In this document: positions 1-64,000 of the stretch, piece by piece
Numbering within the stretch: the first letter of the stretch is position 1
Layout of the letters: each line of letters begins with the position of its first letter
Assembly (NCBI RefSeq): GCF_000300335.1
Contig: NZ_AMRM01000007.1
Location: 1-64,000, forward strand
Origin: Nitratireductor pacificus pht-3B
Lineage (GTDB): Bacteria; Pseudomonadota; Alphaproteobacteria; Rhizobiales; Rhizobiaceae
Length of the DNA: 64,000 bases
Direction: 5' to 3'
Program-made: the position numbers and the translations under genes
The notes under the pieces: model-generated
The model's database searches: none
Told to the model about the DNA's origin: nothing
What the model saw: only the letters and a program-made list of their open reading frames with translations

Positions 1-238
1 CCATGTCGGCGCGCAGGCCGACCGTCCGGCCACCCTCCCTGCTGCCGTTGATGATGCCGACGACGCCGGTCTTGCCGAGACCCGTATGCACCTCGTCGAC
101 GCCCCATTTCCGCAACAGCTCGGCGACGATGCCGGAGGTGCGCACCTCCTCGAAGCCGATCTCGGGATGTTCGTGGAAATCGCGGCGGATCTCGGTCAGC
201 TCATCGGCATAGGCGGCGATTTTCGGCAGTACGGGCAT
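1..238 (-). CDS. M20 family amidohydrolase/peptidase (partial, N-terminus only)
   Basis: Only the first 79 residues are inside the window; the gene runs off the left edge. The N-terminus has the M20/HipO-type block RRDFHEHPEIGFEE and ends in GLRADM, the start of the family's first metal-binding motif (usually LRADMDALP). Known members are zinc amidohydrolases that cleave N-acyl amino acids or dipeptides in the cytoplasm. The ATG at 238 follows GGAG at a 6-nt spacing. It lies 85 nt downstream of the ABC ATPase in the same orientation, so it is probably the last gene of the MlrC/peptide-transporter operon and would act on the imported material. The exact substrate cannot be told. Confidence 0.85.
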   Translation of the reverse strand, partial: MPVLPKIAAYADELTEIRRDFHEHPEIGFEEVRTSGIVAELLRKWGVDEVHTGLGKTGVVGIINGSREGGRTVGLRADM

Positions 239-323
239 GTTGGTCTCCGGCGGGATCGTTGTGGGATGAGGGATGGATCAAGGATGGGCGTGCAAGGGCG
301 TTGAGGTTCCTCAACCCGGCGCC

Positions 324-1985
324 TCACGCGCTTTTCAGTTCACGGAAATTGGCGAAGTCCCACAGCCGCCCCGGCGCCGCCTCGATCAGGGCGCGCGTGT
401 AGGCGTGCTGCGGATTGGCGAGCACGTTGGCCGCCGTGTCGTGCTCGACCACATGGCCATGCTGCATCACCACCACCTCGTCGCAGATCTGCGCCGCGAC
501 GCGCAGATCGTGGGTGATGAAGAGGATGGCGATGCCGAGCTTCTTCTGCAGTTCGTCGAGCAGGTCGAGCACCTGTGCCTGCACCGACACGTCGAGGGCG
601 GAGACCGCCTCGTCGGCCACCAGCACGTCCGGCTCCATGGCGATGGCGCGGGCGATCGCCACGCGCTGCCGCTGGCCGCCGGAGAACTGGTGCGGATAGC
701 GGTTCACCGCGTCGTCCGGCAGGCCGACCAGCGTCAGGAGCTCCGCCGCCCGCTTCAGCGCCGCCTTCCTGTCGGCGCCGATGTTGAGCGGCCCCTCGAT
801 CAGGCTCCGGCCGATGGTCCAGCGCGGGTTGAGCGAGCGGAACGGATCCTGGAAGACGATCTGGATGTGCTTGCGATAAGGCCTCAGCGCGTGGCGCGAC
901 AGGCGGGCGATCTCGCGGTCGGCGACGCGGATATCGCCCTCCGTCGGATCGATCAGCCGCATGATGCAGCGGGCGACGGTGGACTTGCCCGAGCCGCTTT
1001 CGCCGACGATGCCGAGCGTCCGGCCGCGCGGGATGGAGAAACTCACGTCGTTCGCCGCCCGCGTCGCCTCGCGCCGCGCGAAGACGCCATGCGCCCCATA
1101 GGTCTTCTGCAGCCCGCTGACCGACAGCACCGCGCCGCCCTGCGGCTCGGGCCGCGCCGGGCGCGGCGTCAGGCTCGGCACGGACTGCAGCAATTGCTTC
1201 GTGTAGTCCTCCCGCGGGCGGCGCAGCAGGTCCTCGACCGGCGCATGCTCGACGATCCGGCCGAGCTTCATGACATGCACCGTGTCCGCGATCTCCGCCA
1301 CCACGCCCATGTCGTGGGTGATGAAGAGGACGGCGGTTCCATGCTTCTCCTGCAATTCGGCGATCAGGCCGAGGATCTGCTTCTGCGTCGTCACGTCGAG
1401 CGCCGTGGTCGGCTCGTCGGCGATCAGCAACTGCGGCTCGAGGATCAGCGCCATGGCGATCATGATGCGCTGCCGCTGCCCGCCGGAAAGCTGGTGCGGA
1501 TAGGAGCGGTGGATGCGCTCCACGTCGGGCAGGTGCACCTGGTTCATGATGTCGAGCACGCGCGCGCGCTTCTCGCGGGCGGGGAGCCTGGTGTGCGTGT
1601 CGAGCACTTCCCCGATCTGGTCGCCGACGCGCATCACCGGGTTCAGCGCCGTCATCGGTTCCTGGAAGATCATGGAGATCTTCTGCGCCCGCATCTCGCG
1701 CATGGCCTGCGGCCCGAGCTCGAGCAGGTTCCGGCCCTCCAGCCCGATGCGCCCGCCGGTCGCTTCCAGCGCGCCCTTGGGCAAGAGGCCCATGACGGAA
1801 AGCGAGGTGACGGACTTGCCCGAGCCGGATTCGCCGACGAGGCAGACCGTCTCGCCCTGGCGGATTTTCAGCGACACCTTGTCGAGCACCGGCGCCGCCG
1901 TCCTGTTGCCGGCGAGCTGGACCGTCAGGTCCTCGATTTCCAGAACGCTCGGCGCGGCGTCGAAGCTGCGGGTCTTGAACTTCAT
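324..1985 (-). CDS. Dipeptide/oligopeptide ABC transporter, fused double ATP-binding protein (DppD-DppF type)
   Basis: This 553-residue protein carries two complete ABC ATPase domains in tandem. The first has Walker A GESGSGKS at residues 51-58 and signature LSGGQRQR; the second has another GESGSGKS near residue 330 and signature FSGGQRQR. Both halves have the OppD/OppF-type C-terminal extension. It is the energy-coupling subunit of a family-5 peptide-type importer such as GsiA or YejF. The two permeases and the binding protein lie upstream on the same strand, separated from this gene by a 154-bp palindromic repeat. Substrate is inferred to be a peptide or modified amino acid because the operon also encodes M81 and M20 hydrolases. 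Confidence 0.93.
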   Translation of the reverse strand: MKFKTRSFDAAPSVLEIEDLTVQLAGNRTAAPVLDKVSLKIRQGETVCLVGESGSGKSVTSLSVMGLLPKGALEATGGRIGLEGRNLLELGPQAMREMRAQKISMIFQEPMTALNPVMRVGDQIGEVLDTHTRLPAREKRARVLDIMNQVHLPDVERIHRSYPHQLSGGQRQRIMIAMALILEPQLLIADEPTTALDVTTQKQILGLIAELQEKHGTAVLFITHDMGVVAEIADTVHVMKLGRIVEHAPVEDLLRRPREDYTKQLLQSVPSLTPRPARPEPQGGAVLSVSGLQKTYGAHGVFARREATRAANDVSFSIPRGRTLGIVGESGSGKSTVARCIMRLIDPTEGDIRVADREIARLSRHALRPYRKHIQIVFQDPFRSLNPRWTIGRSLIEGPLNIGADRKAALKRAAELLTLVGLPDDAVNRYPHQFSGGQRQRVAIARAIAMEPDVLVADEAVSALDVSVQAQVLDLLDELQKKLGIAILFITHDLRVAAQICDEVVVMQHGHVVEHDTAANVLANPQHAYTRALIEAAPGRLWDFANFRELKSA

Positions 1986-2030
1986 GATCCGTGCTCCGGT
2001 GTATGGGGCTGGAAGCGCTGGTGGGATGCG

Positions 2031-2184
2031 CCCCCCTCTGCCCTGCCAGGCATCTCCCCCTCAAGGGGGGAGATCGGCTGGCAGAAGCGCATCGCTCCTT
2101 TTGCAACGCCGGCCATTGGCGAAACCCTCGCGGCCGACCAATCTCCCCCCTTGAGGGGGAGATGGCCGGCAGGCCGGAGGGGGG
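2031..2184. repeat. Palindromic intergenic element, family A copy 1
   Basis: Two inverted arms of about 45 bp, each containing the C-rich core ATCTCCCCCTCAAGGGGG or its complement, flank a centre of about 65 bp. The same arms occur at 4072-4224, 20421-20591 and 53435-53592, while the centres differ. It lies between the fused ATPase and the permease gene inside one operon. The element could fold into a large stem-loop in the transcript. It contains no gene of its own. Confidence 0.85.
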
Positions 2185-2204
2185 TATCAGGGGACGCGGT
2201 CATT

Positions 2205-3089
2205 TCAAGCCTCCCGCTTCTTCAGGCGCGGATCGAGCAGGTCGCGCGCCGTGTCGCCGAGCAGGTTGATCGACAGGATGCACAGCGACAGCATCAGGCC
2301 CGGCCAGAAGATGAGCGACGGCTTCAACTGGAAATAGACCCGGCCCTCGGCCATGATGTTGCCCCAGGTGGGGATCTCGGTGGAGACGCCGGCGCCGAGG
2401 AAGGACAGGATCGCCTCCGTCAGGATCGCCGAGGCGCAGATATAGGTGCCCTGCACGATGAGCGGGGCGAGCGTGTTCGGCATCAGGTGCTGCCACAGGA
2501 TCTTCGGCATGGAGGAGCCGAGCGCCAGCGCCGCCTCCACATAGGGTTCCTCGCGCGCCGACAGGACCACCGAGCGGACGAGCCGCACCACACGCGGGAT
2601 CTCGGGGATGGTGATCGCCCCCATCACCGACCAGATGCTCGGCCCGTTGAGCGCCACCAGTGCGATGGCGAGCAGGATCGACGGGATTGCCATCAAACTG
2701 TCCATGACGCGCATGATGATGGCATCCGCCAGCCGGAAGAAGCCGGAGACGAGGCCGATCATGAGGCCGATCGCCACGCTGATCACGGCCGCCCCGATGC
2801 CGATCAGCAGCGAGACGCGGCCGCCCGTGACGACGCGCGAGAGCATGTCGCGGCCATAGGCGTCGGTGCCCAGCGGGTAGACGTCGCTCGGCCCCTTGAG
2901 GCGCTGCAGCGCGTCCATCGCCATCGGGTCATGCGGGACGATCAGCGGGGCGGCGAGCGTCGCGGCGACGATGACGACGAGCACGGCGGCGGCGATGAGC
3001 GGCCCGGCGCCGACGCGCCAGCCGCGCGGCAGGGCGATGGCGCCGAACAGCCATTGCAGGCGGGCTGCGGGTTGCGGACTGGCGGCCAT
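2205..3089 (-). CDS. Peptide-type ABC transporter permease (DppC/OppC family)
   Basis: Inner-membrane permease of 294 residues with the usual DppC layout: a short cytoplasmic N-terminus, a first membrane helix at about residues 27-50, a periplasmic segment with the family motif HPLGTDAYGRDMLSR (here YPLGTDAYGRDMLSRV), then five further helices. The EAA-type cytoplasmic loop VEAALALGSSMPKILWQHLMPN contacts the ATPase. The ATG at 3089 overlaps the stop codon of the upstream DppB-type permease, so the two are translationally coupled. Together with that permease it forms the translocation channel of the peptide-type importer. Confidence 0.93.
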   Translation of the reverse strand: MAASPQPAARLQWLFGAIALPRGWRVGAGPLIAAAVLVVIVAATLAAPLIVPHDPMAMDALQRLKGPSDVYPLGTDAYGRDMLSRVVTGGRVSLLIGIGAAVISVAIGLMIGLVSGFFRLADAIIMRVMDSLMAIPSILLAIALVALNGPSIWSVMGAITIPEIPRVVRLVRSVVLSAREEPYVEAALALGSSMPKILWQHLMPNTLAPLIVQGTYICASAILTEAILSFLGAGVSTEIPTWGNIMAEGRVYFQLKPSLIFWPGLMLSLCILSINLLGDTARDLLDPRLKKREA

Positions 3090-4030
3090 CAGTAGCGGAT
3101 CCTCGGGTCGAAGAAGGTGTAGGAGAGGTCGATGACGAGATTGATGAACACGTAGAGCCCGCTCGTCAGCAGGATCATGCCCTGGATCACGGGATAGTCG
3201 CGCGCCAGGATGGCGTCGACGGTGAGCCGGCCGATGCCGGGAATGTTGAACACGCTCTCCGTCACCACGACGCCGCCGATCAGCAGCGCGAAACCGGTGC
3301 CGATGATGGTCATGATCGGCACGGCCGCGTTGCGCAGCGCGTGGCGGAACAGGACGACCGTCTCCTTCACGCCCTTGGCGCGGGCGGTGCGGATATAGTC
3401 CTCGCCGAGCACCTCGAGCATGGAGGCGCGCGTCATGCGGGCGATCAGCGCCACATAGATGGTGGCAAGTGTCAGGCAGGGCAGGATGGCGCGCGCCAGG
3501 AATTTGCCAAAACCCTCGGAGGGCGCGGCGTAGCCCTGCACGGGAAACCAGCGCAGCTCGATGGCGAAGGCCTGGATGAACAGATAGCCGATGACGAAGA
3601 CGGGTATGGAGAAGCCCAGAACCGAAAAGGCCATCACGGCGTAGTCGACCCAGGTGCGGTGCCGCCAGGCGGCAAGCACGCCCATGGGCACGGCGATCAG
3701 CACCGACAGGACGATGGTCAGGACGGCGATGTTGAAGGTCGGCCAGATGCGCTGGCCGATCATCTGCGTCACAGGCGTGTTGGAGATGAGCGACGTGCCG
3801 AGCTCGCCCTTCAGGAGCAAGCCGACCCAGGTGACGAACTGCACATGCAGCGGGTCGGACAGGCCGAGCGAGGTGCGGATGCGCTCAAGCTGCGCCGGCG
3901 TCGCCATGTCGCCCGCGATGATCGCCGCCGGATCGCCCGGCGTCAGCCTGAGCAGCAGGAAGACGAAGATGGCGACGATGGTCATGACCGGTATGACCGC
4001 CAGGATGCGCCGGATGATGTAGCCTAGCAT
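3089..4030 (-). CDS. Peptide-type ABC transporter permease (DppB/OppB family)
   Basis: This permease has 313 residues from MLGYIIRRILAVIPVM, a typical DppB start with the first membrane helix at residues 9-31. The periplasmic stretch after helix 1 contains LRLTPGDPAAIIAG, a DppB hallmark, and the coupling loop contains VLGEDYIRTARAKG. An in-frame extension to 4108 would start inside a palindromic repeat, so I chose ATG 4030. The stop overlaps the start of the next permease. It pairs with the DppC-type subunit to form the channel. Confidence 0.92.
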   Translation of the reverse strand: MLGYIIRRILAVIPVMTIVAIFVFLLLRLTPGDPAAIIAGDMATPAQLERIRTSLGLSDPLHVQFVTWVGLLLKGELGTSLISNTPVTQMIGQRIWPTFNIAVLTIVLSVLIAVPMGVLAAWRHRTWVDYAVMAFSVLGFSIPVFVIGYLFIQAFAIELRWFPVQGYAAPSEGFGKFLARAILPCLTLATIYVALIARMTRASMLEVLGEDYIRTARAKGVKETVVLFRHALRNAAVPIMTIIGTGFALLIGGVVVTESVFNIPGIGRLTVDAILARDYPVIQGMILLTSGLYVFINLVIDLSYTFFDPRIRY

Positions 4031-4071
4031 GGGGTTTGCCGTACCCTCGGTTTCACTTCGGGATCCTTCGC

Positions 4072-4224
4072 ACCCCCCCCTCTGGCCTGCCGGCCATCTC
4101 CCCCTCAAGGGGGGAGATCACAGCGTCGTCGTGTTTCGCTTCTCCCATCCGAAGTGAACGAAGCATCGATGACAGCCGATCTCCCCCCTTGAGGGGGAGA
4201 TGCCCGGCAGGGCAGAGGGGGGGT
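4072..4224. repeat. Palindromic intergenic element, family A copy 2
   Basis: Same inverted arms as the element at 2031-2184, with a different centre of about 65 bp. It fills the gap between the solute-binding protein gene and the DppB permease gene of the same operon. Two copies inside one transport operon suggest transcript processing or differential stability of the segments, but this is inference only. Confidence 0.85.
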
Positions 4225-4271
4225 GGGACAGGCAGGGCGGTCCTGTGAGAACCGCCCCGCTCATTCCACTG

Positions 4272-5897
4272 TCAGTCCGCCTTCTCGATGTTCCAGAACA
4301 CCGGCACCGGCGACGGGATCATGTTGGTCAGCTTGTTGCTGCGCGCCTGCGGCACGGCATACTCGCCCAGCGGGATGTAGAGCACCTCGTCCAGATTGTG
4401 CTTCTGGATGGCGACAGCCACCTCCTTCTGCTTCTCGGGCGTGTCGGCGGCGATGAAGTCGGCGCGCAGGGCCTCGACCGCGTCGTCCTTCGGCCAGCCG
4501 AACCAGGCGCCATCGCCGCGGCCGTTGAGCATCGGGCTGATCAGCGGCGAGTTGATCTCCGGCACCATCCAGTTGGTGAAGAAGAGGTTCCAGCCGCCCT
4601 CGGCGGGCTTGGACTGGCTGGCACGGCGCGTCACCAGCGTCTGCCAGTCCATGGCCTGCATGTCGACGTTGAAGCCGGCATTGCGCAGTGCCTGCGCCGC
4701 CACCACGGGCTGCGCCGTCAGGCTGACCACGTCGGTCGGCTGCATGAGGACGACCGGCGTTCCGTCATAGCCGGCTTCCTCGAGCAGCTTCTTGGCGCCC
4801 TCCACGTCGCCGCCGGAGGTCAGCGTCTGCGATCCCGATTCGTCGCCGAGCGGCGTGCCGCAGCCGAAGATCGCCCCGCAGACCTTGTAGTAGTCGGCAT
4901 TGCCGATCAGCGTGCCGAGCACGTCCTCCTGGCTGAGCGCCATCTGCGCCGCCTGGCGGATCTTCTTGTTGTCGAAGGGCGGATGCTTGAAGTTCATGCG
5001 GCCGATCGTCTGGTAGCCGAGGTCGTCGCGCGTCTCGACGGTGACGTCCTCGCTGGCCGCGAGGATCGGCAGAAGGTCGATCTGCACCTGCTCGATATAG
5101 TCGATCTCACCCGACATGATGGCGTTGATCGCCGTCTGGGCGTCCGGCATCGTGACCCATTTCACCGTATCGACCTTGACGTTCTTGCCGCCGGCCATCC
5201 AGCTCGCCGCGCCTTCGCGCGGCACGTAGTCGGCGAATTTCTTGTAGGTCACCGAGACGCCGGGCTGGTATTCTTCCTGCACGAAGACGAAGGGGCCGGA
5301 GCCGACATATTCGGTGATCGCCTCGTCCGGCGAACCGCTCGCCACGCGCTCGGGCATGATGAAGGGCGGAACGGCGGACTGCTTGCCGACCGTGTCGAGC
5401 AGAGCGGGGAACGGCGATTTCAGTGTCCAGACGATGGTCTTGTCGTCCTTCGCCTCGAGGCTTTCGGTGATGTCGAAGATGAGCTGCCCGCCGGAATCGC
5501 GCTTGCCCCAGCGCGTGAGCGAGGCGACGGCGTCCGCCGCCGTCACCGCCGCGCCGTCATGGAATTTCAGACCGTCGCGCAGGGTGAAGGTATAGACGAG
5601 ATTGTCGTCGGAGATGGTCCAGTCGGCCATCTGCGGCTGCGGCTTGAAGTTCTCGTCGACAGCCACCAGCACGTCATAGATCATGTAGCCGTGGTTACGG
5701 GTTATGTGGGCGGTGGTGATGATCGGGTCGAGCACGCGCAGGCCCGAATGCATGACCGCCGTGATCGTCTTGTCCTGGGCGAAGGCGGGTGTCGCAAGAC
5801 CCGCGCCGCTGACGAGCGCAGCGCCGGCTAACAGCCCCAGGGCGGCGCCCCGGGCATATCCCTTGCAGTGGTGAAGTCTCTCCTGAATACGCAACAT
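4272..5897 (-). CDS. Peptide-type ABC transporter substrate-binding protein (family 5)
   Basis: Periplasmic binding protein of 541 residues. Residues 1-40 look like a Sec signal peptide with cleavage after AFA (residues 38-40). The mature part follows the family-5 pattern: an early MHSGLRVLDPIITTAHITRNHGYMIYD-like segment (split here for brevity), YTFTLRDGLKFHDGAAVTAADA, and repeated Trp/Tyr-rich contact regions. This family binds oligopeptides, nickel or glutathione-like ligands and hands them to DppBC. The start has GAGGGA 5 nt upstream. It sits between the M81 peptidase gene and dppB, on the same strand, so it is probably the specificity component for the peptidase substrate. Confidence 0.92.
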   Translation of the reverse strand: MLRIQERLHHCKGYARGAALGLLAGAALVSGAGLATPAFAQDKTITAVMHSGLRVLDPIITTAHITRNHGYMIYDVLVAVDENFKPQPQMADWTISDDNLVYTFTLRDGLKFHDGAAVTAADAVASLTRWGKRDSGGQLIFDITESLEAKDDKTIVWTLKSPFPALLDTVGKQSAVPPFIMPERVASGSPDEAITEYVGSGPFVFVQEEYQPGVSVTYKKFADYVPREGAASWMAGGKNVKVDTVKWVTMPDAQTAINAIMSGEIDYIEQVQIDLLPILAASEDVTVETRDDLGYQTIGRMNFKHPPFDNKKIRQAAQMALSQEDVLGTLIGNADYYKVCGAIFGCGTPLGDESGSQTLTSGGDVEGAKKLLEEAGYDGTPVVLMQPTDVVSLTAQPVVAAQALRNAGFNVDMQAMDWQTLVTRRASQSKPAEGGWNLFFTNWMVPEINSPLISPMLNGRGDGAWFGWPKDDAVEALRADFIAADTPEKQKEVAVAIQKHNLDEVLYIPLGEYAVPQARSNKLTNMIPSPVPVFWNIEKAD

Positions 5898-5976
5898 GAT
5901 GTTCCCTCATTCGTTATGGGTGGGTTCTTGCGTTCGGTGACATTCGTGCGCCCGGTTCTACTGCCACGCTTGTTGA

Positions 5977-7506
5977 TCAGACCTCCATCGCTCGGCGTGC
6001 GTCGGCGCGCCGGAAAACAGGACCGTTGGGCGAAAGGCGCATGCCGTCGGCAAGCCGCGTCCAGGGCAGGTCGGCGGCATCGAGCGGCATCGGACCGGGC
6101 GCCGTGCAGACCAGCACCGTCTCGGCGATGGGATCGAAATCTGCGCGGAAATGCACGGAGCTCTTGTTGACGAGGATCGCCGCCTCTGTCGGCTCGATGC
6201 CGACGAAACGGTACATGGCGAGATCGGCCATCTGCGCCTTGTGGCTCGCGACGACGATCCTCACCCCACCGACTGAAAGACAGGCCGAGGGGCCGACATT
6301 GATGTGCGTGCCGCCGTAATAAGGGCCGGTCGCATGCAGGTCGCCATTCGACAGTTTCTCGACGTGGAAGGTGGCCGCCAGCGGCACGTCGCCCGGAATG
6401 CCGGACTGGCCGCCCAGAGCGATGTCGATATCGGCCCCTTCTCCGGCCTCGTGCGCCGCCTGCGCCGCGTCGGGATCGACGATCATGCCGATCGCCGCAT
6501 TCGTGGCGCCGTTGCGCAGCAGCGCGCGCAGCATGCCGGTCGTGTTGGAATCGCCCCCGGCGCCGGGATTGTCCTGGGTGTCGGCGATGACCACCGGGCG
6601 GCTTGCCTCCCGTGCGATGCGCATCGCCTCCTGCACGCCCTCGTCCGGCTGGTAGGCGCGCCCGGCGAAGGCGCTCTCGCTCGCCATGATGCGCGCGTGG
6701 AGATGATCGGCGGCGCGGTCGGCCGCCTCCTGCGTCTCGCCATAGGCGAGCACCGTCTGGCCGCATTCCTCGATGTCGGCGGCGGGAAAGCCCATCCAGT
6801 AGGACATGCTGGCGACCGCCCCGGCTTCCAGCGCGGCGACCTCCGCGTAAAGGCTTTTCGCCGGCTCGATGAAGGTGCACTGCCAGGGGATCGACGTCAG
6901 ATAGGGAAGCCGCCGGAATGCCCTGGCAAACGGCCTGCCGCGCTCCATCAGCCGGCCGAGCCCCTCGGCCGCGCGGCGCCCGGTCTCGGCCATGTCCACA
7001 TGCGGATAGGTGCGGAAGGCGACGAGCAGGTCGGCGGCATCGACCATTCTCTGCGTCGTGTTGCCGTGCAGGTCGAGGCTGGCGGCGATGGGCACGTCCG
7101 GCCCCACCACGCGGCGGATACGGGCGAGCAGTTCTCCCTCGCCGTCGTCCAGGTGCTCGGCCACCATGGCCCCGTGCAGGTCGAGGCACACGCCGTCGAG
7201 CGCACCCGCGGCGGCGATCCCGTCCACGATCTCGCCGGCGATGCGCTCATAGGCGTCGCGGGTCACATGGGCGGAAGGGATCGCGCCGGTCCATAGCACC
7301 GGCACCATCTCCCAGTCGGCCTCCCGGCCATGGGCAACGATGCCGGAAATGCCGAGATTGACGCCCGGGCAGCGCTCCAGGATGTCCGCACCGCGCGACA
7401 TCGGGAGATAGCCGCCACCCTGCACGAAATGCGCATAGGTCGCCTTCGACGGGGCGAAGGTGTTGGTTTCGTGCAGGAATCCGGCAAGCGCCACCCGCAT
7501 TGTCAT
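5977..7506 (-). CDS. M81 family metallopeptidase (MlrC / microcystinase C-like)
   Basis: The protein starts MTMRVALAGFLHETNTFAP, the hallmark N-terminus of MlrC/DUF1485 proteins, and contains the metal-ligand-type motifs DLHGAM and DLHGNTT near residues 108-140 and the later DTQDNPGAGGDSNTTG loop. MlrC of Sphingomonas hydrolyses linearised microcystin; most homologues have unknown peptide or amide substrates. I chose ATG 7506 because GGGGGA lies just upstream; an in-frame ATG at 7542 lacks a ribosome site. It is the first gene of the transporter operon and faces the IclR regulator across a 190-bp divergent promoter region. Cytoplasmic hydrolysis of an imported peptide-like compound is inferred. 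Confidence 0.9.
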   Translation of the reverse strand: MTMRVALAGFLHETNTFAPSKATYAHFVQGGGYLPMSRGADILERCPGVNLGISGIVAHGREADWEMVPVLWTGAIPSAHVTRDAYERIAGEIVDGIAAAGALDGVCLDLHGAMVAEHLDDGEGELLARIRRVVGPDVPIAASLDLHGNTTQRMVDAADLLVAFRTYPHVDMAETGRRAAEGLGRLMERGRPFARAFRRLPYLTSIPWQCTFIEPAKSLYAEVAALEAGAVASMSYWMGFPAADIEECGQTVLAYGETQEAADRAADHLHARIMASESAFAGRAYQPDEGVQEAMRIAREASRPVVIADTQDNPGAGGDSNTTGMLRALLRNGATNAAIGMIVDPDAAQAAHEAGEGADIDIALGGQSGIPGDVPLAATFHVEKLSNGDLHATGPYYGGTHINVGPSACLSVGGVRIVVASHKAQMADLAMYRFVGIEPTEAAILVNKSSVHFRADFDPIAETVLVCTAPGPMPLDAADLPWTRLADGMRLSPNGPVFRRADARRAMEV

Positions 7507-7614
7507 TCCATCCCCCAGACCGCAATGCGCCGTGAAACTCACGCGCCACCGTTTTCGCTCAACCGCAATTTTCGGATCGACGCCCGAAGAACGCGTGATA
7601 GGGTGAAGGACAAA

Positions 7615-7648
7615 GTATCGCTATGCGATACATTTGTATCGGTGATAC
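7615..7648. promoter_or_regulatory. Tandem palindromes, candidate IclR operator
   Basis: Two adjacent inverted repeats lie between the divergent mlrC-like and iclR genes: GTATCGC-TAT-GCGATAC at 7615-7631 and GTATC-GGT-GATAC at 7636-7648, centres 19 bp apart. Both share the GTATC half-site. IclR-family proteins commonly bind such sites in front of a divergent target operon. No experimental support is available here. Confidence 0.6.
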
Positions 7649-7696
7649 GATAGGTGTGCTACGGTTGCCGAGTCAAACGGTTTTTGGAGGTGTGGC

Positions 7697-8506
7697 TTGC
7701 GTTACGTGCAGAGAGCCGAATACGGGGTCCCCCCGGCGACGAGCGTCGACGATGGCGACCCTCTGTTCGTGCAGGCCATCGCCCGCGCCATGCAGGTTCT
7801 CTCGGCCTTTCACGATACCGGGAAGCCGCTGACCCTGAACGAGATCGCCGCGCAGAGCGGCATGGGCCGGAGCGCCGCGCAACGCGTCGTTCATACGCTC
7901 CGGCAGCTCGGATACATCGAGCGCGACGCCGACGACCGCGGCTATGTGCCGGGCATCCGCGTCCTCGACCACACACGCGACTATCTGCGCCTCAACCCGC
8001 TGGTGGTGCGCGCTTCGCCGGTGCTGATGGAACTCCGGCGCAATGTCCGCGAGCGCGTCGATCTCAGCCTGCGGGACGGACTGCGGCTCGTCTATGCCGC
8101 GCGCCTGCAGAGCAAGCGCGAGACCTTCTTCGCCACGCTGGTCGGTCAGAGCGTGCCGATCTACTGCACGTCCGGCGGCCGCGCCGTCATGGCGCATCTG
8201 AGCGACGCCGAGGTGGACGAGATCATCGCCCGTTCGGACCGGCGCGAGATCACGCCGAAGACGATCACCGATCCCGAGGAGATCCGCGCCAAGGTGCGGG
8301 AAGCGCGCGAGAACGGCTATGCGCTGGCGCTGGAGGAGATCCTGCAGGGGGAGATCGCGATTGCCGCCGCGCTGCTCGCGCCCGACGGCACGCCGCTCGG
8401 GGCGATCCACATCGCCGGGTCGCTCAGCGAGTGGGACGCGGAAACCTATTGCCGCCGTTTCGCGCCGCTGGTGGCGGAGGCGGCCGGCGCCCTCAACCGG
8501 TTCTGA
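7697..8506 (+). CDS. IclR family transcriptional regulator
   Basis: The 269-residue protein has an N-terminal winged helix at about residues 24-85 (LTLNEIAAQSGMGRSAAQRV as the recognition region) and a C-terminal IclR effector domain (YCTSGGRAVMAHLSDAEV, ALEEILQGEIAIAAALLAP). The start is TTG at 7697, preceded by TGGAGG with 6-nt spacing; there is no good ATG. It is divergent from the M81 peptidase/peptide transporter operon and the shared intergenic region holds two GTATC palindromes, so it probably controls that operon and itself. It ends 75 bp before the convergent Pot-type permease gene. Confidence 0.93.
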   Translation: MRYVQRAEYGVPPATSVDDGDPLFVQAIARAMQVLSAFHDTGKPLTLNEIAAQSGMGRSAAQRVVHTLRQLGYIERDADDRGYVPGIRVLDHTRDYLRLNPLVVRASPVLMELRRNVRERVDLSLRDGLRLVYAARLQSKRETFFATLVGQSVPIYCTSGGRAVMAHLSDAEVDEIIARSDRREITPKTITDPEEIRAKVREARENGYALALEEILQGEIAIAAALLAPDGTPLGAIHIAGSLSEWDAETYCRRFAPLVAEAAGALNRF

Positions 8507-8581
8507 TGCATGAACGGGTCTATCTCTTCGTGTTCCCGCGTTTATCGGACGTCGGATGATTCCGCCCGGCTACAAAACGCT

Positions 8582-9388
8582 TCAGCCGGCGCCGAGCCGC
8601 GCGGCCTGGCGCCGGCGGGCGAACTCGTAGGCGACGGCGCCGGCGATGGTGATGACGATCATGATCAGCGCCAGCGCGTTGACCGCCGGCGTCAGACCGG
8701 TGCGTACCTTGGTGGCGATGTAGACGGTCAGCGGCGTGTCGAAGCCGCGCACGAAGAGCGTCGTGTTGTAGTTCTCGATGGATTGCAGCACGGCCAGGAA
8801 GCCGGCGGCGATCAGCGCCGGTTTCAGGAATGGCAGCAGGACGCGGCGGAAGACCATGAATTTCGACGCGCCGAGACCGAGCGCCGCCTCCTCCTGCGTC
8901 GGGTCGAAGCGCTGCAGGCGGGCCGTCACCATCAGCATGACGTAGCAGATGATGAAGCTCGCCTGGGCGATGACGATCAGCATGACGCCGCCGCCGATGC
9001 CGAGCTGGCGCCACAGCACCAGCGTCGCGATGCCGATGACGACGCCCGGCGTCAGCAACGGCGAGACCATCACGGCGTAGAGGAAGCTGCGGGCGCGCGA
9101 ATGCAGGCTGGTCAGCACCAGCGCCGCGGCCGTGCCGATCGGCAGCGCCACGACGACGACGCAGAAGGCGACGACGACCGACGTCCACAGCGATTGCCAC
9201 ATGCCGGTGTCGGTCGATAGTTCCTGGAACCACTTCAGCGTCGTCCCCTGCCACGGGGTGACGGTCGGGAAGCGGCTGGTGTTGAAGGTGGCGATGCCCA
9301 TGATGGCGAGCGGGGCGAAGAGGTAGACGAAGAACGCCGCCATGTAGAAGCCGAACAGGGCGCGCGCGATGCGGTCGGCGGCGCTCAT
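8582..9388 (-). CDS. Pot-type ABC transporter permease (PotC family)
   Basis: Inner-membrane permease of 268 residues with six predicted helices and the coupling loop EEAALGLGASKFMVFRRVLLP. The segment TSRFPTVTPWQGTTLKWFQEL after helix 1 is split-domain typical of PotC-like subunits of polyamine/opine-type (family 1) importers. It is the distal gene of a four-gene set: binding protein, ATPase, PotB-type permease, PotC-type permease. A 160-bp gap with a strong GC-rich hairpin separates it from the PotB-type gene. Confidence 0.9.
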   Translation of the reverse strand: MSAADRIARALFGFYMAAFFVYLFAPLAIMGIATFNTSRFPTVTPWQGTTLKWFQELSTDTGMWQSLWTSVVVAFCVVVVALPIGTAAALVLTSLHSRARSFLYAVMVSPLLTPGVVIGIATLVLWRQLGIGGGVMLIVIAQASFIICYVMLMVTARLQRFDPTQEEAALGLGASKFMVFRRVLLPFLKPALIAAGFLAVLQSIENYNTTLFVRGFDTPLTVYIATKVRTGLTPAVNALALIMIVITIAGAVAYEFARRRQAARLGAG

Positions 9389-9487
9389 GATCTGGGCCTC
9401 GGGGTTGGGGGGAAAGCTCCACGCCGCCCCTCACCTTCGTTCCTGCAAACGGAGGCGGGAAGGGGGTCGTGCATCAATGAAAGCGTT

Positions 9488-9514
9488 CCTCTCCCCCGCG
9501 ATGCGGGGGAGAGG
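9488..9514. repeat. GC-rich hairpin between permease genes
   Basis: A 12-bp perfect inverted repeat, CCTCTCCCCCGC-GAT-GCGGGGGAGAGG, lies in the 160-bp gap between the two permease genes. The CTCTCCCC/GGGGAGAG core resembles the element at 11521-11640 in the next gap of the same operon. There is no T-tract, so it is more likely a repeated intergenic palindrome than a terminator. Confidence 0.65.
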
Positions 9515-9548
9515 AAGGGAGCCTTGCGGTCCGGGTGGCGCTGCGTCC

Positions 9549-10430
9549 TCACTTCGCCACCTCCGTCAGGCTGACGCGGGCGAGGCGAAGGGTGACGAGC
9601 ACGACGGCGAGGCAGAGCACCAGGAGCACCAGCGCATAGGCAGCGCCGCGGTTCCAGTCGCCGCCCTCGAAGAACCAGTTGTAGATGATCTCGGTGAACC
9701 AGCGGCTGCCCGGCGCGCCGAGCAGGGCGGGCGCCACATAGCTGCCGGCGGCGAGCATGAAGGTGAAGACGCAGCCGGTGGCGATGCCGGCCTTGGCGTG
9801 CGGGATGACCACGCGCCAGTGAATGCGCCAGGTGGACGCGCCGAGATCCCGCGCCGCCTCGATCTGCGACTTGTCGAGGGATTCGATCGAATTGTAGATC
9901 GGGAACAGCATGAACAGGATGTAGGCATAGGCCATGCCGGCCAGAACGCCGCCGTCGCCATACCAGCGCACCGGCTCGTCGATGATGCCGAGCGACAGCA
10001 GGAAGGCGTTGAGCGGCCCCCGGAAGGCAAGCAGGATGTACCAGGCGAGCGTGCGCAGCACCTCGTTGATCCAGAAGGGGATGGTCAGGCCGAGCAGCAC
10101 CACCGCCGCCTGATTCGGCGTCGCGTGCTGCGCCAGCCAGAAGGCGAGCGGATAGCAGACCAGGAAAGTGACCAGCGCGACCAGCGCGCTGGCCCAGACG
10201 GTCTTGAAGAAGATCGCCCGGTGCACGCCCTCATTGGCGAGGTAGAGGATGTTGTCGAGCGAATAGACGTCGCTCGGCCCGCCGATCTGCGAGGGCGGCA
10301 GGTTCGGCCTGAGCGCGTAGTCGATCATCATGACGTTCGGCGCCAGCACCATGCCGGCGAGCCACGCGCCGACCAGCGCCAGGAACAGCGTGCCGAGGCC
10401 GCCGCCGAACCGCCTGTAGAGCTCAGCCAT
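9549..10430 (-). CDS. Pot-type ABC transporter permease (PotB family)
   Basis: Permease of 293 residues from MAELYRRFGGGLG. It has six membrane segments, a long periplasmic stretch after helix 1 ending in FFKTVWASALVALVTFLVCYPLAFWLA (shown only as key region), and the coupling loop IEAARDLGASTWRIHWRVVIP. I chose ATG 10430, which overlaps the last 8 nt of the upstream ATPase gene; the longer frame to 10625 runs antisense-style inside that gene and is not credible as an N-terminus. It forms the channel with the PotC-type protein. Confidence 0.9.
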   Translation of the reverse strand: MAELYRRFGGGLGTLFLALVGAWLAGMVLAPNVMMIDYALRPNLPPSQIGGPSDVYSLDNILYLANEGVHRAIFFKTVWASALVALVTFLVCYPLAFWLAQHATPNQAAVVLLGLTIPFWINEVLRTLAWYILLAFRGPLNAFLLSLGIIDEPVRWYGDGGVLAGMAYAYILFMLFPIYNSIESLDKSQIEAARDLGASTWRIHWRVVIPHAKAGIATGCVFTFMLAAGSYVAPALLGAPGSRWFTEIIYNWFFEGGDWNRGAAYALVLLVLCLAVVLVTLRLARVSLTEVAK

Positions 10431-11487
10431 CGGGCAGCACCACGGCGTTCGCCCGGTCGAAGCCGAACCGCGCCCGCGCGCCGATGGCCGGGGCGGCGGC
10501 AAGGTCGGTGCTGGCGATGGAGGCGATGAGCCGCTTGCCGTCGTCGGTGGCGCCGTGCGCCAGCGCGAACGCGCCCTCGAAATCGATCCGCTCGATGGTG
10601 GCCGACAGGGCGTTCTCCGCCGCATTGCCGGGTTTCAGCGCCTCGGGCCGCACATAGAGCTTCGCCTTGCCGGCGGCAAGGGCGCTGCCGGCGCGCGCGG
10701 TCAGCGTCCCGTGCGGGCTGTCGACCGTGGCGATGCCCGCCTCGATGCGCTTCACCGTGCAGGGAATGGCATTGGTCTCGCCGACGAAGCCGGCGACGAA
10801 GGGCGTTGCGGGATTGTCGTAGAGTTCGCGCGGCGCGCCCACCTGCTGCACCACGCCGGCGCTCATCACGGCGACACGGTCGGACATGGCGAGCGCCTCC
10901 GACTGGTCGTGCGTGATGTAGATGAAGGTGACGCCGGTGCGCTTCTGCAGGGAGCGCAGCTCGGCGCGCATGTGCTGGCGCAGCTTGAGGTCAAGCGCCG
11001 AGAGCGGTTCGTCGAGCAGCAGCACCTGCGGTTCGACGGCGAGCGCGCGGGCAATCGCGACGCGCTGGCGCTGGCCGCCGGAGAGTTCGCCCGGCATGCG
11101 GTCGCCGAACCCTTCGAGCGCGATCAGCCTGAGCAGTTCGTCGGCCTTCCTGCGGCGTTCCGCCTTGGCGACGCCGCGCGCTTCCAGCCCGAAGGCGATG
11201 TTCTCCCAGACGGGCATCAGCGGAAAGAGCGCCAGCGACTGGAAGATCATCGCGGTCGGGCGCTGGTTGGGACCGAGCGCGGCCATGTCCTTGCCGCCGA
11301 TCAGGATCCGGCCTTCCGTCGGATGCAGGAAACCGGCGATGACCCTGAGCAGCGTGGTCTTGCCGCAGCCCGACGGGCCGAGGATGGAGAAGAACTCGCC
11401 GCCCTCGACGTTGAAGGAAACATCGTCGACGGCGCGGGTCGCGCCGAACGTCACGCCGACCTGATGCAGTTCTACGGAATGCGACAT
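10423..11487 (-). CDS. Pot-type ABC transporter ATP-binding protein (PotA family)
   Basis: ATPase of 354 residues. Walker A GPSGCGKTT is at residues 37-45, the signature LSGGQRQRVAIARAL near residue 138, and Walker B with LLLDEPLSALDLKLR follows. The C-terminal 80 residues form a TOBE-like regulatory domain, as in PotA and other family-1 ATPases. It energises import by the two downstream permeases; the last 8 nt overlap the PotB-type start. The upstream gap to the binding-protein gene holds a 120-bp palindromic element. Substrate is polyamine-like by family resemblance only. Confidence 0.92.
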   Translation of the reverse strand: MSHSVELHQVGVTFGATRAVDDVSFNVEGGEFFSILGPSGCGKTTLLRVIAGFLHPTEGRILIGGKDMAALGPNQRPTAMIFQSLALFPLMPVWENIAFGLEARGVAKAERRRKADELLRLIALEGFGDRMPGELSGGQRQRVAIARALAVEPQVLLLDEPLSALDLKLRQHMRAELRSLQKRTGVTFIYITHDQSEALAMSDRVAVMSAGVVQQVGAPRELYDNPATPFVAGFVGETNAIPCTVKRIEAGIATVDSPHGTLTARAGSALAAGKAKLYVRPEALKPGNAAENALSATIERIDFEGAFALAHGATDDGKRLIASIASTDLAAAPAIGARARFGFDRANAVVLPDG

Positions 11488-11520
11488 GGTCCCCCGAGTC
11501 TGCTGTTGCTGGCTGCCTGC

Positions 11521-11640
11521 GCTCGCCCCTCACCCTTACCCTCTCCCCGTGAACGGGGAGAGGGGGGCTTCCACGTTGCGGTCATCTTCCTTCTGCCCGC
11601 GGGCGGGGAGAAGGTGCCGGCAGGCGGATGAGGGGCGAGC
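11521..11640. repeat. Palindromic intergenic element with 12-bp terminal inverted repeats
   Basis: The ends GCTCGCCCCTCA (11521-11532) and TGAGGGGCGAGC (11629-11640) are perfect inverted repeats. Inside, CCCTCTCCCCG-TGAA-CGGGGAGAGGG forms an 11-bp hairpin (11539-11564). It fills the gap between the binding-protein gene and the ATPase gene of the Pot-type operon. Confidence 0.75.
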
Positions 11641-11670
11641 GCGACGCCCGTCGCCTTGTTCCCGCCAGCC

Positions 11671-12795
11671 TCAGGCCGACAGGAAGCGGTCCTGGTACTC
11701 GTTGCGCTTGGAGACGAACCAGCTTTCCTGGATCGGCCACCACCACAACTTGTCCAGCGCGTCGCCCGGATAGGCGGCGGCGAAGAAGGCCTTGGCCTGG
11801 TCCGAGGTCATCTCGGCGGCGCCGACGGCGGTCGAGTTGATCGACGTGGCGTCGGAATACATGGCGCCCGCCTCCGGCGTCAGGAACCAGTTGATGAAGG
11901 CATAGGCCTGATCGAGGTTTTCCGCCCCCTTCGGGATCGCCACGCCTTCCATCCAGGCGAGCGCGCCTTCCTTCGGCGCGATGAAGCTGACCGGCAGGCC
12001 TTCCTTGCCGAGCGCTGCGGCGGTCGAGTCCCAGGTCTGGCCGATGGCGCAGCCATTGACGCGGAACGCGCCCTGCGCCTCGTTCTCGTTCGACCAGAAC
12101 TGCGCGATATTGCCCTTGCGGGCGATCGCCTCGGCCAGGATCGCGTCGTAGATCTTGACCATGTTCTCTTCCGACTTGAAGGCGTCGGCCATCGGCATGG
12201 GCAGCTTGCCCTCGGCCTCGAGCCACAGGCCGAGACCGACCAGGCCCGAATGGCCGCGCACGGTGGCCTTGCCCTGCATCTCCGGCTTCCAGATGTCGCC
12301 ATAGGATGCGGTGCCGTATTCGAGCGGCGCCTGGTCCTTGTCGAAGGAGATCGCCTCTGTGCCCCAGTCGGTCGGCACCTGGTAGCGCTTGCCGTCGATC
12401 ACGGCGCCGAGATTCTCGGAGTTCTTCCAGGCGCTCGGCAGGCACTTGTCGACGTTGACCTTGCTCTCGTCGATCGGCTGGACCAGCTCGAACTCGACAT
12501 AGTTCGGCACGCGGTCGACCGTCGGCCAGATGATGTCGAAGCCGCCGCCATTGTTGGCGCGGAGCTGGTTCAGAAGCTCGTCATTGGTGCCGTAGGGCGT
12601 GTACTTCGCCTTGATGCCGGTCGATTTCTCGAAGGCGGCCAGCATGTCGTCGTTGAGATAGCCGGCCCAGGCGAAGATGTTGACGGCACCGGACGACCCT
12701 TGCGCATAGGAGCGCGAGATGAAGGGAGCGGCGAGCGACAGTCCGGCGACGGAAGCCGCGCCCTTTATGAAATTGCGTCGTTTGATCAGTGTCAT
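11671..12795 (-). CDS. Pot-type extracellular solute-binding protein (PotD/PotF family), Tat-exported
   Basis: Periplasmic binding protein of 374 residues starting MTLIKRRNFIKGAASVAG. The RRNFIKG motif followed by a hydrophobic stretch and SYAQG indicates a twin-arginine signal peptide. The mature protein opens with VNIFAWAGYLNDDMLAAFEK, typical of the PotD/PotF spermidine-putrescine family. I chose ATG 12795, which has GGGAG 8 nt upstream, over ATG 12810. It is the first gene of the importer operon and is divergent from the RbsD/FucU gene. The natural ligand is not certain; related proteins bind polyamines, 2-aminoethylphosphonate or opines. Confidence 0.92.
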   Translation of the reverse strand: MTLIKRRNFIKGAASVAGLSLAAPFISRSYAQGSSGAVNIFAWAGYLNDDMLAAFEKSTGIKAKYTPYGTNDELLNQLRANNGGGFDIIWPTVDRVPNYVEFELVQPIDESKVNVDKCLPSAWKNSENLGAVIDGKRYQVPTDWGTEAISFDKDQAPLEYGTASYGDIWKPEMQGKATVRGHSGLVGLGLWLEAEGKLPMPMADAFKSEENMVKIYDAILAEAIARKGNIAQFWSNENEAQGAFRVNGCAIGQTWDSTAAALGKEGLPVSFIAPKEGALAWMEGVAIPKGAENLDQAYAFINWFLTPEAGAMYSDATSINSTAVGAAEMTSDQAKAFFAAAYPGDALDKLWWWPIQESWFVSKRNEYQDRFLSA

Positions 12796-12923
12796 GAAAA
12801 GCACTCCCATTGTTCCGTTGCATTGGTGATCGCAGCGGTTATTCCCGCTATGTTACAGTGCGATGAACCCGCGGCAACAAAAAAGCGTGGAGCCTGTCGG
12901 GCGCGAATTCAGGAGGAGAGTGC

Positions 12924-13394
12924 ATGCTGCGCAATCTGGACCCGCTCCTCTCACCCGACCTGCTTCATGCGCTGGCGGCGATGGGGCATGGCGACGAGAT
13001 CGTCATCGTCGATGCCAATTTTCCGGCGGAGGCGACCGCCCGGCGCCTGATCCGGCTCGACGGCCTGCCGGCTCCGCGCGTGCTGACGGCCATTCTCAGC
13101 GTTCTGCCGCTCGACACCTTCGTCAACCATCCCGCGATCAGCATGCAAATGGTCGATGATCCCGAAGGATCTCCGCCGGTGGTCGCCGAGTTCCAGAAGG
13201 TGATCGACGAGGCGGCGGACAATCCCGCCCGCATCCGGCCGCTCGAGCGCTTTGCCTTTTACGAGCGGGCGCGCAACGCGTTCGCCGTGGTGCAGACCGG
13301 CGAGCGCCGCTTCTACGGCAACCTCATCCTCAAGAAGGGTGTCGTCCCGCCCGAGGAGAAAACGCCGGCCGCTCAGCGGCGGCGCAGGAGATAG
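12924..13394 (+). CDS. RbsD/FucU family sugar mutarotase-like protein
   Basis: The protein has 156 residues and matches the RbsD/FucU fold: LSPDLLHALAAMGHGDEIVI followed by DANFPAE, where the GHGDE and DANFP blocks line the sugar pocket. Family members interconvert alpha and beta anomers of fucose or ribose in the cytosol. The ATG follows AGGAGGAG closely. It is divergent from the Pot-type operon across 128 bp and its 3' end overlaps that of convergent cobF by 22 bp. No sugar-catabolic neighbour is present, so the sugar is unknown. Confidence 0.85.
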   Translation: MLRNLDPLLSPDLLHALAAMGHGDEIVIVDANFPAEATARRLIRLDGLPAPRVLTAILSVLPLDTFVNHPAISMQMVDDPEGSPPVVAEFQKVIDEAADNPARIRPLERFAFYERARNAFAVVQTGERRFYGNLILKKGVVPPEEKTPAAQRRRRR

Positions 13395-14131
13395 GTGTCC
13401 ATCAGCCAGCCCTTGCGGCTGCGGGCCTCGCGCCGCGCCTCGACGATGGCCGCGGCGACCTCCTTCAGGCGGCCGGCGATGGCGATCTCGTCCTCCGTGC
13501 CGAGATAGGCGCCCCAGTAGATGTCGAACGCGTCGCCCGGCAGGGTTTCGAAGGCGCAGTTGCCGTCGAGCATGACGAGCAGCGTGTCGGCGTTCGGCGG
13601 GAAGCCTTCGGCGCGCAGGCGGCGGCCGGTGGTGATCTGGATCGCCCCGCCGATCGTGTTGATCGGCATCCGGTGGCTTGCCGCCAGCGCCTGCAGGCTG
13701 GTGATGCCGGGCACCACCTCGAGCGCGAAGGCCGCGTCCGTCTCCACCCGCAGGCGCTCGATGATGCGCAGCGTGCTGTCATAGAGCGACGGGTCGCCCC
13801 AGACGAGGAAGGCGGCGTGGCCGTCCGCGCCGATGTGCTCGGAAAGCAGGTCCGCATAGAGCCGCGCGATGGCCGCATGCCAGTCGTCCACGCCGTCGCG
13901 ATAGGACGGATTGCCGGCGTCGCGCACCGGCAGGTCGAACGTGACGATGCGCGTCTCAGGATTGTCGAGGAACCGTTCGCAGATGGCGCGGCGCAGATCG
14001 GCGAGGTCTTCCTTGGCCTCGCCCTTGCGCGGGATGAGGACAATCTCCGCGCGGTTCAGCGCCTTGATGCCCTGCACCGTCATGTGCTCGGGATTGCCCG
14101 TGCCGATGCCGATGACCGAAAGCGTCCGCAC
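13373..14131 (-). CDS. cobF: CobF, precorrin-6A synthase (deacetylating)
   Basis: CobF methylates precorrin-5 at C-1 with loss of the acetyl group in aerobic cobalamin synthesis. The 252-residue product has the tetrapyrrole methylase fold: SVIGIGTGNPEHMTVQGI at the N-terminus, FLVWGDPSLYDST (SAM loop) and LEVVPGITSLQALAASH. The start is GTG 14131 with GGAGGG about 9 nt upstream; there is no suitable ATG, and the longer open frame overlaps cobT. It is the last gene of the minus-strand cob cluster and converges with the RbsD/FucU gene. Confidence 0.92.
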   Translation of the reverse strand: MRTLSVIGIGTGNPEHMTVQGIKALNRAEIVLIPRKGEAKEDLADLRRAICERFLDNPETRIVTFDLPVRDAGNPSYRDGVDDWHAAIARLYADLLSEHIGADGHAAFLVWGDPSLYDSTLRIIERLRVETDAAFALEVVPGITSLQALAASHRMPINTIGGAIQITTGRRLRAEGFPPNADTLLVMLDGNCAFETLPGDAFDIYWGAYLGTEDEIAIAGRLKEVAAAIVEARREARSRKGWLMDTYLLRRR

Positions 14132-14135
14132 CAGC

Positions 14136-15149
14136 CTATCCCTCCGAAACGCCGGCCTCGGCGAAGGTCGCCATGCCGTTGTGGCAGGCGAGCGCGCCGC
14201 GCAGCACGTTGATCGCCAGGCACGCGCCCGAGGCTTCGCCGAGCCGCATGCCGAGGTCGAGCAGAGGCGCGAGGCCGAGCGCCGCGAGCAGCTTGCGGTG
14301 GCCGGGTTCGGCCGAGACATGGCCTGCGATGGCATGCGCCAGCCCCGCCCCGTTCAGCCGGGCGAGCGGCGCGACGGCGGCCCCGCAGACGAAACCGTCG
14401 AGCAGGACCGGGATGCGCCTTTGCCGCGCGGCGAGCGCCGCGCCGAACATCGCCGCCAGCTCGCGTCCGCCGAGACAGCGCAGCACGGCCAGCGGATCGG
14501 CAAGCACGTCCGCGTGGCGGGCGAGCGCCATGTCGACCGCCTCGGCCTTGCGGGCGAGGCCGGCATCATCGACGCCGGTGCCGCGCCCGGCCCAGTCGGC
14601 GCCCTGCCCGCCGAACAGGCCCGCCGCGACCGCCGCCGCCGCCGTGGTGTTGCCGATCCCCATCTCGCCGAGCGCGACGAGATCGGCGTCGGCCGGCACG
14701 GCGTCATGGCCGGCCCGCACGGCGGCGAGGAAGGCGGTCTCGTCCATCGCCGGCGCCTGGGTGAAATCCTCCGTCGGGTGGTCGATGTCGAGCGGCGTCA
14801 CGGTCAACGTCGCGCCGGCCTGCCGGGCGAGTTGATTGATCGCCGCGCCGCCGGCGGCGAAGTTCGCCACCATCTGCGCTGTCACCTCCGCCGGAAAGGC
14901 CGACACGCCGCGCGCGGTGACGCCATGCGCCCCGGCGAAGACCAGCACATGGACACGGTCCAGCTCGGGCAGGGCGCGGCGCTGCCAGCCGGCCAGCAGG
15001 ACGGCCGCGTCCTCCAGCCGGCCGAGGCTGCCCGGCGGCTTGGTGAGCACCGCCTGGCGTGCAGTGGCGGCGCGGGCGGCGTCCGTGTCGCCATCGGGCA
15101 GGGCGCGGCAGGCGGCGCGCAGGTCTTCGACGGTGGAGAAAGCGGTCAT
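14136..15149 (-). CDS. cobT: CobT (CobU in P. denitrificans), nicotinate-nucleotide--dimethylbenzimidazole phosphoribosyltransferase
   Basis: This enzyme makes alpha-ribazole 5'-phosphate from dimethylbenzimidazole and nicotinate mononucleotide, the lower-ligand branch of B12 synthesis. Evidence: length 337, KPPGSLGRLED near residue 37, VLVFAGAHGVTARGVSAFP, GEMGIGNTTAAAA and the late GMRLGEASGA block with the catalytic Glu region. The ATG at 15149 is in a good context. It lies 11 nt downstream of cobS and 4 nt before cobF. It is not the chelatase subunit also called CobT. Confidence 0.95.
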   Translation of the reverse strand: MTAFSTVEDLRAACRALPDGDTDAARAATARQAVLTKPPGSLGRLEDAAVLLAGWQRRALPELDRVHVLVFAGAHGVTARGVSAFPAEVTAQMVANFAAGGAAINQLARQAGATLTVTPLDIDHPTEDFTQAPAMDETAFLAAVRAGHDAVPADADLVALGEMGIGNTTAAAAVAAGLFGGQGADWAGRGTGVDDAGLARKAEAVDMALARHADVLADPLAVLRCLGGRELAAMFGAALAARQRRIPVLLDGFVCGAAVAPLARLNGAGLAHAIAGHVSAEPGHRKLLAALGLAPLLDLGMRLGEASGACLAINVLRGALACHNGMATFAEAGVSEG

Positions 15150-15160
15150 GGAGCGGTCCT

Positions 15161-15922
15161 TCAGGTGAGATGGAGTGTGGCGGCGACGAGGACCAGCGCC
15201 TCGGCCCCCTGCTGCAGCGCGCCGAGCACGTCGCCGGTCTGGCCGCCGATCTGCCGCGCGGCGAGACGCCTGACGAGGAAGAGGGCGATCGCCAGCAGGG
15301 GCGCGGCGACGAGAAACAGGCCGGGTCCGGCGGCAAGCAGGACGAAGCCGCCGATCAGCAGAGCCGTGACGACAGCCATGCCGCCCGGTCTGCCCGCGCC
15401 CGCCGAGACCCCATCGGCGCGTGCCGGCGGCAGGAGGCGCATCAGCGCCGGCATCAGCGCGCGCGAGGTGGCGTGGGCTGCGAGAAGGGCGGGAAAGGCG
15501 GCCCAGCCGAGCGTGGCGAGCGCCGACCAGCGCAGCAGCAAGGACAGCCCCAGCGCCGCCACGCCATAGGCGCCGATGCGGCTGTCCTTCATGATGGCGA
15601 GCTTGCGCTCGCGGGTCGTTCCGCCTCCGAAACCATCGGCGACATCGGCCAGCCCGTCCTCATGCAGCGCGCCGGTGACGAGCAGCGTGGCGGCGAGCGT
15701 CAGCGCCGCGGCGACCGTCGCCGGCAGGCTGAGCGCCAGCGCTGCCAGCATCGCCGCGCCGCCGATGAAGCCGACCAGAAGGCCGGCGACGGGTGCTGCC
15801 CATTGCGCTTCGGCGAAGCCGCGCGCCGGCATGGCGAAGGCCGGCAGTGGCAGCCGCGTGTAGAAGCCGATGCAGGCGGCGATGTCGCGAAGCGGCGAGA
15901 GGGCCGGGCGTGGTTCGCTCAT
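15161..15922 (-). CDS. cobS: CobS (CobV in P. denitrificans), adenosylcobinamide-GDP ribazoletransferase
   Basis: An integral membrane enzyme of 253 residues that joins alpha-ribazole (phosphate) to adenosylcobinamide-GDP in the last assembly step. The N-terminal FYTRLPLPA and the loop HEDGLADVADGFGGG with metal-binding Asp residues are family hallmarks, and KDSRIGAYGVAALGLSLLLR follows. Several Ala/Leu-rich helices span the membrane. It sits between cobB and cobT, with only 3 nt to cobB. It should not be confused with the chelatase subunit CobS. Confidence 0.94.
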   Translation of the reverse strand: MSEPRPALSPLRDIAACIGFYTRLPLPAFAMPARGFAEAQWAAPVAGLLVGFIGGAAMLAALALSLPATVAAALTLAATLLVTGALHEDGLADVADGFGGGTTRERKLAIMKDSRIGAYGVAALGLSLLLRWSALATLGWAAFPALLAAHATSRALMPALMRLLPPARADGVSAGAGRPGGMAVVTALLIGGFVLLAAGPGLFLVAAPLLAIALFLVRRLAARQIGGQTGDVLGALQQGAEALVLVAATLHLT

Positions 15923-15925
15923 GCC

Positions 15926-17239
15926 CTATCCCCGTGCGATCGCGTGGAAATAGGTGCCGGTCACCCGGCCGCGCCGTGCGCCCGAGGGGCCGAGCGCGCG
16001 GCCCTGGCCGTCCGCCAGTTCGGCGAGCGGCGCGTCGGCGCCGGGGTCGACCAGCCGCGAATAGTGGAACTCGTGGCCGCGTATGGTCGCGCCGGCTGCG
16101 CCGATGGGGCAGTCGGCCAGCAGGCGCGCCTGCCGGTAGCCGAGATTCATCTTGCGCTTCGCGTAGCTCGTGACATGACCGAGCAGGCCGAGCATGGGAT
16201 GGGTCACGCCGTCGGCATCTTCCAGAGCCTGGCCGAGCACCATGAACCCGCCGCACTCGCCATGCACGGGGCGGGTCTCGGCGAAGGCCTGCATGCCGGC
16301 GCGGAAGGTCCCGGCGGCGGCGAGCGTTGCCGCGTGCAGCTCGGGATAGCCGCCGGGGAGCCAGCAGGCATCGGCGGACGCGTCCGGCGCCTCGTCGGCG
16401 AGCGGCGAGAAGGGCAGAAGCTCGGCGCCGGCCGCGCGCCAATGCGCCGCCACATGCGGGTAGACGAAGCTGAAGGCGCGGTCGCGGGCGATGGCGATGC
16501 GCTGGCCGGGCGGCGGCAGCATCTGCTGTGTCGTTCCCGGGGCAATCGCCAATGGTTGCGCCGCGTCGATCACCGCGTCGAGGTCGATCGATTTCTCCAT
16601 CACGTCGGCGAGGCGTTCGATGAAGGCTTCGAGCGCATCGTGCTCGCTGGCCTGCACCAGTCCCAGATGGCGCTCGGGAAGCGCCATGTCCGGATTGCGG
16701 TGCACCGCGCCCAGCACCCTGATGCCGGCGGCCTCGATGGCCTGGCGCGCCATGGTCTCGTGCCGCTCGCTCGCCACCTGGTTGAGCACCACGCCGGCGA
16801 TCGGCACGCGCGCATCGTAGGTGACGAAGCCCGTGGCGAGCGCCGCGGCCGTCTGCGACTGGCCGGAGACGTCGAGGATGACAAGGCACGGCACGCCGTA
16901 AAGGCGCGCGATATCGGCCGCAGCCCCGGATCGTCCCGGTTCCGAAACGATACCGTCGAACAGGCCCATGGCGCTTTCGATGAGCAGCATGTCGGCACCC
17001 GCCGCCTGCTTCCCGGCCAGATGCGCCAGCAGGTCGGGATGCATCGCCCAGCTGTCGAGATTGACGCCCGGATGGCCGGTGGCGGCGGTGTGGAAACCGG
17101 GGTCGATATAGTCGGGACCCGACTTGGCGCCATGGACGGCAAGCCCGCGCCGCTTCAGCGCGCGCATCAGGCCGATGGTGACGCTGGTCTTGCCGGAGCC
17201 GGAGCGCGCCGCGCCGATGATGAGCGCACGGGCGGTCAC
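15926..17239 (-). CDS. cobB: CobB, hydrogenobyrinic acid a,c-diamide synthase
   Basis: CobB amidates the a and c side chains of hydrogenobyrinate using glutamine and ATP. The 437-residue protein has an N-terminal P-loop-like segment ARSGSGKTSVTIGLM, the dethiobiotin synthetase-like KSGPDYIDPGFH, and a C-terminal class-I glutaminase domain with the nucleophile in GECGGFMVLG and the His in HEFHYSRL. The start is GTG 17239, which overlaps the cobA stop as GTGA and has GGGAG 8 nt upstream; a longer open frame to 17914 lies wholly inside cobA. It is translationally coupled to cobA. Confidence 0.94.
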   Translation of the reverse strand: MTARALIIGAARSGSGKTSVTIGLMRALKRRGLAVHGAKSGPDYIDPGFHTAATGHPGVNLDSWAMHPDLLAHLAGKQAAGADMLLIESAMGLFDGIVSEPGRSGAAADIARLYGVPCLVILDVSGQSQTAAALATGFVTYDARVPIAGVVLNQVASERHETMARQAIEAAGIRVLGAVHRNPDMALPERHLGLVQASEHDALEAFIERLADVMEKSIDLDAVIDAAQPLAIAPGTTQQMLPPPGQRIAIARDRAFSFVYPHVAAHWRAAGAELLPFSPLADEAPDASADACWLPGGYPELHAATLAAAGTFRAGMQAFAETRPVHGECGGFMVLGQALEDADGVTHPMLGLLGHVTSYAKRKMNLGYRQARLLADCPIGAAGATIRGHEFHYSRLVDPGADAPLAELADGQGRALGPSGARRGRVTGTYFHAIARG

Positions 17240-18012
17240 CGGAGCTGCTCCCGGAGCGCCACGATGCCGCCGACGACGATGATCGCCGGCGAGCCGAAAC
17301 CCTGGCGTTCCGCCTCTTCGACCAGGTTGCCCAGATCGGCGGTGAGGATGCGTTCGCGCGGGGTTGTCGCGTCCATGATCAGCGCGGCCGGCGTTTCGGC
17401 GGCAAGTCCGCCTTCCGTCAGCGCCGCGACGATCAGCTTCAGCCTGTGCATGCCCATATAGATGACGATGGGCTGCCCGGTCCGGGCGAGCGCCGTCCAG
17501 TCGAGATCGTCCGGCGTTCCGGCGGCGTGGCCGGTGGCGAAGATGACGGCCTTGTTCACGCCGCGCATGGTTGCCGGGATGCCGGCATCGGCGAGCGCGC
17601 CGACCGCCGAGGTGATGCCCGGCAGGAAGCGGAACGGAATGCCGGCGCGGGCGAGCACGAAGGCCTCCTCGCCGCCGCGTCCGAACATGTTCGGATCGCC
17701 GCCCTTCAGCCGCAGGACGCGGCGGCCCGCCCTTGCCTCCGCGACCAGCAGCCGGTTGATCTCGTCCTGGCTTGTCGAGGGCTGCCCGGCGCGCTTGCCC
17801 ACATAGTGATGCGCGGCCTGCGGTGCGGCCTTCAGCACGGCGGGATCGACCAGCGCATCGTAGACGACGCTGTCGGCCTCGGAGAGCGCCGCCAGCACGC
17901 CGAGCGTCAGGCATGAAAGCCCGCCGGGGCCGGCGCCGGCCAGCCAGACGTGGCCGGGTTCGAAGTGTTCCGGCGCGAAGCCGAGCCGGTCGAGGGCGGT
18001 GATCGTGCTCAT
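17236..18012 (-). CDS. cobA: CobA, uroporphyrinogen-III C-methyltransferase
   Basis: CobA makes precorrin-2 from uroporphyrinogen III with two SAM, the entry step into the corrin branch. The 258-residue protein shows the SUMT motifs [48 protein letters not shown] and [19 protein letters not shown] chose ATG 18012; the longer frame extends into cobM. Its stop overlaps cobB and its start overlaps the cobM stop by 4 nt, so cobM-cobA-cobB are coupled. Confidence 0.95.
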
Positions 18013-18773
18013 AGGCCCTCGCGTCCGCGGAAGCGGCGTTGGTATTCGGCGCTGTAGAGCGCGCTTTCGCGAAAATCCTCCGCCGCCAGGCCCGGCCCGA
18101 CGAAGATCAGCGCCGTGCGGTCGATGGGATCCTTCGCCACCGCCGCCTCGATGGTGCCGAGCGTTCCGCGCAGGATGCGCTCGTCCGGCCAGGTGGCGCG
18201 CACGACGATGGCGACGGGGCAGTCCGCGCCGTAGAAGGGCGTCAGCTCGGCGACGACGCGGTCGAGCGCATGGATCGCCAGGTGGATGGCAAGCGTCGCT
18301 CCGGTGGCGGCGAAGCCCGGCAGCGTCTCGCCCGCAGGCATTTTTGAGGCCCGGCCCGAGATGCGCGTCAGGACGAGGCTCTGCGCCACCTCGGGAATGG
18401 TCAGCTCGCGGCCGAGTGCGGCGGCGGCGGCCGAGAAGGACGGCACGCCCGGCGTCAACGTATAGGGGATGCCCAGCCGGTCGAGCCGGCGCATCTGCTC
18501 GGCGACGGCGCTCCACACGGAGAGATCGCCCGAATGCAGCCGAGCCACGTCGTGCCCCGCCGCGTGGGCGGCCATATACTCGGCCTCAATCTCCTCCAGC
18601 GCCATCGGCGCGGTGTTGACGATGCGTGCGCCTTCCGGGCAGTGCGCCAGAAGCTCCGGCGGCACCAGAGAGCCGGCATAGAGGCAGACGGGACAGCGTC
18701 CGATGAGGTCGCGCCCGCGCACGGTGATGAGGTCGGCGGCGCCGGGGCCGGCGCCGATGAAATGAACGGTCAT
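18009..18773 (-). CDS. cobM: CobM, precorrin-4 C11-methyltransferase
   Basis: CobM adds the C-11 methyl group to precorrin-4. The 254-residue product begins [18 protein letters not shown], followed by [28 protein letters not shown] and [16 protein letters not shown], all standard for this methylase. ATG 18773 overlaps the cobE stop as ATGA. It forms a tight coupled run with cobE upstream and cobA downstream. Confidence 0.95.
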
Positions 18774-19156
18774 GGTTGGTTTCCGGTTATGGCGATGGCG
18801 CAGGTGGCGCCGTTGTGGACGTGTCTCGGGCCGAGCAGGCGGCCCACTGGACCGCAGGCGGCAAGGGCGGCGGCTTCGCTGGCGGAGCCGGCGCCGGTGG
18901 CGCGCAGCGAGGCGCTGGAAGTGGTGAGGCAGCGCGGCGCGGCGTCCCGAAGGGCGTCCTCGTCGGGAACGATCAGCGGCAGACCGAGACGGTGCGCGAC
19001 CTCGCGGAAAGCCGGTTCGCCCTCCTTGCGCGGCACGGTGGCGAGCGCCGACAGCACGGCGCGCGTTAGCCCGTGCGCGCCGAGCGCCCGGTCGATGGCC
19101 GCCAGCACCGTGTCGGGCACGACATCGCTCCTGCTTCCCAGCCCGGCGCAGATCAT
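18770..19156 (-). CDS. cobE: CobE, cobalamin biosynthesis protein (CbiG C-terminal-like)
   Basis: A small protein of 128 residues, related to the C-terminal part of CbiG. It starts [13 protein letters not shown], where the CAGLG-R motif is typical, and ends in [19 protein letters not shown]. CobE is needed for aerobic corrin synthesis but its precise role is not well defined. I chose ATG 19156 because it overlaps the cobL stop as ATGA and has GGAG 6 nt upstream; the alternative ATG 19174 has no ribosome site. Its stop overlaps cobM as ATGA. Confidence 0.88.
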
Positions 19157-20391
19157 GGCTTGCTCCAGCGCCATTGCAGGACGGGCAGCGACGGCCGCAG
19201 CGCCGTCATGCCGCCGACCGACGCGGCGCGGGCGATGGCGATCTCCACCAGGTCACCGCCGAGCGCCGCATGGCGCTCGAGCAGGACGGCCTGCATCTCC
19301 AGGGTCACCGCATTGGCGACGAGCCTTCCGCCGGGCGCGAGCGCCGCGACGGCGGCGTCCATGACGCCCGGCGCGCTGCCGCCGCCGCCGACGAAGACCG
19401 CGTCGGGCGCGGGCAGGTCGCCGAGCGCCTGCGGTGCCGCGCCGGTCACCACGCGGAGATCGGGCACGCCGAACGCTTCGGCGTTGCGGCCGATGCGCCC
19501 GGCGCGCGCCGCGTCGGCCTCGATGGCGATGGCCGAGAGCGAGCCGTGCTGGCGCATCCACTCGATGGAGACCGAGCCGGATCCCGCGCCGATGTCCCAG
19601 AGAAGCTGGCCGCGCCGGGGCTGCAGCGCGGCCAGCGTCACGGCGCGCACTTCCGGCTTGGTGATCTGGCCGTCATGTTCGAACAACGCATCGTCCAGCC
19701 CCGTGCCGAGCGGCAGGACGCGGGCCTGCGGCGCGGCGACGACCTCGATGGCGATGACGTTGAGATCGTCGAAGCGGCGATCCCCGACCGTCCCTGCCGT
19801 GAAGGCCGCGTGGCTTTCGCGCGGCCCGCCCAGCGCTTCGAGCACATGGAAACGGGAACCGCCGAAACCCGCCTCGGTCATGAGCGCGGCGATCGCCGCC
19901 GGCGCCTTGCCGTCGGAGGTGAGGGCGAGGATGCGGCAGCTCGGATGCAGCAGCGGGCGGATCGGGGCGATGGGCCTGCCATGCAGCGACACCGTCTCCA
20001 CCGCTTGCAGCGGCCAGCCGAGCCGGGCGGCGGCGAGGCTGAAGGCGGAGGGTGCGGAAAGAACGCGCATCTCGCCGGCGTCGATGCGCCGCGCCAGCGT
20101 CGCGCCGACGCCGAATTGGAACGGGTCGCCCGACGCGAGGACGCAGACGCGACGGCCGTGCAGCGCTTCGATGGCGTCGATGGCCTTCTCGAACGGCGAC
20201 GGCCAGGGGCATCGCTCGCCGGCGATCAGCGCTTCCGCCAGCGCCAGATGGCGGTGGCCGCCGAAGACGAATTCGGCGTCGCCGACCGCATCGCGCGCGG
20301 CGCTGCTCAGGCCCGCTACACCGTCCTCGCCGATGCCGACGATGGTGAGCCACGGACGGGTGCCGGAGTTCTTGGGAGAGACGGGCTTCAT
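19153..20391 (-). CDS. cobL: CobL, precorrin-6Y C5,15-methyltransferase (decarboxylating)
   Basis: A two-domain enzyme of 412 residues. The N-terminal CbiE-like half ([49 protein letters not shown]) and the C-terminal CbiT-like half ([30 protein letters not shown]) together methylate C-5 and C-15 and decarboxylate the C-12 acetate of precorrin-6B. ATG 20391 begins [10 protein letters not shown]; the open frame continues upstream into the repeat at 20421-20591 but that part is not protein-like. It is the first gene of the cobL-E-M-A-B-S-T-F run. Confidence 0.94.
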
Positions 20392-20420
20392 CGGCTTCTG
20401 GGCGCGCGCGGCGCGCGGCA

Positions 20421-20591
20421 CACCCCCCTCTGGCCTGCCGGCCATCTCCCCCTCAAGGGGGTAGATCGGCGGTGGGATGGGTTTCGCCGATCGCGAGCGA
20501 ATCCGACCCCTCCCCTCAAGGGGGAGGGAAGAAAGTCGCCGCGCTTCATCATCCCCCTCCCCCTTGAGGGGAGGGGTAAGGGGTGGGGGTA
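20421..20591. repeat. Palindromic intergenic element, family A copy 3 (compound)
   Basis: The left arm matches the other family A elements, but the right part is a different C-rich palindrome (CCCCTCCCCTCAAGGGGG with its inverted partner about 45 bp away). It fills most of the 333-bp divergent gap between cobL and cobK. This copy looks like a mosaic of two palindrome types. The remaining gap (20592-20724) contains a short TTCGACAAGCTCA piece at about 20644 that resembles one arm of the element at 32273-32393; no riboswitch is seen in it. Confidence 0.75.
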
Positions 20592-20724
20592 CCGCGCCGT
20601 CTGAGGCGATGTCCCTGCGCATCTCCAGCAGATGGCCGCCCCATTCGACAAGCTCAGGAGGCCAGAGAGATGCGCGCCACGCGCCTGCGCTTCCAGCGGC
20701 AGCCGAAACATTCTAGAAAACCCC

Positions 20725-21495
20725 ATGGCCACCCACATCCTCATCCTTGGCGGAACGGGCGAGGCGCGGCGGCTGGCGGAAAGGCTTGCCGGCCGCACGG
20801 AGCTGCGCGTCGTCACCTCGCTTGCCGGACGGACCAGCGCGCCGCAGATGCCGGCGGGCGTCGTGCGCGTTGGCGGGTTCGGCGGGCCGGAGGGCCTTGC
20901 CCGCTATCTGCGCGACGAGAACATCGGCCTGATGGTCGACGCCACGCACCCTTTCGCCGCGCGCATGGCGCGCAACGCGGCAGAGGCGGCGGCGGAAACG
21001 GCAATCCCGTTGATCACCCTGATGCGGCCGCCCTGGCAGCCCGTCGCCGGCGACGACTGGCGCGCGGCGGCCAGCATGGCCGAGGCGGCGCGCCTGCTCG
21101 GCGACGTGCCGTGCCGCGTGTTCCTCGCCATCGGCCGGCAGGAGGTCGGCGCCTTCGCCGGCGCGCCGCAACATCACTATCTGGTGCGCAGCGTCGAGCC
21201 GGTCGACCCGGCGCATCTGCCGCCCGATGCCGAGTGCATCCTTGCGCGCGGCCCGTTCTCTGAAAGTGATGAAACCGCGCTGCTGAAGGAGCATCGCTGC
21301 GAGATTGTGATCGCCAAGAACAGCGGCGGTGCGGCGACCTATGCGAAGATCGCCGCAGCCCGCGCGCTGGGCCTGCCCGTGATCATGATCGACCGGCCCA
21401 AGCAGACCGGCGTCGCCACTGTCGGGACGGTCGATGACGCGCTGCAGTGGATCGGCGATCATGTCGGCCTCCCTGCCGCGGAGCGCGGCGCATAG
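20725..21495 (+). CDS. cobK: CobK, precorrin-6A reductase
   Basis: CobK reduces precorrin-6A to 6B with NADPH. The 256-residue protein opens with THILILGGTGEARRLAERLA and contains LMVDATHPFAARMARNA, FLAIGRQEVGAFAG and IVIAKNSGGAATYAKI, which are the CobK/CbiJ signatures. I chose ATG 20725; an in-frame ATG at 20632 would translate part of a repeat. It is the only corrin-ring gene here on the plus strand, diverges from cobL and converges with cobJ, overlapping it by 37 bp at the 3' ends. Confidence 0.94.
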   Translation: MATHILILGGTGEARRLAERLAGRTELRVVTSLAGRTSAPQMPAGVVRVGGFGGPEGLARYLRDENIGLMVDATHPFAARMARNAAEAAAETAIPLITLMRPPWQPVAGDDWRAAASMAEAARLLGDVPCRVFLAIGRQEVGAFAGAPQHHYLVRSVEPVDPAHLPPDAECILARGPFSESDETALLKEHRCEIVIAKNSGGAATYAKIAAARALGLPVIMIDRPKQTGVATVGTVDDALQWIGDHVGLPAAERGA

Positions 21496-22223
21496 ACCAG
21501 CGGCGGCAGGCCGTCGCGGGCGATGAGGCGGGTCTCCGGCGATCCGATGATCACGCAGGTCGCCATGTCGGCCATCTCGCCGCGCGCCTCGGCGAGCGGC
21601 ACGACCGTCATGCGCTCGTCGGGCCGGCCGGCGGCCCGGCCGAACACGACCGGCGTTGTAGCCGGCAAAATTCCCTGCACGATTTCCAGCGCCTTGCCGA
21701 GCTGCCAGGGGCGGGCGCGGCTGATCGGGTTGTAGAGCGCGATGACGAAGCCGGCGCCGGCAGCGGCGGCTAGCCGTTCCTCGATCAGCGTCCAGGGCTT
21801 CAGATTGTCGGACAGCGAGATCGCGCAGAAATCATGCCCCAGCGGCGCGCCGACGCGGGCTGCGACGGCCAGCATGGCGGTGATGCCCGGAACGATCTCC
21901 AGCTCGAGCGCGCGCCATTCGGCCGGGCCGTGCTCGATGGCCTCGCAGACGGCGGCGGCCATGGCGAAGACGCCGGCATCGCCCCCGGAGACGACGGCGA
22001 CGCTTCTCCCCGAGGCCGCCATCTCCAGCGCGGCGCGGGCGCGCGCCAGTTCCTCGCGATTGTCCGAGGCATGGCGCGCCTGCCGGTCGTTCAGGTCGAG
22101 CCGGTCGAGATAGGGCGCGTAGCCGAAGAAGTCGGTCGCCGCGGCAATCGCCGCGCGCGCCTGCGGCGTCGTCTGCGCTGCATTGCCGGGGCCGGTGCCG
22201 ATGATGGTGAGGCGCCCGCTCAT
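21459..22223 (-). CDS. cobJ: CobJ, precorrin-3B C17-methyltransferase
   Basis: CobJ methylates C-17 and drives ring contraction of precorrin-3B to give precorrin-4. The 254-residue protein has LTIIGTGPGNAAQTTPQARA, FFGYAPYLDRL, VVSGGDAGVFAMAAAV, the Pro-rich VPGITAMLAVAARVG loop and IALYNPISRARPWQ. ATG 22223 overlaps the cobI stop by 4 nt. It is the last gene of the cobN-G-H-I-J run and its 3' end overlaps that of cobK. Confidence 0.95.
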   Translation of the reverse strand: MSGRLTIIGTGPGNAAQTTPQARAAIAAATDFFGYAPYLDRLDLNDRQARHASDNREELARARAALEMAASGRSVAVVSGGDAGVFAMAAAVCEAIEHGPAEWRALELEIVPGITAMLAVAARVGAPLGHDFCAISLSDNLKPWTLIEERLAAAAGAGFVIALYNPISRARPWQLGKALEIVQGILPATTPVVFGRAAGRPDERMTVVPLAEARGEMADMATCVIIGSPETRLIARDGLPPLVYAPRSAAGRPT

Positions 22224-22960
22224 GCGGCTTCTCCCTGCGGCTTCGCCTGCCAGCCGGGGCCGAGGATGAGCGAGAAATAGGGCGCTTCGTCGTCGGCTTT
22301 GTCGGCGAGGTCCTGCGTCCGCGTGTCGTCCATCGTGCCGCGTTCCACATAGACCGCGCCGGTGAGCTTGCCGGCGGCTGCCAGCGCCCGGCGGATCTTC
22401 GCCAGGTTGCGCCCGACCTTCATGATGACGAAGCCTTCCGTGTCCGACAGCCGGCGGATCAGTTCCGCCTCCGGCAAGGTGCCGGGCAGGATGCTGAGAA
22501 TGTCGTCGCCCTGCACGATGGGCAGGCCGGCCTGCGACCAGCAGCCGGACATGGCGGTGATGCCGGGGATGACGCGCGCGGGATAGCGTGATGCGAGCCG
22601 CACATGCAGATGCATGTAGGAGCCGTAGAACAGCGGGTCGCCCTCGCTTAGCACCGCCACGTCGCGGCCGGCGCGCAGATGGTCTTCGACGCGTGCGGCG
22701 GACTCCGCATAGAAGCTCTGGATGGCGCCGATATAGTCGGCATGCGCCTTGTCGATCTCCGTGGTCACGGGATAGTCGAGCGGCAGTTCGACGACCGATG
22801 GTTTCAGCAGGCCCTCGACCGTGCGGCGCGCATTGCCCTTGCGCCCGCGCTTGGCGAAATGCGCCACCACGTCGGCGCTCTCCAGAACGCGCAGGGCCTT
22901 CAGGGTCAGAAGCTCGGGATCGCCGGGGCCGGTGCCGACGCCGATTAAGGTACCGGTCAT
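22220..22960 (-). CDS. cobI: CobI, precorrin-2 C20-methyltransferase
   Basis: CobI converts precorrin-2 to precorrin-3A with SAM. The 246-residue product has GVGTGPGDPELLTLKALRVL, VAVLSEGDPLFYGSYMHLH and VIPGITAMSGCWSQAGLPIV, the family signatures. ATG 22960 overlaps the cobH stop by 4 nt (ATGA) and the longer open frame upstream lies within cobH. It is coupled to cobH upstream and cobJ downstream. Confidence 0.95.
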   Translation of the reverse strand: MTGTLIGVGTGPGDPELLTLKALRVLESADVVAHFAKRGRKGNARRTVEGLLKPSVVELPLDYPVTTEIDKAHADYIGAIQSFYAESAARVEDHLRAGRDVAVLSEGDPLFYGSYMHLHVRLASRYPARVIPGITAMSGCWSQAGLPIVQGDDILSILPGTLPEAELIRRLSDTEGFVIMKVGRNLAKIRRALAAAGKLTGAVYVERGTMDDTRTQDLADKADDEAPYFSLILGPGWQAKPQGEAA

Positions 22961-23589
22961 AGGCCGGCCCTCGCCAGTGCGTTGACGGCAGCGGCCGTCA
23001 TGGCGCTGCCGCCCATGCGCCCGCGGACGATGGCGAAGGGAATGCCGAGGCCGCTCTCGGCCAGCGCCTCCTTCGATTCCATCGCGCCGACGAAGCCGAC
23101 GGGCATGCCGATGATGGCGGCGGGCCTGGGCGCGCCGGCGGCCAGCATGTCGAGCAGGTGGAACAGGGCGGTCGGCGCGTTGCCGATGGCGACCAGCGCG
23201 CCCTCCAGCCGCTCGCCCCACAGTTCCAGCGCCGCCGCCGACCGCGTGTTGCCGATCTCCTCCGCCAGCACCGCCGTGCGCGGATCGCGCAGGGTGCAGA
23301 TGACGTCGCTGTCGGCGGGCAGGCGCGTGCGGGTGACGCCGCGCGCCACCATCTCCGCATCGCACAGGATCGGTGCACCGGCTTTCAGCGCCCCGCGCCC
23401 GGCCTCGACGAAGCCCGGCGAGAAGACGAAGTGCCGCGCCGCCTCGACCAGCCCGCAGGCGTGGATCATGCGCACGGCCACATCCGCCTCGTCGTCCGAG
23501 AAGCGGGCAAGGTCCGCTTCGGCGCGGATGATGGCGAAGGACCGCGCGTAGATGGCGTTGCCGTCGCGGATGTAGTCGGTTTCAGGCAT
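22957..23589 (-). CDS. cobH: CobH, precorrin-8X methylmutase
   Basis: CobH moves the C-11 methyl to C-12 to form hydrogenobyrinic acid. The 210-residue protein has the catalytic-His region VRMIHACGLVEAARHFVFSP, ILCDAEMVARGVTR, GNAPTALFHLLDML and GMPVGFVGAMESKEAL. The start ATG 23589 shares one base with the cobG stop. It lies between cobG and cobI in the coupled run. Confidence 0.95.
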   Translation of the reverse strand: MPETDYIRDGNAIYARSFAIIRAEADLARFSDDEADVAVRMIHACGLVEAARHFVFSPGFVEAGRGALKAGAPILCDAEMVARGVTRTRLPADSDVICTLRDPRTAVLAEEIGNTRSAAALELWGERLEGALVAIGNAPTALFHLLDMLAAGAPRPAAIIGMPVGFVGAMESKEALAESGLGIPFAIVRGRMGGSAMTAAAVNALARAGL

Positions 23590-24806
23590 CAGGATTTCTT
23601 TCGGCGGGGCGTGGTGCGATGCGCTTCGCCACGCTCGGTGAGGAAGGTCTCGAGGGCGCCGTCCGGCATGGCGCCATCGGCGGAAAGGATGCAGTCTCGC
23701 TTGCGGCCGATCAGCGTAGCCTTGCGACCGAAGGGCTGCGCGCAAAGCTTGACGCAGGCGGAAAGATGCACGCGGAAGGACCCGTCGAGCAGGCCCGACC
23801 CGGCGAGGTCCCGCCCGACGGCCTTGGCGTCGAAGAAGGCGGCGGCGCAGGACGGCGCGCCGGCGCAGGCGACGATGAGAAGACGGGTGTCTTCGGCATC
23901 CACGATGAAATCCAGCTCCCGGGCGGTGGCGCGCAGCGCGGTCACCCTGCCGTGCGGCAGGCCGAGGACGACCAGCCCGCCGCCCGGCGCCAGCCGGATC
24001 TCGCGCGCGCCGTCCGCCGCCTCGGCGAAGCGGGCGAGGTCCGCGCCGCGCGCCTGGCCGAAGGACATGGCGAAGCCGTGGGCCGTCTCTCCGCCGCGCA
24101 GAGGGAAATCGCCGACCGGCGTCGGGTGATCGAACGCCGGGGGGGAGGATGCCGGCGTCAGCCCCCCCGCGAGTTCATCCAGCACCTCGTCGCGCAGATG
24201 CTGGGCGCGCATCAATCCGGTCCTGTCGACCAGCAGGCCGAGGATGGCGACGGCGGTCGCGGCGGCATGGTCGGCGTCGGCCTGGCCGAGCCAACGGGCG
24301 GTTGCGCCATTGCCGCCGACGCCGATGCGCCACTGGCCATCCGGCGCCGCCTCGATCCTGATGTCCGCGCTGATCTCCGCCAGATGCAGGGCGCCGCCGC
24401 CATCGACCATGACCGAAACCTTCGGCGCGAGCGCTTCGGCCAGACCGTTCTTTGCGATCAGCCGCGTGATCCTGTCCACGAGGGGCAGGGGGTTGGCGAT
24501 CTCGTCGGCGGCGGAGCCGGCGAGCGGTCCGGTCTCCACCTGCAGCCCGTCGGCGAGGCCGAGTTCCAGTTCGCAGATGCGCTCGGCAAGGAGCGGCGCG
24601 CTCTCCGCCGTCAGTCCGCGCACCTGCAGCTTGCCGCGCGAGGTGATCTCGACGAGGCCGTTGCCGTGTTGCTCCGCCGCCTCGCCGATTGCCTTCAGCC
24701 GCGAGGGCGTGAGCCGGCCCGGCGCGGGCGCGAAGCGCACCAGAAGGCCGTCGCCGGTCTGCATGGGCTTGAGGAGGGTGGGGCAGGCGCCGCGCCGCAT
24801 CGTCAT
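23589..24806 (-). CDS. cobG: CobG, precorrin-3B synthase
   Basis: CobG is the O2-dependent monooxygenase that makes precorrin-3B, which marks this as the aerobic pathway. The 405-residue protein resembles sulfite reductases: an N-terminal ferredoxin-like half (LLVRFAPAPGRLTPSRL) and a C-terminal half with the cysteine pattern CAGAPSCAAAFFDAK and HLSACVKLCAQP for the siroheme/4Fe-4S-type cluster. ATG 24806 overlaps the cobN stop as ATGA. Its stop adjoins cobH. Confidence 0.92.
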   Translation of the reverse strand: MTMRRGACPTLLKPMQTGDGLLVRFAPAPGRLTPSRLKAIGEAAEQHGNGLVEITSRGKLQVRGLTAESAPLLAERICELELGLADGLQVETGPLAGSAADEIANPLPLVDRITRLIAKNGLAEALAPKVSVMVDGGGALHLAEISADIRIEAAPDGQWRIGVGGNGATARWLGQADADHAAATAVAILGLLVDRTGLMRAQHLRDEVLDELAGGLTPASSPPAFDHPTPVGDFPLRGGETAHGFAMSFGQARGADLARFAEAADGAREIRLAPGGGLVVLGLPHGRVTALRATARELDFIVDAEDTRLLIVACAGAPSCAAAFFDAKAVGRDLAGSGLLDGSFRVHLSACVKLCAQPFGRKATLIGRKRDCILSADGAMPDGALETFLTERGEAHRTTPRRKKS

Positions 24807-27800
24807 GCCGCGGCCTCCGCGATCAGCGCCGCGAGGTCGCCGTCGATGGCGTTGCGGCGCGGGTGCCAAAGGCCTCGCCGCCGCGCCGCCGCGAACCGCT
24901 CGGCCATGGCACGGGCGGCTTCCGGGTTCTCGTGCAGCAGGAAGGCGCGAACGGCCTCGTCTCCCAGATAGGCGTCGAACACGGCTTCGATCAGCGCGCC
25001 GGGAACGGCGTCAGTGGTTTCGGCGAAGGCCACCAGCCGGTCCACCGTCTCGGCCAGCTCCGCCGCGCCGCGCGGCCCGTGCCGCAACTGCCCGGCGATG
25101 AAGCCCGGGTTGACCGCCCGGGCGCGCACCGTGCGGGCGATCGCCTGCGCCAGGGAGCGGGCGCGCGGGCGCTGCGGATCGGTGGTGTCGAGCACCACCA
25201 GATCGGCCTTGCCGCCCAGCGCCTCGACGGCTGCTGCGAACCCGCCGATGAAGGCCACGTCGGCCGATCCTTCGAGGATGTCGCGGCCGGCGTCGTCGCC
25301 CGTATGGAGCAGCATGTCGGCCGCGGCGACCTGCGCCGCGAAGGCGCCTTCGGCAGGCCTGCCCTCGCCCTCGGCGCCGCCGAAGGAATGGGATGCGCCA
25401 TCCAGATAGGCCTGGCCCAGTTCCGCGCGGTCATGCCAGTCGCCGCGCGCCAGCTTCTCTTCGAGGCCTGCGCCATAGGTGCCGGGGGCCGAGCCGAACA
25501 CGCGTGGCGGGATCGCGCCGCCGGCCCGTGCGGCGGCGGCCAGCGGGTTCTCGTCGTCGCCTTCGTCGCGCGCGGCGACGGCGGCCGAGGCGGTGTCGAG
25601 CAGGGCGATCTGCGTCGGGAACATGTCGCGGAACAGGCCGGAAATACGCCAGGTGACGTCGACGCGCGGCCGGCCGAGGCTGGCCGGCGGCAGCACCTCG
25701 ATGCCGGTCACGCGGCCCGTCGCGGCGTCCCATTGCGGGCGGCAGCCCATCAGCGCGAGACCCTGCGCGATCTCCTCGCCACCCGTGCGCAGGCTGGCGC
25801 TGCCCCAAAGGTCGATCACCAGCGCGCGCGGCCAGTCGCCATGCTCCTGGAGATAGGCGCGCACGGCTTCGTCGGCGGCAAGCTTGCCGAGCGCCGTTGC
25901 GGTCGGCGTCGGCAGGGTGCGCGGATCGGCGGTGAACATGTTGCGGCCCGTCGGCAGGACATCCGTGCGGTCGCGCGCCGGCGCCCCGGACGGGCCGGGC
26001 GGGATGTGCCGGCCATCGAGTGCGGCGAGCAGCGCGGCGCGCTCGGCGTCGGCGCAAGCTGCGCGCTCCGGCGTGTTTCCGGCTTCGGATGCCCGCCCAT
26101 AGATGTGCAGGCCGTCCTTGATGGCGAAATCCTTCAGGTCGCACAGCCAGGCGTCGATCTGCATCAGGGCCGCGTCCGTGTCCGCCGCGTCCGACACGCC
26201 GGCTTCGCGGGTGAGACCGGTGCGCTCCGCCGTCTCGACGATCAGGCGGGCCAGCCGGTCGCGGCGGCGGCGGTCGAGCCCGTCCGCCTGCGCATATTCG
26301 TCGACCAGCCTTTCCAGCTCCTGCTGGTCGCTTGAAAGGCCGGCGCCGATCAGCGGCGGCGTGAGATGGCCGAGGGTTACCGCGCCGATGCGCCGCTTGG
26401 CCTGCGCGGCCTCGCCGGGATTGCTGACGATGAAGGGATAGATGACGGGCAGGGCGCCCGCGACGATCTCGGGAAAGCAGTTCTCCGTCAGCGCGACGGT
26501 CTTGCCCGGCAGCCATTCCAGCGTGCCGTGCGCGCCGACATGGATCAGCGCGTCGATCCCGAGCGCCCCGCGCAGCCAGAAGCCGAAGGCGACCAGCGCA
26601 TGGCGCGGGGCGAGCGCCGGGTCGTGGTAATCGACGCGCCGGTCGGCGGCCCGGCCGCGATCCGGCGCCAGCGCCACCGTGACATTGCCGAAACGCGCGG
26701 CGCGAAAACCGAAGACGCCATCCTCGGCGTCGTCCCCGGCCGGTCCCCAGGTGGCGTCCAGCGTGTCTCGCGCCGCCTTGGGCAGGCCCGATAAGGATCT
26801 TTTGTAGTCGACTAATGAAATGCTCTCGGAAGCATCTTTCAGCGCCTGCATGAGGGCGCGCGGGGTTTCCGGAATACCGGAAACTGCATAGCCGGCTTCT
26901 TTCAGATCGTGCAGCATGGCGAGAACGCTGGCCGGCACGTCCAGGCCGACGGCATAGCCGGTGCGTCCCGGCGCGCTCGGATAGTCGGGCAGCAGGATCG
27001 CCAGCCGCCGCTCCGCCGCCGGTTTTACCCCCAGGGCGAGGACGGCCACAATGCGTGCGGCGACCTGCCTTATGCGGCCTGCCTCGGGGCGGTTGCGCTG
27101 CACGCCGAAAGACAGGCCCTCGTCCAGCGCCGCATCGTCCTTGAACGAGATGGCGCCGGCCATGATCCGGCCGTCGAGCTCCGGCAGCACCACATGCATG
27201 GCGAGATCGGCCGGCGCGAGGCCGCGCTGCCCCTCCTCCCAGGCCTGCCGCCTCGTGGTGGCGGTCACCACCTGGAAGACGGGCAGGCCGAGCCGGTCGA
27301 AGAGGGCCTGAGCGCCCGGTTCCGCGCCACTGGAAAACGCGGTCGCGGTGACCAGCGCCGACGCGCCGAGCTGCTGGACGGCTTCGGCGACGAGATCCGC
27401 CGCCTCGGCTTCGCGCAGGCTGGAGACGAAGACCGGCACCGGGCTGATGCCCTGCTCCGCAAGCGCGTCCGCGAGCGCGTCGATGGGGGCGATGTCGGCG
27501 GCCAGCAGCATCGAGCGGTAGAACAGGATCGGCACGACCGGCCGTGCGGCGTCGGGTGCGGTCGTGAAGAAATCCAGCGGCACGATGCCCTGGCCCGGCG
27601 CATAGAAGCCGGCCCTGGCGAGCGGCTTCGCCTCGGGCGCATCGACGGCGCGTCCGGCAAGCCGCGCCATGCGCCGCACCGCCGCGCGCATATTGTCCGG
27701 CCCGCCTTCGCGGAAGCAGGCGAGCAGCGCCATGCGCTCCTTCGGCGAAACGGTCGAGCGTTCGGCAAGTCTTGCGTCGTCGGCCTGCCCCTCGCCCGGC

Positions 27801-28141
27801 AGCAGCGCCAGGGCGATGTTCCTGTCGCGTGCCAGCCGGCAAAGCTGGTCGCAGCCATAGCGCCACCAGTCATAGCCGCCCAGCACGCGGACCAGGATGA
27901 CGCGGGCCTGCGCCGCCGTGCCGTCGAGCCAGAGGTCGACCGACATGGGGTGGCGCAGGTCGCGCAGGGCGGCAAGCCGCAGCGAGGGCAGCGTGTCGCG
28001 CTCCGTCCGCCATGCGGCGGCCATGCCCGCCAGGTCGCTGTCGGTGAAAGACAGCGCCACCATCTCCGCCGGCGCCAGACGCAGATCGACGGGTTCGATC
28101 AGGTCGTCCAGCGAGGCGGTGGTGGTGGCGAGGATATGCAT
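24803..28141 (-). CDS. cobN: CobN, aerobic cobaltochelatase large subunit
   Basis: CobN inserts cobalt into hydrogenobyrinic acid a,c-diamide together with the CobS and CobT chelatase subunits, which are not in this window. The protein has 1112 residues, somewhat shorter than the roughly 1250-1280 of P. denitrificans-type CobN. Hallmarks include VLGGYDWWRYGCDQL near residue 90, HVGAHGTLEWLPGKTVALTE-type central block (HVGAHGTLEWLPG), LYGRASEAG-like IYGRASEAGNTPER, and NPGFIAGQLRHGPRGAAEL near the C-terminus. It starts 4 nt after cobW ends and is coupled to cobG. Confidence 0.95.
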   Translation of the reverse strand: MHILATTTASLDDLIEPVDLRLAPAEMVALSFTDSDLAGMAAAWRTERDTLPSLRLAALRDLRHPMSVDLWLDGTAAQARVILVRVLGGYDWWRYGCDQLCRLARDRNIALALLPGEGQADDARLAERSTVSPKERMALLACFREGGPDNMRAAVRRMARLAGRAVDAPEAKPLARAGFYAPGQGIVPLDFFTTAPDAARPVVPILFYRSMLLAADIAPIDALADALAEQGISPVPVFVSSLREAEAADLVAEAVQQLGASALVTATAFSSGAEPGAQALFDRLGLPVFQVVTATTRRQAWEEGQRGLAPADLAMHVVLPELDGRIMAGAISFKDDAALDEGLSFGVQRNRPEAGRIRQVAARIVAVLALGVKPAAERRLAILLPDYPSAPGRTGYAVGLDVPASVLAMLHDLKEAGYAVSGIPETPRALMQALKDASESISLVDYKRSLSGLPKAARDTLDATWGPAGDDAEDGVFGFRAARFGNVTVALAPDRGRAADRRVDYHDPALAPRHALVAFGFWLRGALGIDALIHVGAHGTLEWLPGKTVALTENCFPEIVAGALPVIYPFIVSNPGEAAQAKRRIGAVTLGHLTPPLIGAGLSSDQQELERLVDEYAQADGLDRRRRDRLARLIVETAERTGLTREAGVSDAADTDAALMQIDAWLCDLKDFAIKDGLHIYGRASEAGNTPERAACADAERAALLAALDGRHIPPGPSGAPARDRTDVLPTGRNMFTADPRTLPTPTATALGKLAADEAVRAYLQEHGDWPRALVIDLWGSASLRTGGEEIAQGLALMGCRPQWDAATGRVTGIEVLPPASLGRPRVDVTWRISGLFRDMFPTQIALLDTASAAVAARDEGDDENPLAAAARAGGAIPPRVFGSAPGTYGAGLEEKLARGDWHDRAELGQAYLDGASHSFGGAEGEGRPAEGAFAAQVAAADMLLHTGDDAGRDILEGSADVAFIGGFAAAVEALGGKADLVVLDTTDPQRPRARSLAQAIARTVRARAVNPGFIAGQLRHGPRGAAELAETVDRLVAFAETTDAVPGALIEAVFDAYLGDEAVRAFLLHENPEAARAMAERFAAARRRGLWHPRRNAIDGDLAALIAEAAA

Positions 28142-28145
28142 CGGA

Positions 28146-29179
<1,034 letters not shown>

Positions 29180-29183
<4 letters not shown>

Positions 29184-29635
29184 GGCAGATCCTTCAGGCT
29201 GTCGAATGTGGGAATGCGGGCGATGAGGCCGCGCTTGAGGCTTTCGGGCCGGGCACGGAACGGCATGAAACCGTCCTCTGAGCCGGCAAACAGCTCGGCG
29301 CCGGCAATCAGGTCGGGGCCGCTGTCGACGTCGAGGCCGCCGAAGACGTAGCTCCATGCGCCCGGCTTGAGCATGGCGGCGGAAAGGCCGCGCTTGCAGT
29401 TTCCGAGGCAGGCGATGTGCTTGACGGTGATATCGGTGTTTTCCGCGGCGCGCGCCGTGGCGGCGGCGAGCAGGGAGCCGGGACGCGGGGCGGCCTCGGT
29501 CTCTCCGGCGGGAATCTCGGGGTGCCGGCAGGAACTGCAGACGATCACGGTCACGGCATCTTCCGCTTCCGCTTCGCCGGCAGGGCTTTCGCAATCGGTC
29601 AGGGGATCGCGCGCGATGGCGCTGTCGACGGTCAC
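29180..29635 (-). CDS. DUF1636 family ferredoxin-like metal-binding protein
   Basis: A 151-residue protein with four cysteines arranged as VIVCSSCRHPE and IACLGNCKRGLS, like thioredoxin-fold 2Fe-2S ferredoxins. DUF1636 genes are commonly next to cobW/cobN in Rhizobiales, but the function is not established; a redox or cobalt-binding role is inferred. The start is GTG 29635 with AAGGAG 8 nt upstream. It is the first gene after the minus-strand cobalamin riboswitch (50-nt gap) and is coupled to cobW by ATGA. Confidence 0.85.
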
Positions 29636-29687
29636 AATTCACGCTCCTTGCCCGGGACACCCGCCGGGCGGTCAGGATTTCTGTTGT

Positions 29688-29868
29688 CGACGGCAGGTTT
29701 CCTGGCTCACGGATCGACGCTTTTCCCTGCCTTCCCAGAGCGGAAGCTCCAGTGGCGTCGTCGGAAAAAGCTCTCCGCCTACAGTTGCGGGGACAGCTGC
29801 GGTCTTGGGTCAGGCACCCGCACCGCATTCCCTCTTAGCCTCCTCCGTTACGGAAGGAGGACCGTCAT
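29688..29868 (-). ncRNA. Cobalamin riboswitch controlling DUF1636-cobW-cobN-cobG-cobH-cobI-cobJ
   Basis: Read on the minus strand, the element contains the conserved cobalamin-riboswitch parts in order: GGGAATGCGGTG, the CCCCGCAACTGTAGGCGG core, GCCACTG, and the B12 box AGCCAGGAAACCTGCC. Possible P1 strands are TGACGG at the 5' end and CCGTCG at the 3' end. It ends 52 nt before the GTG of DUF1636. It should shut down the cob operon when adenosylcobalamin is plentiful. Confidence 0.95.
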
Positions 29869-29874
29869 CGACGC

Positions 29875-29903
29875 ATTTACGGCGCGCCGAATGCGACTGT
29901 CAA
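29875..29903 (-). promoter_or_regulatory. Promoter of the minus-strand cob operon
   Basis: Minus strand reads TTGACA (29898-29903), a 17-nt spacer, then GTAAAT (29875-29880). The expected transcription start, about 7 nt further, falls at the 5' end of the riboswitch (29868). Confidence 0.65.
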
Positions 29904-29920
29904 TGCGCACAACAAACGGT

Positions 29921-29948
29921 TTGCCGCGGTCGGCATTTTCGTTATGCT
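29921..29948 (+). promoter_or_regulatory. Promoter of the cbtB-cbtA-cobU-cobO operon
   Basis: TTGCCG (29921-29926), a 16-nt spacer and TATGCT (29943-29948). The expected start near 29955 coincides with the first P1 base of the plus-strand riboswitch. The -35 boxes of this and the divergent cob promoter are only 17 bp apart. Confidence 0.55.
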
Positions 29949-29953
29949 TCCGC

Positions 29954-30134
29954 CCGTCATCGGTGCCGCGCAAGCGGACCAGAAGGGAATGCGGTGTGGC
30001 GCGCAAGCGCCGAAGCCGCGGCTGCCCCCGCAACTGTAGGCGGAGAGCTTTTTCCGACGACGCCACTGGAGCTTCCGCTCTGGGAAGGCAGGAAGAAGCG
30101 CAGATCCGCAAGCCAGGAAACCTGCCGGTGACGG
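29954..30134 (+). ncRNA. Cobalamin riboswitch controlling cbtB-cbtA
   Basis: The element has GGGAATGCGGTG, the CCCCGCAACTGTAGGCGG core, GCCACTGG and the B12 box AGCCAGGAAACCTGCC. P1 can form between CCGTCATCGG (29954-29963) and CCGGTGACGG (30125-30134). It ends 39 nt before the cbtB ATG. A 67-nt stretch (30026-30092) is identical, inverted, to 29726-29792 of the opposite riboswitch. Confidence 0.95.
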
Positions 30135-30173
30135 AAACAGAAACCAGACCCTCGGGTGGAGGGGAAAGGACGC

Positions 30174-30356
30174 ATGATGACATCTGCTTCGACAACGCCT
30201 GGTGTGGCCGCTTCCACGCAGTCACGCGTTCTCCAGCTCTCCCTGGCGGGCGTGCTCGGCCTGTTCATCGTCGGATTCATGGGCTTCTCCCATGTCGAGG
30301 CGGTGCACAATGCCGGTCACGACTATCGCCATTCCATGGCGTTTCCCTGCCACTGA
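30174..30356 (+). CDS. cbtB: CbtB, small subunit of predicted cobalt transporter
   Basis: A 60-residue protein with a single membrane helix (about residues 21-40, LSLAGVLGLFIVGFMGFSH) and a His-rich C-terminal tail HNAGHDYRHSMAFPCH that probably binds cobalt. CbtB is a known partner of CbtA in B12-riboswitch-controlled cobalt uptake. The start ATG 30174 follows a GGAGGGG stretch; the in-frame GTG at 30156 is less likely. It is the first gene after the plus-strand riboswitch and is 15 nt from cbtA. Confidence 0.92.
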   Translation: MMTSASTTPGVAASTQSRVLQLSLAGVLGLFIVGFMGFSHVEAVHNAGHDYRHSMAFPCH

Positions 30357-30371
30357 CGCGGGAGCGAGCTC

Positions 30372-31130
30372 ATGAACATCTTTCGCAACGCCGTTTTCAC
30401 CGCGGCGCTGGCGGGCCTGCTGGCAGGCATCGTCATGACCTTTATGCAGGCCGGCTATACCGTCCCGCTCATTCTCCAGGCAGAGACCTTCGAGGGCGCC
30501 GCGCCGGCGCACAGCCACGCCGCGACCGCCCCTGAGGCAGCGGAACCCGCCGCCGATGACCACGCCGCCGCGGGCCACAGCCATGACGGCGAGGCCTGGG
30601 CGCCGGCCGACGGCTTCGAGCGCCTGGCCTACACCGCGCTCGCGAACATCGTTACGGGCATCGGCTTCGCGCTGCTGCTGGTCGCCGTGTCGGAAGCCGC
30701 CGGCGGCATCGCTGGCTGGCGCCAGGGCCTGATCTGGGGGTTTGCCGGCTTTGCCGTTTTCACGCTGGCGCCGGGTCTTGGCCTGCCACCGGAGCTGCCG
30801 GCAATGCAGGCCGCCGAACTCGCCGCCCGCCAGGTGTGGTGGGTCGGGACGGTGGTTGCCACGGCCGCCGGCCTGGCGCTGATCGCCTTTCGCGCGGCAC
30901 CGCTGTGGGCGCTGATCGGCGTGGTGCTCATCGTTGCGCCGCATATCGTCGGCGCGCCGCAACCGGTCAGTCATGAGACGCCCGTGCCGGCGGAGCTGCA
31001 TCATCGCTTCGTCGTCGCCGTAACGATCACCAATCTGGTGTTCTGGCTGCTTCTGGGGGTGGCCGTCGCGCTTGTGCGCAAGCGGTTCGCGCTCGCTCCC
31101 TCGACACGGCAGCAGCGCAGCCTTGCGTGA
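30372..31130 (+). CDS. cbtA: CbtA, predicted cobalt transporter
   Basis: An inner-membrane protein of 252 residues with about five helices. After helix 1 (residues 8-36) comes a periplasmic His-rich loop with AHSHAA and AAGHSHDGEAW (residues 46-76), typical of CbtA and likely to capture cobalt. Later helices contain WWVGTVVATAAGLALIA and LVFWLLLGVAVAL. It is B12-riboswitch controlled with cbtB. Its 3' end overlaps the likely start of the next gene by 8 nt. Confidence 0.93.
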   Translation: MNIFRNAVFTAALAGLLAGIVMTFMQAGYTVPLILQAETFEGAAPAHSHAATAPEAAEPAADDHAAAGHSHDGEAWAPADGFERLAYTALANIVTGIGFALLLVAVSEAAGGIAGWRQGLIWGFAGFAVFTLAPGLGLPPELPAMQAAELAARQVWWVGTVVATAAGLALIAFRAAPLWALIGVVLIVAPHIVGAPQPVSHETPVPAELHHRFVVAVTITNLVFWLLLGVAVALVRKRFALAPSTRQQRSLA

Positions 31131-31638
31131 TCCCGACCGGCTGACCCTGGTGCTCGGCGGTGCGCGCTCCGGCAAGAGCGCGCATGCCGAAAGCCTCGTC
31201 ACGGCGCATCCCGCGCCGTGGACCTATGTGGCGACGGCGCAGGCCCATGACGACGAGATGCAGGCCCGCATCGGCGTGCATCAGGCCAGGCGCGCGACGG
31301 GCTGGCACACGCTCGAGGCGCCGCTCGATCTGGTGGCCGCGCTGGCCGTCCTGCCGGGCGACCGGCCCCTGCTGCTCGATTGCCTGACGCTCTGGCTCAG
31401 CAATCTCATGCTGGCGGAGCGGGACATCGAGGCGGAAAGCGCGGGTCTCCTCCGCCTGCTCGCGGCCCGGCCTGGCCCCAGCGTGGTGGTCTCCAACGAA
31501 GTCGGCTTCGGCATCGTGCCGGACAATGCGCTGGCGCGGCGCTTCCGCGACGCGGCGGGCCGGCTGAACCAGCAAACCGCAGCGGCGGCCGACGCGGTCA
31601 TCCTCGTCGTCGCCGGCCTGCCCATGAAGGTGAAGTGA
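31123..31638 (+). CDS. cobU: CobU (CobP in P. denitrificans), adenosylcobinamide kinase / adenosylcobinamide-phosphate guanylyltransferase
   Basis: This bifunctional enzyme phosphorylates adenosylcobinamide and then transfers GMP to it. The 171-residue protein has the P-loop LVLGGARSGKSAHAE near the start, LLLDCLTLWLSNLM (RNA-ligase-like Asp/Cys region) and VSNEVGFGIVPDN near residue 127. No ATG is available. I chose TTG 31123, which overlaps the cbtA stop; another TTG at 31072 would add 17 residues lying in cbtA. It is immediately followed by cobO with no gap. Confidence 0.9.
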   Translation: MRDPDRLTLVLGGARSGKSAHAESLVTAHPAPWTYVATAQAHDDEMQARIGVHQARRATGWHTLEAPLDLVAALAVLPGDRPLLLDCLTLWLSNLMLAERDIEAESAGLLRLLAARPGPSVVVSNEVGFGIVPDNALARRFRDAAGRLNQQTAAAADAVILVVAGLPMKVK

Positions 31639-32253
31639 ATGCGTGAGATCGACGACCGGGAAGCCGAGCGGCACAAGGCGAAGATGGCCAAGCGCAAGGC
31701 CGTGCAGGACGCGGAGGTCGGCGCGAAGACCGTCGAGAAGGGCCTGCTGATCGTCAACACCGGGCCGGGCAAGGGCAAGACGACGGCCGCCTTCGGCCTG
31801 GCGCTGCGCATGCTGGGTCATGGCCGGCGCGTCGGCGTCGTCCAGTTCATCAAGGGCGCCTGGCACAGCGGCGAGAAGGATGCCTTCGAGGCCTTCGGCG
31901 ACCGGGTCTCCTGGCACACGATGGGCGAGGGCTTCACCTGGGAAACGCAGGATCTTCAGCGCGACATCGCTGCCGCCGAGCGGGCCTGGGCGAAGGCTGT
32001 CGAGCTGATGGCCGATCCGTCGATCGGCCTGGTCGTGCTGGATGAGTTGAACATCGCCCTGCGCTACAACTATCTCGATCTCGAAACCGTGGTCGAGACG
32101 CTCAAGGCGCGGCGCGACGACCTGCATGTCGCCGTCACCGGGCGCAACGCCAAGCCGGCGCTGGTCGAGGCAGCCGACCTCGTCACCGAGATGGGCCAGG
32201 TCAAGCACCATTTCGCCGCCGGGGTGAAGGCGCAGAAGGGCGTGGAGTTCTAG
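31639..32253 (+). CDS. cobO: CobO, cob(I)yrinic acid a,c-diamide adenosyltransferase
   Basis: CobO adds the 5'-deoxyadenosyl group to the corrinoid cobalt. The 204-residue protein has the modified P-loop NTGPGKGKTTAAFGLALR at residues 38-55, VVQFIKGAWHSGEKDAFE, and VLDELNIALRYNYL with the conserved Asp-Glu. ATG 31639 directly follows the stop of the kinase gene. It is the last gene of the cbt/cob plus-strand run; a 121-bp palindromic element lies 19 nt downstream. Confidence 0.95.
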   Translation: MREIDDREAERHKAKMAKRKAVQDAEVGAKTVEKGLLIVNTGPGKGKTTAAFGLALRMLGHGRRVGVVQFIKGAWHSGEKDAFEAFGDRVSWHTMGEGFTWETQDLQRDIAAAERAWAKAVELMADPSIGLVVLDELNIALRYNYLDLETVVETLKARRDDLHVAVTGRNAKPALVEAADLVTEMGQVKHHFAAGVKAQKGVEF

Positions 32254-32272
32254 AGCGCACTGCTTTGACGCC

Positions 32273-32393
32273 GTGCGTGGTTCGACAAGCTCACCATGAG
32301 GGAGGTTGTGTCCTGCAAGTCTGTTCATCAACACGGAGGACGGGTGGCGCAGCGTCTCTCCCTCCCTCATGGTGAGCTTGTCGAACCACGCAC
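32273..32393. repeat. Palindromic element with 33-bp perfect inverted arms
   Basis: The arms 32273-32305 and 32361-32393 are perfect reverse complements (33 bp, containing TTCGACAAGCTCACCATGAG), separated by 55 bp. It lies 19 nt after cobO, before convergent cobD. The transcript would fold into a very stable stem-loop and could act as a terminator or stabiliser; no T-tract is present. The whole gap 32254-32460 holds nothing else. Confidence 0.85.
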
Positions 32394-32460
32394 CGCGCTG
32401 TTGCCACGAGATCGGAAACAACCGGAAGCGGTCCCAAGTCTCTTATCCAGTCCGCCAGCC

Positions 32461-33429
32461 TCACAAAACCAGATGCCACAGTCCCGCCGCCATCGCCACA
32501 AGACCGATCAGGAACCCGTCTGCAATCCGGTAGAGCGCGAGGGCCCGGCGGATGTCCTCGGCGTCGGCTTCGCGTCTTCCGCCCTCGCCCATGAAGGCGT
32601 CGTCGACGGTCACGCCGCCATAGCGGCGCGGGCCGGCCAGCGCCAGGCCGAGCGCGCCCGCCATGGCCGCTTCCGGCCAGCCGGCATTGGGCGAGCGATG
32701 ATGGCGCGCATCGCGGCGCACCGCGCGCCATGCTTCTTCAGCCGAAGCATCGCGCATGAAGAGCGCGGCAGCGATGAACAGCAGCGCCGAAAGGCGCGAA
32801 GCCGGCAGGTTGATGAGATCGTCAAAACGCGCCGCCGCCCAGCCGAAATGAAGATGCCGCACGGTCTTGTGTCCGATCATGGAATCGGCCGTGTTCGCGG
32901 CCTTGTAGACGGCACCACCGGCAAGACCGCCAACCGCGAGCCAGAAGACCGGCGCCACCACGCCGTCGGAGCAGTTTTCGGCAAGGCTCTCGATGGCCGC
33001 GCGCGCAACGCCGGCCTCGTCGAGGCTTTCGGGATCGCGGCCGACGATCTGCGAAACCGCCCTTCGGCCTTCCGCCAGTCCGCCCGCATCGAGCCCGTCC
33101 GCCACCGCTTTCACATGGCTTGCAAGGCTCCGCTGGGCGATCAGCGAACTGCCCACGAGCGCGGCCACCAGCAACCCGGCCCAACCGGAAAGGCTGGTCT
33201 GGATCATCCATCCGGTAAAGCCCGCCAGCGCGACGATAGCGGCAAGGACCAGCACGCCGCTCATCCGGCGCGCGCCTGGCGAAAGGGTTTCGACATTGCA
33301 GCGCGCGTCCGCCAACGCGATAAGACGGCCGATCCAGGTGACGGGGTGGCCGATGACGCGGTAGAGACGCTGCGGATAGCCCACCGCAAGCTCGACCAGG
33401 ACTGAGGAAAGCGCAATCAGGATGGACAT
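32461..33429 (-). CDS. cobD: CobD (CbiB), adenosylcobinamide-phosphate synthase
   Basis: CobD attaches the aminopropanol phosphate arm to adenosylcobyric acid. The 322-residue membrane protein has the family blocks ELAVGYPQRLYRVIGHPVTWIG (shown as its key words PQRLYR and HPVTWIG), AIESLAENCSDGVVAPVFW, and YKAANTADSMIGHKT. I chose ATG 33429; the longer frame lies antisense in cobC. Its start codon and that of cobC, on opposite strands, sit within 8 bp of each other, so the 5' ends overlap. Confidence 0.93.
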   Translation of the reverse strand: MSILIALSSVLVELAVGYPQRLYRVIGHPVTWIGRLIALADARCNVETLSPGARRMSGVLVLAAIVALAGFTGWMIQTSLSGWAGLLVAALVGSSLIAQRSLASHVKAVADGLDAGGLAEGRRAVSQIVGRDPESLDEAGVARAAIESLAENCSDGVVAPVFWLAVGGLAGGAVYKAANTADSMIGHKTVRHLHFGWAAARFDDLINLPASRLSALLFIAAALFMRDASAEEAWRAVRRDARHHRSPNAGWPEAAMAGALGLALAGPRRYGGVTVDDAFMGEGGRREADAEDIRRALALYRIADGFLIGLVAMAAGLWHLVL

Positions 33430-34477
33430 CAGGCCTCGACTGTCTGGCACGGCGAAAGCGGTAACCGACCATGGCGGCAGCCTCGTCAGGGCGGCGGCGC
33501 TGTTTCCGGGCGCGCCGACGCCATGGCTGGACCTGTCCACCGGCATCAATCCGCACTCCTACCCGTTTCCGCCGCTGCCCGCCACCGCCTATGCGCGTCT
33601 TCCCGAGGAGGCGCGGCTGGCGGAACTCGCGGCGCTGGCGGCCCGCGTCTACGGCGCGCCGGACGGCGCGCATCTGGTTGCGGCCCCCGGCACGCAGGTG
33701 CTGCTGCCGCTTGTCGCCGCGCTGCTTCCCGCCGGACCGGCCATGGTGCTCGCGCCCACCTATGCGGAACATGCCCGGGCGGCTGCCCTTGCCGGCCATG
33801 CGGTGGAGGAGGTCGAGGATTTCGAGCGTCTCTTCGAGGCGCGGCTGGCCGTCGTGGTCAATCCGAACAATCCAGACGGCCGGGTGATCCCGCGGGACCG
33901 GTTGCTGGCGCTGGCGGCGCATCTCCACGGCAGGGGCGGCCTGCTGGTGGTCGACGAAGCCTTCATGGATGTCGGCCCGCGCGCCGAAAGCGTTGCCGGC
34001 GATGTCGGCGCGGGCGGGCTTGTCGTGCTCCGCTCCTTCGGCAAGTTCTTCGGCCTTGCCGGCGTCCGGCTCGGCTTTGCCGCCGCCATGCCCGCCATTG
34101 CCGCGCGCCTTTCCGGCTGGCTGGGGCCATGGGCGGTCGCCGGCCCGGCGCTGGAGATCGGCATGACGGCGCTTGCCGACACGGCCTGGCAGGAAACGAT
34201 GCGGAAGCGGCTTGCCGCGGAAGCCGCGCGGCTCGACCGGACGCTCGCCGCGCAGGGGCTTGCGGTCTCCGGCGGCACGGACCTGTTCCGCTTCCTGCGC
34301 CTGCCGGCGGCATCCGGCCTGTTCGAGACGCTTGGCCGGCACGGCATCCTCGTCCGCAGCTTTGCCGGCCGGCCAGACTGCCTGCGCCTCGGCTTGCCCG
34401 GCAGTGATGCCGACCACGCCCGGCTGGAGCATGCCTTTCAGACATGGCGGGCCGCCGGCGCAGCGGGGAGCGCGTGA
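33422..34477 (+). CDS. cobC: CobC, threonine-phosphate decarboxylase (PLP-dependent)
   Basis: CobC makes (R)-1-aminopropan-2-ol phosphate for the nucleotide loop arm. The 351-residue protein has the class-I aminotransferase fold: DLSTGINPHSYP, VVVNPNNPDGRV, LLVVDEAFMD and the PLP lysine in LRSFGKFFGLAGVRLG. ATG 33422 is the only conventional start; it lies inside the 5' end of cobD on the other strand. The stop shares a base with the ATG of the following phosphatase-like gene (TGATG), so the two are coupled. Confidence 0.93.
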   Translation: MDIRPRLSGTAKAVTDHGGSLVRAAALFPGAPTPWLDLSTGINPHSYPFPPLPATAYARLPEEARLAELAALAARVYGAPDGAHLVAAPGTQVLLPLVAALLPAGPAMVLAPTYAEHARAAALAGHAVEEVEDFERLFEARLAVVVNPNNPDGRVIPRDRLLALAAHLHGRGGLLVVDEAFMDVGPRAESVAGDVGAGGLVVLRSFGKFFGLAGVRLGFAAAMPAIAARLSGWLGPWAVAGPALEIGMTALADTAWQETMRKRLAAEAARLDRTLAAQGLAVSGGTDLFRFLRLPAASGLFETLGRHGILVRSFAGRPDCLRLGLPGSDADHARLEHAFQTWRAAGAAGSA

Positions 34478-34983
34478 TGCTCTACATCTGCCCGATGTCC
34501 CAGCTCGAGCGGACGTTCCGCGCGACAGGCGCCAGCCATCTCGTCTCCTTGACGTCGAGCGAGGCGCCGCCCCCGTCCGTCGAGGGGCTTGCGGCGGAGA
34601 ACCGGCTGCATCTGGCGATGCACGACATCACAGAGCAGCGGCCGGGCCTCGTGGCGCCCTCGGGCGAACATGTGGAGGCGCTGCTCGCCTTCGCCCGCGC
34701 CTGGGATTGCCGCACCCCGATGGTGGTGCATTGCTATGCGGGCATCAGCCGCTCGACGGCCGCCGCCTATGTGATCGCCGTGGCACTCGCGCGCGAGACG
34801 GACGAGTTGGAGCTTGCCCGCATGCTGCGCGCGCGGGCGCCCTTCGCCACGCCCAATCGCCGCATCGTGGCGCTCGGCGATGCGCTTCTGCGCCGCGAGG
34901 GGCGCATGATGCACGCGATCCAGACCATCGGCCGGGGCGCCGATGCCTTCGAAGGCGCGCCCTTTCACCTGCCGGTGCGCTGA
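34477..34983 (+). CDS. Protein tyrosine phosphatase-like protein coupled to cobC (COG5350-type)
   Basis: A 168-residue protein with the Cys-x5-Arg phosphatase loop HCYAGISRSTAAA, giving nucleophile Cys86 and Arg92, and a plausible general acid near Asp50. The start ATG 34477 shares the A of the cobC TGA stop and has GGGGAG 6 nt upstream. Family members are annotated as predicted protein tyrosine phosphatases. The tight coupling to cobC suggests a step in B12 synthesis, possibly dephosphorylation of a cobalamin or ribazole phosphate, but this is inference; an unrelated phosphatase is also possible. Confidence 0.85.
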   Translation: MLYICPMSQLERTFRATGASHLVSLTSSEAPPPSVEGLAAENRLHLAMHDITEQRPGLVAPSGEHVEALLAFARAWDCRTPMVVHCYAGISRSTAAAYVIAVALARETDELELARMLRARAPFATPNRRIVALGDALLRREGRMMHAIQTIGRGADAFEGAPFHLPVR

Positions 34984-35050
34984 GGCCGGCCCGGTTCCGC
35001 ACCTTCATGCGAACAGCCTGAGATCAACCTGGCTGCAAGTTCCGCAACCT

Positions 35051-36562
35051 TCACTCCGCCGGTGCGGGACGCAGGCCGAGGGGCGTTTCCGGGGCGGGGT
35101 TGCCGAGATCGGCGACGGTCTCGCCGCTTTCGAGCCAGGCCTGCATTTCTTCCGGGGTGGCGCGGGGCGAGAACAGCCCGGCGCGCGCGTAGATCAGGCC
35201 GATCAGCGGCGAGAGCCAGCAGGCGAAGGCGAGCGGAATGTAGAGCAGGTTCTCCACCTGCCCCTCCGATATGCCGAGCGCCAGGGCGCTGATCACGAAG
35301 GCGCCGCCGGCGTTCCAGGGGATCAGCGGCGAGATCAGCGTGCCGCCTTCCTCGACCGCGCGCGACAGGTTGAGCGTCGAGTAGCCCATGCCGCGATAGA
35401 CCGGCGCATACATGCGGCCCGGCAGGGCGATCGAGAGATAGGGATCGCCGGCGACCAGATTGGTCGCCATCGACGTGCCGACCGCCGCCGTCTGCACGCC
35501 GGCAAAGCCCGTCACCCGACGCATGATCGCCCGGATGATCGTCTCCAGGCAGCCCGTCTTCTCGAGCGCGCCGCCGAAGGCGAGCGCGATCAGGATGAGG
35601 GAGATGGTCCACATCATGGACTGGATGCCGCCCCGGTTGAGCAGCGTGTCCACCATCGGCACGCCGGTCCCGATCCGGTAGCCGCTGTTGGCATAGGTGA
35701 ATACGTCGTGCAGCCCGGCGCCCTGAACGAACAGCGCGGCGAGGCCACCGGCCAGTGCGCCGGCGAAAAGCGAGGGGATCGGCGGCATGCGCTTGACCGC
35801 CATGACGATCACCAGAGCGACCGGCAGGAGCAGCCAGGGCGAGATGACGAAATTGTCCATAAGCGCGCCGTTGATGCGGGCGATGGTCTCGAAATACGCA
35901 TCCGCCGGTGCGGTCCGGGTGAACCCCGCCAGCAGGTAGATCGCGAGAGCCACGGCCATGGCCGGGACCGTCGTCGGAAGCATGTTCCTGATATGCGAGA
36001 ACAGATCGACGCCGGTCACCGCCGGGGCCAGGTTGGTCGTGTCGGAAAGCGGCGAGATCTTGTCGCCAAAGAAGGCGCCGGAGACCACCGCGCCGGCGGT
36101 CCAGTAGGCGGGAATGCCGAAGCCCGCGCCGATGCCCATCAGGGCGAGGCCGACCGTGCCGACCGTGCCCCACGAGGTTCCGAGCGACAGGGAGACGACC
36201 GAGCACAGCAGCATCGCGGCGGCGAGAAAGAACTGCGGCGACAGGACGGCAAGCCCGTAATAGATCAGTGTCGGCACCGTGCCGCTGGCGATCCACACGC
36301 CGAGGATCATGCCCACCGTGATCAGCACGGAAACGGACGGCAGCGATACGTGGATGACGTGAAAGGCGCCCTGTTCGACATGCTGCCAGGTGAAGCCGAG
36401 CCTGAGGCCGACGAGGCCGGTGATTCCCAGCCCGATGGCAAGCGGCACGTGGGGCGTGAAGTCGTTGAACCAGAAGAGCTGCACGCCGAGAAACACGAGC
36501 GTCAGCACCACCGGCGTCAGCGCCAGTGGCAGGCTCGGCAGTTTCCGTTCCGGTTCCGTCAT
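35051..36562 (-). CDS. NhaC family Na+/H+ antiporter
   Basis: A membrane protein of 503 residues with about 11-12 helices. Characteristic stretches are LSLGTSWGTVGTVGLALMGIG, GAFFGDKISPLSDTTNLAPA and NLVAGDPYLSIALPGRMYAP, as in NhaC-type antiporters. It probably exchanges Na+ (or a lactate/malate-like solute in some NhaC relatives) for H+. I chose ATG 36562 with GGGAGG 5-6 nt upstream over ATG 36586. It is monocistronic; an AT-rich region lies upstream. Confidence 0.92.
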   Translation of the reverse strand: MTEPERKLPSLPLALTPVVLTLVFLGVQLFWFNDFTPHVPLAIGLGITGLVGLRLGFTWQHVEQGAFHVIHVSLPSVSVLITVGMILGVWIASGTVPTLIYYGLAVLSPQFFLAAAMLLCSVVSLSLGTSWGTVGTVGLALMGIGAGFGIPAYWTAGAVVSGAFFGDKISPLSDTTNLAPAVTGVDLFSHIRNMLPTTVPAMAVALAIYLLAGFTRTAPADAYFETIARINGALMDNFVISPWLLLPVALVIVMAVKRMPPIPSLFAGALAGGLAALFVQGAGLHDVFTYANSGYRIGTGVPMVDTLLNRGGIQSMMWTISLILIALAFGGALEKTGCLETIIRAIMRRVTGFAGVQTAAVGTSMATNLVAGDPYLSIALPGRMYAPVYRGMGYSTLNLSRAVEEGGTLISPLIPWNAGGAFVISALALGISEGQVENLLYIPLAFACWLSPLIGLIYARAGLFSPRATPEEMQAWLESGETVADLGNPAPETPLGLRPAPAE

Positions 36563-36662
36563 GCATGCCTCCCATCTTTCACGCACGTCGCGGCCATTCA
36601 GGCGATGGGCACGGCGCTACCGGACGCGTGCACACGTCCAGTGGCGCTTCTTCGCATCTTTA

Positions 36663-36782
36663 GGGAATGAAGATCGGAGCAGGAAGAGTGTTTTTTACTT
36701 TATGCTAAAAATAATAAGTTGATTATTTGAATATATATTGTCGGCAACAATAATTATATAAATGGTTATACATAAATGTAAT
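36663..36782. other. AT-rich intergenic island
   Basis: About 120 bp between nhaC and the monooxygenase gene are strikingly AT-rich (for example TTTTTTACTTTATGC and AATATATATTG) in an otherwise very GC-rich region. Because nhaC is transcribed leftward from 36562 and the monooxygenase ends at 36804, this is likely the nhaC upstream promoter region. No gene is seen in it. Confidence 0.6.
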
Positions 36783-36799
36783 GAAGAATAGCATTCTTC
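36783..36799 (-). terminator. Hairpin just after the monooxygenase stop
   Basis: GAAGAAT-AGC-ATTCTTC is a perfect 7-bp inverted repeat 5 nt beyond the stop codon of the minus-strand gene. The following transcript is AU-rich without a clean U-run, so this is only a candidate terminator. Confidence 0.35.
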
Positions 36800-36803
36800 G
36801 TTC

Positions 36804-37814
36804 TCACTCTGCGGCGAGATTCTCGGTCTCCGCCGCGCGAAGAACCTCAGCGGCGATACGGAAGGATTTCAGCCGTGCCGCGTGATCGTGAATCTGTCCG
36901 GTCAGGATGATCTCGTCGGGCCGATAACGCCTGATGAAGCCCAGCAGCCCGTCGCGGACGGTTTCGGGTCCGCCGGCCGCCGTGCAGGCAAGGGCCTCGC
37001 GGACGCTTGCCGCGATGCCGGGGTCGAAGCCGGCCTCGACATTCTCCACCGGGCGGGGCAGCGGGCCGGGACGCCCGGTGCGCAGATTGGCGAAAGCCTG
37101 CTGCATCGACGATTTGAGGAGCAGGCCCTCTTCATCCGTGTCTGCTGCGAAGACGTTCAGCGCCATCATGAAATGCGGTTTCTCCAGATGCTCGGAGGGC
37201 CGAAACGTCTGGCGGTAGATATCGATCGCCTGTTCGAGCGCTGCGGGCGCGAAATGCGAGGCGAAGGCGTAGGGCAGGCCGAGATGGGCGGCGAGCTGCG
37301 CGCCGTAGAGGCTGGATCCGAGGATCCACACCGGCACATGCGTGCCGCGGCCGGGAATGGCGCGCACCTTCTGGCCGGGCTGTTCGTCGCCGAGATAGAT
37401 CATCAGCTCCACCACGTCCCGCGGAAAGCCGTCGCCGTCCTCGAGGCCGCGGCGCAACGCCCTGGCCGTCGCCATGTCCGTGCCGGGTGCGCGCCCGAGA
37501 CCCAGATCGATGCGGTCCGGATGGAGCGTCGCCAGCGTGCCGAACTGCTCGGCAATGACCAGCGGCGCGTGATTGGGCAGCATCACGCCGCCCGCGCCGA
37601 CGCGGATCGTTTTCGTCGCGGCCGCCACCTGGCCGATCAGCACGGCGGTCGCGGCGCTGGCGATCCCCGCCATGTTGTGATGCTCGGCGAGCCAGTAGCG
37701 CCGGTAGCCCCATTCCTCGGCATGACGGGCGAGGTCGAGCGTGTTGCGCAGGGCGTCGGCGACGGTCGCGCCTTCGGGGACAGGGGCGAGGTCGAGGACG
37801 GAGAAGGGGATCAT
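36804..37814 (-). CDS. LLM class flavin-dependent oxidoreductase (luciferase-like monooxygenase)
   Basis: A cytosolic protein of 336 residues of the bacterial-luciferase superfamily, MsnO8-type. It starts [15 protein letters not shown] and contains [27 protein letters not shown] and [21 protein letters not shown]. These use reduced FMN/F420 and O2 on unknown small molecules. I chose ATG 37814, with GGAG 6 nt upstream, rather than ATG 37847 which lacks a ribosome site. It is on the same strand as purU, 121 bp downstream of it. Confidence 0.9.
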
Positions 37815-37935
37815 GGAGGGCTCCGGGGTGGTGGCGCTCTCCGTCATATGGGGACGCGGCCCACCGATCCAAGGGGCGCGGAGCGCCCGTCAGCTTCACC
37901 TCGCCCTTGCTCCGCCGGACGCCTGCGCAGAGGGC

Positions 37936-38790
37936 TTAACCGAACACCACCGTCTTGTGGCCGTTCAGCATCACGCGGTTCTCCAGATCCAGCTTGACGG
38001 CGCGGGCGAGCACCCGGCTCTCGATGTCACGGCCGGCGGCGACGAAATCCTCGGCGCTCAGCGCATGCGTCACGCGCTCGGTTTCCTGCTCGATGATCGG
38101 CCCTTCGTCGAGATCGGGCGTCACGTAGTGGGCCGTGGCGCCGATCAGCTTCACGCCGCGCTCATGGGCCTGGTGATAGGGCTTGGCGCCCTTGAAGCTC
38201 GGCAGGAAGGAATGGTGGATGTTGATGACCTTGCCGTAGAGCCGGTTGGAGAGGTCGTTGGACAACACCTGCATGTAGCGGGCGAGGATCAAGAGGTCGG
38301 CGCCGGTCTCGTTGAACAGCGCCAGGAGCTTTGCTTCCTGCTCGGCCTTGTTGTCCCTGTTCACCGTCCAGTGATGAAAGGGGATGCTCTCCATCTCCGC
38401 CGTGCGGCGCGCATCCTCGTGATTGGAGACGATGGCCGCCACCTCCGCGTCGAGCCAGCCGACGCGGATCTGGTAGAGGAGGTGCAGCAGGGCGTGGTCG
38501 AACTTCGACACCATGATGATGATCTTCGGCCGCCGCGCGCGGTCCGCGATCGCGGTCTTCATGTCGAACCGGGCGATTGCCGGTTCGAGCGCCCGCAGCA
38601 GGCCATCGCGTTCGACGCTCCCGGGCGCGGTGATCGACAGGCGCATGAAGAAGCGGTTCGTCTGCCGGTCCCAGAACTGGTTGGATTCGGCGATGTTGGC
38701 GCCCAGTCCGGCAAGTTCGGTCGTCACGGCGGCGACGATGCCGGGGCGGTCGGCGCAGGAAAGATTGATGTCGAACGTCTTCTCGGTCAT
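37936..38790 (-). CDS. purU: PurU, formyltetrahydrofolate deformylase
   Basis: PurU hydrolyses 10-formyl-tetrahydrofolate to tetrahydrofolate and formate. The 284-residue protein has an N-terminal ACT domain (residues 1-80, INLSCADRPGIVAAVTTELA) and a C-terminal formyltransferase-like catalytic domain with SNHEDAR, INIHHSFLPSFKGAKPYHQA and DEGPIIEQE, which carry the catalytic Asn, His and Asp. ATG 38790 is in good context; a longer upstream open frame is spurious. Its formate product could feed the fds enzyme encoded 10 kb away. Confidence 0.95.
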   Translation of the reverse strand: MTEKTFDINLSCADRPGIVAAVTTELAGLGANIAESNQFWDRQTNRFFMRLSITAPGSVERDGLLRALEPAIARFDMKTAIADRARRPKIIIMVSKFDHALLHLLYQIRVGWLDAEVAAIVSNHEDARRTAEMESIPFHHWTVNRDNKAEQEAKLLALFNETGADLLILARYMQVLSNDLSNRLYGKVINIHHSFLPSFKGAKPYHQAHERGVKLIGATAHYVTPDLDEGPIIEQETERVTHALSAEDFVAAGRDIESRVLARAVKLDLENRVMLNGHKTVVFG

Positions 38791-38987
38791 GGCGGGGTCC
38801 GGCTGATGGCTCGATGGGCGGGTCGTGGAAAGCCGCGATCTATACGCGATCGCGCCGCGAATGAAACCGGCATAGTGTCTCATGCCGCCGGATGGAATGT
38901 CCTGCCGAAATCGCCGGCGCCTGTCGGATACGCCGCCGACCGGACGTCCTCGGAAAAACGCGCAGCGACAAGGAAAGGAAAACCGCC

Positions 38988-39200
38988 ATGTCCGACCAGA
39001 AGGTGAAAGGCCCCGCTTCCTATTTCCCGTCCATCGAGAAGACCTACGGCCAGCCGATCGACCACTGGCTGGCGCTGCTCGACGGCATGCGGGACAGGAA
39101 GCACATGGAGATGGTCTCGGTGCTGAAGAGCGAACACGGGCTGGGGCACGGCCACGCCAATGCGCTGGTGGCCCATCACCGGGCCAGGAACGCCGGTTGA
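38988..39200 (+). CDS. DUF4287 domain-containing protein
   Basis: A 70-residue protein starting MSDQKVKGPASYFPSIEK, with the DUF4287 features YFPSIEKTYGQPIDHWLALLD and GLGHGHANALV (last in the helix-turn part). DUF4287 proteins are small helical proteins of unknown function common in Alphaproteobacteria and Actinobacteria. ATG 38988 is preceded by AAGGAAAGG. It is convergent with the DUF4139 gene, 33 bp away, and divergent from purU. Confidence 0.8.
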   Translation: MSDQKVKGPASYFPSIEKTYGQPIDHWLALLDGMRDRKHMEMVSVLKSEHGLGHGHANALVAHHRARNAG

Positions 39201-39233
39201 ACCGCTCCGGCGCCCCTGCGTTCCGGTCCCCGC

Positions 39234-41246
39234 TCAGAACGTGCGGATGAAGTCGCGCACCTCGTCCTGCAGCGTCCTGTACCGCGTCTCTGCCGCCGCG
39301 CGGCGGGTGGCGAGGGCGGCGATCTCGTCCTCTGTCTTCTCCAGCATGGCGAGATAGCGCTTGGCCAGCGCGCTGTCGCCCGGCGCGGCGGCGAGGTTGT
39401 CGCGGATGCGCTCCTGATCGCCTGCCGTGCGGGCAACCGCCTCCTCGATCTCCTGCATGTCGAGTTGCGCGCGCACGGCGTTGCGGCGCAGTTCGGCGAG
39501 TTCGGTGAGCTTGGCGGCGGTCTGCGCGTCGGTGGTCGCGCCTGCCCAGTTGAACAGGGCTTCGGCGTCGGCGTCGACCAGAGCGAAGCTGTCGATGCGG
39601 CTGCGCTCCGCCGTGATCTTGATCTCGGCCGTGCCGCCCGCTTCCACCGTCGCGCGCAACCGGTGATGGGTCGGCGTCGATGAGGCGAGCGCGTCCGAGG
39701 CGATCTGCCAGCCGTCGCGCCGCGGGTGCTCGACGATGACAGTGCGTGGCGCATCGGTTGCGCCCTTGATGGCATAGGTGGTCGTCAGTCGCGAAACCGA
39801 GGTGGCGCGCAGGACGCCGTCGGCGACGGCGATCCGCCCGACCGTCTCGCGGGGGTCCGTCTGCGTCGTGATCTCGACCTTGCGGTCGGCGGCGAAGCTG
39901 ACCATGCGGCTTTCGCCGCCGGGCACGCCGGCAAGCTGCGCGTCGCCGACATAGCCGTCGCGCTGGTCGTAGACGGTCAGGATGCCGGGCGGCAGGCTGG
40001 CCTCGGTTCTGTTTTCCAGGAACAGGGCGGCGACCGGATGGATCTCGCCGCGCTCCGGCTGGAAGACGGAAACCTGCTCGGCGGGAACCTCGGCGTCGAT
40101 GAAGGGCAGTGAGAGGGTCTGTCCGGCCTTCAGTGCGACCGGGAACGGGAGGCGATAGGAGGCGCTCGTCTGCCCCTCCTGGGTGGCGGCTGCGCCGGTC
40201 GGCGCGGCAAACGCATGTTCCATCGCGGCGGCCGGCGCGGGCGCCATGGTCAGGGCGCGCCTTTGCCGGGCCGCGCCGCCCATCGCGTCGGCGGCGACCT
40301 CGGCGTCCATGCCGGCGGCGTTGTCGATGCGGGGCGGCGTCGTGCTGCCTGCCGTGACCGGCACCTGCGGCCGCTCGTGCCAGTAGCGTTGATGCAGGCG
40401 CTGCGCGAGCGTGACCGGAGCCCCGGACGACAGGGTGACGGCGACATCCCGCCAGTCCTCGCCGGTGGCGTTCTCGATGACGGCCCAGGCCTGCAGGCGC
40501 GCCGCCCCGCCTTCCTGCGAGACCAGGCGGTATGCGGTCTTCCACACGGGCGCCGGCACGACATAGGAGATGCTCACGTCGCGCGCCCCGTCGCCCTGGA
40601 GCGCGATGGAGATCCGCCGCACGTCGTCCATGCGGCCGCGCCCGCTGACGGCCGCCGCCTCGCGCAGCTTGTCGCGCATGGCGGCGTCGAGGATCTCGAA
40701 CACGGTGTCGGTTCCGAGGCGCAGCACCTCCACCTGGCCGGTTTCGGTCATGAGGGAAAGCGTGCGCTCGGTGGTGGCGTCGTCGCCCGTGCCGCGCTGC
40801 TCGCTGCCCACGCCGAGCACCGTGCCCTCGACGGTGCGCCCGCCGGATGAGGCGCGCACGGGGATGCCCTGGAGGGACGCCGCCAGCTCCGGCAGGGAAC
40901 CCATCGTGTCGGGCTGGAACGGCAGGCGGCGGAATGTTTCCTCGACCGGCGACAGACCATCCAGCGTCAGGCCGCCGACGGTGCCGGAGGGGTCGCGCAC
41001 GACGAGGCTCTTGAGGATGTCGTCGACCTGCTCGAGGGGCACGTCGATGGCCAGCGTTTCGGTGCCGTCGATCCGCGCCGCGCGCCTGATCTCGGCAAGG
41101 CCGCCCGACGAAAGCGTGATGGCCTCCACCTCGCTGGTGAACGCGTCCACGGCGCCCGCCGGACCGGTGACGAACGGAGCGGCCACGGTGGCGCAGAGCA
41201 TCGCGGCGCGCGTCGTCGCGAGAGAGGCCTTCTTGACGGTTTTCAT
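39234..41246 (-). CDS. DUF4139 domain-containing exported protein
   Basis: A protein of 670 residues with a Sec-like signal peptide (residues 1-32, ending GPAGAVDAF). The central and C-terminal part match DUF4139: ISYVVPAPVWKTAYRLV, RLPFPVALKAGQTLSLPF, YPGDSE-like GEIHPVAALFLENRTEASLPPG and a late coiled-coil around residues 590-670 (KLTELAELRRNAVRAQ and EKTEDEIAALATRRA). Function is unknown; a cell-envelope role is inferred from export. I chose ATG 41246 with AGGAG upstream; the extension to 41324 is not supported. Confidence 0.85.
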   Translation of the reverse strand: MKTVKKASLATTRAAMLCATVAAPFVTGPAGAVDAFTSEVEAITLSSGGLAEIRRAARIDGTETLAIDVPLEQVDDILKSLVVRDPSGTVGGLTLDGLSPVEETFRRLPFQPDTMGSLPELAASLQGIPVRASSGGRTVEGTVLGVGSEQRGTGDDATTERTLSLMTETGQVEVLRLGTDTVFEILDAAMRDKLREAAAVSGRGRMDDVRRISIALQGDGARDVSISYVVPAPVWKTAYRLVSQEGGAARLQAWAVIENATGEDWRDVAVTLSSGAPVTLAQRLHQRYWHERPQVPVTAGSTTPPRIDNAAGMDAEVAADAMGGAARQRRALTMAPAPAAAMEHAFAAPTGAAATQEGQTSASYRLPFPVALKAGQTLSLPFIDAEVPAEQVSVFQPERGEIHPVAALFLENRTEASLPPGILTVYDQRDGYVGDAQLAGVPGGESRMVSFAADRKVEITTQTDPRETVGRIAVADGVLRATSVSRLTTTYAIKGATDAPRTVIVEHPRRDGWQIASDALASSTPTHHRLRATVEAGGTAEIKITAERSRIDSFALVDADAEALFNWAGATTDAQTAAKLTELAELRRNAVRAQLDMQEIEEAVARTAGDQERIRDNLAAAPGDSALAKRYLAMLEKTEDEIAALATRRAAAETRYRTLQDEVRDFIRTF

Positions 41247-41396
41247 GGGGGTCTCCTGATACGGGTCATCGACAGGGCGAATGGACCGCACGCCGGAGAC
41301 GTTGGCAAGTGCGCGGTCGCCCACCCGTGCTGTCGATCCACATCGCTGCCTGAGAGAGACCTCGCCGATGCGGCGGTTTTGTGGTGCGGCCGCCCG

Positions 41397-43037
<1,641 letters not shown>

Positions 43038-43178
43038 TGGGCTGCTCCGCTTGAAAGAAACGGCGTGTTCTAACCCATCGGTTGAAAAACAGGAATCCGA
43101 TTTCGCAGAACCCCTTGCTGAATCTGGCGCGAAAACGGCGTTGCAGTGCGGTTTCCTGGCACCCATCAATTTCTTTGT

Positions 43179-43198
43179 TGGAACAATCAATTGTACCA
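43179..43198. promoter_or_regulatory. Palindrome, candidate MocR operator
   Basis: TGGAACAATCAATTGTACCA is an imperfect palindrome (8 of the 9 paired positions match) 54 bp upstream of the MocR-type start and 142 bp upstream of pgi. MocR/PdxR-type regulators bind inverted or direct repeats next to their own genes. Which gene it controls is not known. Confidence 0.4.
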
Positions 43199-43251
43199 GG
43201 GTTGACATGCCTTGACCCGGCGTTAGGCTCCGCCCGCGAGAGGAAGAATCC

Positions 43252-44745
43252 ATGCCAGCCAGAAATGACACCGCCTTATGGACCGGCCTGTTCAAGATTT
43301 CCCCTGAATCCGGCCAGACGCTTCAGGCCCAGATCCGGCAGGCCATCGTGTCGGCCATTCTCGACCGCCAGATCGCGCCCTCCATGCCGCTTCCCTCCTG
43401 CCGCATCCTGGCCGAGAAGCTCGGCGTCGCGCGCGGTACGGTCGTGCTGGCCTTCCAGCAGCTCGTCGACCAGGGCTTCCTGATCGCCCGCGAGCGGCGC
43501 GGCCATTTCGTCAATCCGGAGGTGCTGGCCGCTCCGCCGCGCCCGCCGCGCAAGCAGGGCGGCAAGAACGGCGTCAACTGGAGCAACCGGTTCCAGGTCA
43601 TGGCGAGCCGCATGCCGGATTCGCGCAAGAACGAAGACTGGATGAAGGCGTCCTATCCCTTCGTCTACGGCCAGTTCGATCCGTCCCTGTTCCCCACCGC
43701 CGAATGGCGCGAGTGCAACCGCATGGCGCTGGCGGTGCTGGAGATCCGCAACTGGGCGGCCGACATGGTCGACCGCGACGACCCGCTGCTGATCGAGCAG
43801 ATCCAGGCGCGGCTCCTGCCGCGGCGCGGCATCTTCGCTAATCCCGACGAGATCCTGATCACGCTCGGCTCGCAGCATGCGCTGTACATGCTGGCGACCC
43901 TTCTGATGCGCAAGGGGTCCCGGGTGGCAGTGGAGAATCCGGGCTATCCCGACGCCCGCTCGATCTTCGAGCTGGCGGGCGCCGAGATCATCCCCGTGCC
44001 GGTTGACCGGCAGGGCATCGACGTGGCGCAGATCCCGCGGGAGGCGAACTTCGTCTTTGCCACGCCCAGCCATCACTGCCCGACCATGGTGCCGCTCAGC
44101 CAGCCGCGCCGCGAGGCGCTGCTGGCGAAGGCCGAGGAGAACGACTGGATCGTCATCGAGGACGATTACGACAGCCAGCTTGCCGACGAGCGGCCGCAGG
44201 CGGCGCTGAAGGGCCTCGACCGCACCGGTCGCGTGATCCATGTCGGCTCCATGTCGAAGACGCTCGCGCCCGGCCTGCGCATGGGCTACATCGTCGCCCC
44301 CGCCGACCTGATCGCCGAGCTGCGTGCCCTCCGCCGCTTCATGCTGCGCCATCCGCCGGCCAACAACCAGCGCGCCGTGGCGCTGTTCCTCTCGCTCGGT
44401 CATCACGACACGCTGGTGCGCCGCATCTCTGCCGCCTTCGAGGAGCGCCGCGAGAAGCTGGTGCAGGCGGTCGGCGACATCCTGCCGGACTGGAGCGCCG
44501 CGGATATCCGTGGCGGGACCTCGCTCTGGCTGGAGGGGCCGGCGGGGCTCGATTCGGCCATGCTGGCGAAATCGGCCGCCGAGCGCAGCGTTCTGATCGA
44601 GCCGGGCGGCCGCTTCTTCATCGGCCGCACCAGCCCGACGCCGTTCATGCGGCTCGGCATCTCGTCGATCGGCGCGCAGCATGTGGAGCCGGGCATCCGC
44701 GAACTCGCCGCCGCCGCCGCCGAACATCGCCGCGCGGCGGCCTGA
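43252..44745 (+). CDS. MocR-type PLP-dependent transcriptional regulator (GntR fused to aminotransferase)
   Basis: The 497-residue protein fuses a GntR winged helix (residues 20-90, [20 protein letters not shown]) to a class-I aminotransferase-like domain (about 120-490). The PLP lysine lies in [15 protein letters not shown], with [16 protein letters not shown] and [17 protein letters not shown] as cofactor/substrate segments. Family members (PdxR, GabR, TauR) sense PLP or amino acids. ATG 43252 is preceded by GAGAGGAAG. It is divergent from pgi; no PLP or GABA pathway gene is adjacent, so its target is unknown. Confidence 0.92.
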
Positions 44746-44823
44746 TCCCGGCTGCGGTGGATGGACAAGGCGTTGCCGGTGCGTTAGCCAGTCTTGAGAC
44801 TGCTGTTTCAGGAGGGTCGCGCC

Positions 44824-45297
44824 ATGGCCATGGTCATCGAGGGTGAAGAGCGGATCGAGGCGCCGGTGGATGCCGTGTGGCGGGCGCTGAACGATCCCGA
44901 GGTCCTGAAAGCCTGCATCCCGGGCTGCGAGGAGCTGGAGAAGACATCCGATACCGAGTTCGCGGCGACCGTCGCGCTCAAGATCGGGCCGATCAAGGCG
45001 CGCTTCAACGGCGCGGTGGAGCTTTCTAACCTCAACCCGCCGCACTCCTACACAATCAGCGGCGAGGGCAAGGGCGGCGTCGCCGGTTTCGCCAAGGGCG
45101 GCGCCGACGTGGCGCTCCGGGAGGACGGCGCCGACGCGACGATCCTGTCCTACAGCGCCAAGGCGGATGTCGGCGGCAAGATGGCCCAGCTCGGCAGCCG
45201 GCTCATCCAGTCGACCTCGAAGAAGCTGGCGGGCCAGTTCTTTTCAAGTTTCAGCGACCATGTCGGCGGCGGTGGGGAAACGCCCGCCTCAGCGTGA
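44824..45297 (+). CDS. CoxG-like SRPBCC family protein
   Basis: A 157-residue protein, with the CoxG/SRPBCC block GEERIEAPVDAVWRALNDPEVLKACIPGC (key parts EAPVDAVWRAL and CIPGCEEL) and FAKGGADVALREDGADATI. CoxG proteins anchor or assist CO dehydrogenase at the membrane, but many homologues occur without Cox genes; here no coxMSL is nearby. ATG 44824 has GGAGG 7 nt upstream. Its 3' end overlaps convergent paaG by 9 bp. Confidence 0.85.
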   Translation: MAMVIEGEERIEAPVDAVWRALNDPEVLKACIPGCEELEKTSDTEFAATVALKIGPIKARFNGAVELSNLNPPHSYTISGEGKGGVAGFAKGGADVALREDGADATILSYSAKADVGGKMAQLGSRLIQSTSKKLAGQFFSSFSDHVGGGGETPASA

Positions 45298-46098
45298 GGC
45301 CTTGCCGCTGAACGCCGCCTCGCGCTTTTCCAGGAAGGCGCTGACGCCCTCGCGATAGTCGCTCGAGCGCCCGGCCTCGCGCTGCAGGTCGCGTTCGAGA
45401 TCGAGCTGTGCGTCGAGCGTGTTGCCCGAGGCGGACTGGGCCGCCTGCTTGATCAGCCCGTAGGCGAATGTCGGCCCCTTTGCCAGATGCTCGGCCAGCG
45501 CCTCCGCCTCCGCCGTCAGGGCGTCGTCCTCGACCATGCGCCAGATCATCCCCCATTCGGCGGCTTTCTCCGCAGACACGGCTTCGCCCGTCAGCATCAG
45601 CGCCTTGGCGCGCGCCTCGCCGATCAGGCTGGTGAGAAACCAGGTGCCGCCCGAATCGGGCACGAGGCCGATTCGCGAGAATGCCTGGATGAACTTCGCC
45701 GAGCGGGCCGCCAGCACGATGTCGCAGGCCAGCGCGATGTTGGCGCCGGCGCCGGCTGCCACGCCGTTGACCGCGCAGATCACGGGCTTGGCGAGGCCGC
45801 GAATCTGCCGCACGAGCGGATTATAGAAAGTCTCGATCGTATGCCCGAGGTCCAGCTTGTCGTCGAGCTTCGCCGGGTCGCGGTCGCCAAGATCCTGCCC
45901 GGCGCAGAAACCGCGCCCGGCGCCGGTGAGCAGCACCGCACGGCATGCATCGTTGGCTGCCGCCTCGTCGAGGGCGGCGCGCAGCGCGAGATGCTGCGCC
46001 TCGTTGAAGGAATTGAGCTTCTCCGGACGGTTGAGCGTGATGCGGTGCCAGCCGTCGCGCCGGTCGTGAAGAATGGTCTCGTTGTCTGCGGCACTCAT
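45289..46098 (-). CDS. paaG: PaaG-like enoyl-CoA hydratase/isomerase
   Basis: A crotonase-family enzyme of 269 residues. The blocks RITLNRPEKLNSFN, LTGAGRGFCAGQDLGDRD, NGVAAGAGANIALACDIV and FSRIGLVPDSGGTWFL are close to PaaG, the 1,2-epoxyphenylacetyl-CoA isomerase of aerobic phenylacetate breakdown. No other paa gene is in the window. Upstream lie two 14-bp direct repeats with ACGTNACATAAA cores, so it may have its own regulation. The symbol is by resemblance; another enoyl-CoA hydratase function is possible. Confidence 0.8.
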   Translation of the reverse strand: MSAADNETILHDRRDGWHRITLNRPEKLNSFNEAQHLALRAALDEAAANDACRAVLLTGAGRGFCAGQDLGDRDPAKLDDKLDLGHTIETFYNPLVRQIRGLAKPVICAVNGVAAGAGANIALACDIVLAARSAKFIQAFSRIGLVPDSGGTWFLTSLIGEARAKALMLTGEAVSAEKAAEWGMIWRMVEDDALTAEAEALAEHLAKGPTFAYGLIKQAAQSASGNTLDAQLDLERDLQREAGRSSDYREGVSAFLEKREAAFSGKASR

Positions 46099-46123
46099 GC
46101 GCTCGTCCTCCGGATGCGGATTT

Positions 46124-46169
46124 TTACGTTACATAAAACGGCTCGTTGAGCAAACATACGTAACATAAA
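46124..46169. promoter_or_regulatory. Direct repeats upstream of paaG, candidate regulator site
   Basis: TTACGTTACATAAA (46124-46137) and ATACGTAACATAAA (46156-46169) match at 12 of 14 positions and start 32 bp apart, about three helical turns. They lie 26 bp upstream of the paaG start in an AT-rich gap. A TetR-type PaaR could bind here, but this is a guess. Confidence 0.4.
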
Positions 46170-46195
46170 TTATCGCGTACGGCGGCCGGCCTGCC

Positions 46196-47344
46196 TCATT
46201 CGAAGACGATCGCCGGGGCCGCCTCGGCGCTTGCCTGCATGGCCAGGCTGAGCTGCGCCCGGACCTTCTCGGCGATGGCGCGGTACACTCTTGCCTGCGC
46301 GCCGTCGGGGTTCGACGCCACCACCGGGGTTCCGGCGTCCGAGGTCTCGCGCACGTCCATGGTCAGCGGCACCTCGCCCAGGAACGGCACGCCGAGCCGC
46401 TCCGCCTCCGCCCGCGCGCCGCCATGGCCGAAAATGTCGTAGCGGGCACCGGTGTCGGGGGCAAGGAAGTAGCTCATGTTCTCGACCAAGCCGAGCAGGG
46501 GAACGTCGACCCGCCTGAACATGTTGAGGCCCTTGCGCGCGTCGATCAGCGCCAGGTCCTGCGGGGTGGAGACGATGACGGCGCCGGCGAGCGGAACCTG
46601 CTGCGCCATCGTCAGCTGGGCGTCGCCCGTGCCGGGCGGCATGTCGACCACCAGCACGTCGAGCGGTCCCCAGGCCACCTCGCGGAGCATCTGCCGCAGC
46701 GCCGAGACGACCATCGGGCCGCGCCAGATCATCGGCGTGTCTTCCTCCACCAGGAAGCCCATCGACATGACCTTGACGCCATAGGCCTCCATCGGCTTCA
46801 GCACCTTGCCGCCGGCCGTCTCGGGCTTGCCCTTGAGGCCGAGCAGGCGCGGCATGGAGGGGCCGTAGATGTCGGCGTCCAGAATGCCGACGGAAAGGCC
46901 GAGCGCCTTCAGCCCGAGCGCCAGATTGACGGCGGTCGTGGACTTGCCGACGCCGCCCTTGCCACTCGCGACGGCGATGATGGCCTCGATGCCGGGCACG
47001 TCCTGTTTGGCGGGCTGCTGCTGGGCGGGGGGGGCTGCCGGCCGCGCCGGGGCGGGTCGCGCCGGCTGCTGCGCGGTGGTGCCCATGCCGCCGCCCTGCT
47101 TCTCGGCGGTCAGCGCCACCATCGCCCCCCTGACGCCGGGCAGCGTCTTGACCGCATTCTCGGCGGCCTGGCGCAGCGGCTCCAGTTCCTGCGCCTGCCT
47201 CGCCGGCACGGTGATGGAGAAGAACACCTTGCTGTCGGCGATGAAGATCTCCGAGACCATTCCGAGCGAGACGATGTCGCCTTCGAGGTTCGGTCCCTTG
47301 ACCGATCTCAATCGGTCGATGACGGTCTGTCTGTCGAGAGTCAT
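46196..47344 (-). CDS. apbC: Mrp/ApbC/NBP35 family P-loop ATPase (iron-sulfur cluster carrier)
   Basis: The 382-residue protein has an N-terminal DUF59/MIP18 domain (residues 5-75), a Pro/Ala/Gln-rich linker, and a ParA-like ATPase with Walker A ASGKGGVGKSTTAVNLA near residue 128, DADIYGPSMPRLLG and VDMPPGTGDAQLTMAQQ. Such proteins carry Fe-S clusters to apoproteins. The CxxC motif usual near the C-terminus is absent (NMSYFLAPDTGARYDIFG), so cluster binding, if any, differs. ATG 47344; a long upstream open frame is antisense to the LysR gene. It lies 97 bp upstream of paaG on the same strand. Confidence 0.9.
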   Translation of the reverse strand: MTLDRQTVIDRLRSVKGPNLEGDIVSLGMVSEIFIADSKVFFSITVPARQAQELEPLRQAAENAVKTLPGVRGAMVALTAEKQGGGMGTTAQQPARPAPARPAAPPAQQQPAKQDVPGIEAIIAVASGKGGVGKSTTAVNLALGLKALGLSVGILDADIYGPSMPRLLGLKGKPETAGGKVLKPMEAYGVKVMSMGFLVEEDTPMIWRGPMVVSALRQMLREVAWGPLDVLVVDMPPGTGDAQLTMAQQVPLAGAVIVSTPQDLALIDARKGLNMFRRVDVPLLGLVENMSYFLAPDTGARYDIFGHGGARAEAERLGVPFLGEVPLTMDVRETSDAGTPVVASNPDGAQARVYRAIAEKVRAQLSLAMQASAEAAPAIVFE

Positions 47345-47488
47345 GTGCCTCTGCCTCTGTTTGTTCCCAGATAATGCAGAATGGGGCGGGGGCCAAGGGA
47401 GACGGATCGTCGCCACCCCGCAGGGGGTGCGTTGCGGCACATCGCATCCGCATTGCAGGCGGGTGCGCGCTTCTGTAGCGTCGCGCCC

Positions 47489-48385
47489 ATGATCGACAAG
47501 CTGGAATTCTTCATCGCGCTCGCCAAGGAGCGGCATTTCGGCAGGGCGGCGGCCGAGCTGGGCATCACGCAGCCCACGCTGTCGGCGGCCATCAAGCAGC
47601 TGGAAGACCAGCTCGGCGTGATGCTGGTGCAGCGCGGCTCGCGCTTCCAGGGGCTGACGCCGGAAGGCCAGCGCGTTCTCGAATGGGCGCGCCGCATCGT
47701 CGGCGACACGCGCACCCTGCGCGCCGAGATGAAGGCGGCACGGCGCGGCCTCGCCGGCCATGTGCGCATCGCCGCCATCCCGACGGCGCTCGCCATGGTG
47801 CCCGAGCTGACGACGCCGTTCCGCGAAAAACACCCCGAGGTGACCTTCTCGATCATCTCGCGCACCTCGCTTGAAGTGCTCTCCCTCCTGGAGAATTTCG
47901 AGATCGACATCGGCATCACCTATCTCGACAACGAGCCGCTCGGCCATGTGGCGTCCGTGCCGCTTTATTCCGAGCGCTACCAGCTCATCACGGCGGCCAC
48001 GAACCGCTATGCCGAGCGGGAGGCGATAAGCTGGGCGGAGGTAGCGGAGCTGCCGCTGTGCCTCCTGACGCCCGACATGCAGAACAGGCGCATCATCAAC
48101 CAGCACCTCGAGGAGGTCGGCGCGACCGCGCATCCGACGCTGGAATCGAACTCGATGATCGTTCTGTTCTCGCATATCCGCACCGGGAAATGGTCGTCCA
48201 TCATGCCGCTCAACCTGGCGGAAGTGCTTGGTTTCTCGGAGCCGATCCGCGCCATCCCGATCGTCGAGCCGGACGCCAGCCATCTGGTCGGCGTGGTGGC
48301 GGTCGAGCGCGAGCCGCACACGCCGCTGGTCTCCGCCCTTTTGTACGAGGCGCGGCTGGCGGCGGAGCGTTTCGCGCAAGATTGA
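47489..48385 (+). CDS. LysR family regulator, probable fds operon activator
   Basis: A 298-residue LysR protein with the N-terminal wHTH (KLEFFIALAKERHFGRAAAEL then QPTLSAAIKQLEDQLG) and a C-terminal effector domain. It lies directly upstream of and parallel to the formate dehydrogenase operon, where related genes are called fdsR or fdwR-like; it probably activates fds in response to formate or Mo/W. ATG 47489 has no clear ribosome site. The stop codon overlaps the GATAG-N7-CTATC palindrome. Confidence 0.88.
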   Translation: MIDKLEFFIALAKERHFGRAAAELGITQPTLSAAIKQLEDQLGVMLVQRGSRFQGLTPEGQRVLEWARRIVGDTRTLRAEMKAARRGLAGHVRIAAIPTALAMVPELTTPFREKHPEVTFSIISRTSLEVLSLLENFEIDIGITYLDNEPLGHVASVPLYSERYQLITAATNRYAEREAISWAEVAELPLCLLTPDMQNRRIINQHLEEVGATAHPTLESNSMIVLFSHIRTGKWSSIMPLNLAEVLGFSEPIRAIPIVEPDASHLVGVVAVEREPHTPLVSALLYEARLAAERFAQD

Positions 48386-48400
48386 TAGAGATTTTCTATC
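48384..48400. promoter_or_regulatory. Inverted repeat upstream of fdsG, candidate LysR box
   Basis: GATAG-N7-CTATC spans 48384-48400, starting inside the LysR gene's TGA stop and 82 bp before fdsG. The size and T/A-rich spacer fit a LysR-type regulatory box. Confidence 0.5.
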
Positions 48401-48481
48401 GATCGACGGATATGCTGTATTGATCCTTGGTCCGGATTTGGTTCTCCTCCAGACGAGCATCGTTAGGGAGGGCGCTGCAAG

Positions 48482-48955
48482 ATGCAGCACGCACGTACCG
48501 AAATCGCTTCCGCCGTCCAGCCGATCATCGAACGGTGGAAGGGCGAAGAAGGCCCGCTTCTGCCAATTCTGAATGGCATTCAGCGGGAACTCGGCCATGT
48601 GCCGCGCGACAGCATCCCCGTCATCGCCGAGGCGCTGAACCTGACACGCGCTGAGGTCTATGGCGTCGTCTCCTTCTATCACGACTACCGCGACAAGCCG
48701 GCGGGGCGCCATGTGCTGAAACTGTGCCGGGCGGAAGCCTGCCAGTCCATGGGCGGCGACGCCGTGGCCGAGAAATTGCAGAAACTGCTCGGCATCGCCT
48801 TCCATGAAACCTCCGTCGACGGCGCGGTGACGCTGGAGCCGGTCTATTGCCTGGGTCTCTGCGCCTGCGCGCCCTCGGCCATGCTCGACGGCGAGGTGAT
48901 CGGCAGGCTCGATGACGCGAAGGCCGAAGAGATCGCCGCGGAGGTCCGGGCATGA
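48482..48955 (+). CDS. fdsG: FdsG, NAD-dependent formate dehydrogenase gamma subunit
   Basis: FdsG resembles NuoE and carries a 2Fe-2S cluster that helps pass electrons from FdsA to FdsB. The 157-residue protein has the cysteine pairs LCRAEACQSMGG and YCLGLCACAPSAMLDG in the thioredoxin-like domain, after a helical N-terminus (VYGVVSFYHDYRDKPAGRH). ATG 48482 is the first gene of the fds operon, 96 bp after the LysR gene; its stop overlaps fdsB as ATGA. Confidence 0.93.
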   Translation: MQHARTEIASAVQPIIERWKGEEGPLLPILNGIQRELGHVPRDSIPVIAEALNLTRAEVYGVVSFYHDYRDKPAGRHVLKLCRAEACQSMGGDAVAEKLQKLLGIAFHETSVDGAVTLEPVYCLGLCACAPSAMLDGEVIGRLDDAKAEEIAAEVRA

Positions 48956-50508
48956 CGCTGAAGATTTACATCCCCCGCGATTCCGGCGCGCTGGCGCTGG
49001 GCGCCGAGAAGGTCGCCCGCGCCGTCGGGGCCGAGATCGCCGGTCGCGATATCGACGCGACGGTGGTCCGCAACGGCTCGCGCGGCCTCTACTGGCTGGA
49101 GCCGATGGTCGAGGTGGAGACGCCCGCCGGCCGCGTCGCCTATGGCCCGGTGACGGCCGACGACGTTGCCGGCCTGTTCGATGCCGGGCTGGCCGAAGGA
49201 GGCGACCACGCGCTGTGCCTCGGCGATCCCGAGGCGATCCCCTTCCTGGCGAAACAGACCCGTCTGACCTTCGCCCGCTGCGGCATCACCGACCCGGTCT
49301 CGCTGGCCGACTACGAGGCGCATGGCGGCCTCGGCGGCCTGCGCAACGCGCTTGCGAAGACGCCGCTGGAGATCATCGAAGAGGTGACCGAATCCGGTCT
49401 GCGCGGCCGCGGCGGCGCGGGCTTCCCGACGGGCATCAAGTGGAAGACGGTGCACGATACGGCCGGTCCGCAGAAATACATCGTCTGCAATGCGGACGAG
49501 GGCGATTCCGGCACCTTCTCCGACCGCATGATCATGGAAGGCGATCCCTTCGTCCTCGTCGAGGGCATGACCATCGCCGGTGTCGCGACGGGCGCCACGA
49601 AAGGCTATATCTACCTGCGCTCGGAGTATCCGAACGCCCACCGCATCCTCAACGAAGCCATCGACGCCGCGCGCCAGGCCGGCATCCTCGGCAAGAGCGT
49701 GCTCGGCTCGCAATACGCGTTCGACATGGAGGTGCGCGTCGGCGCCGGCGCCTATGTCTGCGGCGAGGAGACGGCGCTGCTCGACAGCCTCGAGGGAAAA
49801 CGCGGCCAGGTGCGCGCCAAGCCGCCGCTGCCCGCGCATGAGGGCTTGTTCGGCCGGCCGACCGTGATCAACAACGTCATCTCGCTCGCGTCCGTGCCGA
49901 TCATCCTCGACAAGGGCGGTGCCTATTACCGCGATTTCGGCATGGGCCGCTCGCGCGGCACGATCCCGATCCAGATCACGGGCAACGTGAAACATGGCGG
50001 CCTGTTCGAGGCGGCCTTCGGCATGACGCTGGGCGAGATCGTTGACGAGATCGGCGGCGGCACGGCGACGGGCCGCCCGGTGCGCGCTGTGCAGGTGGGC
50101 GGGCCGCTCGGCGCCTATTTCCCGCGCGATCTGTTCGACACGCCCTTCGACTACGAGGCCTTCGCCGCCAAGGACGGCCTGATCGGCCATGCCGGCATCG
50201 TGGTCTTCGACGACACGGTGGACATGCTGAAGCAGGCGCGCTTCGCGATGGAATTCTGCGCCGTGGAGAGCTGCGGTAAGTGCACGCCCTGCCGCGTTGG
50301 CTCGACGCGCGGCGTCGAGGTGCTCGACCGCCTGAGAAAGGGCGTCGCGCCGGAAGCGCAGATCGAGATTGTCACCGATCTCTGCAACACGATGAAATTC
50401 GGGTCGCTGTGCGCGCTTGGCGGTTTCACGCCCTATCCCGTGATGAGCGCGCTCACCCATTTCCCGGAAGACTTCCGCCCCGCGCCCGTGCGCGAAGCGG
50501 CGGAATAG
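48952..50508 (+). CDS. fdsB: FdsB, NAD-dependent formate dehydrogenase beta subunit
   Basis: FdsB holds FMN and the NAD+ site, like NuoF. The 518-residue protein has an N-terminal thioredoxin-like part, the FMN/NAD motifs GLRGRGGAGFPTGIKWK, ADEGDSGTFSDRMIMEGDP and YVCGEETALLDSLEGKRG, and a C-terminal 4Fe-4S motif ESCGKCTPCRVGSTRGVE. It starts at ATG 48952, overlapping fdsG. It is separated by 11 nt from fdsA, whose start has AGGAGG. Confidence 0.95.
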   Translation: MTLKIYIPRDSGALALGAEKVARAVGAEIAGRDIDATVVRNGSRGLYWLEPMVEVETPAGRVAYGPVTADDVAGLFDAGLAEGGDHALCLGDPEAIPFLAKQTRLTFARCGITDPVSLADYEAHGGLGGLRNALAKTPLEIIEEVTESGLRGRGGAGFPTGIKWKTVHDTAGPQKYIVCNADEGDSGTFSDRMIMEGDPFVLVEGMTIAGVATGATKGYIYLRSEYPNAHRILNEAIDAARQAGILGKSVLGSQYAFDMEVRVGAGAYVCGEETALLDSLEGKRGQVRAKPPLPAHEGLFGRPTVINNVISLASVPIILDKGGAYYRDFGMGRSRGTIPIQITGNVKHGGLFEAAFGMTLGEIVDEIGGGTATGRPVRAVQVGGPLGAYFPRDLFDTPFDYEAFAAKDGLIGHAGIVVFDDTVDMLKQARFAMEFCAVESCGKCTPCRVGSTRGVEVLDRLRKGVAPEAQIEIVTDLCNTMKFGSLCALGGFTPYPVMSALTHFPEDFRPAPVREAAE

Positions 50509-50519
50509 GAGGAAGCACC

Positions 50520-53405
50520 ATGTGTGGAACCGAAAACCGCTTCGTCGAGGAAATCGACTATGGCACGCCGGCAGCCAGATCCGACAAGACGGTGACGCTG
50601 ACCATCGACGGCCGGTCCGTGACCGTGCCGGAGGGCACGTCGATCATGCGCGCCGCCCGGGAAGCCGGCGTGGTCGTGCCGAAACTCTGCGCCAACGACA
50701 TGGTCAAGAGCTTCGGCTCCTGCCGGCTGTGCCTTGTCGAGATCGAGGGCCGCAACGGCACGCCCGCCTCCTGCACCACGCCGGCGGCGGACGGCATTTC
50801 GGTCAGTACCGGAACGGAGCGGCTCCAGTCCATCCGCCGCGGCGTGATGGAACTCTACATGTCCGATCACCCGGCCGATTGCGCCGCATGCGCCGCTGGC
50901 GATTGCGAGATGGCACATATGGCCGAGACGGTCGGCCTCAGCGGGAACCGCTATGGCATGGAAGGCGCCAACCATCTGGCGCCGTCGGTCGACGATCACG
51001 GCATCAACTTCAAGGAACTGGACGTCTCCAACCCCTATTTTGCCTATGACCCGGCGAAGTGCATCGTCTGCTCCTTATGCGTGCGTGCCTGTGAAGAACA
51101 GCAGGGCACCTTCGCGCTGACGGTCGAGGGGCGCGGCTTCGAAAGCCGCATCACCGCCGGCATGGACGAACCCTTCCTGCAATCGGAATGCGTATCCTGC
51201 GGCGCCTGCGTGCAGGCCTGCCCGACCGGCGCGCTGCAGGAAAAATCCGTCATCGAGATGGGCATGCCCGATCATTCCGAGATCACCACCTGCGCCTATT
51301 GCGGCGTCGGCTGCTCGTTCAAGGCGGAGATGAAGGGCGAGGAAGTCGTCCGCATGGTGCCCTACAAGGACGGCAAGGCCAATCGCGGCCATTCCTGCGT
51401 CAAGGGCCGCTTCGCCTATGGCTATGCCACCCACAAGGACCGCATCCTCAACCCGATGATCCGCGAGAAGATCAGCGATCCGTGGCGCGAGGTGACCTGG
51501 GAGGAAGCTTATTCCCATGTGGCGAGCGAGTTCCGCCGCATCCAGCACCAGTACGGCCGGGGCGCCGTGGGCGGCATCACCTCGTCGCGCTGCACCAACG
51601 AGGAGACCTATCTCGTCCAGAAACTGGTGCGCCAGGGCTTTGGCAACAACAATGTCGACACCTGCGCGCGCGTCTGCCACTCGCCGACCGGCTACGGGCT
51701 GAAGACCACCTTCGGCACCTCCGCCGGCACGCAGGATTTCGATTCGGTCGAGCAGACCGACGTCGTGCTGGTCATCGGCGCCAATCCGACTGACGGCCAC
51801 CCGGTCTTCGCCTCACGCCTGAAGAAGCGCCTGCGCGAGGGCGCGAAGCTGATCGTCATCGACCCGCGCCGCATCGACCTCGTGCGCACGCCGCATGTGG
51901 AGGCAAGCTACCACCTGCCGCTCAGGCCGGGCACCAATGTCGCCGTCCTGACCGCCCTTGCCCATGTCATCGTTTCCGAGGGCCTGTTCGACGAAGCCTT
52001 CATCCGCGAGCGCTGCGACTGGGACGAGTTCCAGGACTGGGCGAGCTTCGTCCTCCAGCCGGAAAATAGCCCGGAAGCCGTCGAGAAGGCGTCGGGCGTC
52101 TCGGCCGAACTGATCCGCGGCGCGGCGCGCCTCTACGCCACCGGCGGCAATGGCGCGATCTATTACGGCCTCGGCGTCACCGAGCACAGCCAGGGATCGA
52201 CCACGGTGATGGCGATCGCCAACCTCGCCATGGCGACCGGCAATCTCGGCCGGCCGGGCGTCGGCGTGAACCCGCTGCGCGGCCAGAACAACGTGCAGGG
52301 CGCCTGCGACATGGGCTCCTTCCCGCACGAGATGCCAGGCTATCGCCACATCTCCGAGGATGCGACGCGCGCCATTTACGAGAGCCTGTGGGGCGTCAAG
52401 CTCGACAACGAGCCGGGCCTCCGGATCCCGAACATGCTGGATGCCGCCGTGGAAGGCTCCTTCAAGGCGCTTTATGTCCAGGGCGAGGACATCCTGCAAT
52501 CGGATCCCAACACGCACCATGTGGCCGCCGGCCTCGAAGCGATGGAATGCGTTGTCGTCCATGACCTGTTCCTGAACGAGACGGCCAACTACGCCCATGT
52601 GTTCCTGCCGGGATCGACCTTCCTCGAGAAGGACGGAACCTTCACCAATGCCGAGCGGCGCATCAACCGCGTGCGCAAGGTGATGGCGCCGAAGAATGGC
52701 TATGCCGATTGGGAAGTGACGCAGGAAATGGCCCGCGCCATGGGCCAGGACTGGACCTATGCGCATCCCTCCGAGATCATGGACGAGATCGCGGCCACCA
52801 CGCCAAGCTTTGCCGGCGTGACCTATGATCTGCTGGAGCGCGAAGGCTCCGTGCAGTGGCCATGCAACGAGAAGGCGCCGACCGGCACGCCGGTCATGCA
52901 TATCGGCGGCTTCGTACGCGGCAAGGGCAAGTTCGTCCGCACCGCCTATGTGGCGACCGACGAGAAGGTCGGCCCGCGCTTCCCGCTGCTGCTCACCACC
53001 GGCCGCATCCTGTCGCAGTACAATGTCGGGGCGCAGACGCGCCGCACCGACAACGTTCTCTGGCACGACGAGGACCTCCTGGAGATCCATCCCTTCGACG
53101 CCGAGAACCGGGGCATCCGGGACCGCGACTGGGTGAAGCTGAAGAGCCGTTCCGGCGAGACGAGCCTGCGCGCCAGGATCACCGAGCGTGTCGCGCCGGG
53201 CGTCGTCTACACCACCTTCCACCACCCGGCGACGCAGGCCAATGTGGTGACCACCGAATATTCCGACTGGGCGACCAACTGCCCCGAATACAAGGTCACG
53301 GCCGTCGAGGTCTCCCCCTCCAACGGGCCGACCGAATGGCAGGAAGACTACGACGCGCACGCAAAGAAGAGCCGCCGCATCGTGCATGTGGAGGCGGCGG
53401 AGTAG
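50520..53405 (+). CDS. fdsA: FdsA, NAD-dependent formate dehydrogenase alpha (Mo-bisMGD) subunit
   Basis: FdsA oxidises formate at a molybdenum bis-MGD centre. From ATG 50520 (AGGAGG just upstream) it has 961 residues: a 2Fe-2S ferredoxin-like domain (about 23-100), a His/Cys 4Fe-4S motif HPADCAACAAGDC, two 4Fe-4S motifs (CIVCSLCVRAC and CVSCGACVQACP), a further CAYCGVGC cluster site, then the large Mo domain with catalytic Cys386-His387 in ARVCHSPTGYG. The longer open frame from 50280 lies in fdsB. It probably reduces FdsB/G; the cluster chain is as in Rhodobacter capsulatus. Confidence 0.95.
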   Translation: MCGTENRFVEEIDYGTPAARSDKTVTLTIDGRSVTVPEGTSIMRAAREAGVVVPKLCANDMVKSFGSCRLCLVEIEGRNGTPASCTTPAADGISVSTGTERLQSIRRGVMELYMSDHPADCAACAAGDCEMAHMAETVGLSGNRYGMEGANHLAPSVDDHGINFKELDVSNPYFAYDPAKCIVCSLCVRACEEQQGTFALTVEGRGFESRITAGMDEPFLQSECVSCGACVQACPTGALQEKSVIEMGMPDHSEITTCAYCGVGCSFKAEMKGEEVVRMVPYKDGKANRGHSCVKGRFAYGYATHKDRILNPMIREKISDPWREVTWEEAYSHVASEFRRIQHQYGRGAVGGITSSRCTNEETYLVQKLVRQGFGNNNVDTCARVCHSPTGYGLKTTFGTSAGTQDFDSVEQTDVVLVIGANPTDGHPVFASRLKKRLREGAKLIVIDPRRIDLVRTPHVEASYHLPLRPGTNVAVLTALAHVIVSEGLFDEAFIRERCDWDEFQDWASFVLQPENSPEAVEKASGVSAELIRGAARLYATGGNGAIYYGLGVTEHSQGSTTVMAIANLAMATGNLGRPGVGVNPLRGQNNVQGACDMGSFPHEMPGYRHISEDATRAIYESLWGVKLDNEPGLRIPNMLDAAVEGSFKALYVQGEDILQSDPNTHHVAAGLEAMECVVVHDLFLNETANYAHVFLPGSTFLEKDGTFTNAERRINRVRKVMAPKNGYADWEVTQEMARAMGQDWTYAHPSEIMDEIAATTPSFAGVTYDLLEREGSVQWPCNEKAPTGTPVMHIGGFVRGKGKFVRTAYVATDEKVGPRFPLLLTTGRILSQYNVGAQTRRTDNVLWHDEDLLEIHPFDAENRGIRDRDWVKLKSRSGETSLRARITERVAPGVVYTTFHHPATQANVVTTEYSDWATNCPEYKVTAVEVSPSNGPTEWQEDYDAHAKKSRRIVHVEAAE

Positions 53406-53434
53406 GAGCGATGCTGGTCTGTGGTGGTGCAGTT

Positions 53435-53592
53435 GCCCCCCTCTGGCCTGCCGGCCATCTCCCCCTCAAGGGGGGAGATCAGGCGGTGGGATGGTTTTTG
53501 CCAATCGCTCAAGTAGACAAGAAGGCGGCGGGTCCGTGCCACTCAATCTCCCCCCTTGAGGGGGAGATGCCTAGCAAGGCAGAGGGGGGTAT
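53435..53592. repeat. Palindromic intergenic element, family A copy 4
   Basis: Same arms as the elements near 2031, 4072 and 20421, with a unique centre. It is inside the fds operon, between fdsA and fdhD. Such a stem-loop could separate the stability of the structural and accessory parts of the mRNA. Confidence 0.85.
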
Positions 53593-53616
53593 CGCCGCCG
53601 CGAGGTTTCAATCGCT

Positions 53617-54444
53617 ATGACACGCCTTCCCGCCACCGCCCGTGTCACCCGCACCGCCCGCCGCACCGGCGGGACGGCGGTTGCCGCGCGCGCGGTGCCG
53701 GAAGAGATGCCCATCGCGCTGTCCTATGGCGGCACGACCCATGCGGTGATGATGGCGACGCCGGCAGATCTCGAGGATTTCGCCCTGGGTTTCAGCATCA
53801 CGGAAGGCATCGTCGCGACGGCCGAGGAGATCGAGAGCATCGAGGTTCAGGAACTCGGCGCCGGGATCGACCTGCAGATCCGCCTGCGCGACAAGGCAAA
53901 CAAGCGCTTCGAGGCGCGCCGGCGCCGGCTTGCCGGCCCGGTCGGCTGTGGCCTGTGCGGCATCGAGAGCATCGACGAGGCGATGCGTGCGGTGCCGGCG
54001 GTTGGCGACGACGGTTTCATCCTTTCGTCGGGCGATATCACCCGCGCTGTCACGCAGCTCTCGACCCACCAGAAGCTGCACAATGAGACCGGCGCGGTGC
54101 ATGCGGCGGGTTTTTATGTTGCCGGCAAAGGAATTGTCGCGGCGCGCGAGGATGTGGGGCGCCACAACGCGCTCGACAAGCTCGCCGGCGCGCTCGCCCG
54201 GGCCGGTGTCGACGGGGCGTCGGGCGCGGTGGTCGTCACCTCGCGCGTCTCCGTCGAGATGGTACAGAAGGCGGCGTCGATGGGCGCGCCGCTGATCGCC
54301 GCCGTCTCAGCGCCCACCGCGCTGGCGATCCGCACCGCCGAAGCGGCCGGCATGACGCTCGTCGCACTGGTGCGCGGCGAGGAGTTCGACATTTTCACCC
54401 ATCCCGAACGCGTGACGATTGGAGCGGCCAGACATGTCGCATGA
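53617..54444 (+). CDS. fdhD: FdhD, formate dehydrogenase accessory sulfurtransferase (FdsC-type)
   Basis: FdhD/FdsC passes sulfur to the molybdenum cofactor and helps insert it into FdsA. The 275-residue protein has the CxxC motif in GCGLCGIESIDEA, the DVGRHNALDKLAG block and the GDHHV-like EMVQKAASMGAPLIAAVSAPT region. ATG 53617 follows a family A repeat by 25 bp; the ribosome site is weak. Its last 11 nt overlap fdsD. Confidence 0.93.
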   Translation: MTRLPATARVTRTARRTGGTAVAARAVPEEMPIALSYGGTTHAVMMATPADLEDFALGFSITEGIVATAEEIESIEVQELGAGIDLQIRLRDKANKRFEARRRRLAGPVGCGLCGIESIDEAMRAVPAVGDDGFILSSGDITRAVTQLSTHQKLHNETGAVHAAGFYVAGKGIVAAREDVGRHNALDKLAGALARAGVDGASGAVVVTSRVSVEMVQKAASMGAPLIAAVSAPTALAIRTAEAAGMTLVALVRGEEFDIFTHPERVTIGAARHVA

Positions 54445-54679
54445 CAAGAAGTTCAACACCGGCGAGGAGCATCTGATCTACATGGCGAACCAGATCGCCA
54501 CGTTCTTCACATCACAGCCGGGCAACCATGCGGCGAAGGGCGTGGCCGACCACATCAACAGCTTCTGGGAGCCGCGCATGCGCCGCCACCTGTTCGAGAT
54601 CATCGAGCGTGGCGGACAGGGGCTGTCACCGCTCGTTCTGGAAGCCGCCGAAAGCATCCGCCGACCGAAAGCCGCCTGA
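54434..54679 (+). CDS. fdsD: FdsD, formate dehydrogenase delta subunit
   Basis: FdsD is a small protein needed for maturation of the FdsABG complex. The 81-residue product has the family features EEHLIYMANQIATFFTSQPG and HINSFWEPRMRRHLFEII. ATG 54434 has GGAG 9 nt upstream and lies inside the fdhD 3' end. It is the last gene of the operon, convergent with the EF-Ts/DUF4180 fusion gene 16 bp away. Confidence 0.92.
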   Translation: MSHDKKFNTGEEHLIYMANQIATFFTSQPGNHAAKGVADHINSFWEPRMRRHLFEIIERGGQGLSPLVLEAAESIRRPKAA

Positions 54680-54694
54680 GGGCCGGGCCGGCCT

Positions 54695-55984
54695 TCAACC
54701 GGATCGCGCTCGGATATTTAGCCGGCGCATAAGACTGTCGAAATCGGGGACGAACCAGACGTGTTCGCCGCGATTTGCTTCATGGATGAAATCCCGCAAT
54801 GCCGCGCTCTCGGCAACCTCCACCGAAACGTCGCCGACGATGGCGAGGCGTGCGCCCAGATTCGAGAACTTCTGAAGGATGGTTCCGGCTTTCCGGGTGC
54901 TGAGGGGGAAGAAGTCGCCCGGCAATCGCCCGGTCGGCAGGGCGATGAACGTTATCCCCAGCGACCAGGCGGCATTGATGAGGTCGACCGCGTCGCGGTC
55001 ATCCCGAAGCTTCGGGCCGTTCGGCGAGACCTCGAAGATCCGGACTTCGCCGACCTCCCGAATGTGAGCCGGTGCTTCGCTCGACCAGTCGTTTCCGAAT
55101 GTCCATTCGAACGCGGCCGCCTGTGCGACGCGCGCGTCATGGGCGGCGTCCTCCCCGACGCGAAAGCAGACGAAACCATCAACGCGTGCCTGATCGCCGG
55201 CAGCGTCCGCCAGCGCCTCAGCGACCGTGACACCGGGATCGAACAGGAAGGGTTGGTGCAGAAGCACCGTCATTCCATAGAACCTGTCGAGACGGCTCTG
55301 GATGACACGGTGGCTCTCGTTTGCGTCGCCGGAGCCGTCGCCGCTTCCGGTGTGCTTCAATTCCCTGACCGACGCGGGCACGTCATCCGGAGACGTCCAC
55401 AACGGGGCCGCGCCGACCACATGCATTGCCAGTCTTCGGGCGATCTCGACCGATGCTCCTCCGCCGGAGACCGAGACAAGGGCAGCCATGCGACCGACAT
55501 CGGGCGTCGGGCCGTTGTGCGCATAGGCGCCAAGGCAGCCTTCCGGTGTGTCGATCCCGGCTGTCCGATGCAGAGTGACGGCTTCCCCGAACCGTGCCGA
55601 CAGATGGTGGAGATAGCCTGCAACCGTGTCACGCCCGTCCGGCGACGGCGCGTCCAGCGTGCGCGCGAGATCGCCGCCGGCCTCGAGGGCGATGCGCGCC
55701 AGATCCCCCGCTGCCGTCTGGAACTGCGCGTTGCGGCTGACGAAGTCCGTTTCGGCGCGCAACTCGATCAGCGCGCCGCGCCGCTCCCGCACGACGCAGG
55801 CGACGACGCCCTCGGGCGTTGGCCGGCGATGGACCCGCGTGGCCGCACGCATCGTCGCGCGCAGGCTTTCGGCTGCGCGGTCGAGGTTCCCTTCGGCCGC
55901 AATCAGAGCGCGCTTGCAATCCATCACCCCGGCTGCCGTGCGCTCGCGCAGGGCCTTGATGAGCTGGATGTCCGGTTTCGGCAT
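54695..55984 (-). CDS. EF-Ts-like protein fused to DUF4180
   Basis: Residues 1-285 follow the whole elongation factor Ts fold: UBA-like N-terminus IKALRERTAAGVMDCKRALI, the EF-Tu-contact motif ETDFVSRN (residues 78-85), SVSGGGASVEIARRLAMHVVGA and LLHQPFLFDPGVTVAEALAD. Residues 312-423 match DUF4180 (ILQKFSNLGARLAIVGDVS, LRDFIHEANRGEHVWFVPD). True EF-Ts is only about 300 residues and has no such domain, so this is a fused paralogue, not the housekeeping tsf. ATG 55984 has GGAG 7 nt upstream. It is downstream of the ECF41 sigma gene, same strand, after a RIME1-like element. Function unknown. Confidence 0.88.
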   Translation of the reverse strand: MPKPDIQLIKALRERTAAGVMDCKRALIAAEGNLDRAAESLRATMRAATRVHRRPTPEGVVACVVRERRGALIELRAETDFVSRNAQFQTAAGDLARIALEAGGDLARTLDAPSPDGRDTVAGYLHHLSARFGEAVTLHRTAGIDTPEGCLGAYAHNGPTPDVGRMAALVSVSGGGASVEIARRLAMHVVGAAPLWTSPDDVPASVRELKHTGSGDGSGDANESHRVIQSRLDRFYGMTVLLHQPFLFDPGVTVAEALADAAGDQARVDGFVCFRVGEDAAHDARVAQAAAFEWTFGNDWSSEAPAHIREVGEVRIFEVSPNGPKLRDDRDAVDLINAAWSLGITFIALPTGRLPGDFFPLSTRKAGTILQKFSNLGARLAIVGDVSVEVAESAALRDFIHEANRGEHVWFVPDFDSLMRRLNIRARSG

Positions 55985-56017
55985 TGCAGTGCTCCGCTGT
56001 CATGCAGCCTTTTCACG

Positions 56018-56121
56018 AGATCGCCCTGCGTCCATTCGGACGCACAAGGGACGATCCAGGTCATTCATCGCGCATCGAAACAGGCCGGAAACCGGATTCC
56101 ACCTTTCGGTCCGATGCTCTG
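56018..56121. repeat. RIME1-like element, copy 1 (ends inside the sigma gene)
   Basis: About 104 bp similar to 62183-62291: GATCGCCCTGCGTCCATTCG (hairpin GCGTCCATTCGGACGC) followed by an imperfect GCATCGAAACAGGCCGG/CTTTCGGTCCGATGC dyad. The pattern (GCGTCC-N-GGACGC, then a GCATCGG... palindrome) resembles rhizobial RIME1 elements. Its right half (56061-56121) encodes the last 19 residues of the sigma factor. Confidence 0.75.
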
Positions 56122-56975
56122 AGATGATGCAGTTTCTCCGGATTGCGTGTCACATAGACTGCTGCGATCCTCCCCTTATCCACCAGAAAGGCGGAGGTTT
56201 GTGCGATGCCCCCGGCCTCGATCGTGACGAAGCCGGGCAGGCCGTCGATGGCGGCATAGCGGACGAAGCGCGAGGGCGATCGCGCAAAGTAGCGGGCCAG
56301 CCCCCGGAACAGTTTCAGGGCGGCGTCGATCCCGGTCGATGGTGATGTGGGCGCGGCAACCCGGCCGCCGCCATCCGTGTAGATCACGACATCCTTCGTG
56401 AGCAGCCCGCGCAGGGCCTGCATGTCGCCGGTCCGTGAGGCCGTGTAGAAAGCGGCGGCAAGCGCCAGCCCTTCCTCCTTCGTGGCGTTGAAGCGGGGGC
56501 GGGCCTGATGGATGTGGAGCCGCGCCCTGCTGGCGAGCTTGCGGCATGCGGCGGCGTCACGGCCGAGCGTTCCGGAAATCTCCTCGAAGCCGACCCCGAA
56601 CACATCATGCAGCAGGAAGGCCGCCCGCTCGAGCGGGGACAGCCTTTCGAGCGCCATCATCAGCGGCAGCGTGATGTCCTCCAAGACATCCTCTTCGTCT
56701 TCCGGGTCGAAGAATGGCTCGGGCAACCAGGGGCCGATATAGGTCTCGCGCCGGCGGCGGGCGGATTTCAGCTCGTTGACGCAGAGCCGGGTGACGATCG
56801 TCTGCAGAAAGGCCGCCGGCTCGCGGACATTGCGGCGATCATGGTTCAGCCAGCGCAGCCAGGCATCCTGGACGATGTCTTCCGCGTCGGCGACCGAACC
56901 CAGCATGCGGTAGGCGAGCCGGGTCAGCCTTGGCCGAAGACCGGAGAAGATCGCCTCGGTGTCGGTCGCCTGCAT
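56061..56975 (-). CDS. ECF41-type sigma-70 factor with SnoaL-like C-terminal domain
   Basis: A 304-residue sigma factor with an N-terminal region 2 (LTRLAYRMLGSVADAEDIVQDAW) and region 4 (LERLSPLERAAFLLHDVFG, EEISGTLGRDAAACRKL), and a C-terminal SnoaL-like domain that in ECF41 acts as a built-in regulator. All three ECF41 signatures are present: WLPEP (83-87), DGGGR (201-205) and NPEKL (278-282). The last 19 residues lie in the RIME1-like element. ATG 56975 is 6 bp after the flavodoxin stop, so the pair is co-transcribed. Confidence 0.92.
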   Translation of the reverse strand: MQATDTEAIFSGLRPRLTRLAYRMLGSVADAEDIVQDAWLRWLNHDRRNVREPAAFLQTIVTRLCVNELKSARRRRETYIGPWLPEPFFDPEDEEDVLEDITLPLMMALERLSPLERAAFLLHDVFGVGFEEISGTLGRDAAACRKLASRARLHIHQARPRFNATKEEGLALAAAFYTASRTGDMQALRGLLTKDVVIYTDGGGRVAAPTSPSTGIDAALKLFRGLARYFARSPSRFVRYAAIDGLPGFVTIEAGGIAQTSAFLVDKGRIAAVYVTRNPEKLHHLRASDRKVESGFRPVSMRDE

Positions 56976-56981
56976 CGCCGC

Positions 56982-57647
56982 CTATCCTGCCAGTGCGGCC
57001 ATCGCGGGTTCGCGCCCGAGCGTGAACTGCAGGGCGACGGTCGCCACGCGCCGGCCCAGGTGCCGCGCGGTTGCGAGGTCCGCCTCGGGCGGTGCCAGGT
57101 CCGGCCCCTGGTCGACATTCGACTGCGCCGCTGCGCCGAGCCAGAATCCGAGCCTGTTCAGATCTTCCTCCGAACCCGTCGAGGAACAGTTTGCCGGCGG
57201 CAGGTCGAGGCTCACCCAGTGCATGCCGTGCTGCGCCGCGAACAGCGCCATCTGCAGGAGCGTCGACAGCTTGTCGCCCGACCGAGAGCCGGAATTGGTG
57301 AAGCCCGCTGCGATCTTGTCCTTCCACAGATAGCCTCTGGCCATGATGGCACTGGAGCTGGCCTCCTGGAACGCCTTGAACGACGCCGAGCCGGCGCCGA
57401 CATAGGTGGGAGCGCCGAAGATGATCGCCTGAGCGGCGTTCAGCTCCTCCCAGCGCCTCTGCGCCTCATCGGTCGTCAGGAGCAGGGCCTCGGCGCCGCG
57501 CACCTGTTCGACGCCGGCCCGGACCGCCTCCGCCTGCCGGGCGGTATGGCCGTAGCCCGAATGATGGACGATGGCGATGCGGGCGGCGGGCGGCCTTGCC
57601 ATCGACCCGATGGAACTGGATTCGCCTGTTGTTTCCCTGCTGTACAT
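56982..57647 (-). CDS. Flavodoxin-like protein (NAD(P)H-quinone oxidoreductase, WrbA-like)
   Basis: A 221-residue protein with the FMN-binding fold: the P-loop-type IAIVHHSGYGHTARQAEAV at residues 29-47, IIFGAPTYVGAGSASFKAF and AAGFTNSGSRSGDKLSTL. WrbA-type proteins reduce quinones with NAD(P)H in the cytosol and counter oxidative stress. I chose ATG 57647 with GAAGGAG 6 nt upstream; the longer frame runs into the tetR gene. It is 6 bp upstream of the ECF41 sigma gene and 77 bp after tetR, on one strand. Confidence 0.88.
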   Translation of the reverse strand: MYSRETTGESSSIGSMARPPAARIAIVHHSGYGHTARQAEAVRAGVEQVRGAEALLLTTDEAQRRWEELNAAQAIIFGAPTYVGAGSASFKAFQEASSSAIMARGYLWKDKIAAGFTNSGSRSGDKLSTLLQMALFAAQHGMHWVSLDLPPANCSSTGSEEDLNRLGFWLGAAAQSNVDQGPDLAPPEADLATARHLGRRVATVALQFTLGREPAMAALAG

Positions 57648-57724
57648 TCTCGGCTCCTTCGCGAACGCTACGAAGGACATGACAGGAGTGCCCGGCGGAT
57701 TGTGACATGCGGCGGTCATGGGCT

Positions 57725-58369
57725 TCAGGCCTCCTCGCGCGGCCATTGTCCTGTGGAGGGGCCCGCTTGAGCGACGGCCGCGGGCCGGTTCCAGATGCCG
57801 GTCGCCGCGGCGTGGGCGGCGTCCAGAACCTCCTGCGCGATCCTGGTTTCCGGAATCGCCCGGGCGAGGATCATCCCGCCGACGCACAGCGCCGTCAGCG
57901 AGAGGGCCTGCGAGCGCCGCGCGGCCGGGTCGCCCTCGAGGTTCATCTCGAACAGCCAGACCATCGCCTCCACGAGGTGCCGGTAGCTGTCGCGGACGCG
58001 CGGGCCGGCATTGGCGACATCGGTCGCGTAGGCGATCAGCGGACACTGCCCGTCGCGGTCCGCCAGATGGCGGCGGGAGAGATAGGCGTCCACCATACGC
58101 TGCGCCATCACGAGCTGGCATGCGGTGGGGTCCACCTTCTCCTCGGCGCGCCATCGGGCGCCGCGGCCCTCGAGGAAGCCGATCATCGCGTCGGCGAAAA
58201 GCTCTTCCTTGCTGGAGAAATGCGCATAGAATCCGCCGCGTGTCAGATTGGCCTCGGCCATGACCTGATCGATGGTGACCCGATCGTAGCCGCGCCGGTT
58301 GAACAGCACGCGCGCCGCCTCGAGAATGCGCTCCCGTGTCTTCGCCTTGTGGTCCTTGGGGTATGGCAT
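57725..58369 (-). CDS. TetR/AcrR family transcriptional regulator
   Basis: A 214-residue TetR-type repressor with the N-terminal HTH at residues 10-57 (KTRERILEAARVLFNRRG, ANLTRGGFYAHFSSKEEL). ATG 58369 has GGAGCC just upstream. A perfect 13-bp inverted repeat lies 33-66 bp upstream, between this gene and the divergent YciI-like gene, and is probably its operator. It is the first gene of the tetR-flavodoxin-sigma-EF-Ts/DUF4180 run. Confidence 0.93.
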   Translation of the reverse strand: MPYPKDHKAKTRERILEAARVLFNRRGYDRVTIDQVMAEANLTRGGFYAHFSSKEELFADAMIGFLEGRGARWRAEEKVDPTACQLVMAQRMVDAYLSRRHLADRDGQCPLIAYATDVANAGPRVRDSYRHLVEAMVWLFEMNLEGDPAARRSQALSLTALCVGGMILARAIPETRIAQEVLDAAHAAATGIWNRPAAVAQAGPSTGQWPREEA

Positions 58370-58401
58370 GGTGGCTCCTCCCGGAGGCGGCACGATAGCA
58401 G

Positions 58402-58435
58402 ACGCCAGAATATGTTCTTGATCATATTCTGGCGT
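58402..58435. promoter_or_regulatory. Perfect 13-bp inverted repeat, probable TetR operator
   Basis: ACGCCAGAATATG (58402-58414) and CATATTCTGGCGT (58423-58435) are exact reverse complements around an 8-bp spacer. It sits in the 104-bp gap between tetR (start 58369) and the divergent YciI-like gene (start 58474), so repressor binding would block both promoters. Confidence 0.8.
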
Positions 58436-58473
58436 GACGCATTCTTTCCCCGTTGCAACCAAGGAGGATTGTC

Positions 58474-58779
58474 GTGCCCAGATTCATTCTCGCATTTCGC
58501 GGCGGCATGCCCAAGAGCCCTGAGGAAGGGCAGAAGATGATGACGGACTGGAATGGCTGGATGGAAGCTCTCGGCTCCAGCCTGGTCGACAAGGGCGCCG
58601 GCTTTGGCAAGTCGCGTTTTCTGTCCAGACCGGGCCGTGAGGAGAAGGCCGGCGATCCGTTGTCGGGATACTCCGTAGTCGAAGCTCCCGACATCGAGGC
58701 GGCGTTAAAGATCGCGGGCAGGAACCCGATCTTCGCTCTCGGCGGCACGATCGAGGTCGCCGAGTGCCTTCAGATGTAG
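58474..58779 (+). CDS. YciI/DGPF domain-containing protein
   Basis: A 101-residue protein starting (GTG) MPRFILAFRGGMPKSPEEGQ, with the ferredoxin-like alpha/beta YCII-type fold and GYSVVEAPDIEAALKIAGRNP. AAGGAGG lies 6 nt upstream of GTG 58474. Such YciI/DGPF proteins are often encoded next to ECF sigma factors. It is divergent from tetR across the 13-bp palindrome and is followed by a terminator-like hairpin shared with metE. Function unknown. Confidence 0.82.
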   Translation: MPRFILAFRGGMPKSPEEGQKMMTDWNGWMEALGSSLVDKGAGFGKSRFLSRPGREEKAGDPLSGYSVVEAPDIEAALKIAGRNPIFALGGTIEVAECLQM

Positions 58780-58802
58780 CAGGGATATCGCTTCCGCTGC
58801 GG

Positions 58803-58837
58803 CGCGAGGGGCAGGGCGGCTGATCCTGTCCCTCGCG
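58803..58837. terminator. Bidirectional terminator-like hairpin
   Basis: CGCGAGGGGCAGG (58803-58815) and CCTGTCCCTCGCG (58825-58837) form a 13-bp stem with one G-U pair. It sits between the convergent YciI-like gene and metE. The T-tract is weak (GTTTCGT on the plus strand), so termination may be partial. Confidence 0.55.
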
Positions 58838-58909
58838 TTTCGTGGGCCTGAGAAACGGCTTGCGACCGGTCCCGGCGTCGCTGTCGCTGGCCGGTTTCGG
58901 TCAGGCCGA

Positions 58910-61261
58910 TCAGTTCATCGCCAGGCGGAGTTGCCGCGCCGCGGCAACCATGTTGACAAGCGCGGGGCGCACCTCCTCCCATTTCCGGGTTTTCAGGCCG
59001 CAGTCGGGATTGACCCAGAGCTGTTCGTCGGCGATCCGCTCCCGTGCGAGAGTGAGCAGGTTCGCCATCTCCACGGCATCCGGCACGCGCGGCGAGTGGA
59101 TGTCGAAGACGCCGGGTCCGATCTCGTTCGGATACCTGAAGGTCCGGAAGGCGTCGAGAAGCTCCATCTTCGAGCGCGAGGTCTCGATCGAGATGACATC
59201 GGCATCCATTGCTGCGATCGCGTCGATGATGTCGTTGAACTCGGAATAGCACATGTGGGTGTGGATCTGCGTCCTGTCCGACACGCCCGACGAGGCAATC
59301 CGGAAGCTCTCGACCGCCCAGTCCAGATAGAGCTTCCAGTCGGCCTTGCGGAGCGGGAGACCCTCGCGCAGCGCCGCCTCGTCGATCTGGATCATCCAGG
59401 CGCCTGCCGCCTCGAGATCCTGCACCTCGTCACGGATCGCAAGAGCGATCTGCCGGCAGGCCAGGTTGCGGGGAACATCGTCGCGCACGAAGGACCAGTT
59501 GAGGATCGTGACCGGCCCGGTGAGCATGCCCTTCATGGGCTTCTCCGTGAGCGACTGGGCGTAACGCCACCACTCCACCGTCATCGGCCGCGGTCGCGAC
59601 ACGTCGCCGAACAGGATCGGTGGCCGAACATAGCGCGAGCCGTAGCTCTGCACCCAGGCGTGCTTGGTGAAGGCGAAGCCCGAGAGCTGTTCTCCAAAAT
59701 ACTGGACCATGTCGTTGCGTTCGAACTCGCCATGCACCAGGACGTCGAGGCCGATCTCCTCCTGCCATCGCACGGCCGTCTCCGTTTCCTTCCGGAGAAA
59801 GGTTTCGTAGTCGGCATCGTTGATGGCGCCCTTTGCATGGGCTGCCCGCGCCTTGCGCACGGTCTCGGTCTGCGGGAACGAGCCGATGGTCGTCGTCGGG
59901 AACGGCGGCAGGTTCGACGCAGCCCGCTGCTGACGTGCGCGCTCCGCGAACCGGGTGGCGCGTTTGGTCAGTTCAGGCGTGATCGAGGCGATGCGCGCGG
60001 CGACGGCGCGATCATGCACCTTCTCCGAGGCCTCGCGCCGGCTGGCGGCAACGGCGGAATCGGCAAGCTCCTGCATCACCGCCTCGCGGCCCTCGACCAG
60101 GGCCTTCCCCAGCACGGTGAGCTCGCCCATCTTCTGGACGGAGAAGGCGAGCCATTCCTTCAGGTCGGGATCGAGGCCCGTTTCCAGGTCGAGGTCGATC
60201 GGGACATGCAGAAGTGAACAGGAGGGGGCGATCTCGACGCGTTCCGGGCCGTGCCGGGCCACAACGGGCTCGAGGCGGTCGAGGAGGCTCGGCAGGTTGG
60301 CGCGCCAGACATTGCGGCCGTCGAGGACGCCGAGTGACAGAACGAGCCCCTGCGGCGCCTTTGCAAGCACGCCGTCAAGCTGTTCGGGCGCGCGCACCAG
60401 GTCCAGGTGCAGGCCGGCGACCGGCAGGCCGAGCGCCGCGTCGAGATTGTCGCCGAGCCCGCCGAAATAGGTTGTCAGCATGATTTTCAATCCCGGCAGC
60501 GCCTCGGCGAAGACGCGATAGGCCTGGCGAAGCGCCTCGTGCGCCGTCGCGTCGAGGTCGAGCACGAGGCAGGGTTCGTCGATCTGCACCCAGTCCGCGC
60601 CGTTCTCGGAAAGGCGCCGGAGCACCTCGACATACACCGGAAGCAGGTCGGCGATGAGCGACAGCGGGTCGAGCGCCGGGTCCGTGCTCTTGCCGAGCTT
60701 CAGATAGGAGACCGGCCCGAGCAGGACCGGGCGCGTCTCGTAGCCGAGGGCCTTGGCCTCGAGATACTCGTCCACCGGTTTGGTCGAAGCCAGCGTGAAC
60801 TTCTGCCCTTTCGTGAACTCGGGCACCATGTAGTGGTAATTGGTGTCGAACCACTTGGTCATTTCGAGAGCCGGAACGCCGCGGGCTTCGCCGTTGTCGC
60901 CGTGTCCACCGTGCGAGCATGCAGTGCCTTGGTCGCCGCCCTGGCTGCCGCGCGCCATCGCGAAATAGATGTCGAGTGGCACGGGGCCGCCCGTCCAGCC
61001 ATAGGCCTCGGGGATGGCACCCACCATCACGCTCGTGTCGAGCACATGGTCGTAGAGCGAGAAGTCGTTCGACGGGATGTTGGTCACGCCAAGCGCTTTC
61101 TGGCGCGCCCAATGTGCAACGCGCAGGCCGGCCGCTGCCTCAAGAAGGGCGGCGGCGTCGGATTTGCCGGACCAGTAGGATTCGAGGGCGAATTTTAGCT
61201 CGCGGCGCGGGCCCATCCGCGGCACGCCGAGAGTACTGACAGGAAGCGATAGTAGAGACAT
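58910..61261 (-). CDS. metE: MetE, cobalamin-independent methionine synthase
   Basis: MetE transfers the methyl group of 5-methyltetrahydropteroyltri-L-glutamate to homocysteine. The 783-residue protein has [20 protein letters not shown] at the N-terminus and [13 protein letters not shown] in the middle. The zinc ligands His669, Cys671 ([10 protein letters not shown]), Glu693 and Cys754 ([15 protein letters not shown]) are all present with the same spacing as E. coli His641/Cys643/Glu665/Cys726. I chose ATG 61261; the open frame to 61345 lies in the leader. It is under a cobalamin riboswitch, so it should be off when B12 is plentiful. Confidence 0.95.
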
Positions 61262-61371
61262 CGGCTCAACCCCATGATGTTGGGGGCAAAGGCCGAGCGG
61301 ACGCGTGCATGCGCCGGCAGATGAGCCGGTGGAACGCGCGACCACCGGGACACCCCGCCCGAGGACGTTTC

Positions 61372-61562
61372 ATGCTGTCACGGCAGGTCTCCTGGCTCGC
61401 GGGTCACGGCCTTCATCCCGCCTTCCCGAAGCCGGATGGCTTCAGTGGCACAATCGGATGGAGGCTCGCCGCCTACAGTTGCGGGGGCAGCTCCGGCCTT
61501 GCCCTGGGGCGCACCGGATTCCCTCTTAGCTCTGGCCAGAAACTGGCGCAGAGAACCACGAC
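61372..61562 (-). ncRNA. Cobalamin riboswitch controlling metE
   Basis: On the minus strand the element contains GGGAATCCGGTGCG, the CCCCGCAACTGTAGGCGG core, GCCACTGAAGCC and the B12 box AGCCAGGAGACCTGCC. It ends about 110 nt before the metE ATG. The leader after it holds CCCC...GGGG stretches around 61266-61290 that could sequester the GGGG ribosome site. The gap 61262-61693 holds only this leader and its promoter. Confidence 0.95.
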
Positions 61563-61568
61563 GGCACA

Positions 61569-61596
61569 ATAATGACCAATATCGCGGCGATGTCAA
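61569..61596 (-). promoter_or_regulatory. metE promoter
   Basis: Minus strand reads TTGACA (61591-61596), a 16-nt spacer, then CATTAT (61569-61574), placing the start at about 61562, the 5' end of the riboswitch. Confidence 0.65.
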
Positions 61597-61693
61597 TATT
61601 TACATAAAGACATGTTTATATCTTTCTGTCATCCGGCCACGAATTTTGGGAGATGCCATCTGCGGCACGAAGGACGGAACGTTCTGTTACGCC

Positions 61694-62161
61694 TCAGCCA
61701 TCGCCCTTCTCCGAAGGCGGCAGGCGCTTCACGACGGTATCTTCCGGTTCCAGCAGCCGCCCGTCCTGCGAACGCAGTTCGAGTCGGCGAACCGGCAGGC
61801 CCGTTCCGCGGTCGAGCAGGGTCACATGGCTCTCGTCCGGCTGGAAGAAGTGATCTTCCCCCCACTGCCGCAGCGCCACCAGCAAGGGGAACAGCCCGCG
61901 GCCCTTACCGGTCAGCACATATTCCTGATAGGCGCTGCCGTCCGAGGCCGGAACCGTATCCAGAATCCCGTGGCTGACGAGATTCTTCAGCCGCGCCGAA
62001 AGGATGTTCTTGGCGAGGCCCAGGCTTTTCTGAAACTCGCCGAACCGGCGCAGCCCGTCGAACGCATCGCGGACGATCAGCAGGGACCACCAGTCCCCGA
62101 TCGCATCCAGAGGCCGCGCCACCGGGCAATCCGCGTCCCTGTGACTGGTTCGTTTGACCAT
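61694..62161 (-). CDS. HxlR family transcriptional regulator
   Basis: A 155-residue winged-helix protein with the HxlR features CPVARPLDAIGDWWSLLIVRD, FGEFQKSLGLAKNILSARL and YVLTGKGRGLFPLLVALRQWG. HxlR proteins sense electrophiles or redox state through Cys or quinone-type ligands; here Cys12 is present. It is divergent from the alpha/beta hydrolase across 339 bp that hold a RIME1-like element and a near-perfect 31-bp palindrome. Confidence 0.92.
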   Translation of the reverse strand: MVKRTSHRDADCPVARPLDAIGDWWSLLIVRDAFDGLRRFGEFQKSLGLAKNILSARLKNLVSHGILDTVPASDGSAYQEYVLTGKGRGLFPLLVALRQWGEDHFFQPDESHVTLLDRGTGLPVRRLELRSQDGRLLEPEDTVVKRLPPSEKGDG

Positions 62162-62182
62162 GTTCGTCCGCTCCCTGCCGGC

Positions 62183-62291
62183 TAGATCGCCTTGCGTCCT
62201 GTTGGACGCACGAAGGACGATCTAAATCATCGATGGAGCATCGGAACAGCCGAAAACCGGCCACCACTTTTCGGTCCGATGCTCCAGAGCG
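62183..62291. repeat. RIME1-like element, copy 2
   Basis: Close relative of 56018-56121: GATCGCCTTGCGTCC-TGTT-GGACGC hairpin and the imperfect dyad GCATCGGAACAGCCG/CTTTTCGGTCCGATGC. It lies wholly in the gap between hxlR and the hydrolase gene. The rest of the gap (62292-62500) holds the palindrome at 62346-62376 and then no further signal. Confidence 0.75.
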
Positions 62292-62345
62292 CCGATACGC
62301 TCGAATGTTCGCCATTTTAGGGACCAGCAATATTGGTTGCAACAT

Positions 62346-62376
62346 AAAACCTTATCTGATATCGAGATATGGTTTT
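62346..62376. promoter_or_regulatory. 31-bp palindrome, candidate HxlR operator
   Basis: AAAACCTTATCT and AGATATGGTTTT are reverse complements at 11 of 12 positions around a 7-bp centre. It is 125 bp upstream of the hydrolase ATG and 184 bp from the hxlR start. The AT-rich palindrome and its place between an HxlR gene and a divergent enzyme gene fit an HxlR operator. Confidence 0.65.
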
Positions 62377-62500
62377 AATATGAAACCACATGGCGCCACC
62401 GGCTGGACGGAACGAAGAGCCAGGCGGGCTTCGCCTGACACGCGCGGCTCGGGGTTGCGATCCCGGCGCACCCGCGCACCGGTTCCATGCAGAGGAGACA

Positions 62501-63361
62501 ATGATGACGCACTACCGCACCATCGACATCGACGGGCGCAGGATTTTCTACAGGGAGGCGGGAAGCCGCGATCTGCCGACACTGCTTCTGCTACACGGTT
62601 TCCCGGCATCGTCGTTCATGTTCCGCGACCTGATCTGCCGGCTTTCCGACCGGTTTCACGTTGTCGCGCCTGATTATCCGGGGTTTGGCTACAGCGATGC
62701 GCCTTCGAATGCGGAGTTCACCTACAGCTTCGACCGCCTGGCAGACATCATCGAGCGGTTTGTCGATCAATTGGGGATCGAGAAATACGCCCTCTACATG
62801 CAGGATTTCGGCGGGCCGGTCGGCTTCCGCCTTGCGGTCCGGCGTCCGGAGAAGGTGACCTTCCTCATCGTTCAGAACGCCAATGCCTATGACGAGGGCC
62901 TGCCCGACAGTTTCTGGTCGCCCGTCCGTGCCCTGTGGGACGATCCGTCGCCGGAGAATTTCAGCAGGATCCGCGAGGCGGGAATTTCCGACGAGGCGCT
63001 GGAATGGAACTACACGCACGGCGTGCGGGACGTGACGAAAATCAGCCCGGACAGCTGGGTGCTGCAATCCGCTCTCGTCAACAGGCCTGGCAACAAGGAG
63101 ATCATGCTCGATCTCCTCTACGACTACCGGACGAACCCCGGCCTCTATCCCGAATGGCAGGCCTATTTCCGAAAACATCAGCCGCCGACGCTGATCGTCT
63201 GGGGACAGAACGACGTCATCTTCCCCCCTTCCGGCGCGCACCCCTATCGCCGGGATCTGGAGAAAGTCGATTTCAATCTTCTCGATACGGGTCACTTTGC
63301 CCTCGAGGAGCAGGCTGAGGTGATCGCCGGGCACATCAGGCGGTTCGCCGCGGCGCTCTGA
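62501..63361 (+). CDS. Alpha/beta hydrolase, haloalkane dehalogenase/epoxide hydrolase-like
   Basis: A 286-residue alpha/beta hydrolase. The oxyanion region is HGFPASSF (32-39) and the nucleophile elbow is QDFGGPVG with Asp102 where serine hydrolases have Ser, as in haloalkane dehalogenases and soluble epoxide hydrolases. The acid and base fit GQNDVIF and DTGHFALEE. ATG 62501 has GAGGAG upstream (ATG 62504 is also possible). It is divergent from the HxlR gene and likely induced through it; the substrate is unknown. Confidence 0.88.
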   Translation: MMTHYRTIDIDGRRIFYREAGSRDLPTLLLLHGFPASSFMFRDLICRLSDRFHVVAPDYPGFGYSDAPSNAEFTYSFDRLADIIERFVDQLGIEKYALYMQDFGGPVGFRLAVRRPEKVTFLIVQNANAYDEGLPDSFWSPVRALWDDPSPENFSRIREAGISDEALEWNYTHGVRDVTKISPDSWVLQSALVNRPGNKEIMLDLLYDYRTNPGLYPEWQAYFRKHQPPTLIVWGQNDVIFPPSGAHPYRRDLEKVDFNLLDTGHFALEEQAEVIAGHIRRFAAAL

Positions 63362-63508
63362 CCGCGCGCCCGGGTTTGGCCATCTGCCATCGGTCCGCGC
63401 CCGCTGTCCTGCCGGCGCGGTTCCCCTCTCCGCAAGGGCCGACTGCCTTCTGCGGAGACGACGGCGGGGGAGCTTTGATCCAAACGCAACCTTTTTTCCG
63501 AGGCGAAT

Positions 63509-64000
63509 ATGAGTCTGAACGGCGCGGCGGTTTCTCCGGCACTCTGCAATCAGGCGGAAGCGTCCGATGGATGCGGAAAGCCGCAGGACGAAGAGCATGA
63601 GGCGGGGCGGAACCAAATCCCGACTGCGCAGGCGCGCGGGGGCGTTGCCGCTCAAGCCCTCTCGCGCGGCGTCGCGCTGCTGTTCTCCGTCGCCTGCGGG
63701 CTTGCGGTCGCCAATGTTTATTACGCCCAGCCGCTGCTCGACGTGATCGCCGACACCTTCGCCATGAACCGCGCCTCCATCGGCATCGTCATCACCGTCA
63801 CGCAGATCGGCTATGGCCTGGGCCTGCTGCTGGTGGTGCCGCTTGGCGACCTGCTGGATCGCCGCCGGCTGGTGCTCGGACAGTCGCTCCTGTCGGTGCT
63901 TGCGCTGCTTGTCGTGGCACTCGCGCCGAACGGCACCGTTCTGCTGGGCGCCATGTGGGCAGTCGGCGTTCTGGCCGTGGTGACGCAGGTGCTGGTCGCC
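63509..64000 (+). CDS. MFS transporter (partial, N-terminal part)
   Basis: The first 164 residues of a major-facilitator transporter; the gene runs off the right edge. A 50-residue polar N-terminus precedes helix 1 (ALLFSVACGLAVANVYYAQPLL), followed by ITVTQIGYGLGLLLVVPLGD and the A-motif loop GDLLDRRRLVLG. The NVYYAQPLLD motif is typical of the YnfM/drug-efflux-like branch. GAGG lies 5 nt before ATG 63509. It follows the hydrolase gene by 147 bp on the same strand. Confidence 0.85.
   Translation, partial: MSLNGAAVSPALCNQAEASDGCGKPQDEEHEAGRNQIPTAQARGGVAAQALSRGVALLFSVACGLAVANVYYAQPLLDVIADTFAMNRASIGIVITVTQIGYGLGLLLVVPLGDLLDRRRLVLGQSLLSVLALLVVALAPNGTVLLGAMWAVGVLAVVTQVLVA

What the first reader, a model, noticed from the sequence alone, without database searches (positions are those of the whole stretch)
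54695..55984. EF-Ts paralogue fused to DUF4180
Residues 1-285 keep the whole EF-Ts layout including the ETDFV contact motif, and residues 312-423 match DUF4180. A complete EF-Ts fused to DUF4180 outside the rpsB-tsf locus would be a second EF-Ts whose partner, if EF-Tu, comes with an unknown domain. It sits downstream of an ECF41 sigma factor, suggesting a stress-conditional translation factor. The fold calls are read from sequence; the function is inference.
Basis: partly seen in the sequence, partly recalled or inferred. Interest (0 to 1): 0.85.

Follow-up and report, generated by a model that had tools for sequence, protein, structure and literature searches.

The report
Mobile second EF-Ts fused to DUF4180
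Besides its normal translation factor EF-Ts, this bacterium carries a second, fast-changing copy welded to a domain of unknown function; close cousins ride on mobile DNA, which suggests that an accessory gene cluster has acquired a handle on the protein-making machinery.

Summary
Minus-strand gene 54695-55984 (429 aa) has EF_TS at residues 70-278 and DUF4180 at 313-422 in one frame. The genome has a separate rpsB-tsf locus, so this is a second EF-Ts. It is not a sequencing join: full-length fusions, 55-60% identical, occur in Phyllobacterium salinisoli, Nitratireductor soli and Niveispirillum, each with another, canonical tsf (3 of 3). It is rare: no further full-length copy in samples of 150 family, 396 order, 384 class and 397 phylum genomes. 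In those three species it is third in an operon (excisionase-type HTH, alpha/beta hydrolase, fusion); two near-identical copies lie in an integrative element beside guaA. A Klebsiella plasmid has the same trio with stand-alone DUF4180, so EF-Ts was probably added to an existing module. The stress-sigma idea is weak: ECF41 has its own flavodoxin partner, a dispersed repeat intervenes, and the link is not conserved. Most likely the EF-Ts part docks DUF4180 on EF-Tu: core contacts are kept, the coiled-coil tip and C-terminal helix are not. Binding is untested.

The parts
54695..55984 (-). EF-Ts::DUF4180 fusion gene, 429 aa
55136..55984 (-). EF-Ts module, residues 1-283
   Evidence: TIGR00116 5-279 and PF00889 70-278; alignment with canonical EF-Ts
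55739..55753 (-). ETDFV, residues 78-82 (EF-Tu domain I contact motif)
   Evidence: translation; T79 D80 F81 kept in 4 of 4 fusions
55295..55360 (-). changed coiled-coil tip, residues 209-230 (canonical E193, GKP 205-207, K213, G217 not kept)
55067..55156 (-). strongly conserved linker, residues 277-306 (GEDAAHDARVAQAAAFEWTFGNDWS...), in place of the usual C-terminal helix
   Evidence: 83-90% identity between the window and L011/L012, highest of the five parts compared
54719..55048 (-). DUF4180 domain, residues 313-422
   Evidence: PF13788 E 8.7e-32; 12 columns are identical in all 15 DUF4180 sequences aligned, of which this is one
56015..56122 (.). dispersed ~105-bp repeat between sigma gene and fusion; encodes about the last 19 codons of the sigma ORF (RIME-like, name recalled)
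   Evidence: 46 matches in own genome, itself and partial copies included, 40 of 81 candidates scored; many in two same-genus genomes
56061..56975 (-). ECF41/SigJ-type sigma factor gene; neighbour, not judged part of the module
   Evidence: NF007214 367.6 bits, cut-off 271; WLPEP motif present
56982..57602 (-). FMN_red/flavodoxin-like gene, likely ECF41 operon partner (start codon chosen by me)
   Evidence: PF03358 E 5.6e-08
57681..57707 (-). ECF41-like site TGTCACA-N16-TGTC
   Evidence: 1 match in the window, 0.09 expected, 9 of 100 shuffles reach 1; pattern loosened from CGTC (0 matches) after reading the sequence
53617..54679 (+). fdhD and fdsD, convergent neighbours; last genes matched in same-genus genomes
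   Evidence: Pfam; DNA matches end here apart from the repeat

Best explanation
An accessory, horizontally moved protein in which an alphaproteobacterial EF-Ts has become the N-terminal docking module of a DUF4180 protein. The older unit appears to be an operon of an excisionase-type HTH regulator, an alpha/beta hydrolase and DUF4180; in this lineage EF-Ts was joined in front of DUF4180. Shown: the domain pair, one clade of fusions, the operon in three species, two copies in an integrative element, low dN/dS, and retention of EF-Ts core residues reported to touch EF-Tu. Inferred: the EF-Ts part binds EF-Tu near its nucleotide site (R12, T79-D80-F81, G126, H147 kept in all four), so that DUF4180 is held on EF-Tu or tied to translation, while loss of the coiled-coil tip and C-terminal helix weakens general EF-Tu recycling, which stays with the canonical tsf. 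What DUF4180 does is unknown; its neighbours (hydrolases, short-chain dehydrogenases) suggest small-molecule handling.
For: Fusions of four species form one clade (100/100; also 100/97 in the DUF4180 tree of three of them). Stand-alone DUF4180 in the same operon slot on a Klebsiella plasmid, after a related hydrolase in Nonomuraea and after a related HTH gene in Micromonospora. Linker (83-90%) and DUF4180 (66-69%) are more conserved between window and L011/L012 than the EF-Ts parts (46-58%). Contact residues kept while the coil tip is not (contacts from PMC9529903, passages). Fusion dN/dS 0.156 between L012 and L013 (27 synonymous, 13 nonsynonymous changes). Each of the 4 hosts also has a canonical tsf.
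Against: No binding or exchange data. I125 is F in 4 of 4; K51 is kept in 1 of 4; K23 is R in the two integrative-element copies. Only 35 of 59 strongly conserved EF-Ts columns are kept in the window and 25 of 59 in all four fusions. In the window the partners are missing: no HTH or hydrolase relative by tblastn, and the best hydrolase match in the genome is E 1e-7 (the HTH was not sought genome-wide), so this copy acts without them or has another role. None of the four stand-alone DUF4180 loci of the family has these partners nearby. No solved relative of DUF4180.
Confidence: 0.45

Rival explanations
1. A genuine second EF-Ts: it recycles EF-Tu under some condition, and DUF4180 is a regulatory domain that senses a ligand and switches exchange on or off.
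For: TIGR00116 equivalog cut-off is passed (140.7 of 104.05 bits); T79-D80-F81, G126 and H147 kept in 4 of 4 fusions.
Against: EF-Ts is the least conserved part of the fusion; coil tip and C-terminal helix are not kept; very long stem branch, 1.84 changes per column.
Confidence: 0.28
2. An EF-Tu trap or decoy: it occupies EF-Tu without releasing it, slowing translation or starving parasites that borrow EF-Tu/EF-Ts (RNA-phage replicase, EF-Tu-dependent toxins).
For: Core contacts kept, tip changed. Deletion of the EF-Ts coiled coil gives Q-beta resistance, according to the title of Karring et al. (seen only in the reference list of PMC4200798). Two copies lie in an integrative element.
Against: No PADLOC match, no defence neighbours recognised, and the operon partner is a metabolic-type hydrolase.
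Confidence: 0.1
3. The EF-Ts fold has been repurposed to bind another partner (for example the hydrolase or DUF4180 itself) and no longer meets EF-Tu.
For: 24 of 59 conserved columns are not kept in the window copy; K50 and the coil tip are changed in 4 of 4 and K51 in 3 of 4; long branch.
Against: The losses avoid the EF-Tu domain I contact loop: TDF, GE and Y..H are kept in all four fusions.
Confidence: 0.14
4. Stress-conditional translation factor in an ECF41 regulon.
For: Same strand, 76 nt downstream of ECF41, no terminator-like site between; ECF41-like site ahead of the flavodoxin-sigma pair.
Against: Dispersed repeat in between; no ECF41-like site ahead of the fusion; no relative of this sigma at the other three loci; in the published cases the COE gene, with the sigma gene if cotranscribed, was the only detectable target (PMC3426412, passages).
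Confidence: 0.06
5. A decaying or chance gene join without function.
For: Rare: no further full-length copy in the genome samples.
Against: Three other intact copies at 55-60% identity; dN/dS 0.156 between two of them; linker and DUF4180 conserved.
Confidence: 0.02

Closest known systems
Elongation factor Ts (TIGR00116 / PF00889)
   Same: Passes both profile cut-offs; core residues and the TDF contact motif kept
   Different: Second copy outside rpsB-tsf, C-terminal helix replaced by a linker plus DUF4180, coil tip changed, long branch, found in mobile DNA in two hosts
DUF4180 (PF13788)
   Same: Full-length match over cut-off
   Different: The other DUF4180 genes looked at are stand-alone, about 115-145 aa by frame or annotation, or read as one ORF with the hydrolase in one Klebsiella record
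HTH - alpha/beta hydrolase - DUF4180 trio on a Klebsiella plasmid (L027)
   Same: Same gene order and related partners as in L011-L013
   Different: Third gene there has no EF-Ts; in the window the two partner genes are absent
Rice chloroplast protein OsAL7 with two EF-Ts domains (PMC12156993, title and start of abstract only)
   Same: EF-Ts domains built into a different architecture
   Different: Plant plastid protein; what I saw says nothing of DUF4180

Membership tests
EF-Ts (TIGR00116, PF00889) | Profile score above curated cut-off | tested here: met
   140.7 of 104.05 and 116 of 27 bits
EF-Ts (TIGR00116, PF00889) | EF-Tu domain I contact motif TDF and core residues G126, H147 | tested here: met
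   Kept in 4 of 4 fusions
EF-Ts (TIGR00116, PF00889) | Complete canonical architecture: coiled-coil tip and C-terminal helix | tested here: not met
   E193, GKP205-207, K213, G217 changed in 4 of 4; DFAAEVA replaced
EF-Ts (TIGR00116, PF00889) | Gene in rpsB-tsf locus | tested here: not met
   That locus is on contig 6 with another tsf
EF-Ts (TIGR00116, PF00889) | Nucleotide exchange on EF-Tu | not testable with these tools
   Needs biochemistry
DUF4180 (PF13788) | Profile score above cut-off over the whole domain | tested here: met
   109.8 of 25 bits, profile positions 3-112 of 112
STAS-like / DUF4325 kinship of DUF4180 | Profile-profile similarity | tested here: not met
   hhalign probability 0.5% against 10 DUF4325 sequences
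ECF41 regulon member | ECF41-type promoter ahead of the gene | tested here: not met
   None ahead of the fusion; one ahead of the flavodoxin gene
ECF41 regulon member | Co-transcription with the sigma gene | not testable with these tools
   76-nt gap, no terminator-like site
Integrative-conjugative element cargo (L012, L013) | Integrase, conjugation genes and host junction at the same locus | tested here: met
   L012 by Pfam (VirB8, CagX, AlpA, integrase, guaA), L013 by nucleotide match and translation
Integrative-conjugative element cargo (L012, L013) | Both ends and att repeats; transfer ability | not tested
   Only the integrase end was examined
Integrative-conjugative element cargo (window copy) | Integrase and conjugation genes beside the fusion | not tested
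   No exhaustive search of the window's flanks for them was made

The most novel reading that the evidence does not exclude
A mobile gene cluster carries its own EF-Tu-binding module: an EF-Ts stripped of the parts needed for full recycling delivers an uncharacterised domain to EF-Tu, an abundant core protein of the host, giving mobile DNA a direct handle on translation elongation.
Probability: 0.3. Interest if true: 0.85.

Novelty: new variant of a known kind. Interest (0 to 1): 0.62.

Why it matters
EF-Ts is usually thought of as a single-copy housekeeping exchange factor next to rpsB (recalled). A second, fast-evolving EF-Ts, fused to an uncharacterised domain and present in near-identical mobile DNA of two bacterial families (Phyllobacteriaceae and Azospirillaceae), would show that mobile DNA can recruit a core translation factor as a docking or control part. 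It would also give a lead for DUF4180, whose one mention found in the library searched is as an undescribed domain in a Burkholderia protein whose mutant was compromised in virulence on rice (PMC10920822, passages). Binding of the EF-Ts part to EF-Tu is a direct test.

Tried and rejected
DUF4180 as a STAS-like domain: suspected from its sequence pattern, but hhalign against a DUF4325 alignment gave probability 0.5% (11 of the 25 listed matches were chosen, one, L095, gave no ORF, 10 were used). The second comparison in that call is no control, because its alignment contains the fusions.

Anti-phage defence family: no PADLOC match for fusion, HTH, hydrolase or DUF4180. Phage origin: no PHROGs match for the fusion or stand-alone DUF4180, while the HTH matches excisionase families and the hydrolase an esterase family; no relative in viral contigs. 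Plasmid copies of the fusion: 75 records with a match, none covering 80% of the query; nucleotide search no match.

A hairpin signal in the gap between sigma and fusion: folding z-score -1.58, 13 of 200 shuffles as good; not used.

Single-gene insertion between fdsD and the repeat: first suspected, dropped because matches with both same-genus genomes stop at fdsD altogether, the repeat apart.

Origin of the EF-Ts part from the host's own tsf lineage: disfavoured, not firmly excluded (AU p 0.038; the group was named after a first tree had been seen; long branch; letter make-up of three fusion rows flagged; the nearest canonical rows were fetched because they score well against the fusion). In the EF-Ts trees rows L016 (short form), L056 and L060 were left out. 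DUF4180 and hydrolase trees did not resolve the nearest stand-alone relatives.

Papers: DUF4180 in 1 paper; tsf second copy with horizontal 0; EF-Ts with integrative element and cargo 0; 'EF-Ts domain' with fused 1 plant paper (listing only); EF-Ts paralog/fusion search 32 papers, 20 listed, titles and abstract starts only. None of what I saw describes this fusion.

Full report
Observation. The gene is on the minus strand, 54695-55984, 429 aa, one open frame. EF_TS matches residues 70-278 (E 2.3e-33) and DUF4180 residues 313-422 (E 8.7e-32); TIGR00116 (tsf) matches 5-279 above its equivalog cut-off. The overlapping plus-strand ORF has no Pfam match. The genome (4.47 Mb, 51 contigs) has two EF_TS places: this one and a canonical tsf on contig 6 in the order rpsB-tsf-pyrH-frr-uppS (Pfam S2, EF_TS, AA_kinase, RRF, Prenyltransf). 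It has one DUF4180 match.

Distribution. One scan of the collection of one genome each for 84,980 species returned 6 relatives from 37 candidate stretches, 3 of them full-length fusions: Phyllobacterium salinisoli 60%, Nitratireductor soli 56%, Niveispirillum sp. 55%. That scan needs exact short peptides, so it finds near relatives only. In genome samples no further full-length fusion appeared: DUF4180 in 5 of 151 genomes of the family, of which only the window's lies in a long frame; E 1e-48 or better in 2 of 397 of the order, the other match ending at residue 281; DUF4180 in 2 of 385 of the class, the other stand-alone; the fusion profile at E 1e-60 in 8 of 398 of the phylum, the seven others ending at model position 286-297 of 439. 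The counts include the window's genome, the samples overlap, and the listed rows show at most 4 candidates scored a genome. All three other hosts also have a canonical tsf (placed).

Operon and mobility. In L011, L012 and L013 the fusion is the third gene after a 140-aa excisionase-type HTH protein and a 288-aa alpha/beta hydrolase, with gaps of 10-18 nt before the fusion (Pfam and NCBIfam of the L011 genes). L012 and L013, from Phyllobacteriaceae and Azospirillaceae, share 9.3 kb holding this block at 92.7% identity, then an integrase stretch. In L012 Pfam names VirB8- and CagX-type conjugation genes, AlpA and a tyrosine integrase, and the gene beyond the integrase is guaA; L013 has the same by nucleotide match and translation, with identity of 68-86% inside guaA against 80-100% just outside it. 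Only this end of the element was looked at. Host canonical EF-Ts groups the window genome with Nitratireductor, while the fusions group Nitratireductor with Niveispirillum: horizontal transfer. In the window neither partner gene is found (tblastn); the best hydrolase match in the genome is E 1e-7, the HTH was not sought outside the window, and DNA matches with two same-genus genomes end at fdsD, the repeat apart.

Origin of the module. A Klebsiella plasmid has HTH, hydrolase and stand-alone DUF4180 in the same order. A related hydrolase precedes DUF4180 in Nonomuraea, and a related HTH gene precedes it in Micromonospora (L015). In Enterococcus a gene annotated as hydrolase precedes it, but this did not match my hydrolase reference. 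A short-chain dehydrogenase precedes DUF4180 in Streptomyces clavuligerus and Paenibacillus, an ArsR regulator in Paracoccus. HTH-hydrolase pairs without DUF4180 after them also exist. The four stand-alone DUF4180 loci from the family have neither partner nearby. The economical reading is that EF-Ts was joined to a DUF4180 that already had an operon role. The four fusions form one clade (100/100) on a stem of 1.84 changes per column; the EF-Ts part falls among alphaproteobacterial sequences other than the hosts' own (AU p 0.038 against joining five of the six canonical rows of the window's order; borderline, and subject to the cautions listed under Tried and rejected).

What is conserved. Between the window and L011/L012, the linker 277-306 is 83-90% identical, DUF4180 66-69% and the EF-Ts parts 46-58%. 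Of 59 columns conserved in at least 14 of 15 canonical EF-Ts, 35 are kept in the window and 25 in all four fusions. Kept in all: among others R12, T79, D80, F81, G126, E127, Y145, H147 (E. coli mature numbering). K23 is kept in two and R in two. Changed in all: the coil tip (E193, G205-K206-P207, K213, G217), K50, and I125 (now F); K51 is kept only in L011. Published contacts are from PMC9529903, passages: K51, G54, D80, F81, I125, G126 in E. coli, of which the paper finds only D80 conserved in M. tuberculosis, and R13, K24, D77, N82, H149 there, mapped through a Rhodococcus sequence with the same numbering. G54 did not fit the numbering used. dN/dS between L012 and L013 is 0.156 for the fusion, 0.224 for EF-Ts and 0.101 for linker plus DUF4180 (27 and 13 changes in all; small numbers).

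Sigma factor. The neighbour 56061-56975 is an ECF41/SigJ-type factor with the WLPEP motif. ECF41 genes usually pair with carboxymuconolactone decarboxylases, oxidoreductases (FMN_red included) or epimerases, with a TGTCACA-n16 promoter (PMC3426412, passages). Here an FMN_red gene lies directly upstream, and TGTCACA-N16-TGTC stands before it (1 match, 0.09 expected, 9 of 100 shuffles reach 1; I widened the -10 after the strict pattern gave 0). Between sigma and fusion lies a repeat with 46 matches in the genome, which also encodes the end of the sigma ORF. The other three loci have no relative of this sigma factor. A sigma-70-like site lies just upstream of the fusion (56153-56124; chance mean 0.4). 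Conditional expression through ECF41 is possible by read-through but not evidenced.

Mechanism. Most likely the EF-Ts part is a docking module for EF-Tu, with reduced recycling ability, and places DUF4180 on the translation machinery (0.45). Steps shown: architecture, one clade, transfer, constraint, contact retention. Steps inferred: EF-Tu binding, reduced exchange, DUF4180 action. A true conditional second EF-Ts is the main rival (0.28). 

Noticed in passing
window 56015-56122; G000 elsewhere: Dispersed ~105-bp repeat, 46 matches in the genome with itself and partial copies, resembling Rhizobium intergenic mosaic elements (name recalled; such a paper is cited in PMC2873474, reference list only). 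Tandem partial copies lie on contig 3 at 205056-205394.
   Followed up: partly
L012 9319-12475 and L013 9319-11073: Integrase end of an element next to guaA shared by Nitratireductor and Niveispirillum; L012 has a 1.4-kb extra piece with a TetR-type gene.
   Followed up: partly
L061 2477-3304: A tsf gene on a plasmid of Rhodococcus opacus typed as mobilizable, near a helicase gene, with no rpsB listed in the 5.8 kb shown (PLSDB's gene table is incomplete): perhaps another mobile EF-Ts.
   Followed up: no
L022 3110-4342: On one Klebsiella plasmid the hydrolase and DUF4180 read as a single ORF; it may be frame-disturbed.
   Followed up: no
L015 7527-8351: Micromonospora sicca has an HTH relative directly before DUF4180, without a hydrolase match.
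   Followed up: partly
L047, L048, L049: HTH-hydrolase pairs related to those before the fusion, without DUF4180 after them, on Bosea, Microvirga and Klebsiella plasmids.
   Followed up: partly
window 54680 to 64000: DNA matches with two same-genus genomes stop right after fdsD, on the side that holds the fusion: a variable region.
   Followed up: partly
literature, PMC10920822: A DUF4180 protein of Burkholderia (LAG22) is reported among five genes whose mutants were compromised in virulence on rice; the domain is called undescribed (passages).
   Followed up: partly
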